A stretch of 64,000 nt of DNA from an uncultured Pelagibacteraceae bacterium (lineage in GTDB: Bacteria; Pseudomonadota; Alphaproteobacteria; Pelagibacterales; AG-422-B15): NCBI GenBank assembly GCA_902610585.1, contig CACLWE010000008.1, positions 1 to 64,000 of the forward strand. Reading direction: 5' to 3'. Positions 1 through 64,000 of the stretch are shown here, piece after piece. A model generated the notes under the pieces. It was not told the DNA's origin. It saw only the letters and a list, made by a program, of their open reading frames with translations, and searched no databases. Both the position numbers and the translations under genes were made by a program. The stretch's first letter is position 1. Every line of letters begins with the position of its first letter.

Positions 1-153
1 ACCAGTTATAATTTTTTCATCAATTATAGGAAGTTGCCCCGATACATAAACTAAGTTACCTATTTTTTTAAAAGGCAAATAATTCCCGAGAGTTACAAGC
101 TTAAATTGCTTATAATCTTTTTCTACTTCGAGTATTTTATCCGCTAACTTCAT
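1..153 (-). CDS. RidA/YjgF family protein, N-terminal part (cut by window edge)
   Basis: Only the first 51 codons lie in the window; the reading frame is open to base 1. The start is the ATG at 153-151. The visible protein contains GNYLPF near residue 23 and NLVYVSGQLP near residue 38, the N-terminal pattern of the longer RidA-like (YjgF/UK114) proteins, which include enamine/imine deaminases. It overlaps the end of the upstream HAD gene by 17 bases, so the two are probably translated from one message. Family assignment is fairly good; the substrate cannot be told. Confidence 0.7.
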   Translation of the reverse strand, partial: MKLADKILEVEKDYKQFKLVTLGNYLPFKKIGNLVYVSGQLPIIDEKIITG

Positions 154-802
154 TAATAAGAAAATTATATATATCTTTCCAACTATATGCACGAAAATCT
201 GCCTCTTTAGGCGAAACCGCAAGTTTAGATAATCGTTCATCTGATATGTAATGAATAGTTTTAGTTTTCGATACTTCTTCTTTTACAGAGGTTATATGGG
301 GAGCTAAATCATCTATAAAAAAAACTTTTTCATTAAAGTCTCTAATTAATTCTTTAATTACTAACCCTTTTGGTCCATTTCCAGCAATTATTTGAAGATT
401 AAGACCATTCTTTTGAAAACAATACTTTCTATCATCCAAATATTTGAATGGAATATTAGTCAGTACTAAAATTTGAAAATTAGAGTCCAGAAGTTTATTG
501 ATAAAGTGTATTGATCCTTCAACAAAAGTTATATCTTTTGATTCAGTTTGAAAAAAATCGTCTAAATATTCAAGTATAACTTCATTAGATAGAACTTCAT
601 CAGTCCCTTTTTGTTTTATATTTCCGAAAAGAGCGTATGAAGTTAGGTCATACCAAAATCCTTTTTTTTCTAAATAAATTTCAAAGCATTTTACAAAATT
701 TAATAAGACTTCGTCAGCATCAGTTATAAGCAGTGGTTTATTCTTTAATAGAGTAGCTTTGCTTATTTGCTTTTGAAGGCCATCAGATAGCTTATGTGAC
801 AC
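137..802 (-). CDS. HAD-superfamily hydrolase
   Basis: A 221-residue protein with the HAD motifs in order: DADEVLL near residue 28 (the nucleophile and acid/base aspartates), VLTN near residue 113 (motif II threonine), a lysine in the NGPKG stretch near 145, and FFIDD near 162 (motif IV acidic pair). This predicts a soluble phosphatase or related phosphotransfer enzyme; the substrate is unknown. It starts 3 bases after the aldehyde dehydrogenase gene stops and overlaps the RidA-family gene at its end, so the three look like one transcription unit. Confidence 0.75.
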   Translation of the reverse strand: MSHKLSDGLQKQISKATLLKNKPLLITDADEVLLNFVKCFEIYLEKKGFWYDLTSYALFGNIKQKGTDEVLSNEVILEYLDDFFQTESKDITFVEGSIHFINKLLDSNFQILVLTNIPFKYLDDRKYCFQKNGLNLQIIAGNGPKGLVIKELIRDFNEKVFFIDDLAPHITSVKEEVSKTKTIHYISDERLSKLAVSPKEADFRAYSWKDIYNFLINEVSG

Positions 803-805
803 TAA

Positions 806-2296
806 TTACTTAACTTCTATCAATGTTAGTTTTGTTTGAGTATATTGGCCAAGAGCTTCCAGAGATTTATCTCTTCCAGAACCTGACTGCTTGTATCCAC
901 CGTGAGGTAAAGACATATCTCCATCGCTCAAACTATTTATCAGAACTTTTCCACTTTTAATTCTTTTTGCAAGCTTATGTACTTTATTTAAATCATTAGA
1001 CCATATCATTGCATTAAGTCCATAATGAGTATCATTTGCTATTTGAAGAGCTTCATCTTCATTTTCAAAATCTATGGCACATAATACTGGTCCGAAAATT
1101 TCCTCTTTAGCAACAGTCATTGAATTTTGAACATCTTTAAAGACCGTAGGACTGACATAGTAGCCACCTGAGTCTTGAAGCACCTGATCACCACCAGTTA
1201 TAACATTCGCACCTTCAGATTTGCCTTTATCTATATAATTCATAATTCTTTCAGTTTGGGTTTTATCGACTATCGAGCCCATTAAAGTGTTTGGATCAAA
1301 TGGGTTACCTGGCATCCAAGATTGAGAGTAGCTTACAACCTTTTCTAAAAATTCGTCTTTTATCGATTTTTGAAGTAGCAACCTTGAGGGCGCATCACAT
1401 ACCTGACCACTGTTTCCAAACATGCCATCAGCTGCCATTTTTGCAGCGTGGTCTAAGTCAGGTGCATCTGCAAATATTATGTTTGGAGACTTTCCTCCAC
1501 ACTCCAGTGAAACCCTCTTCATGTTGGATTCACCTGCGTAAGATAAAAAATATCTGCCAACTTCAGTAGATCCAGTAAATCCAAGTTTATCAACATCCAT
1601 GTGAGTTCCTAATGCTTTTCCTGCAGTAGGACCATAACCTGGCACTACATTGAAGACTCCTTCTGGAATACCAGCCTCCATTGCTAGTTCGGCAACTCTT
1701 AATGCAGATAAAGGTGATTGTTCTGCGGGCTTTAAAATAAAACTATTTCCAGTTGCTAACGCAGGTGCAAATTTCCAACAAGCCATTAACAAAGGAAAAT
1801 TCCAAGGAGTTACTGCTCCAACTACACCCAGAGGTTCTTTTGTGATAGTGGCAATCAAATTATCACTTGTTGGAGCTACATCATCATAAAGTTTATCAAT
1901 TGCCTCAGCATACCATTTTGTGCAATTAATACATGCTGCTATATCACCAGTCGCCCTAGTTATAGGTTTACCCATGTTTAAAGTTTCTAGTAAGCCAAGC
2001 TCTAGAATATTTTTTTTCATTAAGTCAGCGAAATTAAATAGAATTTTTTTTCTTTTTGAAGGAGCCATTCTAGACCATGACCCTTTTTCAAATACATCGC
2101 GCGCAGCTTTGACAGCTATGTTTATATCTTCAACGTCACATTCTGAAACGCTAGTTATTATTGATCCATCAACAGGACTAATGCTCTCAAACGTTTTGCC
2201 GGTTACTGAATTTATATAGTTTCCATTAATAAAAGCCTGGTTTTTAAAATCCAGAGATGATTTCTTTTCCATCACATCATTTAGAGCGAGAGCCAT
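806..2296 (-). CDS. puuC: Aldehyde dehydrogenase, PuuC-like (gamma-glutamyl-gamma-aminobutyraldehyde dehydrogenase)
   Basis: A 496-residue NAD(P)-dependent aldehyde dehydrogenase of normal length. Catalytic residues are visible: N166 in TPWNFPL, K189 in ILKPAEQ, E265 in LECGGKSP and nucleophile C300 in GQVCDA. The C-terminal stretch with DGDM and GGYKQSGSGRDKSLEAL closely matches PuuC of the gamma-glutamylated putrescine pathway as I remember it. A PuuB-like oxidase lies at 23.5 kb in the same window, which supports this role. A betaine- or other aldehyde dehydrogenase remains possible. An AAAGG ribosome site precedes the ATG. It lies 62 bases downstream of topA. Confidence 0.75.
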   Translation of the reverse strand: MALALNDVMEKKSSLDFKNQAFINGNYINSVTGKTFESISPVDGSIITSVSECDVEDINIAVKAARDVFEKGSWSRMAPSKRKKILFNFADLMKKNILELGLLETLNMGKPITRATGDIAACINCTKWYAEAIDKLYDDVAPTSDNLIATITKEPLGVVGAVTPWNFPLLMACWKFAPALATGNSFILKPAEQSPLSALRVAELAMEAGIPEGVFNVVPGYGPTAGKALGTHMDVDKLGFTGSTEVGRYFLSYAGESNMKRVSLECGGKSPNIIFADAPDLDHAAKMAADGMFGNSGQVCDAPSRLLLQKSIKDEFLEKVVSYSQSWMPGNPFDPNTLMGSIVDKTQTERIMNYIDKGKSEGANVITGGDQVLQDSGGYYVSPTVFKDVQNSMTVAKEEIFGPVLCAIDFENEDEALQIANDTHYGLNAMIWSNDLNKVHKLAKRIKSGKVLINSLSDGDMSLPHGGYKQSGSGRDKSLEALGQYTQTKLTLIEVK

Positions 2297-2358
2297 AGTT
2301 AACCTTTCAATTTGTTAATAGTTTAATTTTTGTAAAGATTATAAAGATACAGGTTTTT

Positions 2359-2946
2359 TTATTTTTTTGAAGATTTTTTCTTTTTCTTACCTGTTTTTTC
2401 TAGTTTTTTTTCAATCAAATCAATAGCTTCTTCTATTAGAATTTCCTCTGGGTCAATATTATCGGGAATTGTGGCATTAGTACTTTTATATTTAATATAG
2501 GGCCCAAACTTCCCTTTCATCACTTTGATTGGTTTTTTATCATCGGGATGCTCTCCTAAAGTTTTAATTTCAGAAGAACTTTTAAGTCTACCAGGTTTTG
2601 CATTAGCAAGCAGAGAAACTGCTCTGTTAATACCAATATCAAAAATTTCAGAATTATCTTCAAGGCTAGCATTTTTATCACCACAATTAATGTAGCCACC
2701 ATAGCGGCCATAATTCACAGTAATAATTTCACCTGTTTCAGGATGACCACCTATCTCTCTTGGCAAACTTAATAAATACTGAGCTTTATCTAAATCAATT
2801 GAAGAGGGGGAAATTCCTTTGGGCACTGAGGCTCTCTTTGGTTTTTCTTTTTCAACTACATCACCTAGTTGAACGTATGGCCCAAATCTTCCATTCAATA
2901 ATTTAATATCCTGTTCCGACTCGGCAGTATTTATTAAGTTTGCCAA
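2359..2946 (-). CDS. topA: DNA topoisomerase I, C-terminal part (out of frame with the N-terminal part)
   Basis: A 195-residue open frame holding three topoisomerase I C-terminal repeats, with cores NGRFGPYVQLG near 18-28, NYGRYGGYINCG near 78-89 and KGKFGPYIKYK near 144-154, and ending in a lysine-rich tail. Such repeats are the normal end of alphaproteobacterial TopA and are not known as a free-standing gene. It overlaps the N-terminal frame by 44 bases and sits one base out of phase; the only nearby start codon is a TTG with no clear ribosome site. I read it as the rest of topA after a frameshift, not a separate gene. Confidence 0.75.
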   Translation of the reverse strand: MANLINTAESEQDIKLLNGRFGPYVQLGDVVEKEKPKRASVPKGISPSSIDLDKAQYLLSLPREIGGHPETGEIITVNYGRYGGYINCGDKNASLEDNSEIFDIGINRAVSLLANAKPGRLKSSSEIKTLGEHPDDKKPIKVMKGKFGPYIKYKSTNATIPDNIDPEEILIEEAIDLIEKKLEKTGKKKKKSSKK

Positions 2947-4903
2947 GAGAGATAGGTCTAGTAAACTTACAATCGGGATAGTTGGAACAGCCTACGAACG
3001 CTCCAAATCGACTTACTTTAAGACTCAGTTCACCTTCACAGTTTTCAGAAGGACAACTTCTTGATATTGCCTTTTCTCCGTTACTTTCTTCTTTTTGCTC
3101 AAATATATGTGACTTAAGAATTTCATTTAAATTATCTAATATATTAGTAATTCTCAAATCAGTAACATTACCTACATTTGTAGAAAAATTTTTCCAAAAA
3201 CTTTCTAAGAATTCAGTCCATTTTATTTTTCCAGAAGTAATTTCATCAAGTGATTCTTCCATGCCAGCAGTAAACTCATAGTCAATGTACTTTGAGAAAA
3301 ATCCTTTAAGAAATGCTGTTATCAATATTGCTCTATCAACAGGTACAAACCTATTTTTATCAAGTTCAACATAATTTCTTGTTTTTAGAACAGATATTAT
3401 ACTTGCGTAAGTTGAGGGTCTTCCTATACCCAATTCTTCTAATTTTTTTACTAAACTTGCCTCAGAGTATCTAGGGGGTGGAAGAGTAAAATGCTGTGTT
3501 TCTGTTGGTAAAACTGACTCTATCTTCATTCCTTTAGAAATAGCGGGCAATGTAACCTCATCTTCATCTTCCTCGTTTTCATCTTTTTTAATTTGTTCAT
3601 CACTTTTTACTTTAAACTCACTATAAATATTCAAAAACCCATCAAATTTTACCACAGAACCGTTTGCTCTCAGTTTTAATTCATTCTTTTCAGAGCTGAT
3701 ATCAATAGCTGTTCTTTCAAATACAGCAGAACTCATTTGACTTGCAAGCGCCCTTTTCCATATCAACGAGTATAATTTTAAGCTATCTGTATCTAAATAT
3801 TTTGAAACCTGATCAGGAGTTAATTCGATATCAGTAGGTCGAATTCCCTCGTGAGCTTCCTGAGCGTTTTTAGCTTTTTTTGATTTGTAAGCTCTTACTT
3901 CATTAGGGCAATACCCATTCTCAAAATTTTTTTTCAAATAGTTTCTATACGTTTCAATGGCTTCTTTAGATATATCAGTGCTATCAGTACGCATGTAAGT
4001 TATTAAACCAACTGTTTCACCATTAATTTCAATACCTTGAAATAATTTTTGTGCAATTTGCATTGTTCGAGAGGCGCCAAAACCATAAATACTTGATGCG
4101 GTTTGTTGAAGTGTTGAGGTAGAAAAAGGTGGTTCCGGATTCCTCGATGCTGGTTTTTTTGTAATATCTATTATTTCAAATTTATTATCCGAGAATAAAT
4201 TTACAATTTTTTTCGCATCATCTTCAGACTTAAAGCTAAATTTTTCTACTTTTTTGCCTTCTACAGAAAGTAAATTTGCTTCTATATTAAAACCATCCTC
4301 AAATTTTACATTGCCTTTAATTTTCCAATACTCTTCAGGTTCGAAAGACTCAATGGCAAGTTCACGTTCACATATCAATCTTAAAGCAACTGATTGAACT
4401 CTTCCTGCTGATTTAGCTCCTGGTAATTTTCTCCATAATACTGGTGACAAATTAAAGCCAAATAGATAATCCAGTGCTCTTCGAGCTAAATAGGCGTCTA
4501 CAAGATCAGTATCAATATCTCTTGGATTGGCAATTCCATTTTTTACTGCATTTTTTGTGATCTCACTAAAGACCACTCTCTTGACAGTTTTGTCTTTTAG
4601 TAATTTTTTCTTATTTAATAGCTCAACAATATGCCATGCAATTGCCTCACCTTCTCTATCCGGGTCAGTTGCAAGATAAAGAGTAGATGCATCAGCGCTG
4701 GCATCATAAATTTCTTTCATATGTTTCTTTGAAGTTGAAGAAACTTCCCATTCAAAAGCAAAATTATTTTCTGGATCTACCGAGCCATTTTTAGATGGTA
4801 AATCACGAACATGACCAAAGCTTGCAAGTACATTGAACTCACTTCCTAAGTATTTATTTATTGTTTTAGCCTTAGCTGGGCTTTCTACTATTACTAAATT
4901 CAT
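2903..4903 (-). CDS. topA: DNA topoisomerase I, N-terminal and catalytic part
   Basis: Type IA topoisomerase that relaxes negative supercoils. The 666-residue frame starts with a TOPRIM domain (IVESPAKAKTI at 4-14; DPDREGEAIAWH at 80-91), carries the active-site tyrosine Y303 in GLITYMRTDST, and has one four-cysteine zinc finger near its end (CPSENC and CSNYPDC). Translation stops about 17 codons after the finger, whereas the C-terminal repeats continue in the +1 frame (2359-2946). Joined by a one-base shift the protein would be about 845 residues, a normal alphaproteobacterial size. See findings for the shift site. Confidence 0.9.
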   Translation of the reverse strand: MNLVIVESPAKAKTINKYLGSEFNVLASFGHVRDLPSKNGSVDPENNFAFEWEVSSTSKKHMKEIYDASADASTLYLATDPDREGEAIAWHIVELLNKKKLLKDKTVKRVVFSEITKNAVKNGIANPRDIDTDLVDAYLARRALDYLFGFNLSPVLWRKLPGAKSAGRVQSVALRLICERELAIESFEPEEYWKIKGNVKFEDGFNIEANLLSVEGKKVEKFSFKSEDDAKKIVNLFSDNKFEIIDITKKPASRNPEPPFSTSTLQQTASSIYGFGASRTMQIAQKLFQGIEINGETVGLITYMRTDSTDISKEAIETYRNYLKKNFENGYCPNEVRAYKSKKAKNAQEAHEGIRPTDIELTPDQVSKYLDTDSLKLYSLIWKRALASQMSSAVFERTAIDISSEKNELKLRANGSVVKFDGFLNIYSEFKVKSDEQIKKDENEEDEDEVTLPAISKGMKIESVLPTETQHFTLPPPRYSEASLVKKLEELGIGRPSTYASIISVLKTRNYVELDKNRFVPVDRAILITAFLKGFFSKYIDYEFTAGMEESLDEITSGKIKWTEFLESFWKNFSTNVGNVTDLRITNILDNLNEILKSHIFEQKEESNGEKAISRSCPSENCEGELSLKVSRFGAFVGCSNYPDCKFTRPISLGKLNKYCRVGTGY

Positions 4904-4930
4904 ATCCTTATAAACGCGCTCTTTAATATA

Positions 4931-4962
4931 TTTTTGTGAGCTTTGTCAAATTTTCACAAAAA
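4931..4962. promoter_or_regulatory. Inverted repeat in the topA upstream region
   Basis: The 87-base gap between topA and plsY contains a 9-base inverted repeat, TTTTTGTGA at 4931-4939 and TCACAAAAA at 4954-4962. Between the arms, on the topA strand, lies a perfect TTGACA hexamer (bases 4949-4944) that could be the topA -35 element, although I see no good -10 at 16-18 bases. The layout would suit an operator over a promoter. It is not a convincing terminator because neither arm is GC-rich. Low confidence. Confidence 0.25.
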
Positions 4963-4990
4963 ATATTTTATAATTGGCAGAATATAAGGC

Positions 4991-5572
4991 TTAATACAAT
5001 TTCTTTTCCTCACTCTTTAATAAGCGATTTATATTTTCATGATGAGAAAAGATCATAATTAGATTTATAATAAAACACATAAAAGAAACATTGAAATTAA
5101 AATAAAATAATGAAATTAACGAAATTAAATTTGCGGAAAGCAAACTTGCTAGTGACGAATATCTATAAATTACAAATATTATAATCCAACTTACTCCAAG
5201 AGCTAAAAATAAATAAAAGTTAACTGCAAATATAATTCCCATAAAAGAAGCATATCCTTTACCTCCTTTTAAATCATCAAGCCATATAGGAAATATATGA
5301 CCAAATAGAATAAAAGTTCCAGATATAAAAAGTAAATTTTCATTGATTGCCAGAGTAAGGGTTATTGGTATTAACGCTTTAAAAAAATCAATTAATAGTG
5401 TAATTCCTGCAGCTGAAAAGTTTCCTGTTCTTAATACGTTCGTAGCCCCAATATTTCCTGAGCCAATACTTTTAAGCTCCCCTAAATTGAATAACCTTGA
5501 CACCAAAATACCAGTTGGGATTGATCCTAGAAGGTAGGAAAAGTAAATTATTAAAATTATCTCGAATATCAT
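4991..5572 (-). CDS. plsY: Glycerol-3-phosphate acyltransferase PlsY
   Basis: An integral membrane enzyme that moves an acyl group from acyl-phosphate (made by PlsX, present at 37.2 kb) to glycerol-3-phosphate, the first step of phospholipid synthesis. Family motifs are clear: SYLLGSIPTG at the N-terminus, GSGNIGATNVLR near 42-53, and GGKGYAS near 101. I choose the ATG at 5572, giving 193 residues, because it forms the four-base ATGA overlap with the pyrB stop; an in-frame start seven codons upstream is less likely. In other Alphaproteobacteria pyrC lies between pyrB and plsY, and dprA follows; neither is here. Confidence 0.9.
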   Translation of the reverse strand: MIFEIILIIYFSYLLGSIPTGILVSRLFNLGELKSIGSGNIGATNVLRTGNFSAAGITLLIDFFKALIPITLTLAINENLLFISGTFILFGHIFPIWLDDLKGGKGYASFMGIIFAVNFYLFLALGVSWIIIFVIYRYSSLASLLSANLISLISLFYFNFNVSFMCFIINLIMIFSHHENINRLLKSEEKKLY

Positions 5573-6507
5573 TTTACCATAATTGACAAACAAGCCATCC
5601 GAACAGCTACTCCATTTTCAACCTGTTCAGTTATCACTGATTTGTTTACATCATCAGCTAGTTCATTCTCTATTTCTACACCTCGATTTATCGGACCAGG
5701 GTGAAGCACTAGTACTCCAGGCTTTGCTAATTTTAACTTTTCATAAGTAAGTCCAAAACTTCTAAAATAATCGTCTGCTGATGGAAGATTTAAATCTTTT
5801 ATTCTTTCATTTTGGATTCTAAGCATCATCACTATATCAGCATCTTTTATGCCTTCTTCTAAATTTGTGAACGTCTCAACATCATATTTATCTAAATCTT
5901 TTGGTTTAAAATAATCAGGAAATACGAATCTAACTTTTGATTTCATTTTATTTAGAAGATAGTAGTTTGACCTTGCTACTCGACTATGTTCAAGATCACC
6001 ACATATTGAAACTGTGATATCATTAAGCTTTCGATTGTGATTCATGATTGTATAAGCATCAAGCAATGCTTGTGTGGGGTGTTCATTAATACCTTCTCCA
6101 GCATTTATAACAGGACATTCTAATATTTTAGCAATTTCTTTTGAGGCATCATTTTCTCCATGTCTGATAATTACAAGATCAGGGTTCATTGCCCCTAAAG
6201 TTTGAGCGGTATCAAATAAACTTTCACCTTTTCTTAATGAAGATCCTTCAATATTCATATTAATTACGTCAGCGCCTAATCTTTTAGCAGCTATCTCAAA
6301 AGAGATAAGTGTTCTTGTAGAGGGTTCAAAAAAAAGATTTATAATTGTTCTACCTTTTAAGATCGGTATTTTTTTATCCTTTTCCTTGTTATGCTCTTTG
6401 AAAATTTTACTGAGTTCTAAAATATTATTTATATCCTCAATGCTGAGATTTTTTATGCCATGCAGATGGGTTTGAGAGATTTTAGGGATTTTAATGTTTT
6501 CAAGCAT
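5569..6507 (-). CDS. pyrB: Aspartate carbamoyltransferase catalytic subunit
   Basis: Catalyses carbamoyl phosphate plus L-aspartate to N-carbamoyl-L-aspartate in pyrimidine synthesis. The 312-residue protein has the carbamoyl-phosphate motif FEPSTRTLISFE near 59-70, the HPTQALLD segment near 142, and LHPGPINRGVE near 275. Length is normal. There is no regulatory subunit (pyrI) nearby, as expected in Alphaproteobacteria. It abuts ruvX upstream (one-base overlap) and overlaps plsY downstream, so translation is probably coupled. Dihydroorotase (pyrC), its usual neighbour, is missing here; pyrE is at 16.6 kb. Confidence 0.95.
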   Translation of the reverse strand: MLENIKIPKISQTHLHGIKNLSIEDINNILELSKIFKEHNKEKDKKIPILKGRTIINLFFEPSTRTLISFEIAAKRLGADVINMNIEGSSLRKGESLFDTAQTLGAMNPDLVIIRHGENDASKEIAKILECPVINAGEGINEHPTQALLDAYTIMNHNRKLNDITVSICGDLEHSRVARSNYYLLNKMKSKVRFVFPDYFKPKDLDKYDVETFTNLEEGIKDADIVMMLRIQNERIKDLNLPSADDYFRSFGLTYEKLKLAKPGVLVLHPGPINRGVEIENELADDVNKSVITEQVENGVAVRMACLSIMVK

Positions 6508-7016
6508 TAATTCATTCTTTTAATATAATTTAATGCACCTTCCAAGATAAATGCTGAAGCGAGACTATCGATTTCTTTTCTTTCATTATGGGCTTTTTTT
6601 CTGTTTTTAGAATTATTTGTATATAACCTGTCCACAGCAACAGTAGAAAGTCTTTCATCCCAAAAAGAATAGGGAATATTCAAAGACAAATTTATAGCTC
6701 TTGATTTATCACGGATTGATTGAGCACTTTTTCCCTCACTTCCATCCATATTTAATGGCAGTCCAATGATGAGGGCTTTAACGTCGTGAAGTTTAACTAG
6801 CTCATTTAATTCTTTCAGAAAGTCTTTCATGTTTGAATATTTAATAGTTCTTAATGGTAGAGCCCCCGTCATATCCGATGTAGAAATTGCAACTCCAATT
6901 CTTTTACTGCCAATGTCCAATCCTAGAATTTTATGATTACTTTCCACTAATGACTTAAATTCTGTAATATCTACTTCTTTTTTTGTTTCATTAGTCATTT
7001 TTTGAATGTATATCAT
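6507..7016 (-). CDS. ruvX: RuvX/YqgF family nuclease (putative Holliday junction resolvase)
   Basis: A 169-residue RNase H-fold protein, linked in other bacteria to Holliday junction resolution and to 16S rRNA 5' end maturation. Motifs: LGLDIGSKRIGVA near 33-45 with the catalytic aspartate, IIGLPLNMDGSEG near 84-96, and FWDERLST near 118. The window start at 7016 gives a longer N-terminal tail than usual; a second ATG six codons inside (6998) is also possible. The gene is divergent from gatC, with 31 bases between the starts. Confidence 0.9.
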   Translation of the reverse strand: MIYIQKMTNETKKEVDITEFKSLVESNHKILGLDIGSKRIGVAISTSDMTGALPLRTIKYSNMKDFLKELNELVKLHDVKALIIGLPLNMDGSEGKSAQSIRDKSRAINLSLNIPYSFWDERLSTVAVDRLYTNNSKNRKKAHNERKEIDSLASAFILEGALNYIKRMN

Positions 7017-7047
7017 ACATTAATTTAAGTTAGTACCTCATATAAAT

Positions 7048-7335
7048 ATGGAATTTGATAAGAAAAGTCTTTTAAAGCTTGGAAAGTTAGCAAGAATTTC
7101 AATCAGTGACGATAAACTCAATAGTCTTAGTAAGGATCTTAATTCAATTTTAGAATTTGTTGATCAGTTAAAAGAAATAAAAACTAATCAAGTTGATCCG
7201 ACATCTAATTCCCTTAATCAAAAATTAGAAGTTAGAGATGATAAAGTGATTACTAAGAATAATGCTGAAGATATATTAGAAAATGCACCTGAAAAAGAAA
7301 TGGACTTTTTTGTTGTTCCAAAAGTGATCGAATAA
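7048..7335 (+). CDS. gatC: Aspartyl/glutamyl-tRNA amidotransferase subunit C
   Basis: The small 95-residue subunit that clamps GatA and GatB together in the complex that converts misacylated Glu-tRNA(Gln) or Asp-tRNA(Asn) to the correct amide. It shows the family pattern [12 protein letters not shown] near residue 12, [14 protein letters not shown] near 31, and the conserved R-DDK segment near 57. Its stop overlaps the gatA start by one base (TAATG). The gatC-gatA-gatB order makes the call secure. No clear ribosome binding site precedes it. Confidence 0.93.
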
Positions 7336-8810
7336 TGAAAGATAGTTATACATTAAAATCGCTGGCAGTTCTTTTGGAAAATAATAAAATATCATCGAAA
7401 GAGTTAACTTCAGAGTATTTAAAAAATATTGAAAATGGTAAAGAGTTAAATTGCTATAATACTATAACACAAGAGAAAGCTCTTATTGATGCTGGAAAGT
7501 CTGACGAAAGAAGAAAAAGTCAAAATCTCAGAAGTAAGTACGACGGAATTCCAATTGGAATAAAAGATTTATTTTGTACGAAGGGTGTGACTACTACTGC
7601 ATCAAGTAAAATTTTATCAAACTTTGTTCCAAATTATGAGTCTACAGTAACTCAAAATTGTGATGATGCAGGCTTGATTAGTTTAGGCAAATTAAATTGT
7701 GATGAATTTGCAATGGGTTCAACTAATAAAACTAGTTTTTTTGGTTCGGTTAAGAATCCATGGAAATCTGTAAATTCTGATAATGAGCTTGTTCCAGGAG
7801 GATCATCTGGAGGGTCAGCAGCAGCAGTTTCAAGTGATCTTTGTGTAGCCTCTCTTGGAACGGATACAGGAGGCTCAATTAGACAGCCAGCTTCTTTTAC
7901 AGGTACTGTTGGTTTGAAACCTTCATATGGAAGAGTATCCAGATGGGGAATAGTTGCATTTGCATCTTCATTAGATCAAGCGGGACCAATTACAAAAACC
8001 GTTGAAGACGCTGCAATATTCCTAGACATTATATCGGGTCATGATGAAAAGGATTCAACTTCTTCGGTTAATCCAAAAGAAAATTATTATGAAAATTTAA
8101 ATTCAGACATAAAAGGGATGAAGATTGGAATACCAAAGGAATTTAGAAGTGACAAGCTTCCAGCTAGTACTCAAAAAAGCTGGGATGAGTGTGCAAATTT
8201 ACTAAAAACTAATGGAGCAGAAATAGTAGATATTAGTTTACCTCATACAATGAGCGCTTTGCCCGCTTACTATATTATCGCACCTGCAGAAGCTTCATCA
8301 AATTTAGCTCGCTATGATGGAGTAAGATATGGACTAAGAGTCAAAGGAAATGATCTCATTGATATGTATGAAAAAACGAGATCAGAGGGATTTGGTGATG
8401 AAGTAAAGAGAAGAATATTAATTGGCACATATGTGCTATCATCTGGATATTATGATGCTTATTATATTAAGGCACAAAAGATTAGATCATTAATAAAAAG
8501 TGACTACGTTGAAGCCTTTAAAAAAGTTGATGCGATTCTCACTCCTTCAACACCTTCAACGGCTTTTGAAATTGCAAATGAGCCTTCTGATCCAGTACAA
8601 AACTATCTAAATGACATTTTTACTGTTCCTGTAAATCTAGCGGGTTTACCAGGTATATCAATTCCCTTTGCAAATGACGAAAATAATTTGCCAATTGGCT
8701 TACAATTGATAACAAATTCATTTGAAGAACAAAAATTACTGAATGTTGCTAGAAATATAGAGGAAACTATTAACTATTCAGAAACTCCAGAAAAATGGTG
8801 GCTCAAATGA
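7335..8810 (+). CDS. gatA: Aspartyl/glutamyl-tRNA amidotransferase subunit A
   Basis: The amidase subunit that frees ammonia from glutamine for transamidation of tRNA. The 491-residue protein has the amidase signature: the catalytic lysine in [10 protein letters not shown] near 78, [11 protein letters not shown] near 155-165, and the serine pair in [11 protein letters not shown] near 176. Length is normal. It overlaps gatC by one base and gatB by four (ATGA), so the three subunits are translationally coupled. Confidence 0.95.
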
Positions 8811-10237
8811 TAGAGGGTTGGAATTTAGTTATTGGAATAGAGATTCATGCTCAGGTTAGTTCAAAGTCTAAATTATTTTCATCATCACCAACCGATTTTG
8901 GATCTAAACCTAATAGTCAAGTTAGTTTAATTGATGCAGCAATGCCAGGTATGCTGCCTGTAATTAATAAATTTTGTATTGAGCAAGCCGTTAAGTCAGG
9001 GATTGGATTAAATGCAAAAATAAATAAAAAATCTATTTTTGATCGTAAGAATTATTTTTATCAAGACCTGCCACAAGGCTACCAGATATCTCAGTATAAG
9101 GACCCAATAGTGGGAGAAGGATTTGTTGAAATAGAAACTGAAAATGGTCAAAAGAAAATAGGAGTTGAAAGACTTCATTTAGAACAAGATGCAGGTAAAA
9201 GTTTGCACGATCAGGATCCAAACTTCACTTTTGTTGACTTGAATCGTTCAGGAATTGCTTTAATGGAAATTGTATCTAAACCAGATATGAACTCACCAGA
9301 GGAGGCTGTTGAATATGTTCGAAAAGTTAGAAGTATTCTAAGATATCTTGGTACATGTGATGGAAATATGGAACAAGGATCTCTAAGAGCCGATGTAAAT
9401 GTTTCTGTAAACAAGCCTGGAAATGAATTAGGTACAAGGTGCGAAATCAAAAACTTAAACTCATTTAAATTTATTCATGCAGCTATCGTTTATGAAGCAA
9501 AAAGACAAATAAAACTAATTGAGCAAGGAGATAGTGTTAATCAAGAAACAAGATTATTTAATACGCAGTCTGGTGAAACGAGATCAATGAGGTCAAAAGA
9601 AGATGCTCATGATTATCGATATTTTCCTGATCCAGACCTTTTGCCACTCACTTTAGATGATGACTGGATTAAAGGTTTACAAGACTCAATACCAGAATTG
9701 CCAGATCAAATAAAAGAGAGATTAATTAATGAATACTCTCTTAGTTCTTATGACGCAAATATTATTGTTTCAGACAAAGCAACAAGTGAATATTTCGAAG
9801 ACGTTGTAAATAATAGGAATCCAAAACTTGTAACAACATGGGTTACTGGCGAATTATTTTCAATACTTAATAAAAAAAATCTTATTATTGAGGATAGTCC
9901 TATTACTTCAAAAAAACTTGGTGAACTGGTTGATAATATCGAAAATGGAAAGATTTCAAACCGTCAAGCAAAGGAAGTGCTGGAGGAAATGTGTGAAAGT
10001 GGCAAAGGTGCGTTAGAAATTATTGATGAAAAAGGTTTATCTCAAATTAGTGATGAAAAAGAAATAGAAAGCTTAGTTGATAATGTATTAAATTCAAATC
10101 CAGAAAACGTTAAAAAATACAAAAATGGCAAAGATAAACTTTTTGGTTTTTTTGTTGGTGAGGCCATGAAACTTTCTAAAGGTAAAGCTAATCCAAAAAT
10201 AGTTAATGACCTTATTAAGAAAAAGTTATCACAATAA
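8807..10237 (+). CDS. gatB: Aspartyl/glutamyl-tRNA amidotransferase subunit B
   Basis: The tRNA-binding and kinase subunit of the amidotransferase. It has the GatB signature GIEIHAQV near residue 10, the segment [15 protein letters not shown] near 80, the HLEQDAGKS motif near 125, and a C-terminal YqeY-like helical domain. I start it at the ATG at 8807, which makes an ATGA overlap with the gatA stop (476 residues); the frame also extends four codons further upstream. It is followed after 48 bases by tRNA-Ser. Confidence 0.95.
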
Positions 10238-10285
10238 AGTAATTTCTTTTAATCAATATAAATTTGATATATTAAAATAATGTGT

Positions 10286-10379
10286 GGAGAGATGGGTGAG
10301 TGGTTGAAACCGGCTCCCTGCTAAGGAGTTGTGCGGGCTTATACCCGTACCGAGGGTTCGAATCCCTCTCTCTCCGCCA
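10286..10379 (+). tRNA. tRNA-Ser(GCT)
   Basis: A class II tRNA with a 7-base acceptor stem (GGAGAGA pairing TCTCTCC), a long variable arm (GTGCGGGCTTATACCCGTAC), a T arm with GGTTCGAATCC, and encoded CCA at 10377-10379. The anticodon loop reads CTGCTAA, giving GCT, which reads AGC/AGT serine codons. It lies between gatB and the convergent slt gene. Confidence 0.96.
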
Positions 10380-10390
10380 CCGTACTATTA

Positions 10391-12505
10391 TTACGATTCT
10401 TTTTTCTTACTTGGTTTAATTAATGTTTTTCCTCCAACATAAGCACGATTGAGATTATATGATAATGTGTACTCAATTGGTTTCAATCCACTCTCAATAA
10501 ATTCATATACTTGAATATTTTCCATCACTCTTTGAACATAATTTCTTGTTTCTTTGTAAGGTATCAACTCTATCCAATTTTCACTTGTAATATCATCTTT
10601 TCTTGGGTCCCCATATTTTTTTATCCATCTGGAAACTCGTGACTCACCTGCATTATAAGCTGCAAGAGACAAAATGTATGAGCCATTGTAGTTAGAGAGT
10701 AATTTATCTAAATAAGCACTTCCTAAAATTACATTATACTTTGGATCTTCAGTTAATTTACTCTTTGTATATTCAAGCTTTAAACCTTTTGAGACCCTTT
10801 TTGCAGTGTACGGCATAAGTTGCATTAATCCTTTAGCTCCTGCATAACTTCCAGCTTTAGGATCAAATTGACTCTCTTGTCTTGTTACAGAATGTATTAG
10901 ACTTTGTTCCGGAAAAATAATTTTTCCAAATTCAGGTCTTTCAATTTGAGGAAAGCTTAGAGGGTCAAGAATTGTGTGGTTATAATATAAAATTTTACCT
11001 GCTTGAACTGCGAAATCATGTCTGCCTATATCATTTGCAGTTTTGACAGAATTTACAGAAGTACTAAGATTGTTACGATCAGCAAGATCCCAAATAAATT
11101 TTTTAACCAATTTAGGTCTATCAAATTCATTTAATAAAGAGATTGATAAATAAACTGGTCGATTTTCTCTATAATCAGTGTTGTTAGCATCAGAATATTC
11201 TACAAGCAATGGATTAAATAATTTCTTTTCTGATAATTTGCTCGCCGCGAGCTGACCATAAAAGGTAAGACTGTACAAAGAAGCCTTTTCATACCAGCGT
11301 TGCGACTCTGTAGAACTTCCAACTTCTTCTAATGCATTTCCCATCCAATAGGCGGCTCTTGCTTTTGAGATTGGTCTTGATGAAACATTCCAAATTGCTT
11401 GAAAATGAAGATAGGCTGACTCTGGATTAGACAAAAAAGTAAGAGCTATCCAACCAGCTAACCACTCAGCCTCAGCAATATCTTTACTCTCATTCAAACC
11501 GTGATTTATGGCAAGCGCGTATGCAGTTTCATATTCATGACGGTCAATTAAACGCCTAATAAGAAAACTTTTTTTATCCCAAAATTTGTCTGGGCGAACT
11601 AACTCACTTGAATTTGATTTATTGATATCTAATAATAATGCTAACGCACTATCATACTTTCTTTTTTTAATTCGCCAATTGATTCGATCATAAACAAGCC
11701 CAGGATCATTTTTCAATTCATCTGGAACCAGCTTTATTAAATTATCTACACCCCCCGCAAATGATATTAATCCTATCCTGGCCTCAAATAGTTTTTGATA
11801 ATCTTTATCAACATATTTTACCAATCTGGCTGCAGTCCTATATTTTCCGTCCCACAGTAATTTATTTATTCTTCTCAGATGATGATCTTTATTTAAAATA
11901 TTTTTATAAGTTTTTATGATTTGAGATTGTTCTTTTCTAGTAAAGCTGCCATCGATATAGCCATCAATGATAAGTCTCTTTCCTTCTTCAGATTTGCCGC
12001 TGTTTAGAAGTGCATTGCCTAGATAAATTCGACCCCAGCCTGTTTCTGGAGGATTGACGCTAAAGTAATCTATTAAATCTTCATAATTATCTCTAAATGT
12101 AATTTTTGATTCAGCTTTTAGTTTTATTTTTTCTATTTCAGGCCAATTTGAATTTTTCTTAATATATATTCTGTAGTCAGAAAATGTTAAATTACCTGCA
12201 CCATTATAATATTTAAGCCAGTTTAGAGTTTCTTTTGCTGTTTCATTTTTAATATTACTGCTTATTCCAGTTACTCGATCCCATTTATATTCATCCGCCT
12301 TGTCGAGCGCTAACTCAAATAACTCATAGTCTTTATTGCTCAACAATTGAGAGAGTGCAGGCTGCACTGGTTTTTTTATTGGGATCGAGAACCCAGGTCC
12401 CGGAAATTCAATGTATAGACTCCTCTTTATAGGCTTTATTTCTCCAAAAGAAGATATTCCTGAAATAAAAAATAGACTTACTACAAAAATGATTAATTTT
12501 TTCAC
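10391..12505 (-). CDS. slt: Soluble lytic murein transglycosylase (Slt70-like)
   Basis: A periplasmic enzyme that cleaves the glycan strand of peptidoglycan, leaving anhydro-muropeptides. The 704-residue protein begins with a signal peptide (MKK, then a hydrophobic run to about residue 20), followed by a long helical superhelix (about 60-520) and a C-terminal SLT domain. Catalytic E544 sits in TRQESQFDP, followed by GAKGLMQLMP and LAAYNAGESRV. The gene is divergent from dapA with 80 bases between; slt, dapA and smpB being neighbours is usual in Alphaproteobacteria. Its end converges on tRNA-Ser. Confidence 0.92.
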   Translation of the reverse strand: MKKLIIFVVSLFFISGISSFGEIKPIKRSLYIEFPGPGFSIPIKKPVQPALSQLLSNKDYELFELALDKADEYKWDRVTGISSNIKNETAKETLNWLKYYNGAGNLTFSDYRIYIKKNSNWPEIEKIKLKAESKITFRDNYEDLIDYFSVNPPETGWGRIYLGNALLNSGKSEEGKRLIIDGYIDGSFTRKEQSQIIKTYKNILNKDHHLRRINKLLWDGKYRTAARLVKYVDKDYQKLFEARIGLISFAGGVDNLIKLVPDELKNDPGLVYDRINWRIKKRKYDSALALLLDINKSNSSELVRPDKFWDKKSFLIRRLIDRHEYETAYALAINHGLNESKDIAEAEWLAGWIALTFLSNPESAYLHFQAIWNVSSRPISKARAAYWMGNALEEVGSSTESQRWYEKASLYSLTFYGQLAASKLSEKKLFNPLLVEYSDANNTDYRENRPVYLSISLLNEFDRPKLVKKFIWDLADRNNLSTSVNSVKTANDIGRHDFAVQAGKILYYNHTILDPLSFPQIERPEFGKIIFPEQSLIHSVTRQESQFDPKAGSYAGAKGLMQLMPYTAKRVSKGLKLEYTKSKLTEDPKYNVILGSAYLDKLLSNYNGSYILSLAAYNAGESRVSRWIKKYGDPRKDDITSENWIELIPYKETRNYVQRVMENIQVYEFIESGLKPIEYTLSYNLNRAYVGGKTLIKPSKKKES

Positions 12506-12585
12506 GAAATAGTTATTTGATTGATTTGCACAAGTATATTTATGATTAAGGTTTTTTTAAATAATTAAAAGTGCTATTGTAAACA

Positions 12586-13458
12586 ATGTTTAAAGGATCT
12601 CATACAGCATTAATTACGCCTTTTGACGGTAAATCTATTGATGAAAAATCATTTAGGTCTCTGATAGATTTTCAAATATCAGAGGGTATACATGGACTGG
12701 TTCCTGTAGGTACAACAGGAGAGTCACCAACTTTAAGTCATGAAGAACACAAGTTAGCAGTTGAGATATGTGTTGAAGAAACAGCAAAACGTGTACCAGT
12801 AATAGCAGGAACAGGATCAAACAATACCGACGAGGCAATCGATCTTACCATGCACGCTGAAAAAGCAGGTGCCGATGGAGCTTTAGTGGTTACACCATAT
12901 TATAACAAACCTACACAACATGGTTTATACTCTCACTTCGAGGCAATTAGTAAGGCAACTACACTTCCAATTATTATTTACAATATTCCAGGCAGATCAA
13001 TTGTTGATATGAATACAAAAACAATGAAGGATTTGTCTAAAATTAAAAACATTGTTGGAGTAAAGGATGCAACTTCAGATATACCAAGAGTTTATGAAAC
13101 GAAAACAACAATAGGAGAAGATTTTAATCAATTAACAGGAGATGATGCAACTACGTTAGCTTTTATGATTTATGGTGGTCACGGATCTATCTCAGTAACG
13201 TCTAATATCGCCCCAAAATTATGTTCTGAATTTATGAAATATTGTTTAGATCAAAATTTTGCTAAAGCTTCAGAGATAAATGACAAACTGATGCCGTTGC
13301 ATCATGCTTTATTTGTTGAGTCCAGTCCTGCTCCAGTAAAATATGCAGCTTCTAAGCTTGGTTTATGCAAAGATGACATAAGACTGCCACTCACAAGCAT
13401 ATCAGATGAAACTAAGCAATTAGTTGATAAAGCTATGAAGCACGCATCATTAATATAG
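12586..13458 (+). CDS. dapA: 4-hydroxy-tetrahydrodipicolinate synthase
   Basis: Condenses pyruvate with aspartate semialdehyde at the first committed step of lysine and diaminopimelate synthesis. The 290-residue protein has the Schiff-base lysine K160 in [10 protein letters not shown], the tyrosine Y132 and arginine R137 in IYNIPGRS, and the substrate loop GTTGESPTL near 42-50. Length is normal for the family. smpB follows after two bases. Confidence 0.95.
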
Positions 13459-13460
13459 CC

Positions 13461-13898
13461 TTGCAAATAGCAGTTCAAAACAGAAAAGCAAAGTATAATT
13501 ATACATTTGTTGAATTATTTGAGGCAGGAATTGAACTTCAAGGTAGTGAAATAAAATCGCTTCGAAATGGAAGAGTTGAGATAGCCGAGTCATATGCAAG
13601 GGAAGATAATAGTGAAATTTTTTTAATAAACTCACATTTCTCGAAATATTCTAATGCTTCATATCTAAATCATATTGAAAACCGTCCACGAAAATTACTT
13701 TTGCATAAAAAAGAAATTAGAAAAATCATTGGAAAATTAAATAAAGAGTCACTTACTTTGATCCCAACAAAAATATACTTCAATAAAAAAGGTAAGGCAA
13801 AGTTGGAAATTGCTCTTGCTAAAGGAAAAAAACTACATGATAAAAGAGATGCTAAAAAAAGAAAAGATTGGGTTAGGGAGAAAAAAAAGTACGGATGA
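13461..13898 (+). CDS. smpB: SsrA-binding protein SmpB
   Basis: Binds tmRNA and delivers it to stalled ribosomes for trans-translation. The 145-residue protein has the family core [16 protein letters not shown] near 27-42 and the basic C-terminal tail ([10 protein letters not shown]) that enters the ribosomal channel. The start is a TTG at 13461, two bases after dapA; no ATG fits the family N-terminus. Its stop overlaps the folK start by four bases. The tmRNA gene itself is not in the window. Confidence 0.93.
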
Positions 13899-14413
13899 TC
13901 TACGCTTTAGGAATCGGGTCAAATTCTAACTCAAGATTTGGTAATAAATTAAATACACTTAAATTTGTTTTAAAAGAGTTGGAGCGTAACAATATCAAAG
14001 TAATTAAAAAGTCCAAATTATATTCATCGCCACCTAAAAATTTTAAAAATGCTGCCGAAACCTTTTTAAACGCTGCTTTAGTTGTTGAAACAAAATTAAA
14101 ACCTAAAAATTTACTTATAATTTTAAAAAAAATTGAAAGAACTACTGGAAGATACGCCTACCGTAAGAATACTTCTCGAACATGTGATTTGGATATTCTT
14201 TTGCTTAGTAAGTCCAGCAAAATATTGATAAATGAGAACAAAAATTCTATTGAAATTCCACATCCAAGACTTCATGAGAGAAATTTTGTATTACGGCCTT
14301 TAATGGACATTTGTCCTGGATGGCTCCACTCTGAAAAAAAATCATCAATTATGAGGCTTCATAAAAGCTTGCATATTGAAGATAAATTATACAAAGTCAC
14401 TAATACCCTATAA
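13895..14413 (+). CDS. folK: 2-amino-4-hydroxy-6-hydroxymethyldihydropteridine diphosphokinase
   Basis: Transfers pyrophosphate from ATP to 6-hydroxymethyl-7,8-dihydropterin in folate synthesis. The 172-residue protein opens with [11 protein letters not shown], has the CDLDILLL metal-binding aspartate pair near 105, and [16 protein letters not shown] near 128-143, the family signature. The other folate genes (folB, folP) are not next to it. It overlaps smpB (ATGA) and is followed by a 55-base gap before rsh, where rpoZ is found in many relatives but is absent here. Confidence 0.92.
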
Positions 14414-14468
14414 ATAGTCATTTATTTTGGGCTTCACTTCGTAAATAATGTATGATTAATAGTGCATT

Positions 14469-16598
14469 ATGGCACAACAAATAGTCTACAAACCTGCAAA
14501 ACCGATTGATAAGCATCTTGATTCTAAATTAATAGAAAAAGCCTATTCTTTTGCAGTAGAGTGTCACAAGACACAAAAAAGACACTCAGGAGATCCATAT
14601 ATATCTCATCCAGTTGCAGTTGCAGATATTCTGTTAAATTTAAAATTAGATACTTCCACAATTATTACGGGTTTATTACATGACACGCTTGAGGATACAC
14701 TTGCTACAGAAAATGAAATTGAAGAAAAATTTGGAAAAGAAATCCTTCAATTAGTAAACGGTGTTACAAAACTATCAAAAATCGAAACCTATACTGAAAA
14801 CAAATTTCAAGCTGAAAATTTTAGAAAATTAATTTTAGCAATGTCGAAGGATATCAGGGTTTTGTTAGTAAAGTTGGCTGACCGTTTGCATAATATGAGG
14901 ACAATTCAATTTATTCCTCAGGAAAAAAGAAGACAGCGTATTGCATCTGAAACTCTAGAAATTTATGCTCCTCTTGCCGGGAGATTGGGAATGCATGAAT
15001 TTAAAGATGAGTTAGAAGATTTATCATTTCAAATTTTAAATCCATCAGCATATTCCTCATTGATTACAAGAATTGAGTATTTGAAAAAAGATAAATCCAA
15101 TTTAACTGATAAAATAAAAACTAGAATATTCAGTCTTTTAGAAAAAAATGAAATTAATTGTCAAATAATAGGGCGTGAAAAAAAAATATTCTCTGTATGG
15201 AATAAAATGCAAAATAAGCAAATTGCATTTAGACAATTGTCTGATATTTTTGCATATAGGATTATCACTGAAAGTATTGAAGACTGTTATAGTATACTAG
15301 GTATCATTCATAATCGGTGGTCTGCTGTACCTGGCTCATTTAAAGATTACATATCGACACCAAAAATAAATAATTATCAGTCAATTCATACAACGATAGT
15401 TGGCCCTGAAAGGCAAAGAGTTGAACTTCAAATCCGAACAAATGAAATGAATACGATAGCAGATAAGGGTATAGCTGCACACTGGAGCTATAAAGAGAAT
15501 TATAATTTAGTAGATAACTCTTCTTCAGATCCAGTTAATGTTACTTGGTTGAGAGATTTAGTAGAAATATTGGACAGCGGTGGAAGCTCTGAGGACTTAC
15601 TTGAAGCTACAAAATTAGAAATGTTCCAAGATCAAGTTTTTTGTTTTACACCGAAAGGTGACTTAATTCATTTGCCTGCAAATTCTAACTCTATCGATTT
15701 TGCTTATGCCCTGCATTCTGAAATTGGAAATCGTTGTGTTGGATGTAAGATTAATGGAAAACCTAGACCCTTATTTACGAAACTTCAAAATGGAGATGAG
15801 ATTGAAATACTCACATCAAAAAAACCATCTCCATCTGAAACTTGGGAGAATATTGTTACAACTGCAAAGGCACAGTCATCGATAAAAAGATTTTTTAAAA
15901 AGCAAGAAAAAGATGAATTTACAAGTCTAGGGTTAAAAATATTACACAAAGTCACAGGCAGAAATGAAGATATTTCAAACACAGAAATTAGTAATTTTGC
16001 ACAAAGTTTTAATAGGAAAAGTCCTGAGGAGTTTCTCGTTGCTATTGGAAAAGGAAGTATAAAGCCACATCAATTATCAAAGCTTAAGCCCCGTTCAACT
16101 TTATCATTTTTTTCTCGATACAGAAGAAGAGACACAAACGATAAAATGCCTTTAGAAATAAGTAACTTCCAACCTGGAATTGCAATTCATTATGCAGAAT
16201 GCTGTTTCCCTTTACCTAATGAAAATATTTTAGGACTTACATCAGAAGACTCAGGTGTAATCATTCATTCCAGTTTATGTAAGGAGCTAGATAAAGAAAC
16301 AAAAAAAGAAGATTGGATCACTGCCTCATGGAAAGATGTAGATTCAAAACAGTATTTTTCGTCAAGAATAAAAGTCTCAGTTAAAAATGAACCTGGATCT
16401 TTAGGTAAATTAGCAACCATTGTTGGAAGTGCAGGTGGTAATATAACTAACCTTAACATATCTGAAAAAGGCGATGATTATTTTGATATGATTTTTATTA
16501 TTGACGTTCACAATCTTGATCATCTGGATAAGATTATAGAAACTCTTTCAGACGTGGATATTGTAAGTTCTGTAAGTAGGCTTTTGATAAATTTATGA
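14469..16598 (+). CDS. Bifunctional (p)ppGpp synthetase/hydrolase (RelA/SpoT homologue)
   Basis: The single stringent-response enzyme typical of Alphaproteobacteria (called Rsh, SpoT or RelA). Domains in its 709 residues: an HD hydrolase domain (HSGDPYISHP near 40, GLLHDTLEDT near 67), a synthetase domain with RLSDIFAYRI-like and GSFKDYISTPK near 290, TGS (VFCFTPKGDLIHLP near 390), and a C-terminal ACT domain (about 635-705, GSLGKLATIVG). Both enzyme domains keep their core motifs, so it should make and degrade (p)ppGpp. It overlaps pyrE by four bases. Confidence 0.93.
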   Translation: MAQQIVYKPAKPIDKHLDSKLIEKAYSFAVECHKTQKRHSGDPYISHPVAVADILLNLKLDTSTIITGLLHDTLEDTLATENEIEEKFGKEILQLVNGVTKLSKIETYTENKFQAENFRKLILAMSKDIRVLLVKLADRLHNMRTIQFIPQEKRRQRIASETLEIYAPLAGRLGMHEFKDELEDLSFQILNPSAYSSLITRIEYLKKDKSNLTDKIKTRIFSLLEKNEINCQIIGREKKIFSVWNKMQNKQIAFRQLSDIFAYRIITESIEDCYSILGIIHNRWSAVPGSFKDYISTPKINNYQSIHTTIVGPERQRVELQIRTNEMNTIADKGIAAHWSYKENYNLVDNSSSDPVNVTWLRDLVEILDSGGSSEDLLEATKLEMFQDQVFCFTPKGDLIHLPANSNSIDFAYALHSEIGNRCVGCKINGKPRPLFTKLQNGDEIEILTSKKPSPSETWENIVTTAKAQSSIKRFFKKQEKDEFTSLGLKILHKVTGRNEDISNTEISNFAQSFNRKSPEEFLVAIGKGSIKPHQLSKLKPRSTLSFFSRYRRRDTNDKMPLEISNFQPGIAIHYAECCFPLPNENILGLTSEDSGVIIHSSLCKELDKETKKEDWITASWKDVDSKQYFSSRIKVSVKNEPGSLGKLATIVGSAGGNITNLNISEKGDDYFDMIFIIDVHNLDHLDKIIETLSDVDIVSSVSRLLINL

Positions 16599-17179
16599 AA
16601 ACTGAAAAAGAAATAAAAGATTTTTTTGAAAAAGTAGAAGCTATTCAACATGGGCATTTTATACTTTCATCGGGAAAAAGATCCAAAATTTACTGCCAGT
16701 GTTCAAAGTTATTTGAAGATCCTCAAAATGGAGAGATAGTTTGCGAAGAGTTAAAGTACAGGGTGCAAGAAAATATTGATGACGAGATTGATTATGTAAT
16801 TTCCCCTGCTTTAGGAGGTCTTTTCGTAGGGTATGAGCTCGCAAGATCTTTAGGATCTAAATTTATATTCTATGAGAGAGTCGATAACGAATTTGAATTG
16901 AGGAGAGGCTTTAATATTAAGGAAAATACAAACGTCTTGTTCGTTGAGGATGTAATTACAACAGGGAAATCAACAAATGAATGTTTAGAAAAACTAAAAC
17001 ACCTAAATATTAATTTATTAGGCATCGCAGCAATCGTTGATCGTTCAAATCATAAATTATTTAAAGACTACAATGTAATATCAGTCCTAAAACTAGATAT
17101 TCCAATTTACGATCCCAATAACCTCCCGGACGATCTTAATAAAATACCTGCAACAAAACCTGGTAGTAGAGTAATATAA
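16595..17179 (+). CDS. pyrE: Orotate phosphoribosyltransferase
   Basis: Converts orotate and PRPP to orotidine 5'-phosphate in pyrimidine synthesis. The 194-residue protein has HFILSSGKRSKIYCQC near 21-36, the ISPALGGLFVGYE segment near 69, and the PRPP-binding motif VLFVEDVITTGKST near 114-127. It starts inside the rsh stop (ATGA overlap) and ends directly before pdxJ. This is the longer alphaproteobacterial type of the enzyme. Confidence 0.94.
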   Translation: MKTEKEIKDFFEKVEAIQHGHFILSSGKRSKIYCQCSKLFEDPQNGEIVCEELKYRVQENIDDEIDYVISPALGGLFVGYELARSLGSKFIFYERVDNEFELRRGFNIKENTNVLFVEDVITTGKSTNECLEKLKHLNINLLGIAAIVDRSNHKLFKDYNVISVLKLDIPIYDPNNLPDDLNKIPATKPGSRVI

Positions 17180-17920
17180 ATGACCTTACCGCGTCTTGGT
17201 GTAAATATTGATCACGTAGCAACTCTTAGAAATGCCAGAGGAGAAAACTATCCAAGCCCGTTAAGAGCTGCTCTTTTGTGCCAAGAGTATGGAGCAGATG
17301 GCATAACCACCCATCTAAGAGAAGATAGGCGTCATATAAGAGACGGTGATATTAATGAAATTATTGAGAACGTTTCTATTCCATTAAATTTTGAAATGGC
17401 ACCAACCGATGAAATGGTTGACATAGCAGTGAATGCAGGTCCGAATGCATGCTGTATTGTTCCAGAAAAAAGAGAAGAAATAACTACTGAAGGCGGAATA
17501 GATGTAAGAACTAATCATAATATTCTTGTACCAAAAATTGAAAAGATAAAAAAAAATAACATAAGGGTCTCTTTGTTTATAGACGCTTCAACGGACCAAA
17601 TCAAAATGGCCAAAGAGATTGGAGCTGATATTGTAGAGCTTCATACGGGAGAATTTTGTCGTAAAATAAACTATAAGGAAGATGCTTCATCAGAACTTGA
17701 ACGAATTAAAGAAGCAGCAGATTTTAGTAATAGCATTGGACTTGAATTACATTTTGGTCATGGAATAACATTCGATTCTGTATGGGAACTATCTAAGATA
17801 AAGGAAGTGAAAGAGTTTAACATTGGACATTTTATCATATCTGAGTCAGTTTTTCTTGGACTAGAAAAATCAATAAGTAAATTTAGAGAACTAATAAAAA
17901 AAGGGAGAGAAATTCAGTGA
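17180..17920 (+). CDS. pdxJ: Pyridoxine 5'-phosphate synthase
   Basis: Joins 1-deoxy-xylulose 5-phosphate and 3-amino-2-oxopropyl phosphate to give pyridoxine 5'-phosphate. The 246-residue protein opens with LGVNIDHVATLRNARG, has ITTHLREDRRHI near 39-50 and LELHFGHGI near 190, which carry active-site histidines and glutamates. It follows pyrE with no gap and overlaps acpS by four bases (GTGA). Indicates de novo vitamin B6 synthesis by the DXP-dependent route, although pdxA and others are not in view. Confidence 0.95.
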   Translation: MTLPRLGVNIDHVATLRNARGENYPSPLRAALLCQEYGADGITTHLREDRRHIRDGDINEIIENVSIPLNFEMAPTDEMVDIAVNAGPNACCIVPEKREEITTEGGIDVRTNHNILVPKIEKIKKNNIRVSLFIDASTDQIKMAKEIGADIVELHTGEFCRKINYKEDASSELERIKEAADFSNSIGLELHFGHGITFDSVWELSKIKEVKEFNIGHFIISESVFLGLEKSISKFRELIKKGREIQ

Positions 17921-18297
17921 TAGGCCTAGGTTCAGATTTAATTGATATACGCAGAATAGAAAACACACTTTCAAAGTTTGGAGATAGGTTTAAAAAAAGA
18001 ATTTTTACAGAAAATGAGATAAAAAAATGTGAAAGAAGAAAAGAAAGTGCAGCTTGTTATGCTAAAAGGTTTGCAGCTAAGGAAGCTGCGGCAAAGGCTC
18101 TTGGAACAGGATTTAGAAATGGAGTATTTTGGAGAGATTTAGAAGTTACCAATCTACCCTCGGGTAAACCTACGATTACTTTTCATGGAAATTCTCAACT
18201 TCAACTCAAAAAAATTGCGAACGATAAGGAGCCAGACATAAGTTTAACAATTACTGATGAGTTTCCTTACGCTCAAGCAATTGTAACAATTAATTAA
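17917..18297 (+). CDS. acpS: Holo-[acyl-carrier-protein] synthase
   Basis: Transfers 4'-phosphopantetheine from CoA to a serine of acyl carrier protein. The 126-residue protein has IGLGSDLIDIRRIE at the start with the metal-binding aspartate, KRFAAKEAAAKALGTG near 49-64, and a C-terminal SLTITDEFPYAQA. The start is GTG at 17917, within the pdxJ stop codon, which argues for translational coupling. Length is normal. Confidence 0.94.
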   Translation: MIGLGSDLIDIRRIENTLSKFGDRFKKRIFTENEIKKCERRKESAACYAKRFAAKEAAAKALGTGFRNGVFWRDLEVTNLPSGKPTITFHGNSQLQLKKIANDKEPDISLTITDEFPYAQAIVTIN

Positions 18298-18301
18298 TTT
18301 A

Positions 18302-19036
18302 ATGACCGATAAATTTCTCAGTAAATCATGGTTTAAATCAAATTTGTTAACATTGATTTATGCATTGTTAATAGCTTTATTGATCAGAACTTTTTTATTC
18401 CAACCATTTTTTATTCCCTCTTCCTCGATGGAGCCAAACTTACTTATTGGTGATCGATTATTTGCTTCAAAGTATGATTATGGTTACAGTAAACATTCAT
18501 TTCCATTTAGTCTTGGGCCAATATCAGATCGAGTTTTATCAACAAATCCAGAAAGAGGAGATGTTATAATATTTAAACCGCCTCATACTAATTTGGACTA
18601 TATTAAAAGATTAGTAGGTATGCCGGGCGATGTCATTAAAGTTGAAGATGGTAAATTAATCATTAATGGTGAAAGCGCTAAATATAAAGAATTAAGAGAG
18701 GATACAAAAATTTTACAAAATGGACGCGTAATAAAAGCAAGAGTTTTAATCGAAACTTTACCAAATGGAAAATCATATGAAATTTATAATTATGTAGACG
18801 GATCCCCTGGCGATAATACTAATGAAATAATTGTTCCTAACGGCAGTTACTTTTTCCTAGGTGATAATAGAGACAATTCAAATGATAGCCGATTTTGGGG
18901 CTCTGTAAATTTTGACAGATTAGTAGGTAAGGCACAAATTATATTTTTTTCAACTGAAGGTGGTTCAAAATTTTATGAAATTTGGAAGTGGCCTTTTGAT
19001 ATACAATTTAAAAGGCTGCTTAAGCTAATAAGTTAA
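18302..19036 (+). CDS. lepB: Signal peptidase I
   Basis: The inner-membrane serine protease that removes signal peptides from exported proteins. The 244-residue protein has one N-terminal transmembrane segment (about 13-37), catalytic S42 in IPSSSMEPNLL, the general base K102 in YIKRLVGMPGD, and the conserved GDNRDNSNDSRFWG box near 194. It ends one base into rnc. It lies in the usual lepB-rnc-era order. Confidence 0.95.
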   Translation: MTDKFLSKSWFKSNLLTLIYALLIALLIRTFLFQPFFIPSSSMEPNLLIGDRLFASKYDYGYSKHSFPFSLGPISDRVLSTNPERGDVIIFKPPHTNLDYIKRLVGMPGDVIKVEDGKLIINGESAKYKELREDTKILQNGRVIKARVLIETLPNGKSYEIYNYVDGSPGDNTNEIIVPNGSYFFLGDNRDNSNDSRFWGSVNFDRLVGKAQIIFFSTEGGSKFYEIWKWPFDIQFKRLLKLIS

Positions 19037-19716
19037 TGGTAAAAAATTTATCAATTTTAGAGAAAAAAATTTCCTATAAATTTAAAGATAAAACCCTTTT
19101 AAAACGGGCAGTCACACATAAGAGTTACAAAAAACTAGAAAATAATGAAAATCTAGAATTTCTCGGTGATAGGGTGTTAGGATTAGTAATTTCAGAGAGA
19201 CTTTTAATAGATAAGCCTGATAAACACGAAGGTTCTCTCGACAAAATGCTAAGTAGTCTGGTAGACAGAAATGCCTGCCATGAAATAGCAAAAAAAATAT
19301 CCCTTGGAGATTTTATTCTTTTAGGACAAACTGAAAAATTATCACTCGGTAACAATAAAAAAAGTATTCTATCTGATGCATGTGAAGCATTGTTGGGAGC
19401 AATATATTTAGATTCTAGTTTTACTCAGGTAAGAAAAGTTATATTTGAATTATGGAAAACAAAGTTTGATAATATTGCTGAAGATATTATTGATGCAAAA
19501 TCAAGGCTACAAGAGTGGACTCTAAAAAAATATAAAACTCTTCCTAAGTATAAAACAATCAGTAAAAGTGGTCCTGACCATAATCCTGAATTTAAAATTC
19601 AAGTTGAATTTATGAGTTATAAAAAAGCTATAGGAACTTCCTCATCAATAAAAGAATCAGAAAAAAATGCTGCACTTGCTTTCATAGAGAAAAATAAGAT
19701 AAATTCAATTAAATGA
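19036..19716 (+). CDS. rnc: Ribonuclease III
   Basis: Cleaves double-stranded RNA in rRNA processing and mRNA turnover. The 226-residue protein has the catalytic signature NLEFLGDRVLGLV near 39-51, a second acidic cluster in SDACEALLGAIYLDS near 112-126, and a C-terminal double-stranded RNA-binding domain (about 155-222). It overlaps lepB by one base and era by four. Confidence 0.95.
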   Translation: MVKNLSILEKKISYKFKDKTLLKRAVTHKSYKKLENNENLEFLGDRVLGLVISERLLIDKPDKHEGSLDKMLSSLVDRNACHEIAKKISLGDFILLGQTEKLSLGNNKKSILSDACEALLGAIYLDSSFTQVRKVIFELWKTKFDNIAEDIIDAKSRLQEWTLKKYKTLPKYKTISKSGPDHNPEFKIQVEFMSYKKAIGTSSSIKESEKNAALAFIEKNKINSIK

Positions 19717-20561
19717 AGAGTGGAAACATTGTATTAATTGGGCCAACAAATTCTGGAAAGTCATCTCTTGTTAATAAAATAATAGGACAGCGGGTATCGC
19801 TTGTTTCAAGGAAAAAACAGTCAACTACGTTTAATCAAAAGGTCTATAAGAAATTCTCTGAAAACGAATTTATTATCCAAGACACTCCAGGCTTTTTTTC
19901 GAGTAGAAAAAAAATTAATAATAATATCATTTCATCCCCCCTTGCAGAAATTGAGACTTCAGATTTAATTTACGTTGTCGTGGATATTTCGTTAAGAATT
20001 AATAATGAATATAAAAAAATTATTAACTCTCTAGAAAATAAAATTGAAAAACAGCATGTATTTCTAATACTAAATAAAATAGATAAAGTTAAGAAAGAGA
20101 AAGTACTTAGCGCAATTAAATTTTATTCTAAAGAAAAAATATTTAATGAAATATTTCCAATCTCAAGCTTCACAGGTGAAGGAGTTGCAAATCTCATTAA
20201 ATTTTCAAAGAAATTTACCATTAAAACTTCAATAAAAAGCAAGCCTTCTAGTAATATACAGATTAAGAAAAAGCTATTTTACTCAGAAGTAACACGAGAA
20301 AAAATACTAGATAAGATACATAGAGAGATACCCTATCAGTGTGATGTCGTAACTGAAAAGATTAATAAGGTTGAAAGTCAAATAAAAATATACCAATCGA
20401 TTGTAGTTAAAAGGCAATCACATAAGAATATACTTGTTGGAAAGAAAGGTTCAATGTTGAAAGAAATTGGTCTAGCCTCAAGAAAAGAAATTGCAAGATT
20501 TGAAAACAAAAAGATTCACCTATTTTTATTTGTAAAGCTGACTAAAGAAAAGAAAATATGA
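19713..20561 (+). CDS. era: GTPase Era
   Basis: A ribosome-assembly GTPase that binds the 3' end of 16S rRNA. The 282-residue protein shows G1 GPTNSGKSSL near 8, G3 DTPGFFSS near 57, G4 NKIDK near 120 and G5 SSFTGEGV near 146, followed by a C-terminal KH domain containing NILVGKKGSMLKEIG. It is a few residues shorter than the E. coli protein but complete. It overlaps rnc and recO by four bases each. Confidence 0.94.
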   Translation: MKSGNIVLIGPTNSGKSSLVNKIIGQRVSLVSRKKQSTTFNQKVYKKFSENEFIIQDTPGFFSSRKKINNNIISSPLAEIETSDLIYVVVDISLRINNEYKKIINSLENKIEKQHVFLILNKIDKVKKEKVLSAIKFYSKEKIFNEIFPISSFTGEGVANLIKFSKKFTIKTSIKSKPSSNIQIKKKLFYSEVTREKILDKIHREIPYQCDVVTEKINKVESQIKIYQSIVVKRQSHKNILVGKKGSMLKEIGLASRKEIARFENKKIHLFLFVKLTKEKKI

Positions 20562-21280
20562 GGTGGTCTGGAACAGGATTTGTATTAGGATTTAAAAAAT
20601 ATAATGAGTCATCTTATATTTTAGATGCGTTTACAGAAGACCATGGAAGGCATAAGGGATTAATTAGAGGAATACATTCGAAAAACTTACGTGCAGTAAT
20701 CGAGCCAGGAAATGAAGTAATGTTAAATTGGTCTGGACGTTTAGAAAGCCACTTGGGTAATTTTACTGTTGAACCTATTAAATTGTGGTCATCTTATATA
20801 CTGAGCAGTAAAGTAAATTTGCTTGGCATAAATTCTATTTGTTCAATAATTATATCTACTATGGCTGAGAAACAGCAAAATGCGATTATGTATGAAAAGT
20901 CACTAAGTCTAATAAAAGATATATGTAAGAATAAAGAAGATTGGATTAAAAGTTATATTTTTTGGGAAATTGATTTACTATCAGATATCGGTTACGGCCT
21001 AGATTTAACTGAATGCGCAGTAACATCTGAGAAAGAAAATTTAAAGTTTGTTTCGCCAAGTAGTGGAAGGGCTGTAACCATAGAAGGAGCAGGATCTTAT
21101 AAAGATAAACTATTTAAACTACCCAACTTTTTAATCAACAGATCGACTGAATATAATAATGAGGATTTAGAGAACGCACTTAGTCTGACAGAGCATTTTT
21201 TTCGTAAGAGATTTTATGAGCCAAATAATCTTAATTTCCCAAAAAGCAGGAATCATCTAAAAATTTCAATTATAAAATGA
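20558..21280 (+). CDS. recO: DNA repair protein RecO
   Basis: Helps RecR load RecA on SSB-coated single-stranded DNA in gap repair. The 240-residue protein opens with [20 protein letters not shown], the OB-fold start of RecO, and has [16 protein letters not shown] near 145-160 followed by a divergent C-terminal part. The C-terminal zinc-binding cysteines known in some RecO proteins are not seen here. Its position directly after era is the usual alphaproteobacterial order. Confidence 0.9.
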
Positions 21281-23481
21281 AAATCAAAAACATTAACTTC
21301 ACCGACGCTTTAGAAGAAAAGTATCTAGCATACGCACTTTCAACAATTACTCATCGAGCGCTGCCTGATATTCGGGATGGTTTAAAACCGGTACATAGAA
21401 GGCTATTGTTTGCGATGTTTCAATTAAGGCTAAACTCAAGTTCTGGTTTTAAGAAATCAGCAAGAATTGTTGGCGATGTAATTGGTAAATTTCACCCACA
21501 TGGAGATCAGTCTGTTTATGAAGCACTCGTGAGATTGGCTCAAAACTTCTCAACAAGATATCCGTTAGTTGATGGTCAAGGAAATTTTGGCAACGTTGAC
21601 GGAGATAATGCGGCTGCAATGAGATACACAGAGGCAAGATTAACTGCGTTAGCAGAGCTAATGCTGAAAGATATATCAGAGGATACCATTGATTATATAA
21701 ATACCTATGATGGCATCGATCATGAGCCAATAGTACTTCCATCAGCATTTCCAAATTTGCTAGCTAATGGAAGTTCAGGAATTGCAGTTGGAATGGCGAC
21801 AAATATTCCTCCTCATAACATCAATGAATTATTTAAGGCTTTATCAAAATTATTAAAAAATCCAAACTACACTAACTCACAATTACTAAAGCTTATTCCA
21901 GGACCAGATTTTCCAACAGGAGGCGAAATCATTGACAGTGATGATGCATTGAAAGATGCCTATGTAAAAGGAAAGGGAACAATAAGACTTCGTGCAAGAT
22001 GGAAAAAAGAAGACCTTGGAAGAGGTCAATATCAAATTATCGTCTATGAAATTCCCTATCAAGTAAATAAAGCCAGAATTATAGAAAAAATATCTGATCT
22101 TATTGATAATAAGAAAGCAAATTACCTGGAGGCAATTCAAGATGAGTCTGCAGAAGACATCAGAATAGTTCTCATTCCAAAAAATAGAGGTTTTAAAGCT
22201 GAAGTTATTTTTGAGGACTTATGTAAGAATTCAGATTTAGAAATTAGATACGCTATTAATTTTAATGCAATTAATTATAAACTCGAGCCAAAGTTATTTT
22301 CACTCAAAGAGAGCTTAAAATCATTTATTGACCATAGATTTAATGTTTTAAAAAGAAGAACAAAGTATCGATTAATTCAAACCGAGAATAGGCTAGAAAT
22401 ACTCAAAGGTTTTTTAATAGTATATAAAAATTTAAACAAAGTAATTAAAATAATCAGAACAGATACAGACCCTGAGAAAAAGTTGATTAGTATATTTAGG
22501 ATAAATAAGAGACAGACCGAAGCAATACTGGCTATGAGGCTAAGGCAATTAAAAAAATTAGAAGAAAAAGAGATCAAAAAAGAAAATGAAGATTTGAATA
22601 AATACAAGAAAGAATTAAACAAACTACTTAAATCAAAAAATGAGCAAATAAAGGAATTAAATTTTGAATTCTCACAAAGTTTAGAAATATTTACAAAAGA
22701 TGAAAATACTGCAAATAGAAAAACTATTATAAATACAGAATATAAAGAAATTGACTACTCGACTGAAGAATTTGAAAGTAAAGATCCCGTAACAGTGATA
22801 CTCTCAAAAAATGGATGGATTAAAACTATAAAAGGACATCAGGATGATTATGCAAATGTGAAGTATAAAGAAGGCGATGCTGAGAAATTTATTATAAAAT
22901 TAAAAAATAATAGTAAACTTCTGCTTTTTTCTACGTTAGGTAAATTTTATACAATTAATTGTAACAAAATATCTGCAGGAAGAGGTTTTGGCGATCCTGT
23001 AAGTTTACTGATAGATAAAAATGATAATGAAGAAATTTTATTTGCAACTACTTATGAGCAAGAAAGGGAATATTTAATTACCAGTAGTGCAGGCAAAGGA
23101 TTTTTCGTGCATACCTCAGATTTAATGGCATCTACTAAATCTGGGAAAAGGGTTATGAATTTAAAAGGTAATGATAGAGCTATCTCCTGTTTTCAAAAAA
23201 AAGGAGACTTGATTGCTGTTTTTAGCGGTGAAAAGAAAGCGATAAAACTTCTAATTTTTGATCATTCAGAAATACCTTTAATGCAAAAAGGAAGAGGTGT
23301 GACATTACAGAAATTCAAAAGTGGAAAAACTTTGAGTGGTATTTGCTTTGACTCTAAGGAAGGTATTTTAAATGAGAATAACGGTAAAACTCTATTGGCG
23401 GCCAATGAAATAAAAAAATGGCTGGGTAAAAGAGCTCAAGCTGGCAAAATTGAACCTAAAAGTTTACATTCAAAAATTTAA
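21277..23481 (+). CDS. parC: DNA topoisomerase IV subunit A
   Basis: The DNA-breaking subunit of topoisomerase IV, which unlinks daughter chromosomes. The 734-residue protein carries active-site Y117 in [11 protein letters not shown], the [14 protein letters not shown] region near 71-84 (quinolone-determining region), and a C-terminal beta-propeller of GyrA/ParC type. It overlaps recO by four bases. ParC rather than GyrA is preferred from the short C-terminal domain and its place after recO; parE is not in the window. Confidence 0.92.
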
Positions 23482-23499
23482 TAATTATCTTAGTTTTAT

Positions 23500-24789
23500 A
23501 TGGAAAACTATCCAGAAAGTTATTATTCACTAAATATAGAGACCCTAAAGAAACCCTATGATCAACTAATTGATGATCATGAGTGTGATATCTGTGTAGT
23601 CGGTGGAGGCTTTTCAGGACTATCAACAGCTATTGAGGCTGCAAAAAAAGGACTGAAGGTAATTGTTATTGAACAAAATTTATTTGGATGGGGTGCTTCG
23701 GGCAGAAATGGAGGCCAAATCTGGAATGACGTATCATGGGGTATAGACGTAATAGAGAAGAAATATGGAATTAAACTTGCAAGGCAAATCTGGGATATAT
23801 CTCAAGCTTCTGTAGATTTAATTGATGATAGAATAAGGGAATTTGGCATTGAATGTGATAAAAAAAATGGGGGAATTAGTGCCGCTACTAGCGCGGCCAA
23901 ACTAAGAGAGTACGAAGAAAACAGAGAGTATAAAATAAAAACATACAACTATAATAATTTAGAACTCCTTGACAAAAATAGCATCGATAAAGAAATTGGC
24001 TCATCACTTTACTACGGGGGTGTACTGGATAAAGGGGCCGGGCATTTACATCCAATGAAATATACATTGGGTTTGGTAAAAGCGGCAGAAAAATTAAATG
24101 TAAAACTCTATGAAAGATCTGCAGTCACTAAGATTAATCAAACAAGTCATGCGGTTGAGGTTCTTACAGATAGAGGGATGGTAAAAGCTAAAAAAATAGC
24201 AGTATGTTGCAACGCATATATAAAAGGTCTCAATTTAGGTATTGAAAAAAGAATAATGCCATGTGCCACTTATATTGTCTGTACTGAGCCATTAAGTCAA
24301 AATTTACAGAGAGAAATACTGCCAAACGATTATTGCGTTAGTGATACAAATTTTGATTTAAATTATTACAGATTATCTGACAGCAAGAGAATGATATTTG
24401 GTGGTGCAGTAGGCTATTCACTAAAGATTGTAGATGGATTAAAAAAGAGAACCAAGAGGCAATTAAATAAAGTGTATCCAAATTTGAGTGAATTAAAAAT
24501 TGATTATATCTGGGGTGGATTAATAGCCTTGACAATGAATAGGGTGCCTGACATTGGGACGGTGAATGATAAAATTTATTATGCTCAAGGCTTCTCAGGA
24601 CACGGGGTTGCACTAACTGGAATGGCTGGAAAGATTTTAGCAGAAAATATGGTAAGTGAAAAAACAAAGGAGCTCGAGGCATTTGAAAAGATTAAACACA
24701 AAAATTTTCCTGGAGGAAGATTATTTAGAATGCCTTTGCTTGTTACGATAAGTTCTATGCAAAGAATGATGGATATTTTCAATGTATAA
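23500..24789 (+). CDS. puuB: Gamma-glutamylputrescine oxidase-like FAD oxidoreductase
   Basis: A 429-residue FAD-dependent amine oxidase of the DAO family. It opens with an SYYS-type segment, then the dinucleotide fold CDICVVGGGFSGLSTAIEA near 29-47 and the WGASGRNGGQI box near 64-74, a pattern I recognise from E. coli PuuB. PuuB oxidises gamma-glutamylputrescine; the product is the substrate of the PuuC-like enzyme at 0.8 kb. Another secondary-amine substrate is possible. It starts 18 bases after parC and overlaps the next gene by 8 bases. Confidence 0.78.
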   Translation: MENYPESYYSLNIETLKKPYDQLIDDHECDICVVGGGFSGLSTAIEAAKKGLKVIVIEQNLFGWGASGRNGGQIWNDVSWGIDVIEKKYGIKLARQIWDISQASVDLIDDRIREFGIECDKKNGGISAATSAAKLREYEENREYKIKTYNYNNLELLDKNSIDKEIGSSLYYGGVLDKGAGHLHPMKYTLGLVKAAEKLNVKLYERSAVTKINQTSHAVEVLTDRGMVKAKKIAVCCNAYIKGLNLGIEKRIMPCATYIVCTEPLSQNLQREILPNDYCVSDTNFDLNYYRLSDSKRMIFGGAVGYSLKIVDGLKKRTKRQLNKVYPNLSELKIDYIWGGLIALTMNRVPDIGTVNDKIYYAQGFSGHGVALTGMAGKILAENMVSEKTKELEAFEKIKHKNFPGGRLFRMPLLVTISSMQRMMDIFNV

Positions 24790-25645
24790 CATTCTTTTTA
24801 TCGGAATTGGAAAAATGGGTTCTCCAATGGCTGGCTACCTTTCAAAAAAACATAATGTTTCTATTTATAATCGTACAAAAAATAAATGTGATAACTGGAT
24901 AAAAAATTATAAAGGAAAAGTTATTGATAAATTGTCAGAAACTAATCAAACATATGATTTTATTATTTCTTGTGTAGGCAACGATGAAGATTTACAAGAA
25001 ATCACTTCAATAGATAAAGGCTGCTTAGACTCTGTTAAAGAAAAGACAATATTTATTGATCATTCAACAGTATCTCCAAGAATTGTAAGAGAAGTAGACA
25101 AAAACTTAAAAAACGTAGGCGTTAGTTTTCTTGATGCCCCAATCTCAGGTGGACAAGCTGGTGCAGAGAAAGGCCAATTAAGCATAATGATTGGAGGCTC
25201 AGAAGATGCATATGAAAGAAGTATTGAAATATTAAGATTATATGGAAAGAAAATAAAATATATGGGTCCTTCGGGATCTGGTCAGTTAACCAAAATAATT
25301 AATCAAATTTGTATTGCAGGACTAGTTCAAGGCTTATCAGAATCAATTTATTTTATGAAACAGACTAATTTAAACCCTGATGATGTATTGGATGTAATTT
25401 CATCAGGTGCTGCACAATCATGGCAAATGGATAATCGTTTTAAATCAATGGTAGCGGGAGAATTTGATTTTGGTTTTGCAGTTGATTTAATGAGAAAAGA
25501 TCTTTCCATTGCATTTGCAGAAGCAGATGCACATGGTATTAATTTAGAGGTGACTAGAAATGTCGATAAATTCTATAGTGATGTTCAAAATTTAGGTGGC
25601 AATAAACTTGATACATCAAGCTTAATAAAACGTTTAATCAATTAG
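24782..25645 (+). CDS. NAD(P)-dependent beta-hydroxyacid dehydrogenase family protein
   Basis: A 287-residue member of the 3-hydroxyisobutyrate dehydrogenase / tartronate semialdehyde reductase family. Visible are the nucleotide fold IGIGKMGSPMAGYL near 6-19, the substrate motif DAPISGGQAGAEKGQL near 117-132, and the catalytic lysine in LTKIINQI near 172. The true substrate cannot be told from sequence. It overlaps the PuuB-like gene, so it may act on a linked metabolite. Its last 12 bases overlap the end of hemB on the other strand. Confidence 0.8.
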   Translation: MYNILFIGIGKMGSPMAGYLSKKHNVSIYNRTKNKCDNWIKNYKGKVIDKLSETNQTYDFIISCVGNDEDLQEITSIDKGCLDSVKEKTIFIDHSTVSPRIVREVDKNLKNVGVSFLDAPISGGQAGAEKGQLSIMIGGSEDAYERSIEILRLYGKKIKYMGPSGSGQLTKIINQICIAGLVQGLSESIYFMKQTNLNPDDVLDVISSGAAQSWQMDNRFKSMVAGEFDFGFAVDLMRKDLSIAFAEADAHGINLEVTRNVDKFYSDVQNLGGNKLDTSSLIKRLIN

Positions 25646-26641
25646 TTTTAAAAATTCTGAAACTTCAGGTGCATAATAAGTAATTATTGCATCTGCCCCC
25701 GCTCTTTTGAAAGAAGATAAATGTTCAATAACAGCAGTTTTTTCGTCAATTACACCTTTTTTAGCACCAAACTTAATAAGTGAGTACTCACCTGAAACTT
25801 GATACGCCAATGTAGGGCATTTTAACTCATTTTTAATTCTGTAAATAATATCCAAATAGCTAATGCCAGGCTTAACCATAATCATATCGGCCCCTTCTCT
25901 TATGTCCATAGATGCCTCTCTGATGGCTTCATCAGAATTAAATATATTCATTTGATATGTTTTTTTATCTGTTTTTAAGTTCTTGGAAGAGCCAACAGCA
26001 TCTCTGAATGGGGAATACATACCTGAGGAATATTTAGCGGCATAAGACAAAATGAGAGTATCTTTGAATTGATGTTTTTCTAACTCATCTCTGATCATTC
26101 CAATCCTACCATCCATCATATCTGAAGGAGCGACAATATCCGCACCATATTGAGCAAGAAGAGTCGATTGTTTTACTAAAACACTATTAGTTTCGTCATT
26201 AAGAATCTTGCCATCATCACTTAATAATCCATCATGACCATGATCTGTATATGGATCTAATGCAACATCACACATAATACCAAAGCTAGGGTTTTGGCTT
26301 TTAAGTTTTTCAAGAGATCTGCAAACTAAATTGTTTGGGTTTAATGCCTCATCCCCAGACTTTGTTTTTAATTTTTGGGGCGTGAATGGAAATATGGCTA
26401 TGAGATTTATGTTATGTTCGCCAGCAGTATCATAAACCTCGCTTAAATTGTCTATCGAATATCTATAAACATTAGGCATAGACTCAATCTCATCTTTGAC
26501 ATTGCTTCCTTCACATACAAAAATAGGCCATACTAAATCATTTGTACTAAGTGCGCTTTCTTGAGTAAGGTTTCTGATCCACTTAGCTTGACGAGTTCGT
26601 CGCAACCTATTTTTTGGATATTCAAGTTCTAATATGCTCAT
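25634..26641 (-). CDS. hemB: Delta-aminolevulinic acid dehydratase (porphobilinogen synthase)
   Basis: Condenses two 5-aminolevulinate molecules to porphobilinogen in heme synthesis. The 335-residue protein has the DVALDPYTDHGHDG metal site near 122-135, without the cysteine triad of zinc enzymes, APSDMMDGRIGMIR near 171, and the two active-site lysines in SYAAKYSSG and IMVKPGISYLD. It overlaps the upstream DUF1295 gene by four bases and the opposing dehydrogenase gene end by 12. Confidence 0.95.
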   Translation of the reverse strand: MSILELEYPKNRLRRTRQAKWIRNLTQESALSTNDLVWPIFVCEGSNVKDEIESMPNVYRYSIDNLSEVYDTAGEHNINLIAIFPFTPQKLKTKSGDEALNPNNLVCRSLEKLKSQNPSFGIMCDVALDPYTDHGHDGLLSDDGKILNDETNSVLVKQSTLLAQYGADIVAPSDMMDGRIGMIRDELEKHQFKDTLILSYAAKYSSGMYSPFRDAVGSSKNLKTDKKTYQMNIFNSDEAIREASMDIREGADMIMVKPGISYLDIIYRIKNELKCPTLAYQVSGEYSLIKFGAKKGVIDEKTAVIEHLSSFKRAGADAIITYYAPEVSEFLKLID

Positions 26642-27405
26642 TTAGAATTTTTCTTTGGCAAAATTACAAACGAGCTAGTTGAGTTAATATACTCATCATA
26701 ACCTTCCTTCTTTCTTGACAATCTACTTTCTAACATAGTTACACCAGAAACCTTAAGTAATAAGTAAGTCATTATTATTGGTGCAATAAAAATGAATAGA
26801 TTATTTGATAATGCAAAGCAATGAATTGTAATACCCCACCAAAATAGACTGTCCCCAAAATAATTAGGATGTCTCGAATAACGCCAAAGTCCTTTATTCA
26901 TAACTTTACCAATATTTTTTTGATCTAGCTTAAATTTGGATAATTGTATATCAGCTATTGTTTCAATAAGAATTCCTGAAAGCGCTATTAATATACCTAA
27001 CCAATGTATAAGAGTAAGGTCAATACCAGTGTCTACAATGCTTATCAGAGGCAATGAAATAATTGGAATTAAAATGATTTGGATTAAGTAAGCTGTTAAA
27101 TAGAGACCAACATCTCCTCTGGCTTCTCTAATTTTGACATATCTTATATCCTCGGTTTTATTAAGGTTTCTGATTAGAAGGTATATACCAAGTCTAAAAC
27201 CCCAAATAGTAATTAAAAATAAGGACATTATTTGAGTCAGAGAAAATGAATTATTTATAACTAAAACCAACAGAAATGAAAAAAAGAAGCTTGGGCCCCA
27301 GTAAATATCTATAAAATCAGCTCTTCTAGTTTTTAGGGATGATACCCATAAAATAGTGATGACGACAAAATTGAAGCCTAATATAGTTATAAAATTAATT
27401 AACAT
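26638..27405 (-). CDS. DUF1295 family membrane protein (steroid 5-alpha-reductase-like fold)
   Basis: A 255-residue protein with about six hydrophobic segments. It has the family marks DFIDIYWGP near 29-37 and GLWRYSRHPNYFGDSLFWWG near 171-190, the latter resembling the cofactor-binding end of isoprenylcysteine methyltransferases and 5-alpha reductases. The biochemical role of DUF1295 proteins in bacteria is not settled. It is translated just upstream of hemB (ATGA overlap). Its start lies only 14 bases from that of the divergent phosphodiesterase gene. Confidence 0.8.
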   Translation of the reverse strand: MLINFITILGFNFVVITILWVSSLKTRRADFIDIYWGPSFFFSFLLVLVINNSFSLTQIMSLFLITIWGFRLGIYLLIRNLNKTEDIRYVKIREARGDVGLYLTAYLIQIILIPIISLPLISIVDTGIDLTLIHWLGILIALSGILIETIADIQLSKFKLDQKNIGKVMNKGLWRYSRHPNYFGDSLFWWGITIHCFALSNNLFIFIAPIIMTYLLLKVSGVTMLESRLSRKKEGYDEYINSTSSFVILPKKNSK

Positions 27406-27419
27406 AATTTAGTATATAT

Positions 27420-28169
27420 ATGTCTTTTAAATTTTTAGACAATTATAATTTTATTCCATTTGCACATCGTGGCGGTTCTTACGATTTTTGTGAAAATACT
27501 CTGGATGCATTCAATAATTCAATTAATTTAGGATATCGGCACATCGAAACAGATGTGAGGCACACAAAAGATAATAAGTTAGTAATTTTTCATGATCCTG
27601 ATTTAAAAAGAATTCGTGACCTGGATGCAAAAATAGAAAATTTAAATTATGAAGATTTAAAAAATATAAAAATTTTTGGGACACATACAATCCCATTACT
27701 TGATGAGGCCCTATCTTCTTGGCCAGAGATAAATTTTAATATTGAACCCAAAAGTTTAGAGTCTGCACACTTATTAAAAGATAAATTAAAATATACTAAA
27801 AATATTGAAAGGGTATGTATTGGCTCATTTAGTAATACTAAAATAGATATTTTGAGAAATGAGTTTAAAGACAATCTTTGTTCATCCATGACTAAGAGTG
27901 AGACCATATTATTTTTTCTTAATAGGTTTTTTTCTATCTATGATAATAGCATTCCGTGTCTTCAAATACCTATGACATATATGGGCTTCAGAATTGTGAC
28001 AAATAATCTAGTCGAGCATGCTCATAGTCTCGGAAAAAAGATACATGTTTGGACAATTAATGACGAAAATCAGATGATAGATCTAATAAATATAAATGTT
28101 GATGGTATAATGACAGATAAACCTACAACTTTAAAAAAAGTCTTACAAAAAAAGTCTCTTTGGAATTAA
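27420..28169 (+). CDS. Glycerophosphodiester phosphodiesterase
   Basis: Hydrolyses glycerophosphodiesters to glycerol-3-phosphate and an alcohol. The 249-residue protein lacks a signal peptide, which suggests a cytoplasmic UgpQ-like enzyme. GDPD motifs: FIPFAHRGG near 11 with the catalytic histidine, ENTLDAFNNSI near 25, HIETDVRHTKDNKLVIFHDP near 41-60, and VWTINDE near 209. It may serve phospholipid turnover or phosphate scavenging; no ugp transporter is adjacent. Confidence 0.88.
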   Translation: MSFKFLDNYNFIPFAHRGGSYDFCENTLDAFNNSINLGYRHIETDVRHTKDNKLVIFHDPDLKRIRDLDAKIENLNYEDLKNIKIFGTHTIPLLDEALSSWPEINFNIEPKSLESAHLLKDKLKYTKNIERVCIGSFSNTKIDILRNEFKDNLCSSMTKSETILFFLNRFFSIYDNSIPCLQIPMTYMGFRIVTNNLVEHAHSLGKKIHVWTINDENQMIDLININVDGIMTDKPTTLKKVLQKKSLWN

Positions 28170-28224
28170 TTATTGTATTTTTTTATATATAAGATTTAGT
28201 ATAATTAGTTTAATAATATCCTAT

Positions 28225-28662
28225 ATGAGTGTAAAAACCAAAGTATCAATTGCTTCAGACCACGCAGGCTTTGATTTAAAAGATCAAATAATAAAACGTC
28301 TTATAGATTGTGGAGTTCATGTTATTGATAGAGGGACAGATAAAAAAGATCCAGTAGATTATCCCGACTACGCTTCAAAAGTTACAAATGATATTTTAAA
28401 TGAAAAAGCACATAAGGGTGTTTTAGTTTGTGGAACTGGCCAAGGGATGGCTATGGCAGCAAATAAAAAACCTGGGATTAGAGCTGCTCTTTGTTATAAC
28501 AATGAAGTTACAATATTAGCTAGAGAACATAATGACGCAAATATTTTGACTTTAGGCGCCCGTGTTATAGATGAAGCTACAGCGTTAAGTCTAGTTGAAA
28601 CATTCTTAAATACGGACTTTGAGGGTAGCCGACACGCTGCTAGAATAAATAAAATAGGATAA
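28225..28662 (+). CDS. rpiB: Ribose-5-phosphate isomerase B
   Basis: Interconverts ribose 5-phosphate and ribulose 5-phosphate. The 145-residue protein has [14 protein letters not shown] near 9-22 and [16 protein letters not shown] near 66-81 with the active-site cysteine, both RpiB signatures. It is followed after four bases by glyA, an order common in Alphaproteobacteria. Confidence 0.93.
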
Positions 28663-28666
28663 TTAT

Positions 28667-29929
28667 ATGACTTTTTTTTCATCTTCACTTCAAGAAATTG
28701 ATAACGAAATTCACGAGGCGATAAATAAAGAGCTTTCAAGACAGCAAAATCAAATTGAATTGATTGCATCAGAAAATATAGTTTCAAAAGCTGTATTAGA
28801 AGCTCAGGGTTCTGTATTAACAAACAAATATGCAGAAGGATATACATCAGCCCGTTATTATGGCGGATGTGAATTTGTTGATATTGCTGAGAATCTTGCA
28901 ATTCAGAGACTAAAAAAACTTTATAAATGCGAATACGCAAATGTTCAACCTCACTCAGGAGCACAGGCCAATGGTGCTGTTATGTTAGCTCTGATAAAAC
29001 CAGGAGATACTATTTTAGGAATGAGTTTAGATGCTGGTGGTCATTTAACGCATGGTTCAGCCCCATCTATGTCAGGAAAATGGTTTAATGCAGTTCAGTA
29101 CGGTTTAGACGACGAAGGAATAATTAATTATAATGAAATTGAAACTCTCGCAAAAGAACATAAACCTAAAATAATAATTGCTGGAGGAAGTGCTTACTCG
29201 AGGATAATAGATTTTAGAAGATTTCGTGAAATTTGTGACATGGTTGGAGCATATCTGCATGTTGACATGGCTCATTTTTCAGGTCTAGTAGCAGCTGAGG
29301 AGTATCCTAATCCTCTAGAGTTTGCAGATGTCGTTACTTCGACGACTCACAAAACTATAAGAGGCGCTAGAGGAGGTATGATACTTTCAAATAATACCGA
29401 CTTGGGCAAAAAATTTAATTCAGCTGTATTCCCAGGATATCAGGGCGGACCTCTAATGCATGTAATTGCAGGTAAGGCCGTTGCCTTTGGTGAAGCTCTA
29501 AAACCAGAATTCAAAGATTATATTAAACAAGTTATTAAAAATGCTCAAACTCTTAGCAAGACGCTTGTAGATGGTGGCCTTAAGATTGTTTCTGGTGGCA
29601 CAGATACGCACCTTATATTAGTTGATTTAACACCAATGGACCTTACAGGAGATGCAGCCTCAACCAGTCTTGAGGAAGCACATATTACATGTAATAAAAA
29701 TGGTATACCAAAGGATCCAAAGCCTCCAAAAATAACATCAGGAATAAGATTAGGAACTCCAGCAGCTACAACACGAGGTTTTAAAGAAAAAGAATTTGAA
29801 ACTGTTGGCAATCTAATACTTGAGACATTATCAGGATTAAAAGAAAATCCAAATGACAATAGCGAAACAGAAAAATTAGTTAAAGAAAAAGTAATGAGTC
29901 TTTGCAATGAGTTTCCAATCTATAATTAG
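28667..29929 (+). CDS. glyA: Serine hydroxymethyltransferase
   Basis: A PLP enzyme that interconverts serine and glycine with transfer of a one-carbon unit to tetrahydrofolate. The 420-residue protein has the PLP lysine K229 in [23 protein letters not shown] near 32, and [13 protein letters not shown] near 55-67. No glycine riboswitch is visible in the short gap upstream. nrdR follows after 8 bases with a strong AGGAGGT ribosome site. Confidence 0.96.
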
Positions 29930-29937
29930 GAGGTAAC

Positions 29938-30396
29938 ATGAAGTGCCCATTTTGCGGAAATAACGACACTCAGGTAAAAGACTCTCGTGCAACAGAGGAT
30001 AACTCTGCAATAAGAAGGAGAAGATTTTGTTCTGCATGCGGTGCACGGTTTACAACATTTGAACGAATTCAATTGCGTGAACTAACTGTCGTAAAAAAAT
30101 CCGGAAAAAAAGTTCCTTTTGACCGTGATAAGCTAGAAAGATCAGTACAAATAGCCCTTAGAAAAAGACCGGTTGACAACGAGAGAGTTGATAGAATGGT
30201 TAGTGGCATTGTTAGAAGAGTTGAGAGCTTAGGCGAAACAGAAGTTTCTTCTGATATAATAGGTGAAATTGTTATGGAAGGATTGCAAAGTATTGACTCA
30301 GTAGCCTATGTACGTTTCGCATCTGTTTATAAAAATTTTCGTGAGGCGAAAGATTTTGAAGAGTTTTTAGGTGTGATTTCTTCGACAGAAGATTAG
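29938..30396 (+). CDS. nrdR: Transcriptional repressor NrdR
   Basis: An ATP/dATP-sensing repressor of ribonucleotide reductase genes. The 152-residue protein has a four-cysteine zinc ribbon (CPFC at 3-6, CSAC at 31-34) followed by an ATP-cone domain ([20 protein letters not shown] near 51-70). Length is normal. No NrdR boxes were recognised within the window, in keeping with the absence of nrd genes. The ribosome binding site AGGAGGT is among the strongest in the window. Confidence 0.95.
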
Positions 30397-30404
30397 GTTA
30401 AACG

Positions 30405-31490
30405 TTGAGTGAAAAAAAGTATCTAAGAATTACTGAAAGAATGGCATTACGAGCCGTTGGTACAACATATCCAAATCCTCCAGTAGGAGCAATAATTGTG
30501 AAAAATGGCACAATTCTCTCAAGAGGATGGACCCAACCTGGTGGAACACCTCATGCCGAGATTCATGCTATTAATCAAATTAAAAATAAAAAGAATATCG
30601 AAGGTGCACATTTATATTGCACTCTCGAGCCTTGCTCACATTATGGGAAAACATCTCCCTGCGTAAATAAAATTATAGAATTGAAATTTTCAAAAGTAAT
30701 TATCTCACAACTTGACAAAAATCCGTTAGTTAAAAGTAAGTCAGTAAAAAAACTTAGGACAGCTGGAATTAAGGTAGTTATTAAAAATTTTGGGGAACAA
30801 GTAAAAATATTAAACAAAGTTTTTTTTGATTCATTAATAGATAATAAACCCTTAATAACACTTAAAATTGCTTCTACAGCTGACGGAAAAATTGCAACAA
30901 ATTCACACCAAAGCAAATGGATAACTAATTCAATTTCAAGAATGGTAGGTCACAAATTTCGATCTTTGAACGAATGTATGATTATAGGAACAGATACTAT
31001 TAGAAAAGATAATCCCTTACTAGATTGCAGGCTTGATGGATTGAATAATAGATCACCTGATTTATTTGTTTTAGATAGAAAACTCACTTTAAGGAAGAAT
31101 TTAAAAATTTTTAGTATTAAAAATCGTAAAATTTATATTTTTTATTCAGACAAAGTTAAGAAAAAAATATTTAAATTAAAAAATATAAAGTATATAAAAA
31201 TCAATGAAGTGAACAATTTGCTGAACATGAAAAGTGTAATAAAAGAAATATCTAAATTGAAATACACACGAATATTGGTTGAAGGAGGTGCAAAATTATC
31301 AGCTTCTCTTTTAAATAACGATCTGATTGATGAAATAGTCTGGTTTAGGGCAAGTAAAATAATGGGAAGTGATGGTATCAATGCAATTTCAAATTTAAGA
31401 ATCGATAATATTGATAACCTAAAAAAATTTAAATTAATAAGTACTAAAACACTAGATAATGATCAACTATCTGTGTACAAAAAAAATTAA
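30405..31490 (+). CDS. ribD: Bifunctional riboflavin biosynthesis deaminase/reductase RibD
   Basis: Carries out the deamination and reduction steps that follow GTP cyclohydrolase II in riboflavin synthesis. The N-terminal deaminase domain has HAEIHAINQI near 50 and the zinc motif CTLEPCSHYGKTSPC near 71-85; the C-terminal reductase domain begins near 150 (LKIASTADGKIA) and contains ILVEGGAKLSASLL near 290. The start is TTG at 30405, 8 bases after nrdR. 361 residues, normal length. Confidence 0.93.
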   Translation: MSEKKYLRITERMALRAVGTTYPNPPVGAIIVKNGTILSRGWTQPGGTPHAEIHAINQIKNKKNIEGAHLYCTLEPCSHYGKTSPCVNKIIELKFSKVIISQLDKNPLVKSKSVKKLRTAGIKVVIKNFGEQVKILNKVFFDSLIDNKPLITLKIASTADGKIATNSHQSKWITNSISRMVGHKFRSLNECMIIGTDTIRKDNPLLDCRLDGLNNRSPDLFVLDRKLTLRKNLKIFSIKNRKIYIFYSDKVKKKIFKLKNIKYIKINEVNNLLNMKSVIKEISKLKYTRILVEGGAKLSASLLNNDLIDEIVWFRASKIMGSDGINAISNLRIDNIDNLKKFKLISTKTLDNDQLSVYKKN

Positions 31491-31493
31491 TCA

Positions 31494-32084
31494 ATGTTCT
31501 CGGGAATAATAGAAAATAAAGGTATTGTAAAAGAGTTTAAGAAACTTAAAGACTATCGGCTTGTACTTGACACAGATCTCAAATTTAAGGATATAAAAAA
31601 AGGAAGCTCCATTTGCTGTAACGGGGTATGTTTAACTGTTACTTCAAAAAAAAGATTGGTAAAAAAAACAAGAGTTACTTTTGATGTTTCAAAAGAAACA
31701 GTCAGTTGCACTAATTTTAATGAAATTAAAATAGGTGATATGTTGAATATTGAAAAATCACTAAGAGTAGGAGATGAGATAAGTGGTCATTTTGTTTTTG
31801 GTCACGTGGATGATACCGCTATCTTAATATCTTTCAAAAAAGTAGGCGCATCGTATGAGATGAAATTCGAGATAACAAAGAAACTTAGAAAATATATTGC
31901 AAAAAAGGGTTCTATTTCAATAAATGGCATCTCTTTAACGATTAATAATATCGAACAACGAGTAATTAGTCTTAATATAATACCATATACTTGGAGAAGA
32001 ACTAACTTACATAAGTTAAAAGTTGGAGATAGAATAAATCTTGAAGTTGATATGCTGGCGAGATATGTTACGCAAAATCACTAA
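31494..32084 (+). CDS. ribE: Riboflavin synthase, alpha chain
   Basis: Dismutates two molecules of 6,7-dimethyl-8-ribityllumazine to riboflavin. The 196-residue protein is two homologous lumazine-binding barrels: the first opens MFSGIIENKGIVKEF and contains GSSICCNGVCLTV near 38-50; the second has GSISINGISLTI near 135. The same gene is called ribC in some species. It starts three bases after ribD. Confidence 0.93.
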   Translation: MFSGIIENKGIVKEFKKLKDYRLVLDTDLKFKDIKKGSSICCNGVCLTVTSKKRLVKKTRVTFDVSKETVSCTNFNEIKIGDMLNIEKSLRVGDEISGHFVFGHVDDTAILISFKKVGASYEMKFEITKKLRKYIAKKGSISINGISLTINNIEQRVISLNIIPYTWRRTNLHKLKVGDRINLEVDMLARYVTQNH

Positions 32085-32096
32085 ATCATATTAATC

Positions 32097-33218
32097 ATGA
32101 ATAATGAATTTATATCATCCATTGAAGAAATTATTGAAGACCAAAAGGTAGGCAAAATGGTTATCATGGTCGATGATGAAGACCGTGAAAATGAGGGCGA
32201 TTTAATTATACCTGCGCAAAAAATAGATGATAAAGCTATTAATTTTATGGCAAAACATGGCAGAGGTTTGATTTGTTTATCTTTAACCGAGGAAAGAGTT
32301 AAGGAGCTCAATTTACCTCTCATGTCTCAAAACAATGACTCGCGTGACACGACTGCCTTTACAATATCCATTGAGGCAAAAGAAGGGGTAACCACAGGTA
32401 TTTCTGCGCAGGACAGAGCTGTTACAATTCAAACGGCAATTGATCAAGCAAAATCAAAAGAAGACATTATGAGTCCTGGTCATGTATTTCCGTTAGTTGC
32501 TAGGGATGGCGGTGTCTTAATGAGAGCGGGTCACACAGAAGCATCAGTTGATTTAGCAAGACTCAGTGGACACACCCCAGCGGGTGTAATATGTGAAATT
32601 ATGAATGATGACGGAACAATGGCGAGAGTTCCTGACCTCATAGAGTTCTCAAAAAAACACAATATTAAAATTGGCAGAATTGTTGATCTTATCTCGCATA
32701 GAAGAAATAAAGATAAGTTTATTAAAAAATCTTACGACTCAGAAATTGAATTAAAGTCTGGAAATAAATTTAATATAAAAATTTATGAGTCAATATATGA
32801 TGGAACTGAGCAGATTGTATTATCGAAAGGGAATATTGATGACGGAAAACCTACATTGGTCAGAGTGCATGTTACAGACTATTTTGATAATTTATTTGGC
32901 AAGTATGGAAGTGATGATGCGTCTTTGCATAAAGCAATAAAGATAATACAAAATGAAAATAGAGGTGTAATTATTCTAATTAGAGATACAGGTAAATCTA
33001 TAATTAATAGTCTAATCACTAACCGAACAAATCAAGGAAATCAAAACCATGGGAATAGTGATGAACTAAGAATTTACGGAATGGGAGCACAAATTTTATC
33101 TGAAATTGGAGTAAAAAAAATTATATTACTAACAAACACTGAATGGAAGTTCATTGGTTTAGATGCTTTTGACATTGAGATTATTGAGACTAAACTTTTA
33201 AATAATATAAATGAATAA
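32097..33218 (+). CDS. ribB: 3,4-dihydroxy-2-butanone 4-phosphate synthase with degenerate GTP cyclohydrolase II domain
   Basis: The N-terminal domain (about 1-205) makes the four-carbon riboflavin precursor from ribulose 5-phosphate; it has DDEDRENEGDLIIPA near 25-39 and HTEASVDLARLSGHTPAGV near 147-165. The C-terminal domain (about 215-373) has the RibA-like fold (YGMGAQILSEIGV near 329) but the zinc-binding cysteines and the ECLTGDVF-type motif are missing, replaced by VTDYFDNLFG. This matches the RibBX type known in Alphaproteobacteria, expected to lack cyclohydrolase activity. It overlaps ribH by 8 bases. Confidence 0.9.
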   Translation: MNNEFISSIEEIIEDQKVGKMVIMVDDEDRENEGDLIIPAQKIDDKAINFMAKHGRGLICLSLTEERVKELNLPLMSQNNDSRDTTAFTISIEAKEGVTTGISAQDRAVTIQTAIDQAKSKEDIMSPGHVFPLVARDGGVLMRAGHTEASVDLARLSGHTPAGVICEIMNDDGTMARVPDLIEFSKKHNIKIGRIVDLISHRRNKDKFIKKSYDSEIELKSGNKFNIKIYESIYDGTEQIVLSKGNIDDGKPTLVRVHVTDYFDNLFGKYGSDDASLHKAIKIIQNENRGVIILIRDTGKSIINSLITNRTNQGNQNHGNSDELRIYGMGAQILSEIGVKKIILLTNTEWKFIGLDAFDIEIIETKLLNNINE

Positions 33219-33624
33219 AAAATATAAATTTTTAATTGTAGCCTCTACTTTCTATCCAAATATTACTGATAGTTTATTGAATGGTGCAATTGAAGAGTTA
33301 AAAAAATTTGAAATGAGCTATGATGTATTTAAAGTAAATGGATCACTAGAAATTCCCGTTCAGATTTCTATTCTTCTTAAGAGAAAAAAATATGACGCAG
33401 CTATTGCATTAGGTTGTATTATAAAAGGTAAAACAGATCACTATGAGTTTATTTCAGGCGCAATAACAAATTCACTTTTGTCAATCTCTATTGAAAATAG
33501 TATTCCAGTTTCAAATACTGTTCTTACTTGTTCAAACCTAAAACAAGCAACTGAGAGATCTTCAAAAAAACTTAATAGAGCTAGAGAGGCAGTTTTAGCG
33601 GCTATATCAGTTTTAAAAAATTAA
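33211..33624 (+). CDS. ribH: 6,7-dimethyl-8-ribityllumazine synthase
   Basis: Condenses the ribityl pyrimidine with dihydroxybutanone phosphate to lumazine. The 137-residue protein has IVASTFYPNITDSLLNGA near 9-26, the VNGSLEIPVQI segment near 42-52, and ALGCIIKGKTDHYEFI near 65-80 with the catalytic histidine. Length is a little under the family mean but complete. It overlaps the end of ribB and precedes nusB by six bases. Confidence 0.93.
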   Translation: MNKKYKFLIVASTFYPNITDSLLNGAIEELKKFEMSYDVFKVNGSLEIPVQISILLKRKKYDAAIALGCIIKGKTDHYEFISGAITNSLLSISIENSIPVSNTVLTCSNLKQATERSSKKLNRAREAVLAAISVLKN

Positions 33625-33630
33625 ATTTAT

Positions 33631-34059
33631 ATGTCTGATATTAAATCATATCAAAGGCTATTGGCTGTTCTGGCTTTGTATGAGACTTCAATTAATAAAA
33701 AAGGTATTGATTTAGACTTTAGTGAATTATTTTCTCATATTATTGAAAGTTCAAACTTAAAGAATAAAATGAAAAATTCAAAACTTTTACTATCTAAAAG
33801 AATATGTAATGGTGTATTTAGTAATTTAAATAAAATAGACCTTATATTAAAAAATTCACTAAAAAACAAAAGTAAAGCAAAGACTTTAGATAAACTTTTA
33901 TTATCTATTTTTAGATGTGCGATATTTGAAATATCAGAAAAAAAAGAAATATCAAAAAAAATACTTATTTCAGAGTATTTATTGATCTCAAATCAATTTT
34001 TTGGCAATAAAGAAGCTGTACTTTTAAATGGAGTGCTTGATAACCTTAGAGAAATTTAG
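33631..34059 (+). CDS. nusB: Transcription antitermination factor NusB
   Basis: An all-helical RNA-binding protein that joins NusE on boxA RNA in rRNA antitermination. The 142-residue protein has YQRLLAVLALYE near the N-terminus, the central LDKLLLSIFRCAIFEI segment near 85-100, and a C-terminal ISEYLLISNQFFGNKEAVLLNGVLD-type helix pair, the last being the most conserved part. It is divergent in sequence but its place after ribH is diagnostic. Confidence 0.88.
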   Translation: MSDIKSYQRLLAVLALYETSINKKGIDLDFSELFSHIIESSNLKNKMKNSKLLLSKRICNGVFSNLNKIDLILKNSLKNKSKAKTLDKLLLSIFRCAIFEISEKKEISKKILISEYLLISNQFFGNKEAVLLNGVLDNLREI

Positions 34060-34135
34060 AATAAAATAAAAGTTGCATATTTATGTAATATTTGGCATTT
34101 TCACTTTCAGAAATTATTTATCGAGGATGTAAGTT

Positions 34136-36208
34136 ATGAGCGTAATAAACCTAATTATTTTCTCCGGAATATTATCAATTATTTATGGTTTCTGGGCGGG
34201 AAATTCAGTTCTTAAATCAAATGCAGGTAGTGAAAAGATGCAAGAAATATCCTCAGCAATTCAAATTGGTGCTCAAGCTTATCTAAATAGGCAGTATACG
34301 ACCATTGCAATTGTAGGCGCTGTTATTTGCGTTTTGCTTTATTTATTTTTTAGGGATTTTTGGGTTGTAGGCGGTTATTTGATTGGAGCAATACTCTCAG
34401 GTGCTGCAGGATATATAGGAATGATAATATCTGTAAGAGCCAATGTAAGAACGACTCAAGCAGCAAGTGAAAGTTTAGGCAAAGGTCTTAACGTGGCATT
34501 TAAAGCCGGAGCTGTAACAGGCATGTTAGTTGCGGGTCTAGCGCTATTGTCGATATCTGTTTATTACGCCATCTTAGATTCTTATTCTGTTTCTGAGGAG
34601 ACTCTTAAGCATGCTTTAGTCGCACTCGGATTTGGAGCCTCACTTATATCAATTTTTGCGAGGCTTGGTGGTGGAATTTTTACTAAAGGAGCTGATGTTG
34701 GGGCGGACCTTGTTGGTAAAGTCGAAGCCGGTATTCCAGAGGATGATCCTCGTAATCCTGCAGTTATCGCTGATAATGTGGGTGATAATGTAGGAGATTG
34801 TGCTGGAATGGCTGCTGATCTCTTTGAAACTTACGCAGTTACAATTGTTGCAACAATGGTTTTAGCTACAATTTTCTTTTCAGGTGAAGTTGCACACATG
34901 ATGACAATTTATCCAATGGCTATAGGAGGCAGCTGTCTAGTTGCGTCAATAATAGGAACTTTTTTTGTTAGACTTGGATCTTCCCAAAGTATAATGGGCG
35001 CTCTCTATAAAGGTTTTATTGCGTCAGCGATACTCTCATTGATTTTTATCTATCCGGTGACACAATTTATTCTTGGAGATATGTCAACAGAATTTAAGTT
35101 TGGAAATACATCCTTTACTGGAACTTCACTTTATATTTGTTCTATCATCGGCATTCTTATTACAGGACTACTAATCTGGATAACTGAATATTATACTGGA
35201 ACAAATTATAGGCCTGTACAGAGTGTTGCAAAAGCCTCAACTACAGGTCATGGTACAAATGTGATTCAAGGACTTGCCGTGTCTATGGAAGCAACAGCTC
35301 TTCCTGCATTAGTTATTGTGATTGGAATAGTAATGACATTTCAATTAGCTGGTTTATTTGGAATTGCTATAGCTGTAACAGCAATGCTTGCTCTAGCTGG
35401 AATGGTTGTTGCATTAGATGCATATGGTCCAGTTACTGATAATGCTGGAGGCATAGCTGAAATGTCGAATTTGGACGAAAATGTCAGAAAAACAACTGAT
35501 GCATTAGATGCCGTCGGAAATACCACTAAAGCTGTAACAAAGGGCTATGCAATTGGATCAGCTGGTTTGGGTGCGTTAGTCCTATTTGCAGCATATGTAG
35601 AAGATCTTAAATTAGTTCCAACTCTCACTCCTGATTTTAGTCTAGAAAATCCGTATGTTGTCGTTGGGCTATTAATAGGAGGTTTATTGCCTTATCTATT
35701 TGCCTCTATGGGAATGATGGCAGTAGGACGTGCAGGGGGTGCAGTAGTAGAAGAAGTGAGAAAACAATTTTCTGAAAATCCTGGCATAATGACTGGTGAG
35801 TCTAAACCTGATTATTCTAGATCAGTTGATATGTTAACAAAATCTGCAATAAAAGAGATGATCATTCCATCAATGCTGCCTGTACTTTCCCCAATTGTAC
35901 TTTTTTTAATTATAACAATTGTAGCTGATCAAAACGCCGCAGTGTCAGCTGTTGGTGCGATGTTACTTGGTGTTATTGTAACAGGTATCTTTGTTGCAAT
36001 TTCAATGACTGCAGGCGGCGGCGCATGGGATAATGCAAAAAAATATGTTGAAGATGGTAATTTTGGCGGCAAAGGGTCAGATGCCCATAAAGCAGCGGTT
36101 ACAGGAGATACGGTTGGAGATCCATATAAAGATACAGCGGGTCCTGCAGTAAATCCAATGATAAAGATAACTAATATTGTAGCGTTGTTGTTGTTAGCAG
36201 CTTTATAA
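34136..36208 (+). CDS. hppA: K+-independent proton-translocating pyrophosphatase
   Basis: A membrane pump that couples pyrophosphate hydrolysis to proton export. The 690-residue protein has many transmembrane segments and the catalytic loop [20 protein letters not shown] near 187-206. Lysine 465 in [10 protein letters not shown] is the residue that marks the K+-independent subfamily; K+-dependent enzymes have alanine there. A GAGGA ribosome site precedes the ATG. Acidic loops near 211-225 ([12 protein letters not shown]) bind Mg-pyrophosphate. It ends five bases before the convergent bamE. Confidence 0.95.
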
Positions 36209-36213
36209 TCAAA

Positions 36214-36648
36214 TTATTGGCCTCTTGTAAAAGCATCATATAATTGATCAGTGATGCCATATGCATCTCTTCTGACTTTTGTTATATCAGAAGAGAATGC
36301 TATTTTGTTAAAATTTTCTGCTGTTAAGAAATTTTGTTCAAGCAATATTCCGTCATCATTAAACTCATATCTAAATATATTTTGAAAAAGTAATGTGTCT
36401 TCTTCAAAGACTTTCTTTTCTTTTAGCGATAACAAATATATCCAAACATGGTCAACATCATTTATTTCAACAGAAGGCGAGCCCATAACTCTAAAAATAT
36501 CCTCTTTTGTTGATTTAAAGGTCTCAAAATTCGATATTTTTTCAGAGGATATAAGTAAATCGTCAATTAGATATCCATGTTGCTTATTTATGGGAGAACA
36601 ACTATATAAGATAATCAAGGTTATAAATATTTTTAAATATTTCATCAT
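36214..36648 (-). CDS. bamE: Outer membrane protein assembly factor BamE (lipoprotein)
   Basis: A lipoprotein of the BAM complex that inserts beta-barrel proteins in the outer membrane. The 144-residue protein has a short hydrophobic signal ending in the lipobox LYSC (cysteine 17 from the first ATG), then HGYLIDDLL near 24, and STKEDIFRVMGSPSVEI near 46-62, matching the SmpA/OmlA domain. Its usual partner in this locus, the UQCC chaperone gene, is divergent with only three bases between the starts. A second ATG directly after the first is also usable. Confidence 0.85.
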   Translation of the reverse strand: MMKYLKIFITLIILYSCSPINKQHGYLIDDLLISSEKISNFETFKSTKEDIFRVMGSPSVEINDVDHVWIYLLSLKEKKVFEEDTLLFQNIFRYEFNDDGILLEQNFLTAENFNKIAFSSDITKVRRDAYGITDQLYDAFTRGQ

Positions 36649-36651
36649 ATT

Positions 36652-37182
36652 ATGTTATTTAAAAAAAAAGAATACTTGGTAGAAAAAATCTATCAGAATA
36701 TTATTGAAAGATCGAGATCAAAGTTCTTTTATATAGATTATAATTTAGAAGACAGTTTTGAGACCAGGTTTGATTTAATAGTATTTCATGCATTTATTAT
36801 TTTTTACTACTATAAAAGTAATAAAACAGAAAATACATCAACACCTCAAAGTCTGTTTGATCATATGTTTGGCGACTTTGAAAACAATTTGAGAGAAATG
36901 GGATTTGGCGACATAGCTGTTAATAAAAAAATGAAAAATTTTATAAAGGCTTTTTACGGCAGATTATCCCAATATAGTAGAAGTATAGACAATATAAAAA
37001 ATACAGGAGATAAAACATTGCTTGAGCAAACAATCTTAAATAATATCTTTAAAGGAAATTTGTCTAGTTCAAATAATGTACAAATATTTGTGGAGTATAT
37101 GATTAAAAATATCAACAATTTTCAAAATAAGTCTGAAATGGATAATCTGGCAAATAATTTTAAATTCATCAATTTTAATTAG
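36652..37182 (+). CDS. Ubiquinol-cytochrome c chaperone family protein
   Basis: A 176-residue protein related to mitochondrial CBP3/UQCC1, which help cytochrome b and the bc1 complex to assemble. The pattern of the family can be seen in FYIDYNLEDSFETRFDLIVFH near 26-45, FDHMFGDFENNLREMGFGD near 69-87 and KNFIKAFYGRL near 96. It supports an aerobic bc1-containing respiratory chain. In relatives a DUF177 gene lies between it and plsX; here plsX follows after nine bases. Confidence 0.82.
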   Translation: MLFKKKEYLVEKIYQNIIERSRSKFFYIDYNLEDSFETRFDLIVFHAFIIFYYYKSNKTENTSTPQSLFDHMFGDFENNLREMGFGDIAVNKKMKNFIKAFYGRLSQYSRSIDNIKNTGDKTLLEQTILNNIFKGNLSSSNNVQIFVEYMIKNINNFQNKSEMDNLANNFKFINFN

Positions 37183-37191
37183 CATCTTGTA

Positions 37192-38217
37192 ATGTTTACT
37201 TTAGCTGTTGATATGTTGGGAAGCGAAACAAAAACTAAAGAAATTTTAAAAGGTTTAGAACAATCCTTATTAAGGAATATTAATTATAGATTTCATTTGT
37301 TTGGAGACAAATATCAAATTTTCAAAGAACTAAAGAATTACAAAAAACTTGAAGATTTTGTAAGCATTACTCAATGTTCAGATAGTATATCAATGAATGA
37401 CAAACCATCAGAAATTATTAAATCAAAAAAATCCTCTAGTATGTATTTAGCAATAAAATCTGTTGAAGAAAAAAATTCTGATGCTGTTTTATCATTTGGA
37501 AATACTGGAGCTTTAATGACATTGTCTTTATTAAACTTAAGAACTTTACCTGAAATAAAACGCCCTTCTATTGCATCCATTTGGCCAAATATGAGAGGAG
37601 AGTCAATTGTATTGGATCTTGGTGCAAATACTAAATTGAGTGCAAGATATCTAGCAGATAATGCAATTCTGGGTTCATGTTTGGCATCTATTCTTTTCAA
37701 AATAGAAAAACCATCAATCGGAATTTTAAATGTTGGAACTGAGGAAATCAAAGGTAATGAAGAAATTAAAATTGCATCTGATCAATTAAAAGAATTTAGT
37801 AAATTAGGCTCGATTAATTATTATGGTTTTATTGAAGGTAACGATATTTCAATTGGAAAGACGAACGTAGTAGTTACTGATGGCTTTACAGGTAATATTG
37901 CACTGAAAACGGCTGAGGGCACGGCAAAGCTCTATCAAAGTCATTTAAATAGTGCGTACCAAAGTTCTTGGATGTCAAAGTTGGGGTATTTATTATCTTC
38001 TATCTCTCTTAAGTCTGTAAAGGAGAGACTTGATCCAAGAGTTCATAATTGTGGAATATTTATGGGTTTGAACAATTTAGTTGTAAAGTGTCATGGGCAT
38101 TCTGAATTTAAAGGTGTATCCTATGCTGCGGATATCATATATTCCTTACTTGAGAATGAAGTAAACGAAAAAATAGAGAAATATGTGATAGAAATGCAGA
38201 ATAAAATCGCTATTTAG
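37192..38217 (+). CDS. plsX: Phosphate acyltransferase PlsX
   Basis: Makes acyl-phosphate from acyl-ACP for PlsY (at 5.0 kb), starting phospholipid synthesis. The 341-residue protein opens with LAVDMLGSETK, and contains AVLSFGNTGALMTLSLL near 99 and VTDGFTGNIALKTAEG near 228-243. Length is normal. fabH, which nearly always follows plsX, is absent: only 59 non-coding bases separate plsX from ihfA. Confidence 0.94.
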   Translation: MFTLAVDMLGSETKTKEILKGLEQSLLRNINYRFHLFGDKYQIFKELKNYKKLEDFVSITQCSDSISMNDKPSEIIKSKKSSSMYLAIKSVEEKNSDAVLSFGNTGALMTLSLLNLRTLPEIKRPSIASIWPNMRGESIVLDLGANTKLSARYLADNAILGSCLASILFKIEKPSIGILNVGTEEIKGNEEIKIASDQLKEFSKLGSINYYGFIEGNDISIGKTNVVVTDGFTGNIALKTAEGTAKLYQSHLNSAYQSSWMSKLGYLLSSISLKSVKERLDPRVHNCGIFMGLNNLVVKCHGHSEFKGVSYAADIIYSLLENEVNEKIEKYVIEMQNKIAI

Positions 38218-38276
38218 ATGGGAAAAAAATTAATTAAAATATTGTTATAAGTCGTTAATTTTATATAATTTTTCAT

Positions 38277-38591
38277 ATGGAAAAGACCACGACAAGATCT
38301 ACGTTAAGTGAAGCAGTATTCAAGAATGTTGGTCTTTCGAGAAATGAGTCTTCTACGCTCGTTGACTCAGTCTTTGGAGAGATTCTAAAAAGTCTTATAC
38401 AGGGCGATGATGTAAAAATTTCTTCTTTTGGCACGTTTGTGGTTAGGCAAAAAAAAGAAAGGGTTGGCCGTAATCCTAAAACTGGCCAAGAAGTACCCAT
38501 AACTGCTCGCAGCGTTGTTACATTTAGAGCTTCTAATGTTCTAAAATCAAAAGTTAATTCCAGAAATAAATCTAAGAGTGAAGAACTGTAA
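38277..38591 (+). CDS. ihfA: Integration host factor subunit alpha
   Basis: A DNA-bending nucleoid protein. The 104-residue protein has the HU/IHF fold with [20 protein letters not shown] near 44-63, where the arm that enters the minor groove begins, and the GRNPKTG loop. IHF-alpha rather than HU is chosen from the place between plsX and a MerR regulator and from the extended termini. merR follows after four bases. Confidence 0.92.
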
Positions 38592-38595
38592 ATAA

Positions 38596-39018
38596 ATGAG
38601 TTTAAAGTCACCTGAAGCATTTAGAACAATAAGTGAGGTTTCAAAAGATCTTTCCTTGCCTCAACACGTTTTAAGATTTTGGGAAACTAAGTTTGTGCAA
38701 ATTAAACCAATAAAAAGGGGCGGTGGGAGAAGATACTATCGACCTGAAGATGTCATGTTGTTGAAAGGTATAAAAAGTCTTTTATATAACGATGGCTATA
38801 CAATAAGAGGGGTTCAGAAAGTAATTAAGGAAAATGGAACAAAGAAGCTATTAAAAATAGAATTAAACAATAAACCCTTTACAGATAATAAAAAAGGTAA
38901 TATTTCAAACTCAGAAAATTTATCATCGCAACATAATATAAATGATTCAAAGCGTAAAAAACTTATGAATGTTTTAGATGATCTAATAGTATTAAGAAAA
39001 AAATTAGATAATAAATAA
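38596..39018 (+). CDS. MerR family transcriptional regulator
   Basis: A 140-residue protein with an N-terminal MerR-type winged helix ([21 protein letters not shown]-like start, then [10 protein letters not shown] and [19 protein letters not shown] near 42-60) and a C-terminal helix likely to dimerise. There is no cysteine metal site, so it is not a metal sensor of the MerR type. It is the regulator regularly found after ihfA in Alphaproteobacteria; its targets are unknown. It overlaps rpmG by one base. Confidence 0.88.
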
Positions 39019-39209
39019 TGGCAAAAAAATCTACTGTAAAAGTTCGTCTGGTACCTGAAGATAAAACAGATAGTAAGTTCTATTATTATGCAAAGAAACC
39101 AACTTCTGGCCTAAAGGCAAAGGATAAACTAAGAATGAAAAAATATAACCCTGCGACTAAAAAACATGAGTGGTTTGTAGAAAAAAAATTACCGCCACAC
39201 AGCAAATAA
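39018..39209 (+). CDS. rpmG: 50S ribosomal protein L33
   Basis: A 63-residue basic ribosomal protein. It has STVKVRLVPE at the start, FYYYAKKP near 22-29, and LRMKKYNPATKKH near 38-50, matching the zinc-free L33 type. It is a little longer than usual because of a short insert near residue 15 and a C-terminal PPHSK tail. Its stop is directly next to the stop of the convergent chorismate mutase gene, with no base between. Confidence 0.9.
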   Translation: MAKKSTVKVRLVPEDKTDSKFYYYAKKPTSGLKAKDKLRMKKYNPATKKHEWFVEKKLPPHSK

Positions 39210-39503
39210 TTATTTTTTAAAATTTCTTCTTTCAAAATCTATAAAATTCTGAATCATTGAAATCCAAATTTTACTCATTAATTTTGGATTACCACCAAGT
39301 TTCCTTGATTGAAGTACAACCTTTTTCTTAATTTGATTTATCCTTTTAACGTCAATAATTTCAGATTTTTTTGTTTTTAGTTCAAGCGCCTTACATACTA
39401 ATTCAGATCGTTTAACCATTAATGGTAGAATTCTAGAGTCAACAGAATCAATTTTTTTTCTTATTTCTTTCATTTTAATTGAGTTATTTTTTATTTTTAT
39501 CAT
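39210..39503 (-). CDS. Chorismate mutase (AroQ type)
   Basis: Converts chorismate to prephenate for phenylalanine and tyrosine synthesis. The 97-residue protein is a single helical AroQ domain: EIRKKIDSVDSRILPLMVKR near 13-32 with the first active-site arginine, LVCKALELKTK near 35, and ISMIQNFIDFER near 81. It is a free-standing domain, not fused to prephenate dehydratase. It starts within the DUF2842 stop codon (four-base overlap). Confidence 0.85.
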   Translation of the reverse strand: MIKIKNNSIKMKEIRKKIDSVDSRILPLMVKRSELVCKALELKTKKSEIIDVKRINQIKKKVVLQSRKLGGNPKLMSKIWISMIQNFIDFERRNFKK

Positions 39504-39694
39504 TTTTTTTTAAAAGGTTTGAGGATGTACATTGATGGAAAAACCCAGATAATACCCAATATAAAATAAACAAAAAATTCTAATATCCAATTATTAAAGT
39601 TGATTTTGATTAAAAAAGCCATAACTAGTAGACAGTATAGAAACATCATTAGTATAAAAATCACAATACTTAACAATTTTTTTGTTTTTAACAT
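39500..39694 (-). CDS. DUF2842 family small membrane protein
   Basis: A 64-residue protein with two predicted membrane helices (about 7-29 and 36-58) and the family ending GIIWVFPSMYILKPF. DUF2842 is a small family largely limited to Alphaproteobacteria and has no known function. In relatives it lies beside ctaA, as here, where its start is 18 bases from the divergent ctaA start. That suggests, without proof, a link with cytochrome oxidase assembly. Confidence 0.75.
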   Translation of the reverse strand: MLKTKKLLSIVIFILMMFLYCLLVMAFLIKINFNNWILEFFVYFILGIIWVFPSMYILKPFKKK

Positions 39695-39712
39695 ATTATT
39701 TATTTAATAACT

Positions 39713-40756
39713 ATGACTATGAAAATCAATATATTTTCAATTTGGCTGTTATCTCTAACAATATCAATTTGTGCAATAATACTTATTGGCGGTTACACCA
39801 GGATCTCAGACTCTGGTTTATCAATAACAGAATGGCTTCCGATTTCAGGTGTGATGTATCCTTTTAGTGAAACTCAATGGCAAATAGAATTCAGCAAATA
39901 TCAAAAAATTGATGAGTTTATGCTTGTAAATAGCGCGATGACATTAGATGAGTTTAAAGTCATATATTTTTGGGAGTGGTTTCATAGATTTTTCGCACGA
40001 TTAATAGGAATGCTATACTTAATTCCATTAATATATTTGCTTATAAAAAATAAAATTCAAAAAAATTATTTTATAAGGATACTTTCAATTGGTTTTCTAT
40101 TGGGAGTTCAGGCAGTCATTGGCTGGTACATGGTTCGAAGCGGGCTTGTTGGAAGGGTTGATGTAAGTCAATATCGTTTGGCAATGCACCTAACAATGGC
40201 CTTCATTATTTTAGGAATTACGTTTCAAACATTTTTAGCAGCCAATATGAAACATTTATATAATAAGAACAGTTATTATAAAAAAAATAATGAGTTCTTT
40301 TTCTTCTCATTATTATTATTTATTTTTTTTCAAATTGCCTACGGCGCTTTTGTATCTGGCACTCACTCGGGATTATTGTTTAACACTTGGCCAATGTATA
40401 ATGGCAATATTTTTCCTTTAATTGAAAATAATAGTTTGAAGGGTATTATTAACTTTTTTGAGCAAGGAGAATACATAATATTCGTTCATCGAACATTTGC
40501 ATTATTTATTTTATTGATGGTAATTTATGTTAATTACGATTTTTTAAGAAAAAAAAATGACATTAAGAAAAATTATTTATTACTAGTATTTAATATATCT
40601 TTTATATCACAAATTTTACTTGGAGTATTAATGACTTTTCAAAATATTCCATGGTATTTAGCGCTTGCGCATCAAGGAAATGCTATTATTTTGTTTCTCG
40701 TTTCAGTAATCATGTGGATGCTGAGTAAAAAGTCCCTTCAAAGCAACTTTACCTAA
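39713..40756 (+). CDS. ctaA: Heme A synthase
   Basis: Oxidises heme O to heme A for cytochrome aa3 oxidase; an inner-membrane protein of the COX15/CtaA family. The 347-residue protein has eight hydrophobic segments and the paired histidines in EWFHRFFARLIG near 89, YRLAMHLTM near 155, FVHRTFALF near 259 and LAHQGNAI near 322. ISDSGLSITEWLPISG near 28-43 is a family mark. A second ATG two codons in is equally possible. It converges on metY across a terminator. Confidence 0.93.
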   Translation: MTMKINIFSIWLLSLTISICAIILIGGYTRISDSGLSITEWLPISGVMYPFSETQWQIEFSKYQKIDEFMLVNSAMTLDEFKVIYFWEWFHRFFARLIGMLYLIPLIYLLIKNKIQKNYFIRILSIGFLLGVQAVIGWYMVRSGLVGRVDVSQYRLAMHLTMAFIILGITFQTFLAANMKHLYNKNSYYKKNNEFFFFSLLLFIFFQIAYGAFVSGTHSGLLFNTWPMYNGNIFPLIENNSLKGIINFFEQGEYIIFVHRTFALFILLMVIYVNYDFLRKKNDIKKNYLLLVFNISFISQILLGVLMTFQNIPWYLALAHQGNAIILFLVSVIMWMLSKKSLQSNFT

Positions 40757-40770
40757 AGAGACTTTTTACT
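40724..40770. terminator. Bidirectional rho-independent terminator between ctaA and metY
   Basis: An 11-base perfect inverted repeat, AGTAAAAAGTC at 40724-40734 and GACTTTTTACT at 40760-40770, with a 25-base loop that can add three more pairs after a C-A mismatch. The A/T runs inside the arms give a U-rich 3' side in both directions, so it can stop transcription of both convergent genes. The left arm lies within the last codons of ctaA. Confidence 0.6.
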
Positions 40771-40775
40771 AAAAC

Positions 40776-42089
40776 TTATGCTGCATCTAAAGCATTTTTA
40801 AGGTCTTCGATGATATCATCTATATGTTCTATACCTATTGACAATCTTACATAACTTGGATTAACGCCAGCTGACTCCATATCCTCATCCGATAATTGGG
40901 AGTGAGTCGTTGAAGCTGGATGTATCGCGAGGCTTCGCGCGTCACCTATATTTGCGACGTGATAAAACATATTTAAATTGTTAATAAATTTTTCACCACT
41001 TGCCTTGCCTCCTTTAAGTTCAATACCACAGAGAGCACCGTGGCCACCTTTTAGGTATTTATTAGCCCTTTCTCCTGCTTCGCCTTCATCAAGTCCTGCA
41101 TATATTACTCTCGATACCTTATTGTGGTTAGATAAATATTCAGCAACTTTGGCAGCATTAGAGCAATGCTTTTCCATTCTCAAAGACACTGTTTCTAAAC
41201 CTTGTATTATTTGAAATGCGCTTTGAGGAGGAAGAGCGGGACCTAAGTCTCTAAGTCCGACAAACCTAGCTCTTACGATGTAAGCAATAGGACCAACTGC
41301 TTTAGCAAATTCTGTCCATATCATCCCATGATAGCTTGGATCAGGATTGTTAAGCATTGGCTGTCGCTTAGGGTCCTTAGCCCAATCAAATTTACCACTA
41401 TCAACAATTATTCCGCCAATTGTTGTACCATGGCCACCAATAAATTTTGTGAGTGAATGTACAACGATAGTTGCACCATGTTCAATCGGCTTACAAATGA
41501 CGGGAGCTGCTGTATTGTCTACTATTAGAGGAATATTGTATTCATCTCCAATATCTGCTACTTCCCTTATTGGAAAAACCTTAAGTTTTGGATTCGGTAA
41601 AGTTTCAGCGTAATAAGCACGAGTATTATCGTCAGTCATTTTTCTAAAACTTTCTGGATCTGTTGGATCTGCAAATCTTACTTCAATTCCCAGGTCCTTC
41701 ATTGTATTTGCAAATAAGTTCCATGTTCCACCGTATAAATCTGTAGAACTAACAATATTATCTCCAGATTTAACTAAGTTTTGAATACTTAACATCGAAG
41801 CGGACTGGCCCGAGCTAACACATAGTGCTCCTACTCCTCCTTCCATTGCTGCAACTCTTTTTTCAAGAACATCAACCGTTGGGTTCATGATTCTTGTGTA
41901 AATATTACCAAAATCCTTAGCTCCAAATAAATTAGCTGCATGTTCAGTGTTATGAAACTGATAAGATGTAGTTTGATAAATTGGAACTGCAACAGATGTT
42001 GTAGACGGATCGCTTCTATAATCACCTCCATGCAAAGCAATTGTTTCAGGATTTACAGAATCTGCTGGGTTAAATTTGTTTTTTGCCAT
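40776..42089 (-). CDS. metY: O-acetylhomoserine aminocarboxypropyltransferase (sulfhydrylase)
   Basis: A PLP enzyme of the Cys/Met metabolism family that uses sulfide to turn O-acetylhomoserine into homocysteine. PLP lysine K215 sits in VVHSLTKFIGGHG; other marks are VPIYQTTSYQF near 35-45, NIYTRIMNPT near 62-71 and SSGQSASMLS near 92. I start at the ATG at 42089, giving 437 residues, because it has an AGAGG ribosome site and the frame further upstream runs through a leader RNA structure. MetZ (succinyl-type) is less likely given length and sequence. Confidence 0.92.
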   Translation of the reverse strand: MAKNKFNPADSVNPETIALHGGDYRSDPSTTSVAVPIYQTTSYQFHNTEHAANLFGAKDFGNIYTRIMNPTVDVLEKRVAAMEGGVGALCVSSGQSASMLSIQNLVKSGDNIVSSTDLYGGTWNLFANTMKDLGIEVRFADPTDPESFRKMTDDNTRAYYAETLPNPKLKVFPIREVADIGDEYNIPLIVDNTAAPVICKPIEHGATIVVHSLTKFIGGHGTTIGGIIVDSGKFDWAKDPKRQPMLNNPDPSYHGMIWTEFAKAVGPIAYIVRARFVGLRDLGPALPPQSAFQIIQGLETVSLRMEKHCSNAAKVAEYLSNHNKVSRVIYAGLDEGEAGERANKYLKGGHGALCGIELKGGKASGEKFINNLNMFYHVANIGDARSLAIHPASTTHSQLSDEDMESAGVNPSYVRLSIGIEHIDDIIEDLKNALDAA

Positions 42090-42202
42090 TTTTTTACCTC
42101 TATTTAAATTTCCACGAGTTTCTGCAAACAAAAAAACCGCATCATATTATTATGTGCGGCTGGTGGCTTAGCTGTATAAGTCCGCAAGCTGCATTAAACT
42201 CG
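42090..42202 (-). promoter_or_regulatory. Structured metY leader with terminator/antiterminator pairing
   Basis: Read on the minus strand, the leader holds three segments: A, TGCGG (42186-42182); B, CCGCA (42159-42155); C, TGCGG (42141-42137), followed by seven T (42136-42130). B-C, extended by CAT/ATG, makes a terminator hairpin; A-B makes an exclusive alternative. A 7-base closing helix CGAGTTT (42202-42196) with AAACTCG (42121-42115) brackets the whole. This is the layout of an attenuator or riboswitch. It does not fit the SAM-II or SAM-I consensus as I remember them, so the class is left open. Confidence 0.6.
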
Positions 42203-42308
42203 ACAATATATTGAATAACACTCTAAGACTTATGTAAAGCGTAATAATCCAAAAAGTATTATGATACCAGTATTTAAATATATGAATTTATTATACAAAC
42301 ATATGTTG

Positions 42309-42337
42309 TTGACATATTTTACTGTATTCTTTAATAA
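42309..42337 (+). promoter_or_regulatory. Putative rplM promoter
   Basis: A perfect TTGACA at 42309-42314 followed, after 16 or 17 bases, by TTAATA/TAATAA at 42331-42337. The rplM ATG is at 42346, so the transcript would begin only a few bases before the start codon, or at it. No ribosome binding site is visible, which fits a very short or leaderless message. Confidence 0.45.
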
Positions 42338-42345
42338 ACATCAAC

Positions 42346-42813
42346 ATGACTACATCTAAGATACTTAAGCAAACAGCGTCTCTAAGAAAAGAGGACACAA
42401 AGAAAGATTGGCTCTTGATCGATGCAAAAGACATAGTCTTGGGCAGACTGGCTACAAATGTCTCAAATATTTTAAGAGGAAAGCATAAGCCAACGTATAC
42501 GCCACATGTGGATTGTGGTGACAACGTTGTTATAATTAATGCTGAAAAAATTAAGCTTACGGGAAAAAAACTCGATGACAAAACTTATTATAGACACACT
42601 GGATATCCTGGAGGTATTAAGAGCATCAATGCTAGAAAGATATTAGAGGGAAAATTTCCAGACCGGCTTGTAAGATTAGCTGTTAAGAGAATGATTCCTA
42701 AAGGGCCACTAGGAAGAAAGCAGCTATCTAATATGAAAGTATATGTAGGAGATAAGCATCCACACGAGGCTCAAAATCCTAAAACATATAACATACAGGA
42801 TGTTGTTAAATGA
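42346..42813 (+). CDS. rplM: 50S ribosomal protein L13
   Basis: A large-subunit ribosomal protein. The 155-residue protein has [19 protein letters not shown] near 22-40, [19 protein letters not shown] near 44-62, and [18 protein letters not shown] near 117-134, all standard L13. No Shine-Dalgarno sequence precedes the ATG. Its end overlaps rpsI by four bases, the conserved rplM-rpsI pair. Confidence 0.96.
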
Positions 42814-43256
42814 ACGAAACTATGAATAATAATACTGAAAAAAATTTAGCTAAACCTGTACTAGATAATTTAGGCAGATCTTATGCAACAGGCAAAAGAA
42901 AGAATGCTGTAGCAAGAGTATGGATAAAAGATGGATCTGGAAAAATTGTAATAAACGGTAAGGATGTAGATAAATACTTTTTAAGACCTGTTTTAAACAT
43001 GTTAGTTAATCAGCCGCTTGAACTAACGAACAAAAAAATGAATGTTGACACAACAGTTACAGTTAGCGGTGGTGGAATGTCTGGTCAGGCTGGTGCTGTC
43101 AGACATGGAATTTCAAAAGCTCTAACTTTGTTAGATCCAAACTTAAGACCAATCCTTAAAACTGAAGGTTTACTTACTAGAGACTCTCGAATTGTTGAAA
43201 GAAAAAAATATGGTAGACGTAAAGCGCGTAGACGTTTCCAATTCTCAAAAAGATAA
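42810..43256 (+). CDS. rpsI: 30S ribosomal protein S9
   Basis: A small-subunit ribosomal protein whose C-terminal tail reaches the P-site tRNA. The 148-residue protein has a short alphaproteobacterial N-terminal extension (about 1-23), then [18 protein letters not shown] near 22-39, and ends [13 protein letters not shown], the basic tail. It begins inside the rplM stop (ATGA). Confidence 0.96.
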
Positions 43257-43293
43257 TTTTTTCAAACTTCTATTTTAAAATTAAAAATTAATT

Positions 43294-44304
43294 ATGAAAA
43301 ACGTAGCTATATTAGGTGCTAGTGGTTTTGTAGGACAAGAAATAATCAAAATTTGCCTCAACCACCCCCATGTTAAGATTGTTGCTTTATCTGCAAACAA
43401 GTCTGCAGGTGAGACAGTTCAAATCCATGACACTGTTGGTATACAAACACCACTCAAATACAAAAGCTATGAAGAAATAAATTTTAGTAGCATTGATTAT
43501 GTGTTTAATTGTTTGCCAAATGAAAATCTTCACAAAAGAAGCGATCTATTGAAATCAGATGTAAGTATAATTGACCTTTCAGTTGATTTTAGACTTGATG
43601 ATAAAAATGATTATGAGAACTGGTATGGCTTTGAACACGGCAACTTTGAGGTAAACGATAAATTCCAATATGGGTTAACAGAGTTTAATAGAAATAAAAT
43701 AAAAAAATGTAAGCATATTGCAAATCCTGGCTGCTACGCAACTAGCATTTTAATCCCACTGATTGAATTGATAAAACAAAATGCAATTAAAACCGACGAT
43801 ATCGTTATTGACTCAAAATCAGGTTACTCAGGTGCAGGTAAAACAAAGGGAAAAAAAGAGTTAATTAAGGAAGTAAATGAAAATATCAGAACCTATGGTA
43901 TTGGTGATCACAAACACATAGCTGAAATAAACCAAGAACTAAGTAAAATCAAAAATATTCAAACTGAAGTTTTCTTTGCGGCTAATATATTACCTGTTGA
44001 AAGAGGTATTTTGAGTAACATATTTATTGACACAAATGAGGTATCTCAAAATGATATTTACGATATATTACAAAAAAGATTTAATGATGAACATTTTATA
44101 CAATTGCTCCCAATGAATGAAATTCCTTCCTCTAGGGAAGTAGTTGGCACCAATAACTTAGTCATAGGATTAAAAAAGGGATATAAAGAAAATAAATTAT
44201 GTATTGTTAGTGTTTTAGACAATTTGGTAAAAGGTGCTGCAGGACAAGCAGTTCAAAATTTTAATCTTATGAATGATTATGATGAGAGGTTAGGACTAGA
44301 ATGA
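43294..44304 (+). CDS. argC: N-acetyl-gamma-glutamyl-phosphate reductase
   Basis: The NADPH-dependent third step of arginine synthesis. The 336-residue protein has VAILGASGFVGQEI near 4-17, the active-site cysteine in ANPGCYATS near 147, and a GDHKHIAEINQEL segment near 206 that carries the catalytic histidine. This is the longer bacterial type. It lies after rpsI, as in many Alphaproteobacteria, and overlaps the next small gene by four bases. Confidence 0.94.
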   Translation: MKNVAILGASGFVGQEIIKICLNHPHVKIVALSANKSAGETVQIHDTVGIQTPLKYKSYEEINFSSIDYVFNCLPNENLHKRSDLLKSDVSIIDLSVDFRLDDKNDYENWYGFEHGNFEVNDKFQYGLTEFNRNKIKKCKHIANPGCYATSILIPLIELIKQNAIKTDDIVIDSKSGYSGAGKTKGKKELIKEVNENIRTYGIGDHKHIAEINQELSKIKNIQTEVFFAANILPVERGILSNIFIDTNEVSQNDIYDILQKRFNDEHFIQLLPMNEIPSSREVVGTNNLVIGLKKGYKENKLCIVSVLDNLVKGAAGQAVQNFNLMNDYDERLGLE

Positions 44305-44498
44305 GAAAAAAAATAATAATTATTTTTAATTTAATTTTATTTTTATTTACTTTCAATGCCTGCTCATCAGCAAAAAATTTTTCTTTTTATGAGTTTTTTA
44401 TCAACCCAAATGCTGCAGAATTAATTTTAGATGATCAAGAAAATGCTCAGAAACCAGATTTAGAGAGCGTACCAGAAAAGGTTGAAATCGATGAGTAA
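44301..44498 (+). CDS. Small putative lipoprotein of unknown function
   Basis: A 65-residue protein not recognised from any family. It has a lysine-rich start, a hydrophobic run (about 5-19), and a lipobox-like FNAC with cysteine at 21, followed by an acidic 44-residue tail. It overlaps argC by four bases (ATGA) and hom by eight, so it is locked in the operon and most likely real. Whether the mature form stays in the inner membrane or goes to the outer one cannot be told. Confidence 0.6.
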   Translation: MRKKIIIIFNLILFLFTFNACSSAKNFSFYEFFINPNAAELILDDQENAQKPDLESVPEKVEIDE

Positions 44499-45780
44499 AA
44501 CTTATGGCGTCGGAATCGCAGGACTTGGAACAGTTGGATCGGGATTTCTCAAACAATTAAAAAATTTTAAAACACACTCTCAAAAAACTGCAAATATCAA
44601 TGTAATTAAAATTGCTGTTAAGAACTTAAGAAAAAAAAGAAGTTTATCCGTTAAGTCTCTACCGTTAACAACTGATACAATGTCATTAGCAACAAATGAC
44701 AATGTAGATATTTTAATTGAGCTCATTGGTGGCTCAAAAGGAATAGCATATAAAGTTGTTAAAAAAGCACTCCAAAATAAAAAACATGTAATTACCGCTA
44801 ATAAAGCTTTGCTTGCAGTACATGGAAATGAGTTATCTAAAATTGCTGAACAAAATAATGTTTGTCTCAATTATGAAGCAGCTATTGCTGGTGGTATACC
44901 AATTGTAAAAGCTGTAAGAGAAAATTTGCGACTTAATAAAATAAACAAAATTTATGGTATTTTGAATGGTACTTGTAACTATATTTTAACAAAGATGGAA
45001 AATAATGCAGGAGATTTTAAAAATGTATTAAATGATGCTCAAAAAAAAGGTTTTGCTGAGTTAGATCCAACATTTGATATTCAGGGTATTGATGCAGCTC
45101 ATAAGATCACATTGTTATCAAGTATTGCTTTTGACATTCCTGTAAATTTTAAAGCTACTTTTATAGAAGGTATTACTAAGATTGATAAATATGATTTTGT
45201 TTTTGCAAAAGAATTAGGATACTCAATAAAATTGTTATCAGTTGCTTCTAAAAAATTAAGTAAGATCGAACAAAGAGTTCATCCTTGTTTTGTTAAACTA
45301 AAATCAGATATAGCAAAAGTGAGTAACGAGATTAATGCTGTTGTTGTAAATGATTCAGTAATTGGAAAAAATATTTTTGAAGGCCCTGGTGCTGGAGCTG
45401 GACCAACGGGAGCCTCTGTTATGTCAGACCTTATGGACATTATAAGAGGTACTTATAATTATCCATTGGGCGTATCAATGAAAAAGAAAAAGAAGTTAAA
45501 AATCCAGAAAATTGATGATTTGTCATTCCCATATTATTTGAGAATTACAGCTAAAGATAAAGCCGGGGTAATGGCAAAAATTTCAAAAGCTCTATCAAAA
45601 AGAAAAATTTCAATTGAAAGTATAATTCAAAAGCCATCGAAAAGGTCAAATTTTGCTGAAATTATTTTGATAACTCACACAATTAAAGAATCTTCGCTTT
45701 TATCATCTATTAAGCAGATAAAAAGATTACCAGAAGTAAGCTCATCTGTTAAATTTATCAGAATTGAAGATTCGTTATGA
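44491..45780 (+). CDS. hom: Homoserine dehydrogenase
   Basis: Reduces aspartate semialdehyde to homoserine, feeding methionine (metY at 41 kb) and threonine synthesis. The protein has the nucleotide-binding VGIAGLGTVGSGF near 5-17, the catalytic region with GILNGTCNYILTKM near 155 and AELDPTFDIQGIDAAHK near 190, and a C-terminal ACT domain (about 350-425) for feedback control. I start at the ATG at 44491 (429 residues), three codons inside the longest open frame. It overlaps glpX by four bases. Confidence 0.94.
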   Translation: MSKTYGVGIAGLGTVGSGFLKQLKNFKTHSQKTANINVIKIAVKNLRKKRSLSVKSLPLTTDTMSLATNDNVDILIELIGGSKGIAYKVVKKALQNKKHVITANKALLAVHGNELSKIAEQNNVCLNYEAAIAGGIPIVKAVRENLRLNKINKIYGILNGTCNYILTKMENNAGDFKNVLNDAQKKGFAELDPTFDIQGIDAAHKITLLSSIAFDIPVNFKATFIEGITKIDKYDFVFAKELGYSIKLLSVASKKLSKIEQRVHPCFVKLKSDIAKVSNEINAVVVNDSVIGKNIFEGPGAGAGPTGASVMSDLMDIIRGTYNYPLGVSMKKKKKLKIQKIDDLSFPYYLRITAKDKAGVMAKISKALSKRKISIESIIQKPSKRSNFAEIILITHTIKESSLLSSIKQIKRLPEVSSSVKFIRIEDSL

Positions 45781-46727
45781 CCGTAATATCAACTCAATAT
45801 GCATCAGGAATTGTAGCTGCAACTGAAAAGGCTGCAATTGCATCGTCTAAATTAATAGGTCTTGGTGACGAAAAAGCAGCAGATCAAGTTGCTGTAGACG
45901 CAATGAGAACAGCTTTAAACGCAATTGATTTTGATGGCAGAATTGTTATTGGTGAAGGTGAGAGAGATGAAGCGCCAATGCTTTATATTGGCGAGGAAGT
46001 AGGAACTGGCAAAAATCACGAAGTTGATATTGCGTTAGATCCTTTAGAAGGAACCACTATAACAGCTAAGGGCATGCCAAATTCATTATCTGTAGTAGCT
46101 GCAGCTCAAAAAGGAGGTTTGCTCTATGCTCCAGACACTTACATGAATAAGATTGCAGTTGGCGGTAGTCTTCCAAAAGATGTAATAGATCTTGATGCAG
46201 CTGTCGAAGATAACATAAAAAGTATCGCGGAAGCTAAAAAAGTTAAAATTAGTGAAGTTACTGCCTGTGTATTAGAAAGACCCAGACACGATGATATAAT
46301 TGATTCTTTAAGAACAATTGGCTCAAAAATTGTTCTTATTCCTGACGGCGATGTAGCGGGAGTAATTATGACAACACAAGAACATAATCCAGTTGATATT
46401 TACCTTGGCATCGGCGGAGCTCCTGAAGGAGTTTTAGCTGCTGCAGCACTGCAATGCATTGGCGGTCAAATGCAAACTAGACTTGTAATCAATAATGATG
46501 ATGAAAAAAAAAGAGCTGAAAAGATTGGTATTAAAGACCTAGAAAAAAAATATAATCTAAATGAACTTGCACACGGCGATATTATCTTTTCTGCTACAGG
46601 TGTAACAGAAGGTACTATGGTTAGAGGAGTAAGATCTGACAGCAGTCACTACATAACCCATTCACTAGTTCTAAGAACTGGCGAAGCCGCATCTCAATAT
46701 ATCGAGACTTATCACAAAAAAGATTGA
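45777..46727 (+). CDS. glpX: Fructose-1,6-bisphosphatase, class II
   Basis: Hydrolyses fructose 1,6-bisphosphate in gluconeogenesis. The 316-residue protein has the metal-site segments IGEGERDEAPMLYIGEEVGTG-like (near 58-77, E and D ligands) and DIALDPLEGTTI near 83-94, plus GIGGAPEGVLAAAAL near 211. No class I enzyme is seen. It lies between hom and recJ, its usual alphaproteobacterial place. Confidence 0.94.
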   Translation: MTVISTQYASGIVAATEKAAIASSKLIGLGDEKAADQVAVDAMRTALNAIDFDGRIVIGEGERDEAPMLYIGEEVGTGKNHEVDIALDPLEGTTITAKGMPNSLSVVAAAQKGGLLYAPDTYMNKIAVGGSLPKDVIDLDAAVEDNIKSIAEAKKVKISEVTACVLERPRHDDIIDSLRTIGSKIVLIPDGDVAGVIMTTQEHNPVDIYLGIGGAPEGVLAAAALQCIGGQMQTRLVINNDDEKKRAEKIGIKDLEKKYNLNELAHGDIIFSATGVTEGTMVRGVRSDSSHYITHSLVLRTGEAASQYIETYHKKD

Positions 46728-46730
46728 ACT

Positions 46731-48512
46731 ATGAGAAAAGATTCTTTCGACGAAGATTTTTTTTCTCTAACAAATAAAAAATGGTCTTTAAAAGAATACA
46801 GCGAAAAAGATACGGAATATATTTCGCAAAGTTACGAAGTAAGTCCGCTAGTTGCAAAATTACTAAGTATTAGAAAAGTAAATTTAGACGACATTATTTC
46901 TTATATAAGTCCCTCATTAAAAGAAAGTTTACCTGATCCATACGTTTTAGCAGATATGGAAAAAGCCTGCGAGAGGCTTTATCAGGCAATAATTAATAAA
47001 GAACGAATTGCAGTATTTGGTGACTATGATGTTGATGGTTCTACATCAACTTCAACTCTAATTAATTATTTTAAACAAATTTCAATGAATCTAAAATTTC
47101 ATATACCTGATAGATTTATTGAGGGGTATGGTCCAAGTATTCAAACCTTTTCAAATTTTAAAAAAAGAGATGTAAAGATCATTTTTACCGTCGATTGCGG
47201 AACAATGGCCTTTTCTGAGATCGAATATGCGAGAGAGCAAGGTATGGATGTTGTTGTCTTAGATCATCATATTCCAGAAATAAAACTACCAAAAGCAACT
47301 GCAATTATAAATCCAAACAGAATGGATGATAATTCAGGATTAAACTATCTTTCAGCAGTAGGTGTAACTTACATGTTTATCATTGGGCTTAACCGGAAAT
47401 TAAGAAGTGAAGATTGGTTCAAAAAAAATAACATAAAAGAACCAAACCTTATTGCCTTGTTAGACCTTGTTGCTTTAGGAACTGTTTGTGATGCTGTTCC
47501 ACTAAAAGGATTAAATCGAATTTTAGTTTCAAAAGGAATCGACGTAATACAAAAACGATTAAATCCAGGTTTAAATTCATTGATTGAAAAATCAAATATA
47601 AAATCAAAAGTATCTGTTCATGATCTTGGTTTCAAGATAGGTCCAAGAATTAATGCTGGCGGAAGATTAGGTTTTTCAAACTTTGGTACTAACTTATTAA
47701 CTGAAAGTGAAAAAAGTAAAATCGATAGTATTTCAAACGATTTAGATAAATTTAATTCTGAAAGACGCACAATAGAAAGTTATGTTTTAGATCAAGCCAT
47801 CGCTCAAGTTGATGATAAAAAACTAAAAAATAAACTACTGATTGTATCTGGTGAAGGATGGCATGAGGGAGTAATTGGCATTATTGCAAGTCGACTTAAA
47901 GATAAATTTAATAAGCCTAGCATTGTTTTCTCAATAAACAATGGCGAAGCTAAAGGTTCCGGACGCTCAATAAGAGGCATCGATCTTGGACAGTTAGTTA
48001 TTTCTGCTGTTCAAAGTAATTTGCTTAAAAAAGGTGGAGGACATTCTATGGCAGCTGGATTAACAATAGATTCTGAAAAGATAGAAGAACTGGAAAAATT
48101 TTTTGAAAAGCAATTGACCAATAAAGTAATAAATACTCAAGATAATAAAATCTTATTTGCTGATGACATTTTAAGCACATCAGCAATCAATTTAGACGTT
48201 CATAGGGAAATTGAAAAAATTGGTCCTTTTGGATCAGAGAATCCTGAACCATCGTTTATTTTTAAAAATGTGATACTCGCGACTGTTGATCAAATAGGTG
48301 AGGAGCATTTTAAATGCCTTATTAAATCTGATGGAGGAAAATTTATTGAAGCGATGGCTTTTAGAAGTGCAAAAACACAGCTTGGAGAAGAATTAATAAA
48401 AAATAAAGGTTCATCAGTTTGCATATTCGGCAAAATAAAGATCAATGAGTGGGGGGGTAAAAAAATACCTCAAATACATATTATTGATATTTCCGCATCA
48501 CAAAATAATTAA
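46731..48512 (+). CDS. recJ: Single-stranded-DNA-specific exonuclease RecJ
   Basis: A 5'-3' exonuclease in RecFOR recombination and repair. The 593-residue protein has DHH-family motifs: VFGDYDVDGSTSTSTL near 95-110, FTVDCGTMAF near 145, the name-giving LDHHIPE near 179, and the DHHA1 motif KKGGGHSMAAGLT near 427-439, followed by an OB fold. It starts three bases after glpX. recO lies at 20.6 kb. Confidence 0.94.
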   Translation: MRKDSFDEDFFSLTNKKWSLKEYSEKDTEYISQSYEVSPLVAKLLSIRKVNLDDIISYISPSLKESLPDPYVLADMEKACERLYQAIINKERIAVFGDYDVDGSTSTSTLINYFKQISMNLKFHIPDRFIEGYGPSIQTFSNFKKRDVKIIFTVDCGTMAFSEIEYAREQGMDVVVLDHHIPEIKLPKATAIINPNRMDDNSGLNYLSAVGVTYMFIIGLNRKLRSEDWFKKNNIKEPNLIALLDLVALGTVCDAVPLKGLNRILVSKGIDVIQKRLNPGLNSLIEKSNIKSKVSVHDLGFKIGPRINAGGRLGFSNFGTNLLTESEKSKIDSISNDLDKFNSERRTIESYVLDQAIAQVDDKKLKNKLLIVSGEGWHEGVIGIIASRLKDKFNKPSIVFSINNGEAKGSGRSIRGIDLGQLVISAVQSNLLKKGGGHSMAAGLTIDSEKIEELEKFFEKQLTNKVINTQDNKILFADDILSTSAINLDVHREIEKIGPFGSENPEPSFIFKNVILATVDQIGEEHFKCLIKSDGGKFIEAMAFRSAKTQLGEELIKNKGSSVCIFGKIKINEWGGKKIPQIHIIDISASQNN

Positions 48513-48559
48513 TCAATTATTGATTTAGACCGATTATTAGATATATAAATAAGATATTA

Positions 48560-48635
48560 GGTCCCTTCGTCTAGCGGTTAGGATATCTGGTTTTCATCCA
48601 GAAGATCACGGGTTCGAATCCCGTAGGGACCGCCA
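48560..48635 (+). tRNA. tRNA-Glu(TTC)
   Basis: A 76-base cloverleaf: acceptor stem GGTCCCT with AGGGACC, anticodon loop TTTTCAT giving TTC, T arm GGTTCGAATCC, and encoded CCA at 48633-48635. It is followed directly by seven T, which may serve as a terminator. Confidence 0.96.
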
Positions 48636-48653
48636 TTTTTTTGGCCTTATCTG

Positions 48654-48666
48654 TGACAAAATGTCA
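48654..48666. promoter_or_regulatory. Palindrome upstream of alternative oxidase
   Basis: TGACA-AAA-TGTCA is a perfect 5-base inverted repeat with a 3-base spacer, 57 bases before the oxidase ATG and 19 after tRNA-Glu. Position and symmetry suit a dimeric repressor or activator. It does not match the FNR or NnrR consensus well. No clear -35/-10 pair could be placed beside it. Confidence 0.3.
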
Positions 48667-48722
48667 GTAAAACATCCATTTTATAGTATTTAATTTCTAT
48701 AAATAAATATTATCTATTTAGT

Positions 48723-49391
48723 ATGAACGAAATGATTAAGCACTATAAACCGGTAAACAATAGTGACCGTATAGCTCTATTATTTACAAAAGCCCTCCGT
48801 CTTTTCGCTGATCTTTTCTTTAAAAAACGTTACGGGCACAGAGCGGTTATATTAGAGACTGTAGCAGCTGTCCCTGGAATGGTTGCCGGCATGCTTAATC
48901 ATTTAAAAAGCCTTAGAAATATGGAGCAAGATAGAGGCTGGATCAAAACACTTTTAGATGAAGCTGAGAACGAAAGAATGCATTTAATGACTTTTATTAA
49001 TATTGCAAAGCCATCAGTTTTTGAGAGATTTTTGGTGATAATGGTGCAAGGAATATTTTTTAATCTTTATTTTGTAATGTATTTAGTTTCACCTCGTACC
49101 TGCCATAGGATTGTGGGATATTTTGAGGAGCAAGCAATTATAAGTTACACAGAATATTTAGATGAAATTGAAAATGGAAATATTGAAAACGTTAAAGCAC
49201 CTCAGATAGCAATTGATTATTGGGGTTTATCACAGTTTGCAAAATTAAAAGATGTTATCATTGCCGTTAGAAACGATGAGATGGGTCACCGTGATGTTAA
49301 CCATGAATTTGTAACACTTATTGATCAAAAAGATCATAAAGAGACTTATACAGATTCAAGGGAAATACTCTCAAAAGATAATACTAAATAA
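48723..49391 (+). CDS. aox: Alternative oxidase (ubiquinol oxidase, non-electrogenic)
   Basis: A di-iron, cyanide-resistant quinol oxidase that reduces oxygen to water without pumping protons. The 222-residue protein has all ligand motifs in order: E45 in [11 protein letters not shown]84 and H87 in NERMHLM, the EE pair at 135-136 in YFEEQA, and E186 and H189 in [11 protein letters not shown]. Two hydrophobic helices (about 43-60 and 103-122) anchor it in one leaflet. Length is typical for bacterial forms. A palindrome lies upstream. The next gene starts 7 bases after its stop. Confidence 0.93.
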
Positions 49392-49398
49392 GTTTATA

Positions 49399-49812
49399 AT
49401 GTTGGAATTTGGAATTTTTCTACATTCTTTAATTATTGGATTTATGATTTTTTTTATGTCTGTTGTAACCCCATCTGTATTTTCAATTTTAAATGAAGAT
49501 GAGGCAGGCAAGTTATTACGAGTTATTTTTCCCAGAATGTTCATTTATGGGTTAATCATTACTATTTTATCGTGTGCTGTTTTTTTTGTAATTAGTGTAA
49601 TTGATTTTCTAATTATATCGTTGGTTTCCGCTGCTTTCTTTTTAATCAATCTCATTTATCTAACTCCTAGAATCAATATTTATAGAGATAAATATAAAGG
49701 TGGTATCGTTGAGGCTGAAAAAAAATTTAAAATGCTTCATTTTTTCTCAGTGGTTTTATTTATTTCACAGCTTTTTGGGTCTATCTTTATTGTATTTGTA
49801 TATTTTTATTAG
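49399..49812 (+). CDS. DUF4149-like membrane protein
   Basis: A 137-residue protein with four hydrophobic helices. It has the pattern of DUF4149/TMEM205-like proteins: VVTPSVFSIL near 22-31, LLRVIFPRMFIYG near 39-51, LIYLTPRINIYRDKY near 85-99 and KKFKMLHFFSVVLF near 108-121. I start at the ATG at 49399, because a longer frame would overlap the oxidase gene by 70 bases. No function is known. Family call is moderate. Confidence 0.65.
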   Translation: MLEFGIFLHSLIIGFMIFFMSVVTPSVFSILNEDEAGKLLRVIFPRMFIYGLIITILSCAVFFVISVIDFLIISLVSAAFFLINLIYLTPRINIYRDKYKGGIVEAEKKFKMLHFFSVVLFISQLFGSIFIVFVYFY

Positions 49813-49821
49813 GAGGACAAT

Positions 49822-50004
49822 ATGAAAATTTTAAAAACATTTGAAGATGCAAAGCTAATTATAGTTGATCTTGAGGTCAATCTAGGTAATCAGAAAAGAA
49901 GTGCTCCAACCTTGTGCGCGCAGTATGATGGAAAAATTATTCCCCTAAGTACAGCTCATGATGGAAGACCTATACTTATGAATATAGATAATGCGATTGA
50001 GTAA
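49822..50004 (+). CDS. Small conserved-looking protein of unknown function
   Basis: A 60-residue soluble protein not recognised from any family. It has no signal or membrane segment; the composition is ordinary, with one cysteine (CAQYDG). The AGGAGGA ribosome site seven bases before the ATG is strong, and the codon pattern looks coding, so I think it is real. It follows the DUF4149-like gene by nine bases and ends 10 bases from the convergent photolyase-like gene. Confidence 0.55.
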   Translation: MKILKTFEDAKLIIVDLEVNLGNQKRSAPTLCAQYDGKIIPLSTAHDGRPILMNIDNAIE

Positions 50005-50014
50005 ATAAATTTGC

Positions 50015-51493
50015 TTAGCTTGTATGCTCTCTGATAAAAATTTCTGCCTTCTGTAGTATTCTTCTCTTTCGATCCTGTTTCATTTTATCAAATACATTTA
50101 CCATCATATTTAGTCTTGGGTTGCTACTGAAGAACTTTCTATTTTTATTGATAAATCTCCAATATAAACCATCGACAGTCTCACACCATTCTCCTTTTTT
50201 GAAGTCCATCATTTTCAAATAATAGCTTGAACCACAAATATATGGTTTGGTTGCGAAGATGCCTCCATCACTAAATAGTCCCATCCCATAGACATTTGGC
50301 ACCATCACCCATTCAGAGGAGTCAGCAAACATTTCCATAAACCATTTATAGACATATTTTGGGTGTATTTCACACAAGTTCATTAAACTAGACAGTATCA
50401 TTAGCCGTTCAATATGATGCGTCCAACCAAAATTAAGAGCATTTTTAATTGAATGATCTAGCGGGGGTATACCTGTTTCAGCAGTATACCAATCATTTTT
50501 GAGTTTTCTTTTATGATTAAAAAAATTAGATGATTCCATTTTAGGCGAGTAGTTATGATAAATACCTCTCATAAATTCTCGCCATCCAATAACTTGTCTA
50601 ATGTATCCCTCAAGTGAATTTATACTTATCTTTCCTTTATATTTTTTTAATCTATTAATTATTTCTTGGGGTGTAATCAATCCTATATTAATAAGTGGGC
50701 TTAATGCGCTATGAAACAGGATATTATCTCTTTGACTTACTGCGTCTTCGTAGTCTCCAAATAAATTCAGTTTATTTTTAATGAAATCGTCCAGCCAATC
50801 TGAAGCATCTTTATGTGTTGTTGGTAGCCAAAAGTTATTTGTACTACCAGGGTGCTTTTTAAATTTTTCTTCTATGAAGTTTTTTAAATGTTTTGTGTGT
50901 TTGGTTTCACTTGATTTAGGTTGTTTTGGAAGTTTTAGGTCTTGTGGGAGTTTTTTTCTATTATCTTTATCAAAGCTCCATTTGCCGCCGAGAGGTTTTC
51001 CGTTTTCAATTAGTAAGTCAAATTTTAATCTACTTTCTTTATAATAAGTTGCCATGAAAGGCTTTTTTTGTTTTGACAGATATTTTTTAAAATCATCACG
51101 TGAATTAAGAAACATAGGTGTTTGTATTACATTATGCTCAAGATTTTTTTGAATAATAAATTTTTTAATACTTTTTTCGAATGGCGTATCTTCAATTTCA
51201 AAGTGGCTTACTTTATTTATTTTATGTTTTTTTATAGATTTTTCTAATTTATCTTCGTATTTTTTTTCAAAATTGTTTTGACAGTCATAATAGTCAACTG
51301 AAAAACCTTTCTTGATTAATAAATCTCGGTAACTTCTCATAGAGGAGAGAAACTGAAGAATTTTTAACTTATGATGTTTTTCATACGAACACAGACCAAG
51401 ATCCTCACACATGAATATCTTATTCTTTTTATATTTACTTAGATGTTTTGGATCAAAAAGCTGATTTCCTAGAATAATAAAAAGATCGCTCAT
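50015..51493 (-). CDS. Cryptochrome/photolyase-related protein (FeS-BCP / PhrB-like family)
   Basis: A 492-residue flavoprotein of the bacterial cryptochrome and (6-4) photolyase family. It has FIILGNQLFDP near 5-15, KKPFMATYYKESRLKFD near 138, IRQVIGWREFMRGIY near 295-310, and SSEWVMVPNVYGMGLFSDGG near 392-411. Only C437 (WCETVDGLYW) appears to match one of the four iron-sulfur ligands of Agrobacterium PhrB; the CxxC pair and the first cysteine are missing. So the FAD domain seems intact and the cluster probably lost. It lies 15 bases after gpx. Confidence 0.82.
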   Translation of the reverse strand: MSDLFIILGNQLFDPKHLSKYKKNKIFMCEDLGLCSYEKHHKLKILQFLSSMRSYRDLLIKKGFSVDYYDCQNNFEKKYEDKLEKSIKKHKINKVSHFEIEDTPFEKSIKKFIIQKNLEHNVIQTPMFLNSRDDFKKYLSKQKKPFMATYYKESRLKFDLLIENGKPLGGKWSFDKDNRKKLPQDLKLPKQPKSSETKHTKHLKNFIEEKFKKHPGSTNNFWLPTTHKDASDWLDDFIKNKLNLFGDYEDAVSQRDNILFHSALSPLINIGLITPQEIINRLKKYKGKISINSLEGYIRQVIGWREFMRGIYHNYSPKMESSNFFNHKRKLKNDWYTAETGIPPLDHSIKNALNFGWTHHIERLMILSSLMNLCEIHPKYVYKWFMEMFADSSEWVMVPNVYGMGLFSDGGIFATKPYICGSSYYLKMMDFKKGEWCETVDGLYWRFINKNRKFFSSNPRLNMMVNVFDKMKQDRKRRILQKAEIFIREHTS

Positions 51494-51508
51494 AAGTAAT
51501 TAAAAGAA

Positions 51509-52054
51509 TTAAAGCTGAAGAGCTTTTTCTATTTCACTTATAAATTTTTTAGAGGACGGACGAGTTAATGCCGTATAGCCTGCAATTGCATTACCATCTT
51601 TGCCTATTATAATTTTATGAAAATTCCACCTAGGAACTCCTCCGATAAAACCTAGTTCTTTTTTGGACCATTTGAAAAATGGATGAGCATCTTTACCTTT
51701 GACAACATTTTTTTCTGTAAGTGGAAACGTTATACTAAAAGTACTTTCACAAAATTCTTTTACTTCACTATTTGTACCTGACTCTTGATTTCCAAAATCA
51801 TTTGATGGGACACCCAATACAACCAGACCTTGATCTTTATAGTCATCATAAAGTTTTTGTAGCCCATCGTATTGATAAGTAAAACCGCATAAACTTGCAG
51901 TGTTTACAACGACAAGCGTTTTACCCTTGTAGTCTGACAGGTTAATCACATCTTTTTCATTAATATCTTTAAAAGAATAACTATATGCATTTTCTGACAT
52001 TGAGGATCCTGTGTTTAAGAGAAATATAAGGCAAAAAGTTAAAAAAACTCTCAT
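51509..52054 (-). CDS. Glutathione peroxidase-like protein, exported
   Basis: A thiol peroxidase of the glutathione peroxidase family. The 181-residue protein starts with a signal peptide (hydrophobic to about 16), so it probably acts in the periplasm. The catalytic residues are C56 in NTASLCGFTYQY, Q90 in DFGNQESG, and W143/N144 in PRWNFHK. Active-site cysteine replaces selenocysteine. It starts six bases after nhaD ends and is read in the same direction. Confidence 0.88.
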   Translation of the reverse strand: MRVFLTFCLIFLLNTGSSMSENAYSYSFKDINEKDVINLSDYKGKTLVVVNTASLCGFTYQYDGLQKLYDDYKDQGLVVLGVPSNDFGNQESGTNSEVKEFCESTFSITFPLTEKNVVKGKDAHPFFKWSKKELGFIGGVPRWNFHKIIIGKDGNAIAGYTALTRPSSKKFISEIEKALQL

Positions 52055-52060
52055 TCTGAG

Positions 52061-53353
52061 TTAAAAATTTATCAATATATGCACATAGACACTTGCAAAG
52101 TATCCAATTGCAATAATTGGTGTCCATTTTAAATGACCAAAGAAAGTATACATACCTCTTGACTGACCCATTAAAGCAACGCCTGCTGCAGATCCAATAG
52201 ACAACATACTGCCGCCAACACCAGCGGTTAAAGTAACAAGCAGCCATTGTGAGTCTGGCATCGCAGGTTCCATTGTTAATACTGCAAACATCACTGGAAT
52301 ATTATCCACAATAGCTGAGAGTATGCCAACTAAGACATTGGCAGTAGTTGCACCCAAGTCTGTGTACATAAATTCTGATACGTATTCTAGATAGCCTATG
52401 AAGCCCAGGCCTCCAACAGACAGAATTACACCAAAGAAAAATAATAATGTATCCCACTCAACACGAGCAACATTCTCGAAGAAGTCATATTTTTGCTCCT
52501 CAATGTCTTTAACACTAATTTTAATATAAAAACTGTAGAGCTGTAAGTATGCCAGACCAGTCATCATTCCAAACACTGGAGGAAGATGTAAAAAATTATG
52601 AAAACTTACAGCAGTCACAATTGTTAAAAGACCAAGTAGAATAATTGTCTTTCCGCCATATTTGATTGTTACGCTTGTCTCTGCAACATCGGGCTTATGA
52701 TCTGAAACAAAAAAGTGCATTATGCTTGCAGGAATAATATAATTCACAACAGATGGAATAACCAAAGCAAAGAATTGTAAAAAGTCTAATTGACCAGCTT
52801 GCCATACCATTAAAGTTGTAATATCGCCAAAAGGACTAAATGCACCACCTGCATTTGCAGCAACAACAATATTCACGCAGGCTAATCCAACAAACTTAGG
52901 ACTTGATGAACCCACAGCTACTACAACCGCACATAACACTAAAGCAGTTGTTAGATTATCAGCTAATGGAGACAAGAAAAATGCTAATACGCCTGTAATC
53001 CAGAATAATTGTCTGTAACTAAATTGATTTTTAATCAACCACGACTTAAGAGAATTGAACACATTGCGTTCTTCAAGAGCATTTATATATGTCATTGCAA
53101 CTAAGAGGAAAAAAGCAAGTTCTGTATATTCTAGAAAGCTGTGTCTAATTTCATGTTCAACCATTTCGTAATGAGGAGTGATGGAATACGCAATTGCAAT
53201 CATTCCCCATATTAAGCCAGCCGCAAGTACAACCGGTTTTGATTTTCTTAAATGAGTGAATTCTTCTGCCATCACAAATGCATAAGCGATGACAAAGACA
53301 ACTAAAGCTGAGAAACCAGCCCAGTGATAGGTTAAATCTAATGAGTGTTCCAT
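52061..53353 (-). CDS. nhaD: NhaD-family Na+/H+ antiporter
   Basis: A 430-residue polytopic membrane protein of the ion transporter superfamily. Marks include LSPLADNLTTALVLCAV near 127, NAGGAFSPFGDITTLMVW near 165-182, and DNIPVMFAVL near 346. It should exchange Na+ for H+, as in marine and haloalkaliphilic relatives. It begins inside the last 16 bases of thiP, so it is probably co-transcribed with the thiamine genes. Confidence 0.9.
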   Translation of the reverse strand: MEHSLDLTYHWAGFSALVVFVIAYAFVMAEEFTHLRKSKPVVLAAGLIWGMIAIAYSITPHYEMVEHEIRHSFLEYTELAFFLLVAMTYINALEERNVFNSLKSWLIKNQFSYRQLFWITGVLAFFLSPLADNLTTALVLCAVVVAVGSSSPKFVGLACVNIVVAANAGGAFSPFGDITTLMVWQAGQLDFLQFFALVIPSVVNYIIPASIMHFFVSDHKPDVAETSVTIKYGGKTIILLGLLTIVTAVSFHNFLHLPPVFGMMTGLAYLQLYSFYIKISVKDIEEQKYDFFENVARVEWDTLLFFFGVILSVGGLGFIGYLEYVSEFMYTDLGATTANVLVGILSAIVDNIPVMFAVLTMEPAMPDSQWLLVTLTAGVGGSMLSIGSAAGVALMGQSRGMYTFFGHLKWTPIIAIGYFASVYVHILINF

Positions 53354-54882
53354 AACTTACCTTTCATAAATACGTATGAAGCTCCAAAGTAACAGATGCA
53401 AAACATTAGCAATATTAGAGAAACTGAATATGCTTCATCCATCCTATAACTTCCCATAAGTCTATATATTGTTTGAGTTAGAGTTGACAAGCTATTCGTA
53501 CCAAAAAAGGAAATGATAACGAGATCACTTGCAGATAGTATTGAAGATACTGAGAAAGCGGTAATTATTGGTACTTTTAGTCTAGGAAAATCAATAATTA
53601 GAAATCTCTGTAATCCATACATGTTGATACTTTTTGAGATGTCTTCATTCTCATGCGTAACTTTAAAGTAAGACGGTGCTAGAAAGTTATATGTAAATGG
53701 CAGTGAAAAAATTGCATTTAGAACGATAACAATAAGAATATTCGGTATATCAAACAAGCTGATTTTAAATAATAAAATATAATATCCAACAGCCATTACA
53801 ACTGGCGAAAATATAATAAGTGAATAAATCAATATTTCTGTAAAATATTTTTTGCGATAGATCAAATTAAGGTAGTTGAGAGTTACAAAAACTGAAATAG
53901 TTCCTGAAAAAAAACAAATCACAAATGTGTTATTTATTGCATGCCATAAATATGATGATGAAAATATATTTATTAGTTCTTTATTGAATCCATTTAAGAT
54001 TATGAAGCATATCGGAGAAAAAATGAAAATAGATATCAGTATTATGAATATAATTTCAAAATAGACAGAAAATCCTCTTTTTTTATTTTCATAAAAATTT
54101 CTTTGTTCATCAATTATAAAATTTGAACTTTTAAAACTTTTAAAGAAAGCAGCGTATATGAAAAGACATATTGATAATTGTATAAGCAATAAATTTAGGG
54201 CTGCATCAAAATCATTATTAAAAATTACTGAATAATAAATCGCTACTTCTAAAGTTGAATATTTTGGGCTTCCACCCAGAATTAAAACTGGGGTAAAGCT
54301 TACAAAGCATATAAAAAAGACAATAACAAAGAGACTGGGTATATTTTTTTTTATAATAGGCCATTCAATAGCAAAGAAAATTCCTATCTTGTCCAAAGAC
54401 ATTTGTTTTGCAAGCATATATTCATTTGAACTGATATCATTTAGACTTTGAAATATAATTCTTGTTATTAATGGAGTGTTTAAAATTGTATGACCAAGTA
54501 ATATGCCAATTATTCCATAAATAGAAAAATATTGTCCGTAAAATGTTAGGATTCCAAATATTGATAGTATTGTTGGCAATACAAATAAAATTGACAAAAA
54601 ATTTACGATAAGTTTTATGGTTTTATGATGCCTGTGCCTTATTAATAAAAGTGCAAATACGGAACCTATTAATATAGAGCAAAAGGCAGAGGCAAATGAT
54701 TGAAAGATTGTAAAAAAAATAATGGTAAAATAATAATTTGAGAAATTAAGTGTGAAACTAAAATTATAATAATAAACTAAACTAAATACAGGCAACACAA
54801 CTGCCGCTAAAACGAGAAAAAAAACTCCTATTGGAATTAGATCTTTTATATTAGCCTGCAATAGTCTCAAGCCAAGTTTCAA
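53338..54882 (-). CDS. thiP: Thiamine ABC transporter permease ThiP
   Basis: The inner-membrane part of the thiamine/TPP importer. The 514-residue protein has about 12 hydrophobic segments in two homologous permease halves (about 1-250 and 260-514), as in other ThiP proteins of this length. The EAA-like loops are near 150-170 and 400-430. It overlaps thiB by 32 bases. No thiQ ATPase gene lies in the cluster; the next gene in line is nhaD. Confidence 0.88.
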   Translation of the reverse strand: MKLGLRLLQANIKDLIPIGVFFLVLAAVVLPVFSLVYYYNFSFTLNFSNYYFTIIFFTIFQSFASAFCSILIGSVFALLLIRHRHHKTIKLIVNFLSILFVLPTILSIFGILTFYGQYFSIYGIIGILLGHTILNTPLITRIIFQSLNDISSNEYMLAKQMSLDKIGIFFAIEWPIIKKNIPSLFVIVFFICFVSFTPVLILGGSPKYSTLEVAIYYSVIFNNDFDAALNLLLIQLSICLFIYAAFFKSFKSSNFIIDEQRNFYENKKRGFSVYFEIIFIILISIFIFSPICFIILNGFNKELINIFSSSYLWHAINNTFVICFFSGTISVFVTLNYLNLIYRKKYFTEILIYSLIIFSPVVMAVGYYILLFKISLFDIPNILIVIVLNAIFSLPFTYNFLAPSYFKVTHENEDISKSINMYGLQRFLIIDFPRLKVPIITAFSVSSILSASDLVIISFFGTNSLSTLTQTIYRLMGSYRMDEAYSVSLILLMFCICYFGASYVFMKGKLWNTH

Positions 54883-55747
54883 TTAATGGTTCAGACTCTA
54901 GAAATACTTTATAATCAATTTCTTTTGGTTTTATCAAACTTTTCATTTTATCTGGAACTAGTTCAGTTTTATCAACTGATGGATACATAATGTTCATTGA
55001 AGAAATTATTTTTTGAATTTCATCCTCAATAATGAAATCTATAAATTTTTTTGCAAGTTTTTGATTCATTGACTCCTCTCGAACATAAACAATCTCCCTT
55101 GTGGCTAAGTGACCCTCAGTAAAATTAAGTGACTTGTATTTGTATTCATTTTCATATTCTTGGTGATAAAATGGTGAAGTGCTATAACTCAAAACAAGGT
55201 CTGCATTTCCTTCAAGAAAAATTCCATAAGCCTCAGACCATCCTGGTGAGTATGTTATTATATTCTGATCTAATTGTTTTAACTTAATAGAGAAGTCATT
55301 TTTAAATATTGATTTCATCCACCTTAACAAACCAATGCCAACTGGACTTGTACGAGGATCTTGCACAACGATTTTAAGATCTTCACGATTTACCAACTCC
55401 TCAAAAGTTTTGGGTGGGTTAGTTAGTTTACTACTGTCATAAATAAACGAAAAGAAACCATGATCATACTCATGCCAATCTTCAATTGAATAATCAAATT
55501 CGTGCATTTCTACGCCAAGAATCACATCCTTTCCATTCAGAAAAATCTCATTATTTAAAGTACCTGCCTGACTGGTTGAGATGAATTGAAGATCGCAATT
55601 GCAAATTTCTTCAAACTTTCCTTCTATAATAGGTCCTGGCCCCCAATCAGCTGAGAAAGAGTCGTAGGTTCCAACAACTAATTTTTCTTGGGCAAAGGAG
55701 CTGTTTAAAAAAATAAAGAAAAATAAAACTATTGATATTTTTTGCAT
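54851..55747 (-). CDS. thiB: Thiamine ABC transporter substrate-binding protein ThiB
   Basis: Periplasmic binding protein for thiamine and its phosphates. The 298-residue protein has a signal peptide (about 1-19, ending SFAQ), then KLVVGTYDSFSADWGPGP near 22-39, VVQDPRTSPVG near 132-142, and YSTSPFYH near 190. It is a little shorter than the E. coli protein. The gene is led by a TPP riboswitch whose end contains the GGAGG ribosome site, five bases before the ATG. Confidence 0.92.
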   Translation of the reverse strand: MQKISIVLFFFIFLNSSFAQEKLVVGTYDSFSADWGPGPIIEGKFEEICNCDLQFISTSQAGTLNNEIFLNGKDVILGVEMHEFDYSIEDWHEYDHGFFSFIYDSSKLTNPPKTFEELVNREDLKIVVQDPRTSPVGIGLLRWMKSIFKNDFSIKLKQLDQNIITYSPGWSEAYGIFLEGNADLVLSYSTSPFYHQEYENEYKYKSLNFTEGHLATREIVYVREESMNQKLAKKFIDFIIEDEIQKIISSMNIMYPSVDKTELVPDKMKSLIKPKEIDYKVFLESEPLIETWLETIAG

Positions 55748-55748
55748 A

Positions 55749-55828
55749 TTTCCTCCGCTAGCATTATCTAGATCAGGTTTTGGGTCGTTCCATTATCTGG
55801 AACCTCTCAGCAATAGCTCCCCATAATC
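55749..55828 (-). promoter_or_regulatory. TPP (THI-box) riboswitch
   Basis: Read on the minus strand, the region holds the conserved aptamer blocks in order: GGGGAGC, then GCTGAGAGG (55812-55804), then GACCC, then ACCTGATCTAGATAATGC near 55777-55760, then AGCGGAGGAAA. The last block includes the thiB Shine-Dalgarno sequence, so binding of TPP should hide it: control is most likely at translation. I see no intrinsic terminator between aptamer and gene. Confidence 0.95.
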
Positions 55829-55836
55829 TTCGTTTT

Positions 55837-55866
55837 ATTATATATTTATCATTCATCATTAATCAA
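55837..55866 (-). promoter_or_regulatory. Putative thiB promoter
   Basis: On the minus strand, TTGATT (55866-55861), an 18-base spacer and a perfect TATAAT (55842-55837). Transcription would start near 55830, just at the 5' end of the riboswitch, which supports the placement. The divergent thioesterase gene starts 14 bases beyond the -35 element. Confidence 0.6.
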
Positions 55867-55879
55867 ATATATTTTTGCA

Positions 55880-56314
55880 ATGCAAACTGACATATTAAAA
55901 AATATAAAAAACTATACCAAGGATACTGATCCTGGACCGTTCTCAAAAAATAATGGTTTTCTTTATAATTTAGAACTCGATGGAATTTTTTATAAAGGAT
56001 TTACGGTTGAGGAAATTAATTGCAATAAAGCTGGTATAGCGCATGGAGGCACACTTATTGCATTTGCAGATGGAATTATGGGGTATACTGCTTGGAAAAA
56101 GGATTCATTCCCATGCTTAACTGCTAAATTAAATGCTAATTATGTAGGCCCCGCTCCAAAAGGATCCTGGGTATATGGTTTTGCAGAAATTACTAGAGAG
56201 ACAAAATCAATTTTATTTATGAAGTGTAATTTATTTATAGATGATAAAATTATTTTTACATCAGATGGGATTTTTAAAATTTTAAGAAATCACGGAAAAA
56301 AGGATCCATCTTAA
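55880..56314 (+). CDS. PaaI-like hotdog-fold thioesterase
   Basis: A 144-residue protein of the 4HBT/PaaI thioesterase group, which hydrolyses acyl-CoA esters. Visible are GIAHGGTLIAFADGIMGYTA near 51-70, including the helix with the catalytic aspartate, and LTAKLNANYVGPAPKGSW near 81-98. The substrate is unknown. No ribosome binding site is visible. It is divergent from thiB and followed after two bases by an alpha/beta hydrolase, so the two may work together. Confidence 0.82.
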   Translation: MQTDILKNIKNYTKDTDPGPFSKNNGFLYNLELDGIFYKGFTVEEINCNKAGIAHGGTLIAFADGIMGYTAWKKDSFPCLTAKLNANYVGPAPKGSWVYGFAEITRETKSILFMKCNLFIDDKIIFTSDGIFKILRNHGKKDPS

Positions 56315-56316
56315 CA

Positions 56317-57261
56317 ATGTTTAATAAGAAAAATTTTAAACTTATTAAAAATAAGGATATCGAAATTAATACATATATTGATGGAGAGGGTCCATTAGTT
56401 ATAATGGCACATGGGTGGCCAGAGTCTTGGTATTCTTGGAGACATCAGATTACTTCTCTAGTTAAAAACGGTTTCAAAGTAGCAGTGCCAGATATGAGAG
56501 GTTATGGAAAAACTTCAAAGCCAACTGAAATCGATGCTTACAATATTATGGAGCTCACTTCAGATATTATTGCTATAGCAGATGAGATGAAAGAAGATAA
56601 TTTTTCATTAATTGGACACGACTGGGGAGCACCAGTTGCCTGGAATACGTCATTATATCATCCTGATAGAGTTAATAAAGTTTGCGGAATGAGCGTGCCA
56701 TATTTAGTTTCAAAAATGCCTCCAATTGAAACAATGAAATTTTTATTCAAAGATGTATTTTTTTATATGATTTATTTTCAAGAAGAAGGACGTGTCGAGA
56801 AAGAATTAGAGCTAGACATGAGAAAATCTCTGATTGCAGTATATAGTTCTCTCACAAGTGATGGAGAAGAGTCACAAACTTTTGAACCTAAGCCGTATAC
56901 AGATGAGATGACATTCTTAGACTCACTTGGTGAACATAATAAAATTCCTGAGTTTATGTCAGAAGAGGATTTTGATTTTTATCTTAAAGAATTTACAAAT
57001 GGGGGAATGCGCGGACCAATTAACTGGTATCGAAACATTGACAAAAATTGGGAAATTACAAAAGATACACATGAGAAAAAAATATCACCTCCTTCTTGTT
57101 TTATTGTGGGCGAGCACGATCCTGTGGCTAAATGGAGTTTGATAAATCCAGCCCTACATGAAAACCTTGTCTCAAATCATATAATTAAAAATGCAGGTCA
57201 TTGGGTACAACAGGAGAAGCCTGACGAAGTAAATAATATACTATTAGATTTTCTTAAATAG
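56317..57261 (+). CDS. Alpha/beta hydrolase, epoxide hydrolase-like
   Basis: A 314-residue alpha/beta hydrolase. The oxyanion-hole motif HGWPESWYSWRHQ is near 29-41, the nucleophile aspartate is in LIGHDWGAPVAW near 104, and the catalytic histidine is in NAGHWVQQEKPDEV near 294-307. The aspartate nucleophile and the HGWPE motif fit soluble epoxide hydrolases; haloalkane dehalogenase is a less likely alternative. It has no signal peptide. Confidence 0.82.
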   Translation: MFNKKNFKLIKNKDIEINTYIDGEGPLVIMAHGWPESWYSWRHQITSLVKNGFKVAVPDMRGYGKTSKPTEIDAYNIMELTSDIIAIADEMKEDNFSLIGHDWGAPVAWNTSLYHPDRVNKVCGMSVPYLVSKMPPIETMKFLFKDVFFYMIYFQEEGRVEKELELDMRKSLIAVYSSLTSDGEESQTFEPKPYTDEMTFLDSLGEHNKIPEFMSEEDFDFYLKEFTNGGMRGPINWYRNIDKNWEITKDTHEKKISPPSCFIVGEHDPVAKWSLINPALHENLVSNHIIKNAGHWVQQEKPDEVNNILLDFLK

Positions 57262-57302
57262 ATTGAAGATTTATCTGTTTTTAGATACATTCTCACTCGT
57301 TT

Positions 57303-57379
<77 letters not shown>

Positions 57380-57391
57380 ATGAGGTTTTGA

Positions 57392-58429
57392 ATGAGCGTG
57401 CCAATCGAAAATTCTTACACAATGCCAGCTGAATGGTTTCCTCACGAGTGTTGCTGGATGCAATGGCCAACAGAGACATTTCCAACAGATGTAACATCAT
57501 CTTGGTCACATTTTGATTATCAAAAAGGTAGAGATGCATGGGCGAAAGTTGCAAATGCCATCTCAAAATTTGAAAAAACTAAAATGATAGTTCATCCAAA
57601 GGACTCTGCTAGTGCAAAAAGTCTATTGAGCGAAAAAATAGATATTATCGAGTTTCCTATCAATGACGCATGGTCAAGGGATTCAGGTGCTATATTTCTT
57701 TTAGATCATAATCATGGATTAGCAGGAGTAGATTCAGATTTTAATTGTTGGGGTTACAAAGAAAATTATGAGCTTGACGATAAAGTAGCCAAAATGATGA
57801 TAGAAAAATCTGGAGCTCAATATTTTAAAAACAATATGGTGCTTGAAGGTGGTTCAATTGATGTAGATGGTAATGGAACACTATTGACAACAGAACAGTG
57901 CTTACTACATGATAATCGGAATCCTAATCTTTCTAAATCAGAAATTGAAGCAAACCTTAAAAACTTTTTTGGTGTTAAAAATGTTATTTGGCTAAAATAC
58001 GGAACAGACGAAGGCACTAATGGTCATGTGGATAATGTTGCATGTTTTATCTCTCCTGGAAGAGTTATGGCTATGACATGTCAAGACAAACAAGATCCAT
58101 ATTATGACTTACTAAATGAAAATCTAGAAATTTTAAAAACTTCAAAAGATGCAAATGGAAATGACTTAGATGTAATTGAACTAGAGATGTCTTATAAAAG
58201 AATAATTCCAAATGATGATGAGCCATGCTCATATATTAACTTCTATATTGCAAATTCAGCTGTAATTCTTCCAATTTTCGGAGATGAAAAGGCAGATCAA
58301 AATGCTTTAGAAATAGTTAAAAGTTCATTTCCTGATCGAAAAGTAGTTACTCTTGATGGGTCTCATATACTTTTGGGAGGAGGTGGTGTACACTGCATCA
58401 CGCAACAACAGCCTAGGAGTAAAATGTGA
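57392..58429 (+). CDS. aguA: Agmatine deiminase
   Basis: Hydrolyses agmatine to N-carbamoylputrescine and ammonia. The 345-residue protein has the family start [16 protein letters not shown] near 11-26, [12 protein letters not shown] near 91, [12 protein letters not shown] near 209, and the catalytic cysteine C335 in [14 protein letters not shown]. It is followed by aguB, overlapping by four bases (GTGA), so the two-step route to putrescine is complete. tRNA-Pro ends 12 bases upstream. Confidence 0.95.
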
Positions 58430-59295
58430 GAGAAGTAACCGTGGCAGCAACGCAAATGGCTTGCTCTAATGAAACTGATAAGAATGTGAGTAATGCTGAG
58501 AAGCTTGTCAGACAGGCCGCTTCCGAAGGCGCTCAAATAATTTTAATTCAAGAGTTATTTGAATCTCAATATTTTTGCATGGACCAAAAAGAAGAACTGT
58601 TTGAATTATCAAAGCCTTTTGAGAACCATCCAACAATAAAAAAATTTTCAGAATTAGCTAAAGAGCTAAAAGTTGTTTTACCAGTGAGTTTTTTTGAAAA
58701 AGCAAATAGGGCTCATTATAATTCAGTTGCGATTGTAGATGCAGATGGAAGCATATTAGGAAAATACAGAAAGTCACACATTCCTGATGGACCAGGCTAC
58801 CAAGAAAAGTTTTATTTTAATCCTGGAGACACAGGTTTCAAGGTTTGGAATACTAAATACGCTAAGATTGGAGTTGGCATATGTTGGGATCAGTGGTTTC
58901 CAGAAGCTGCAAGATCCATGGTTCTAAGTGGTGCTGAGTTATTGCTATATCCAACCGCTATTGGAGGAGAACCAGAAGATGATGGATTTGATAGCTCTGA
59001 TATGTGGCAAAGAGCAATGATAGGTCACAGTGCATCAAATCAAATACCAGTCATTGCTTCAAATAGAATTGGTACTGAAAAAGGAATTGATATTGAAAAC
59101 TATTTTTATGGTCGTTCCTTCGTCACCAATCATGTGGGTGATAAGATTGCAGAAGGAAGTAGAGATAAAGAAGAAGTGCTAATAGGAAAGATTAATTTGT
59201 CTGAAGCTGAAACTTTACGAAATGTTTGGGGGGTTTTTAGAGATCGAAGACCTGAACTTTATAAAGGCCTTCTTAATCTCGATGGATCAGAATAG
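58426..59295 (+). CDS. aguB: N-carbamoylputrescine amidase
   Basis: A nitrilase-family enzyme that hydrolyses N-carbamoylputrescine to putrescine, CO2 and ammonia. The catalytic triad is visible: E43 in LIQELFES, K116 in KYRKSHIP and C153 in VGICWDQWFPE. 289 residues, normal length. The start is GTG at 58426, in the aguA stop codon. Putrescine made here could feed the PuuB/PuuC-like enzymes found elsewhere in the window. Confidence 0.95.
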   Translation: MREVTVAATQMACSNETDKNVSNAEKLVRQAASEGAQIILIQELFESQYFCMDQKEELFELSKPFENHPTIKKFSELAKELKVVLPVSFFEKANRAHYNSVAIVDADGSILGKYRKSHIPDGPGYQEKFYFNPGDTGFKVWNTKYAKIGVGICWDQWFPEAARSMVLSGAELLLYPTAIGGEPEDDGFDSSDMWQRAMIGHSASNQIPVIASNRIGTEKGIDIENYFYGRSFVTNHVGDKIAEGSRDKEEVLIGKINLSEAETLRNVWGVFRDRRPELYKGLLNLDGSE

Positions 59296-59300
59296 GGAAT

Positions 59301-59579
59301 ATGAAAGCTAAAATATATAAACCCTCTAAAACTGCTATGCAGTCAGGAAGAGCAAAATATAAAAAATGGATTTTAAAATTTACTGATCAAAAAAATCAAC
59401 TTAAAGATACTATGATGGGTTGGAATGGTGGCAGTAGTACTGTTTCTCAAATTGAATTAAAATTTTCATCTAAACAAGAAGCGATCAATTATGCAAAAAA
59501 AAATAATATTGATTATGAAATCCTTGAAACCTCTGAGAGGAAAGTTATAACTAAATCTTATGCAGATAACTTTAAATAA
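59301..59579 (+). CDS. NDUFS4-like accessory subunit of NADH dehydrogenase (complex I)
   Basis: A 92-residue protein of the ETC complex I family shared by Alphaproteobacteria and mitochondria. Family pattern: KAKIYKPSKTAMQSGRAK near 2-19, WILKF near 23, MGWNGGSST near 39, and LKFSSKQEAINYAKKN near 53-68. It is outside the main nuo operon, as is usual. Its stop codon is directly followed by tRNA-Arg with no gap. Confidence 0.88.
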   Translation: MKAKIYKPSKTAMQSGRAKYKKWILKFTDQKNQLKDTMMGWNGGSSTVSQIELKFSSKQEAINYAKKNNIDYEILETSERKVITKSYADNFK

Positions 59580-59656
59580 GCGCCCGTAGCTCAGCTGGAT
59601 AGAGCAACAGCCTTCTAAGCTGTGGGTCAGAGGTTCGAATCCTCTCGGGCGCGCCA
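59580..59656 (+). tRNA. tRNA-Arg(TCT)
   Basis: A 77-base cloverleaf: acceptor GCGCCCG with CGGGCGC, anticodon loop CTTCTAA giving TCT, T arm AGGTTCGAATCCT, and encoded CCA at 59654-59656. It begins on the base after the NDUFS4-like stop codon and ends seven bases before the next ATG. Confidence 0.96.
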
Positions 59657-59663
59657 AAAAATA

Positions 59664-60323
59664 ATGAGTAAATTATCTATCATAACCATACTAACAGTTT
59701 TTCTAAGTTCTACAGTCTTGCTTAAAGCCGAAAATGTTTATGACCTTTTTGCCACTGGAAAAAAAGAAGAAGCAATTAATGTTTTAAAAAATATTATAAA
59801 AACAGACTCAAATTTAGATGCTAAATATATTTTAGGACTTTTATATAACGATGCTTCTTCTATAAACTTGTGTAAGATTGATGACTTTTGTATAGATGAG
59901 AATGAGTCAAACTACAAAAAGGCTTTTGAGATTTTTATAGATCTTTACGAAAATGATGATGACCCAAGAGCAGCATATGCCATTGGAGAATATTATGATA
60001 ATCACTGGGTATTTTGGCCAAATTATAAAAAAGCATTTGAGTATTATTTATTTGCAGCAGAAAGAGGTGTGCCGGAAGCTCAATATAATGTTGCAAATAT
60101 GTATGAGTTTGGAGACGGAGTAAAAAAAGACCTTGTTCAATCTGTTAGATGGTATTTGCAATGTAATAAGTCTTCATTATGTGGCGCAGGAAAAGAAGGA
60201 ATTGATGATCTAATTGCGGAGTTAAGTCCTGATGAATTTGACTTTGCACTCTCACTTGTAGAAGATAATATTAATGAAGTAGATATAAGAATAACAGCAG
60301 CACGATCAATTGTGGTTAAATAA
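59664..60323 (+). CDS. Sel1-repeat protein, exported
   Basis: A 219-residue protein with a signal peptide (about 1-23, ending LKA) and TPR-like Sel1 repeats: DPRAAYAIGEYYDNH near 98, YKKAFEYYLFAAERGVPEAQ near 119-138, and YNVANMYEFGDGV near 139 followed by LVQSVRWYLQC. It is likely a periplasmic scaffold; no enzymatic domain is seen. I start at the ATG at 59664, because the open frame upstream runs through tRNA-Arg. Confidence 0.78.
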   Translation: MSKLSIITILTVFLSSTVLLKAENVYDLFATGKKEEAINVLKNIIKTDSNLDAKYILGLLYNDASSINLCKIDDFCIDENESNYKKAFEIFIDLYENDDDPRAAYAIGEYYDNHWVFWPNYKKAFEYYLFAAERGVPEAQYNVANMYEFGDGVKKDLVQSVRWYLQCNKSSLCGAGKEGIDDLIAELSPDEFDFALSLVEDNINEVDIRITAARSIVVK

Positions 60324-60331
60324 ATTTAAGG

Positions 60332-60345
60332 TACTACATGTAGTA
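60332..60345. promoter_or_regulatory. 14-base palindrome upstream of aapJ
   Basis: TACTACATGTAGTA is a perfect self-complementary sequence, 109 bases before the aapJ ATG in an otherwise AT-rich 131-base gap. It could be an operator for a dimeric regulator. It is not a good hairpin terminator because it has no loop and no T-run. I see no convincing -35/-10 pair in the gap, only TATATT near 60405. Confidence 0.3.
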
Positions 60346-60454
60346 GTGTCAATTCGCCTTTCCTGTTTCAATTTTTTTGTTTCTCATCGAATTAAATCTG
60401 TGATTATATTTTGCATAATTTAATTAATTAAATCAAAAAAAGGATTAATCATTT

Positions 60455-61480
60455 ATGAATACAATGAGAATTACTTTCCTTGGATTAGTTTGTTCAGTGT
60501 TGATGGTACCAGCTGCATTTGCCGGAACTTTAGATACTGTTAAATCACAAGGATTTTTCAACTGTGGTGTAAGCCAGGGAGTTCCTGGTTTTTCAAACCC
60601 AGATGAAAATGGAAACTGGAGTGGTATAGATGTAGACGTATGTCGTGCTGTTTCTGCTGCCATTTTTGGTGACCCAGATAAAGTGAAATATGTACCTCTT
60701 ACTGCAAAAGAGAGATTTACAGCACTTCAAGCTGGTGAAATTGATGTTTTATCTAGAAACACTACTTGGACATTGTCACGTGACGCACAAATTGGTTTAG
60801 AATTTGCTGGGGTTAACTTCTACGATGGTCAAGGTTTCATGGTCAGAACAGACTCAGGCATTACAAGTGCAATGGAACTAGATGGTGCGAGTGTTTGTAC
60901 TAACCTAGGTACAACAACCGAATTAAATATGGCTGACTTTTTTAGAGCAAATGGCATGGCTTACGAGCCAGTTGTTTTTGAAAAAGCTGACGAAGTTGTA
61001 AACGCATATGACGAAGGTCGTTGCGATACTTATACGACTGATAAATCAGGTCTTGCAGCTCAAAGAACAAAACTAGCTGACCCTGATGCTCACGTTGTTC
61101 TTCCTGAAACTATCTCTAAAGAACCTTTAGGTCCGGTTGTTAGAGAAGGTGATGGAGACTGGGCTGATGTTGTAAGATGGTCATTGAATGCTATGATTGA
61201 AGCTGAGGAGTTCGGTTTGACTCAATCAAATGCTAAGACAGAGTGTGCCTTAACTTCAAACCCTGTAGTTGCAAGACTATGTGGTAAAGAAGGTGGAACT
61301 GGCGCAGGCTTAAACCTAGGTGAGAGCTGGTCATATGACATCGTTACTATGGTAGGAAACTACGGTGATGTTTACGAAAAACACGTTGGAGAAAATACTC
61401 CTGTAGGCCTTGCAAGAGCAGGATCACCTAATGCATCTTATAAAGATGGTGGAGTGCTTTACGCTCCTCCTGCTAGATAA
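60455..61480 (+). CDS. aapJ: General L-amino acid ABC transporter substrate-binding protein AapJ
   Basis: Periplasmic binding protein of the polar/general amino acid importer. The 341-residue protein has a signal peptide (about 1-23, ending AAFA), then LDTVKSQGFFNCGVSQGVPG near 25-44, the ligand-binding DVDVCRAVSAAIFGD near 61-75, RFTALQAGEIDVLSRNTTWT near 87-106, and GTTTELNMADFF near 152. Its codons are richer in G and C than those of its neighbours, as expected for a highly expressed gene. A strong terminator follows. Confidence 0.95.
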   Translation: MNTMRITFLGLVCSVLMVPAAFAGTLDTVKSQGFFNCGVSQGVPGFSNPDENGNWSGIDVDVCRAVSAAIFGDPDKVKYVPLTAKERFTALQAGEIDVLSRNTTWTLSRDAQIGLEFAGVNFYDGQGFMVRTDSGITSAMELDGASVCTNLGTTTELNMADFFRANGMAYEPVVFEKADEVVNAYDEGRCDTYTTDKSGLAAQRTKLADPDAHVVLPETISKEPLGPVVREGDGDWADVVRWSLNAMIEAEEFGLTQSNAKTECALTSNPVVARLCGKEGGTGAGLNLGESWSYDIVTMVGNYGDVYEKHVGENTPVGLARAGSPNASYKDGGVLYAPPAR

Positions 61481-61513
61481 TAGTAAATAGTAATTTCTAG
61501 CAAAGATCACTTT

Positions 61514-61541
61514 AAAGGGGGCCACTTGGCCCCCTTTTTTT
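61514..61541 (+). terminator. Rho-independent terminator between aapJ and aapQ
   Basis: A strong hairpin, AAAGGGGGCC, loop ACTT, GGCCCCCTTT, running into TTTTTTT. It lies 33 bases after the aapJ stop and 41 before the aapQ start. This is the strongest terminator in the window. Partial read-through would give more binding protein than membrane subunits. Confidence 0.93.
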
Positions 61542-61582
61542 ATGTGTAAATAATTCAAATCAATATATAGTTTTTAGCGGCT

Positions 61583-62761
61583 ATGGAGACGGAGAGATCA
61601 AAATTAGGAAGCTTTCTATTTAATAGAAGTGTTCAAGGAGTCTTCTATCAGCTTATCACATTAGGGTTAGTAGCTCTTGGTATTTACTACATTGTTACTA
61701 ACACAGCTCGCAATATGTTGGAACGGGGCTTAGCAAGCGGTTTTCACTTTCTAGGAGTTGAGTCTCAATTTGATATAGGAATGACTCTTATAGAATATTC
61801 TCCTACATCTACTTATTTTGACTCTTTCATTGTTGGTTTATTGAATACGTTGCTTGTTGCAGGAATAGGAATTCTTTTTGCAACAATAATCGGATTTACA
61901 GTAGGTATCATGCGGTTATCATCTAATTGGTTGATTGCAAAGATCGCAGAGGCTTACGTTGAGATTTTAAGAAATATCCCATTACTTCTTCAAATATTTT
62001 TTTGGTACTTTGCTGTTTTAAGAGCACTTCCAAAACCCAAGCAAAGTTTAGAGATTTACGATTCATTTTTTCTAAATAACAGAGGTTTGTTTATACCTGA
62101 CACTGTATTTGGTGAGGGATCTTCAATAATATTTTACTTGCTTTGGCTAACAATAATAATTTCAATTGGAATATTCATTTGGGCAAAACGTAGACAAAAT
62201 AGAACTGGAGAGAGATTCCCTGCTTTCTATGTATCAACTGCATTAATTTTAGGCACATTCTTTATTAGTTTAGCTGCTACTGGTTTTCCAGTTTCTTTTG
62301 AATACCCGGAATTAAAAGGTTTTAATTTTAAAGGTGGCATAAAGTTAATACCTGAATTAGTTGCTCTAACTTTTGCGTTAGCCATGTACACAGCTTCATT
62401 TATTGCAGAGGTGGTCCGAGGTGGCATCATGGCGGTGTCGAAAGGTCAAACAGAAGCTGCAAAATCTGTTGGTCTAAAACAAAATCTAATACTTCGTCTA
62501 ATTATAATTCCTCAGGCTTTACGAGTTATTGTACCGCCATTAACTAATCAATATTTAAACTTAACTAAAAACTCTTCCTTGGCAGCTGCTATTGCATATC
62601 CTGATCTCGTTTTGGTATTTGCTGGAACGGCATTAATGCAAACTGGTCAAGCGATTGAAATTATTGGAATGGTGATGGGTGTATATCTATTTTTAAGCCT
62701 TTTCACATCTTTAATTATGAATCTATTTAACAGATTTATGAAAGTTGATGGTGAAAGATAA
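61583..62761 (+). CDS. aapQ: General L-amino acid ABC transporter permease AapQ
   Basis: One of the two membrane subunits of the Aap importer. The 392-residue protein has about eight hydrophobic segments and the EAA loop EVVRGGIMAVSKGQTEAAKS near 275-294, where the ATPase AapP docks; EILRNIPLLLQIFFWYFAVL near 127-146 is typical of the amino-acid permease family. It starts after the terminator and ends directly before aapM. Confidence 0.94.
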   Translation: METERSKLGSFLFNRSVQGVFYQLITLGLVALGIYYIVTNTARNMLERGLASGFHFLGVESQFDIGMTLIEYSPTSTYFDSFIVGLLNTLLVAGIGILFATIIGFTVGIMRLSSNWLIAKIAEAYVEILRNIPLLLQIFFWYFAVLRALPKPKQSLEIYDSFFLNNRGLFIPDTVFGEGSSIIFYLLWLTIIISIGIFIWAKRRQNRTGERFPAFYVSTALILGTFFISLAATGFPVSFEYPELKGFNFKGGIKLIPELVALTFALAMYTASFIAEVVRGGIMAVSKGQTEAAKSVGLKQNLILRLIIIPQALRVIVPPLTNQYLNLTKNSSLAAAIAYPDLVLVFAGTALMQTGQAIEIIGMVMGVYLFLSLFTSLIMNLFNRFMKVDGER

Positions 62762-63844
62762 ATGAGCACTACCAACAAAGAGATCGGACCTCCAGTTATC
62801 GAGTTAGGAGCAATGGGATGGCTAAGAAAAAACCTTTTTTCTAATTGGTATAATTCTTCACTTACAATTTTCGGCTTATACCTACTTTACATTCTAATTC
62901 CTCCTTTAGTGAACTGGATATTTTTAGATGCAAATTTTGTTGGCTCGACTCGGGATGATTGCACAAGCGAAGGAGCATGCTGGATATTTATTCAACAAAA
63001 TATCAAGCTTATATTTTATGGACTATACCCAACTGAAGAATTATGGAGAATAAATTTTGTCTATCTTATTCTATTTATATCAGGTGTATATCTTCTTATT
63101 CCTAATCTGAAGCATAAAGGGTGGGTAGGTGCTTTTCTGCTTATAATTTTTCCAATCATCTGCGTGATTATGTTATCAGGTGGTCTTGGTCTTGAAGCGG
63201 TCGAAACTCGTTTATGGGGCGGATTATTTTTAACACTAGTTATCGCAGGAGTTGGAATTGTATTATCTCTACCAATTGGAGTGATGCTAGCTCTAGGTAG
63301 AAGGTCTAAACTGCCGGTAGTTTCAATTTTATGTACAATATTTATTGAAATTTGGAGAGGTGTTCCGCTTATAACAGTCTTATTTATGGCCTCAAATATG
63401 TTTCCATTATTTATGCCTGAGGGAGTCAACTTTGACAAATTAATTCGAGCATTGATTGGAGTTATGTTCTTTTCAGCTGCATATTTAGCAGAAGTTGTCC
63501 GAGGCGGTTTGCAGGCAATGCCAAAGGGCCAGTACGAAGCATCTCAAGCAGTTGGTTTAACGTATTGGAGAATGATGGCATTAGTAATTTTACCTCAGTC
63601 ACTTAAAATGGTCATACCAGCAATAATAGGAAGCTTTATAGCAATATTTAAAGACACAACTCTTGTTTTAGTTATAGGTTTATTTGATTTTCTTGGTATT
63701 ATCCAATTTGTTGGAACAAATCCAGATTGGCTAGGGTTTTCTCATGAGGGATATGTTTTTGCTGCTGCAGTATTTTGGGTTTTTTGTTATGCTATGAGTT
63801 GGTATAGTCAACGTCTTGAAAAAAAATTAGATACAGGAAGATAA
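62762..63844 (+). CDS. aapM: General L-amino acid ABC transporter permease AapM
   Basis: The second membrane subunit of the Aap importer. The 360-residue protein has about eight hydrophobic segments, [17 protein letters not shown] near 195-211, and the EAA loop [20 protein letters not shown] near 242-261. It starts on the base after the aapQ stop and is followed after two bases by aapP. Confidence 0.94.
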
Positions 63845-63846
63845 GT

Positions 63847-64000
63847 ATGAGCTCTGAATTAATGATAGAAATGAAAAATGTTCACAAATGGTTCGGTGAA
63901 CTGCACGTACTAAATGATATTAATCTTGAAATTAACAAAGGAGAAAAGATTGTAATTTGTGGTCCATCCGGATCTGGCAAATCAACGCTTATCAGATGCA
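63847..64000 (+). CDS. aapP: General L-amino acid ABC transporter ATP-binding protein AapP, N-terminal part (cut by window edge)
   Basis: The first 51 codons of the ATPase, starting at ATG 63847, two bases after aapM. The visible part has [19 protein letters not shown] and the Walker A motif GPSGSGKST near 40-48, followed by LIRC. The rest lies beyond the window. Gene order makes the assignment secure. Confidence 0.93.

Follow-up and report, generated by a model that had tools for sequence, protein, structure and literature searches.

In the window analyzed here, i.e., the whole stretch of 64,000 nucleotides, metY lies on the minus strand (40776..42089, with its start at 42089) and encodes an O-acetylhomoserine sulfhydrylase (NCBIfam TIGR01326, 602.7 bits vs. 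a cut-off of 495.1), with the divergent rplM at 42346. The leader of metY, also on the minus strand, contains a Shine-Dalgarno motif recognized from its sequence, GAGG (42097..42100), and begins downstream of a candidate promoter, whose likely -35 box TTTACA (42233..42238) and likely -10 box TTCAAT (42210..42215) are separated by a 17-nt spacer and were assigned by consensus reasoning. Throughout, g1 denotes the window's genus, g8 and g9 its sister genera, and f2 other Pelagibacteraceae, with the basal genera g2 and g5. The window's genome is a SAR11 genome, and its family is that of AG-422-B15. The -35 box is kept in g1 leaders, which share a promoter segment identity of 0.962, and transcription would be expected to start near 42203-42205, the first base of the P1 helix described below; at the start of SAM-II elements, a few nucleotides usually precede P1 (PMC1273637). 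The same rplM-metY intergenic region also contains a near-palindrome, (A)GGTATNATAATACC(T), at 42255-42268 (minus strand GGTATCATAATACT), which is conserved across the window's family, including in members without the riboswitch, and could be an operator or the -10 element of the divergent rplM promoter.

The leader is much more conserved than the gene it precedes. Across 20 genomes of g1, pairwise identity was 0.979 for the aptamer core (scored over GCUUGC...GCUAAGC) and 0.967 for the terminator vs. 0.539 for 175 fourfold-degenerate sites of metY; purifying selection on the leader is thus strong. Its folding energy is not unusual (z -0.71), and it is conservation, not thermodynamics, that makes the leader stand out from chance.

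Terminator, proposed antiterminator and the alternative helix

The earlier note had described three segments, UGCGG, CCGCA and UGCGG, with a U7 run before metY on the minus strand, and we confirmed all of them (42182-42186, 42155-42159, 42137-42141 and 42130-42136, respectively). The latter three belong to an intrinsic terminator (CCGCACAU-loop-AUGaUGCGG plus U7, 42130..42159, minus strand) with an invariant stem (8 of 8 pairs among 16 distinct sequences) and a hairpin energy of -12.0 kcal/mol in the window and -8.3 to -12.3 kcal/mol in the rest of the tested g1 and g8 leaders; a simple terminator scan of the window did not list this hairpin. The first segment, which overlaps P2 and P1 of the aptamer, would be the 5' half of an antiterminator by pairing with CCGCA. 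Duplexes between the terminator 5' arm and the region of the P2 5' strand were computed at -8.6 (g1), -6.9 (g8) and -14.2 kcal/mol (g9, via GCGGCU). Because the aptamer and the antiterminator share bases, they should be mutually exclusive. As the earlier note had read it, this methionine-gene leader has the architecture of a transcriptional riboswitch.

The 7-base helix of the earlier note is also present (CGAGUUU, 42196-42202, with AAACUCG, 42115-42121) but not as the closing helix of the domain or as part of the aptamer. Because its 5' strand doubles as P1 and as the third strand provided by L1 in the aptamer, we consider it an alternative that would form only in read-through RNA. This helix, P0, has its 5' strand at 42188..42202, overlapping P1 and L1, and its 3' strand at 42115..42125, downstream of the terminator (both minus strand), with a duplex energy of -13.3 kcal/mol that 6 of 1000 shuffles equaled. 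Shuffles did as well as the native halves in 0-6 of 1000 cases across g1, in 20-28 of 1000 in g8 (moderate) and in 174 of 1000 in g9, where the native halves were thus no better. Swapping halves between g1 and the degenerate clade described below made the pairing clearly weaker, and cross-clade swaps mostly weakened it. As for covarying pairs, proposed earlier as a check of the structure, they are weak in the main clade, where P0 covaries slightly (one pair, too weak as proof of P0), and are found in a homologous helix of the sister clade.

Proposed pseudoknot core and kinship with SAM-II

The leader is not recognized as a member of any Rfam family: gathering and permissive scans gave chance matches only, with neither SAM_alpha (RF00521) nor SAM_V matching the window leader below E=10, and likewise for RF00521 and the g8/g9 leaders. 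It was the leaders of the sister genera g8 and g9 that made the pattern readable (GUC GAUUUGAUGCA GCUUGC G GAC ACUAACA GCUAAGC), with its elements in the order P1 5' strand, L1 (G-A-UUU), P2 5' strand (UUGC), one base, P1 3' strand, L3, and P2 3' strand (GC-U-AA). In the window, the corresponding minimal SAM-II-like core spans 39 nt on the minus strand (42166..42204; GUC GAGUUUAAUGCA GCUUGC G GAC UUAUACA GCUAAGC), the first two bases of which, G42204 and U42203, fall outside the range reported earlier (42090-42202).

On this strand, P1 pairs GUC (42202..42204) with GAC (42180..42182); GUC is found in intact members, the exception being the leader L052, where P1 is broken, and the 3-bp helix reaches 4-5 bp in some g8 and f2 members, vs. 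5-6 bp in SAM-II. Loop L1 (42190..42201) contains the U-run corresponding to U10-U12, and reads GAUUU in g8, g9 and f2 and GAGUUU in g1, where one extra base, the G of uncertain alignment, shifts the uridines by one; in SAM-II, U10-U12 come one base after G8. P2 is formed by the invariant GCUUGC (42184..42189) and by GC(U)AAGC (42166..42172), in which, based on published contacts (PMC3764141, PMC6061858), the bulged U 42170 corresponds to U44, A 42169-42168 to A45 and A46, and G 42167 takes the position of A47. The overall pattern, GUC-GA(G)UUU...GCUUGC-G-GAC-n7-GC(U)AAGC, is that of the H-type pseudoknot known from SAM-II and SAM-V, here with only 3 bp in P1 and 7 nt in L3: P1 lies directly around L1, P2 pairs UUGC with GC(U)AA around the bulged U44, and all members whose core is intact have these blocks. 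RNAfold alone predicted P2 with its bulged U in g1_L001 and in all three g8 leaders. P1 and P2 show no covariation within the set, as both hardly vary.

The metX leader of the same genome, which is an Rfam SAM-II element, reads GCGCC GAUUUGAGCACA GCUUGC G GGCGC AAUAAAAAUGCA GCUAAAGAGG and has the blocks GAUUUGA, CAGCUUGCGG and CAGCUAA in common with the metY leaders of the sister genera; comparison with the metY leader therefore reveals coinciding blocks, with P1 and L3 shortened in metY. An equally short P1 is found in the metY leaders of the basal f2 genera g2 and g5, most of which carry GCUAAAGCG(G) and have A47 present. A nucleotide profile built from 60 alphaproteobacterial SAM-II cores scored 18.5 (f2 g2), 15.5 and 10.6 (f2 g5), and 13.9 and 12.6 bits (g8), all exceeding 5,500 control shuffles. 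Leaders of g1 and g9 did not get beyond 4-6 bits, the window's genus (4-5 bits) being within reach of shuffles. The top profile match in the 64-kb window is the metY leader site (weak, 4.1 bits), and a search for P1 pairing combined with GA.UUU, CUUGC and GCUAA, the pattern of the pseudoknot, matched the window a single time, at the same leader, vs. one match in 50 shuffled windows. Given the low score of the window element itself, its homology to SAM-II rests on a chain of intermediates. Hence, with a probability of roughly three in four, we favor the reading that the metY leader is a minimal, G47, transcription-terminating riboswitch of the SAM-II type, linked to SAM-II through intermediates and with a ligand and direction that we infer. 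On sequence grounds, it appears to be a previously unrecognized variant of SAM-II and not a new class; that is, of the two possibilities raised earlier, the variant is retained, and a new SAM-, homocysteine- or sulfur-responsive class is not, since the sister-genus intermediates tie the leader to SAM-II.

Position 47, distribution and alternative explanations

The SAM-II pocket comprises U10-U12, U20, U21, G22, C23 and G42-A47, described as completely conserved, with U44 contacting adenine and A47 the amino and carboxylate groups of the methionine moiety (PMC3764141); in SAM-V, changing A50, the equivalent of A47, to inosine caused a severe loss of binding (PMC6061858). The metY element retains these residues except A47, apart from the one-base shift of the L1 uridines in g1. 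Position 47 is G in two g5 leaders and in all leaders of the AG-422-B15 family whose core is intact, vs. A in most basal f2 relatives and in 62 of the 63 SAM-II elements that were parsed from the class. The lone exception among the 63, and further G47 elements found by pattern, precede metK or metY; the pattern search matched 22 genomes vs. 2 with the reversed control, and about half of the matches had a proper P1. Such G47 SAM-II elements before metK or metY occur in several alphaproteobacterial families (L225, L226, L234-L237 and L240-L243, about 1500 bases into each), and we found no remark on a recurrent G47 subtype in the literature searched.

Because longer SAM-II elements upstream of metK and metY show the G47 state as well, the metY leader most likely still has SAM as its ligand. 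G47 with C19 would be compatible with SAM sensing at core genes of methionine and SAM metabolism, perhaps at a different affinity; the probable effect of G47 is a lower or retuned affinity for SAM, not a change of ligand. As to its origin, comparison of the f2 g5 leaders L144 (with A47; GCUAAAGCGG) and L148 (lacking A47; GCUAAGCGG) may hint at the deletion of one A rather than a substitution.

Under the model that we infer for ligand, switching direction and P0, the leader would be a transcriptional OFF switch, with the 39-nt core followed by the rho-independent terminator. At high SAM, the nascent RNA would fold into the H-type pseudoknot through P1 (GUC/GAC) and P2 (GCUUGC/GC[U]AAGC), in which the bulged U would be placed opposite the adenine of SAM and the U-run of L1 would lie in the major groove; sequestration of the GCUUGCGG strand would leave the CCGCA arm free, the terminator would form, and metY would not be transcribed. 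At low SAM, UGCGG would pair with CCGCA, the terminator would fail, and RNA polymerase would read through, after which AAACUCG would pair with CGAGUUU to give P0, a helix that would break up L1/P1 and keep the mRNA in the ON state.

The element was found in 37 of 397 genomes of the order, one copy each, and precedes metY at every inspected site except in G140, whose match is a weak one to an ordinary tandem SAM-II/SAM-V leader. Judged from sequence, such tandem arrangements in Pelagibacteraceae precede a homocysteine S-methyltransferase-like gene (L146, G140:C9) and metY (L046, G042). A covariance model of the element found no second copy in its own genome and none outside SAR11 among 385 genomes of the class, a scan of viral contigs was empty, and the element is absent from L018, L019 and genus g7. 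In the sub-clade of L020-L025 and L054-L056, the promoter region is still there, as is a hairpin, UCGAUGUAAUUG/CAAUUAUCAUCGA, in which three pairs show compensatory changes (1-2 of 500 shuffles), while the bulged U and the terminator are absent; that is, this sub-clade has lost the aptamer and retains only the covarying hairpin. In P. ubique, SAM-V lies at the syntenic position between rplM and metY (PMC2704228), and it is present at the syntenic metY leader in five of the f2 leaders scanned, but a search of 36 genomes from the window's genus, its own genome included, gave no SAM-V match; most of these have one SAM-II, which in the window's own genome precedes metX. SAM-V was also considered as the identity of the window leader and rejected, as there is no model match, no P3 hairpin and no set of 4 pairs below the bulged U.

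Alternatively, the leader could be a SAM-II scaffold with a changed ligand, in which contact with the methionine end is lost through G47 and the molecule sensed is a different adenosyl compound (SAH, methylthioadenosine or decarboxylated SAM), another sulfur metabolite, or SAM with different discrimination. The departure of all intact-core leaders of the family from the A47 of the class (62/63), the retention of the adenine-side residues (UUU, UUGC, bulged U, AA) and the precedent of ligand-switched SAM-I variants (PMC10853860) would all fit such a change. However, G47 elements elsewhere precede metK and metY, which are classical SAM feedback targets, the downstream gene is metY throughout, and near relatives with A47 control the same gene, so we consider a changed ligand unlikely.

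It seems more doubtful still that the leader is a protein-bound or temperature/ion-responsive attenuator that has no small ligand, its likeness to SAM-II being a decaying remnant. The sister clade has lost both aptamer and terminator but keeps its covarying hairpin, and therefore the module can decay; yet the 98% core conservation in intact leaders covers loop bases relevant only to a pseudoknot, and the SAM-pocket residues other than A47 are kept. A constitutive structured 5' UTR, with terminator and helix but no switching, would match the minimum free energy structure, which holds the terminator and P0 together, but is improbable given the homology to a switch class and an antiterminator pairing kept in three genera despite differing terminator loops. 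Leader-peptide attenuation through the short frame present across the core in the window (ATG CAG CTT GCG GAC TTA TAC AGC TAA) was rejected as hardly credible: its ATG is ATA or AAG in many relatives, the frame has no run of Met or Cys codons, and no Shine-Dalgarno motif lies upstream of it.

Significance and comparison with known systems

SAR11 bacteria need reduced sulfur, and metY ranks among the most strongly induced genes of Ca. P. ubique when sulfur is limiting (PMC5069961). For control of metY, SAR11 lineages appear to use SAM-V, a short SAM-II that has A47, the G47 form, which is shorter still, or none of the three, and therefore offer a natural series for the paring-down of a SAM pseudoknot. 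Further, the recurrent G47 state of SAM-II upstream of metK and metY offers a direct way to test what the best-known SAM contact does, and the metY element reveals a blind spot in Rfam models. If the changed-ligand explanation were true, it would, to our knowledge, represent the first ligand switch in the SAM-II/SAM-V family.

Among known systems, the spermidine riboswitch, a SAM-I variant (PMC10853860), is a precedent for SAM aptamers with an altered pocket, but it derives from SAM-I, has an unrelated fold, and no sign of a comparable ligand change was seen in the metY leader. SAM-V (RF01826; PDB 6FZ0) shares the pseudoknot core and a short P1 (4 bp in SAM-V), and occupies the same syntenic rplM-metY position in other Pelagibacteraceae. 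In contrast to SAM-V, the metY element has no P3 hairpin, has 2 rather than 4 pairs below the bulged U, has G at the equivalent of A50, and would control termination instead of the ribosome binding site. With SAM-II (the metA element, RF00521; PDB 2QWY), the element shares L1 G-A-UUU (in g8, g9 and f2), P2 UUGC/GC(U)AA with its bulged U, the adjacent P1, the terminator platform and the association with methionine genes. It differs from SAM-II in its 3-bp P1 (vs. 5-6 bp), its 7-nt L3 (vs. about 10-12 nt) and the G in place of A47, which gives a continuous C-G, G-C extension of P2; in the window's genus, there is also the extra L1 base, and RF00521 fails to detect the element. Finally, the G47 SAM-II elements that other Alphaproteobacteria carry upstream of metK and metY also have C19 opposite G47, so that P2 can continue through position 47, but, unlike the metY-leader element, they have a normal, longer P1.
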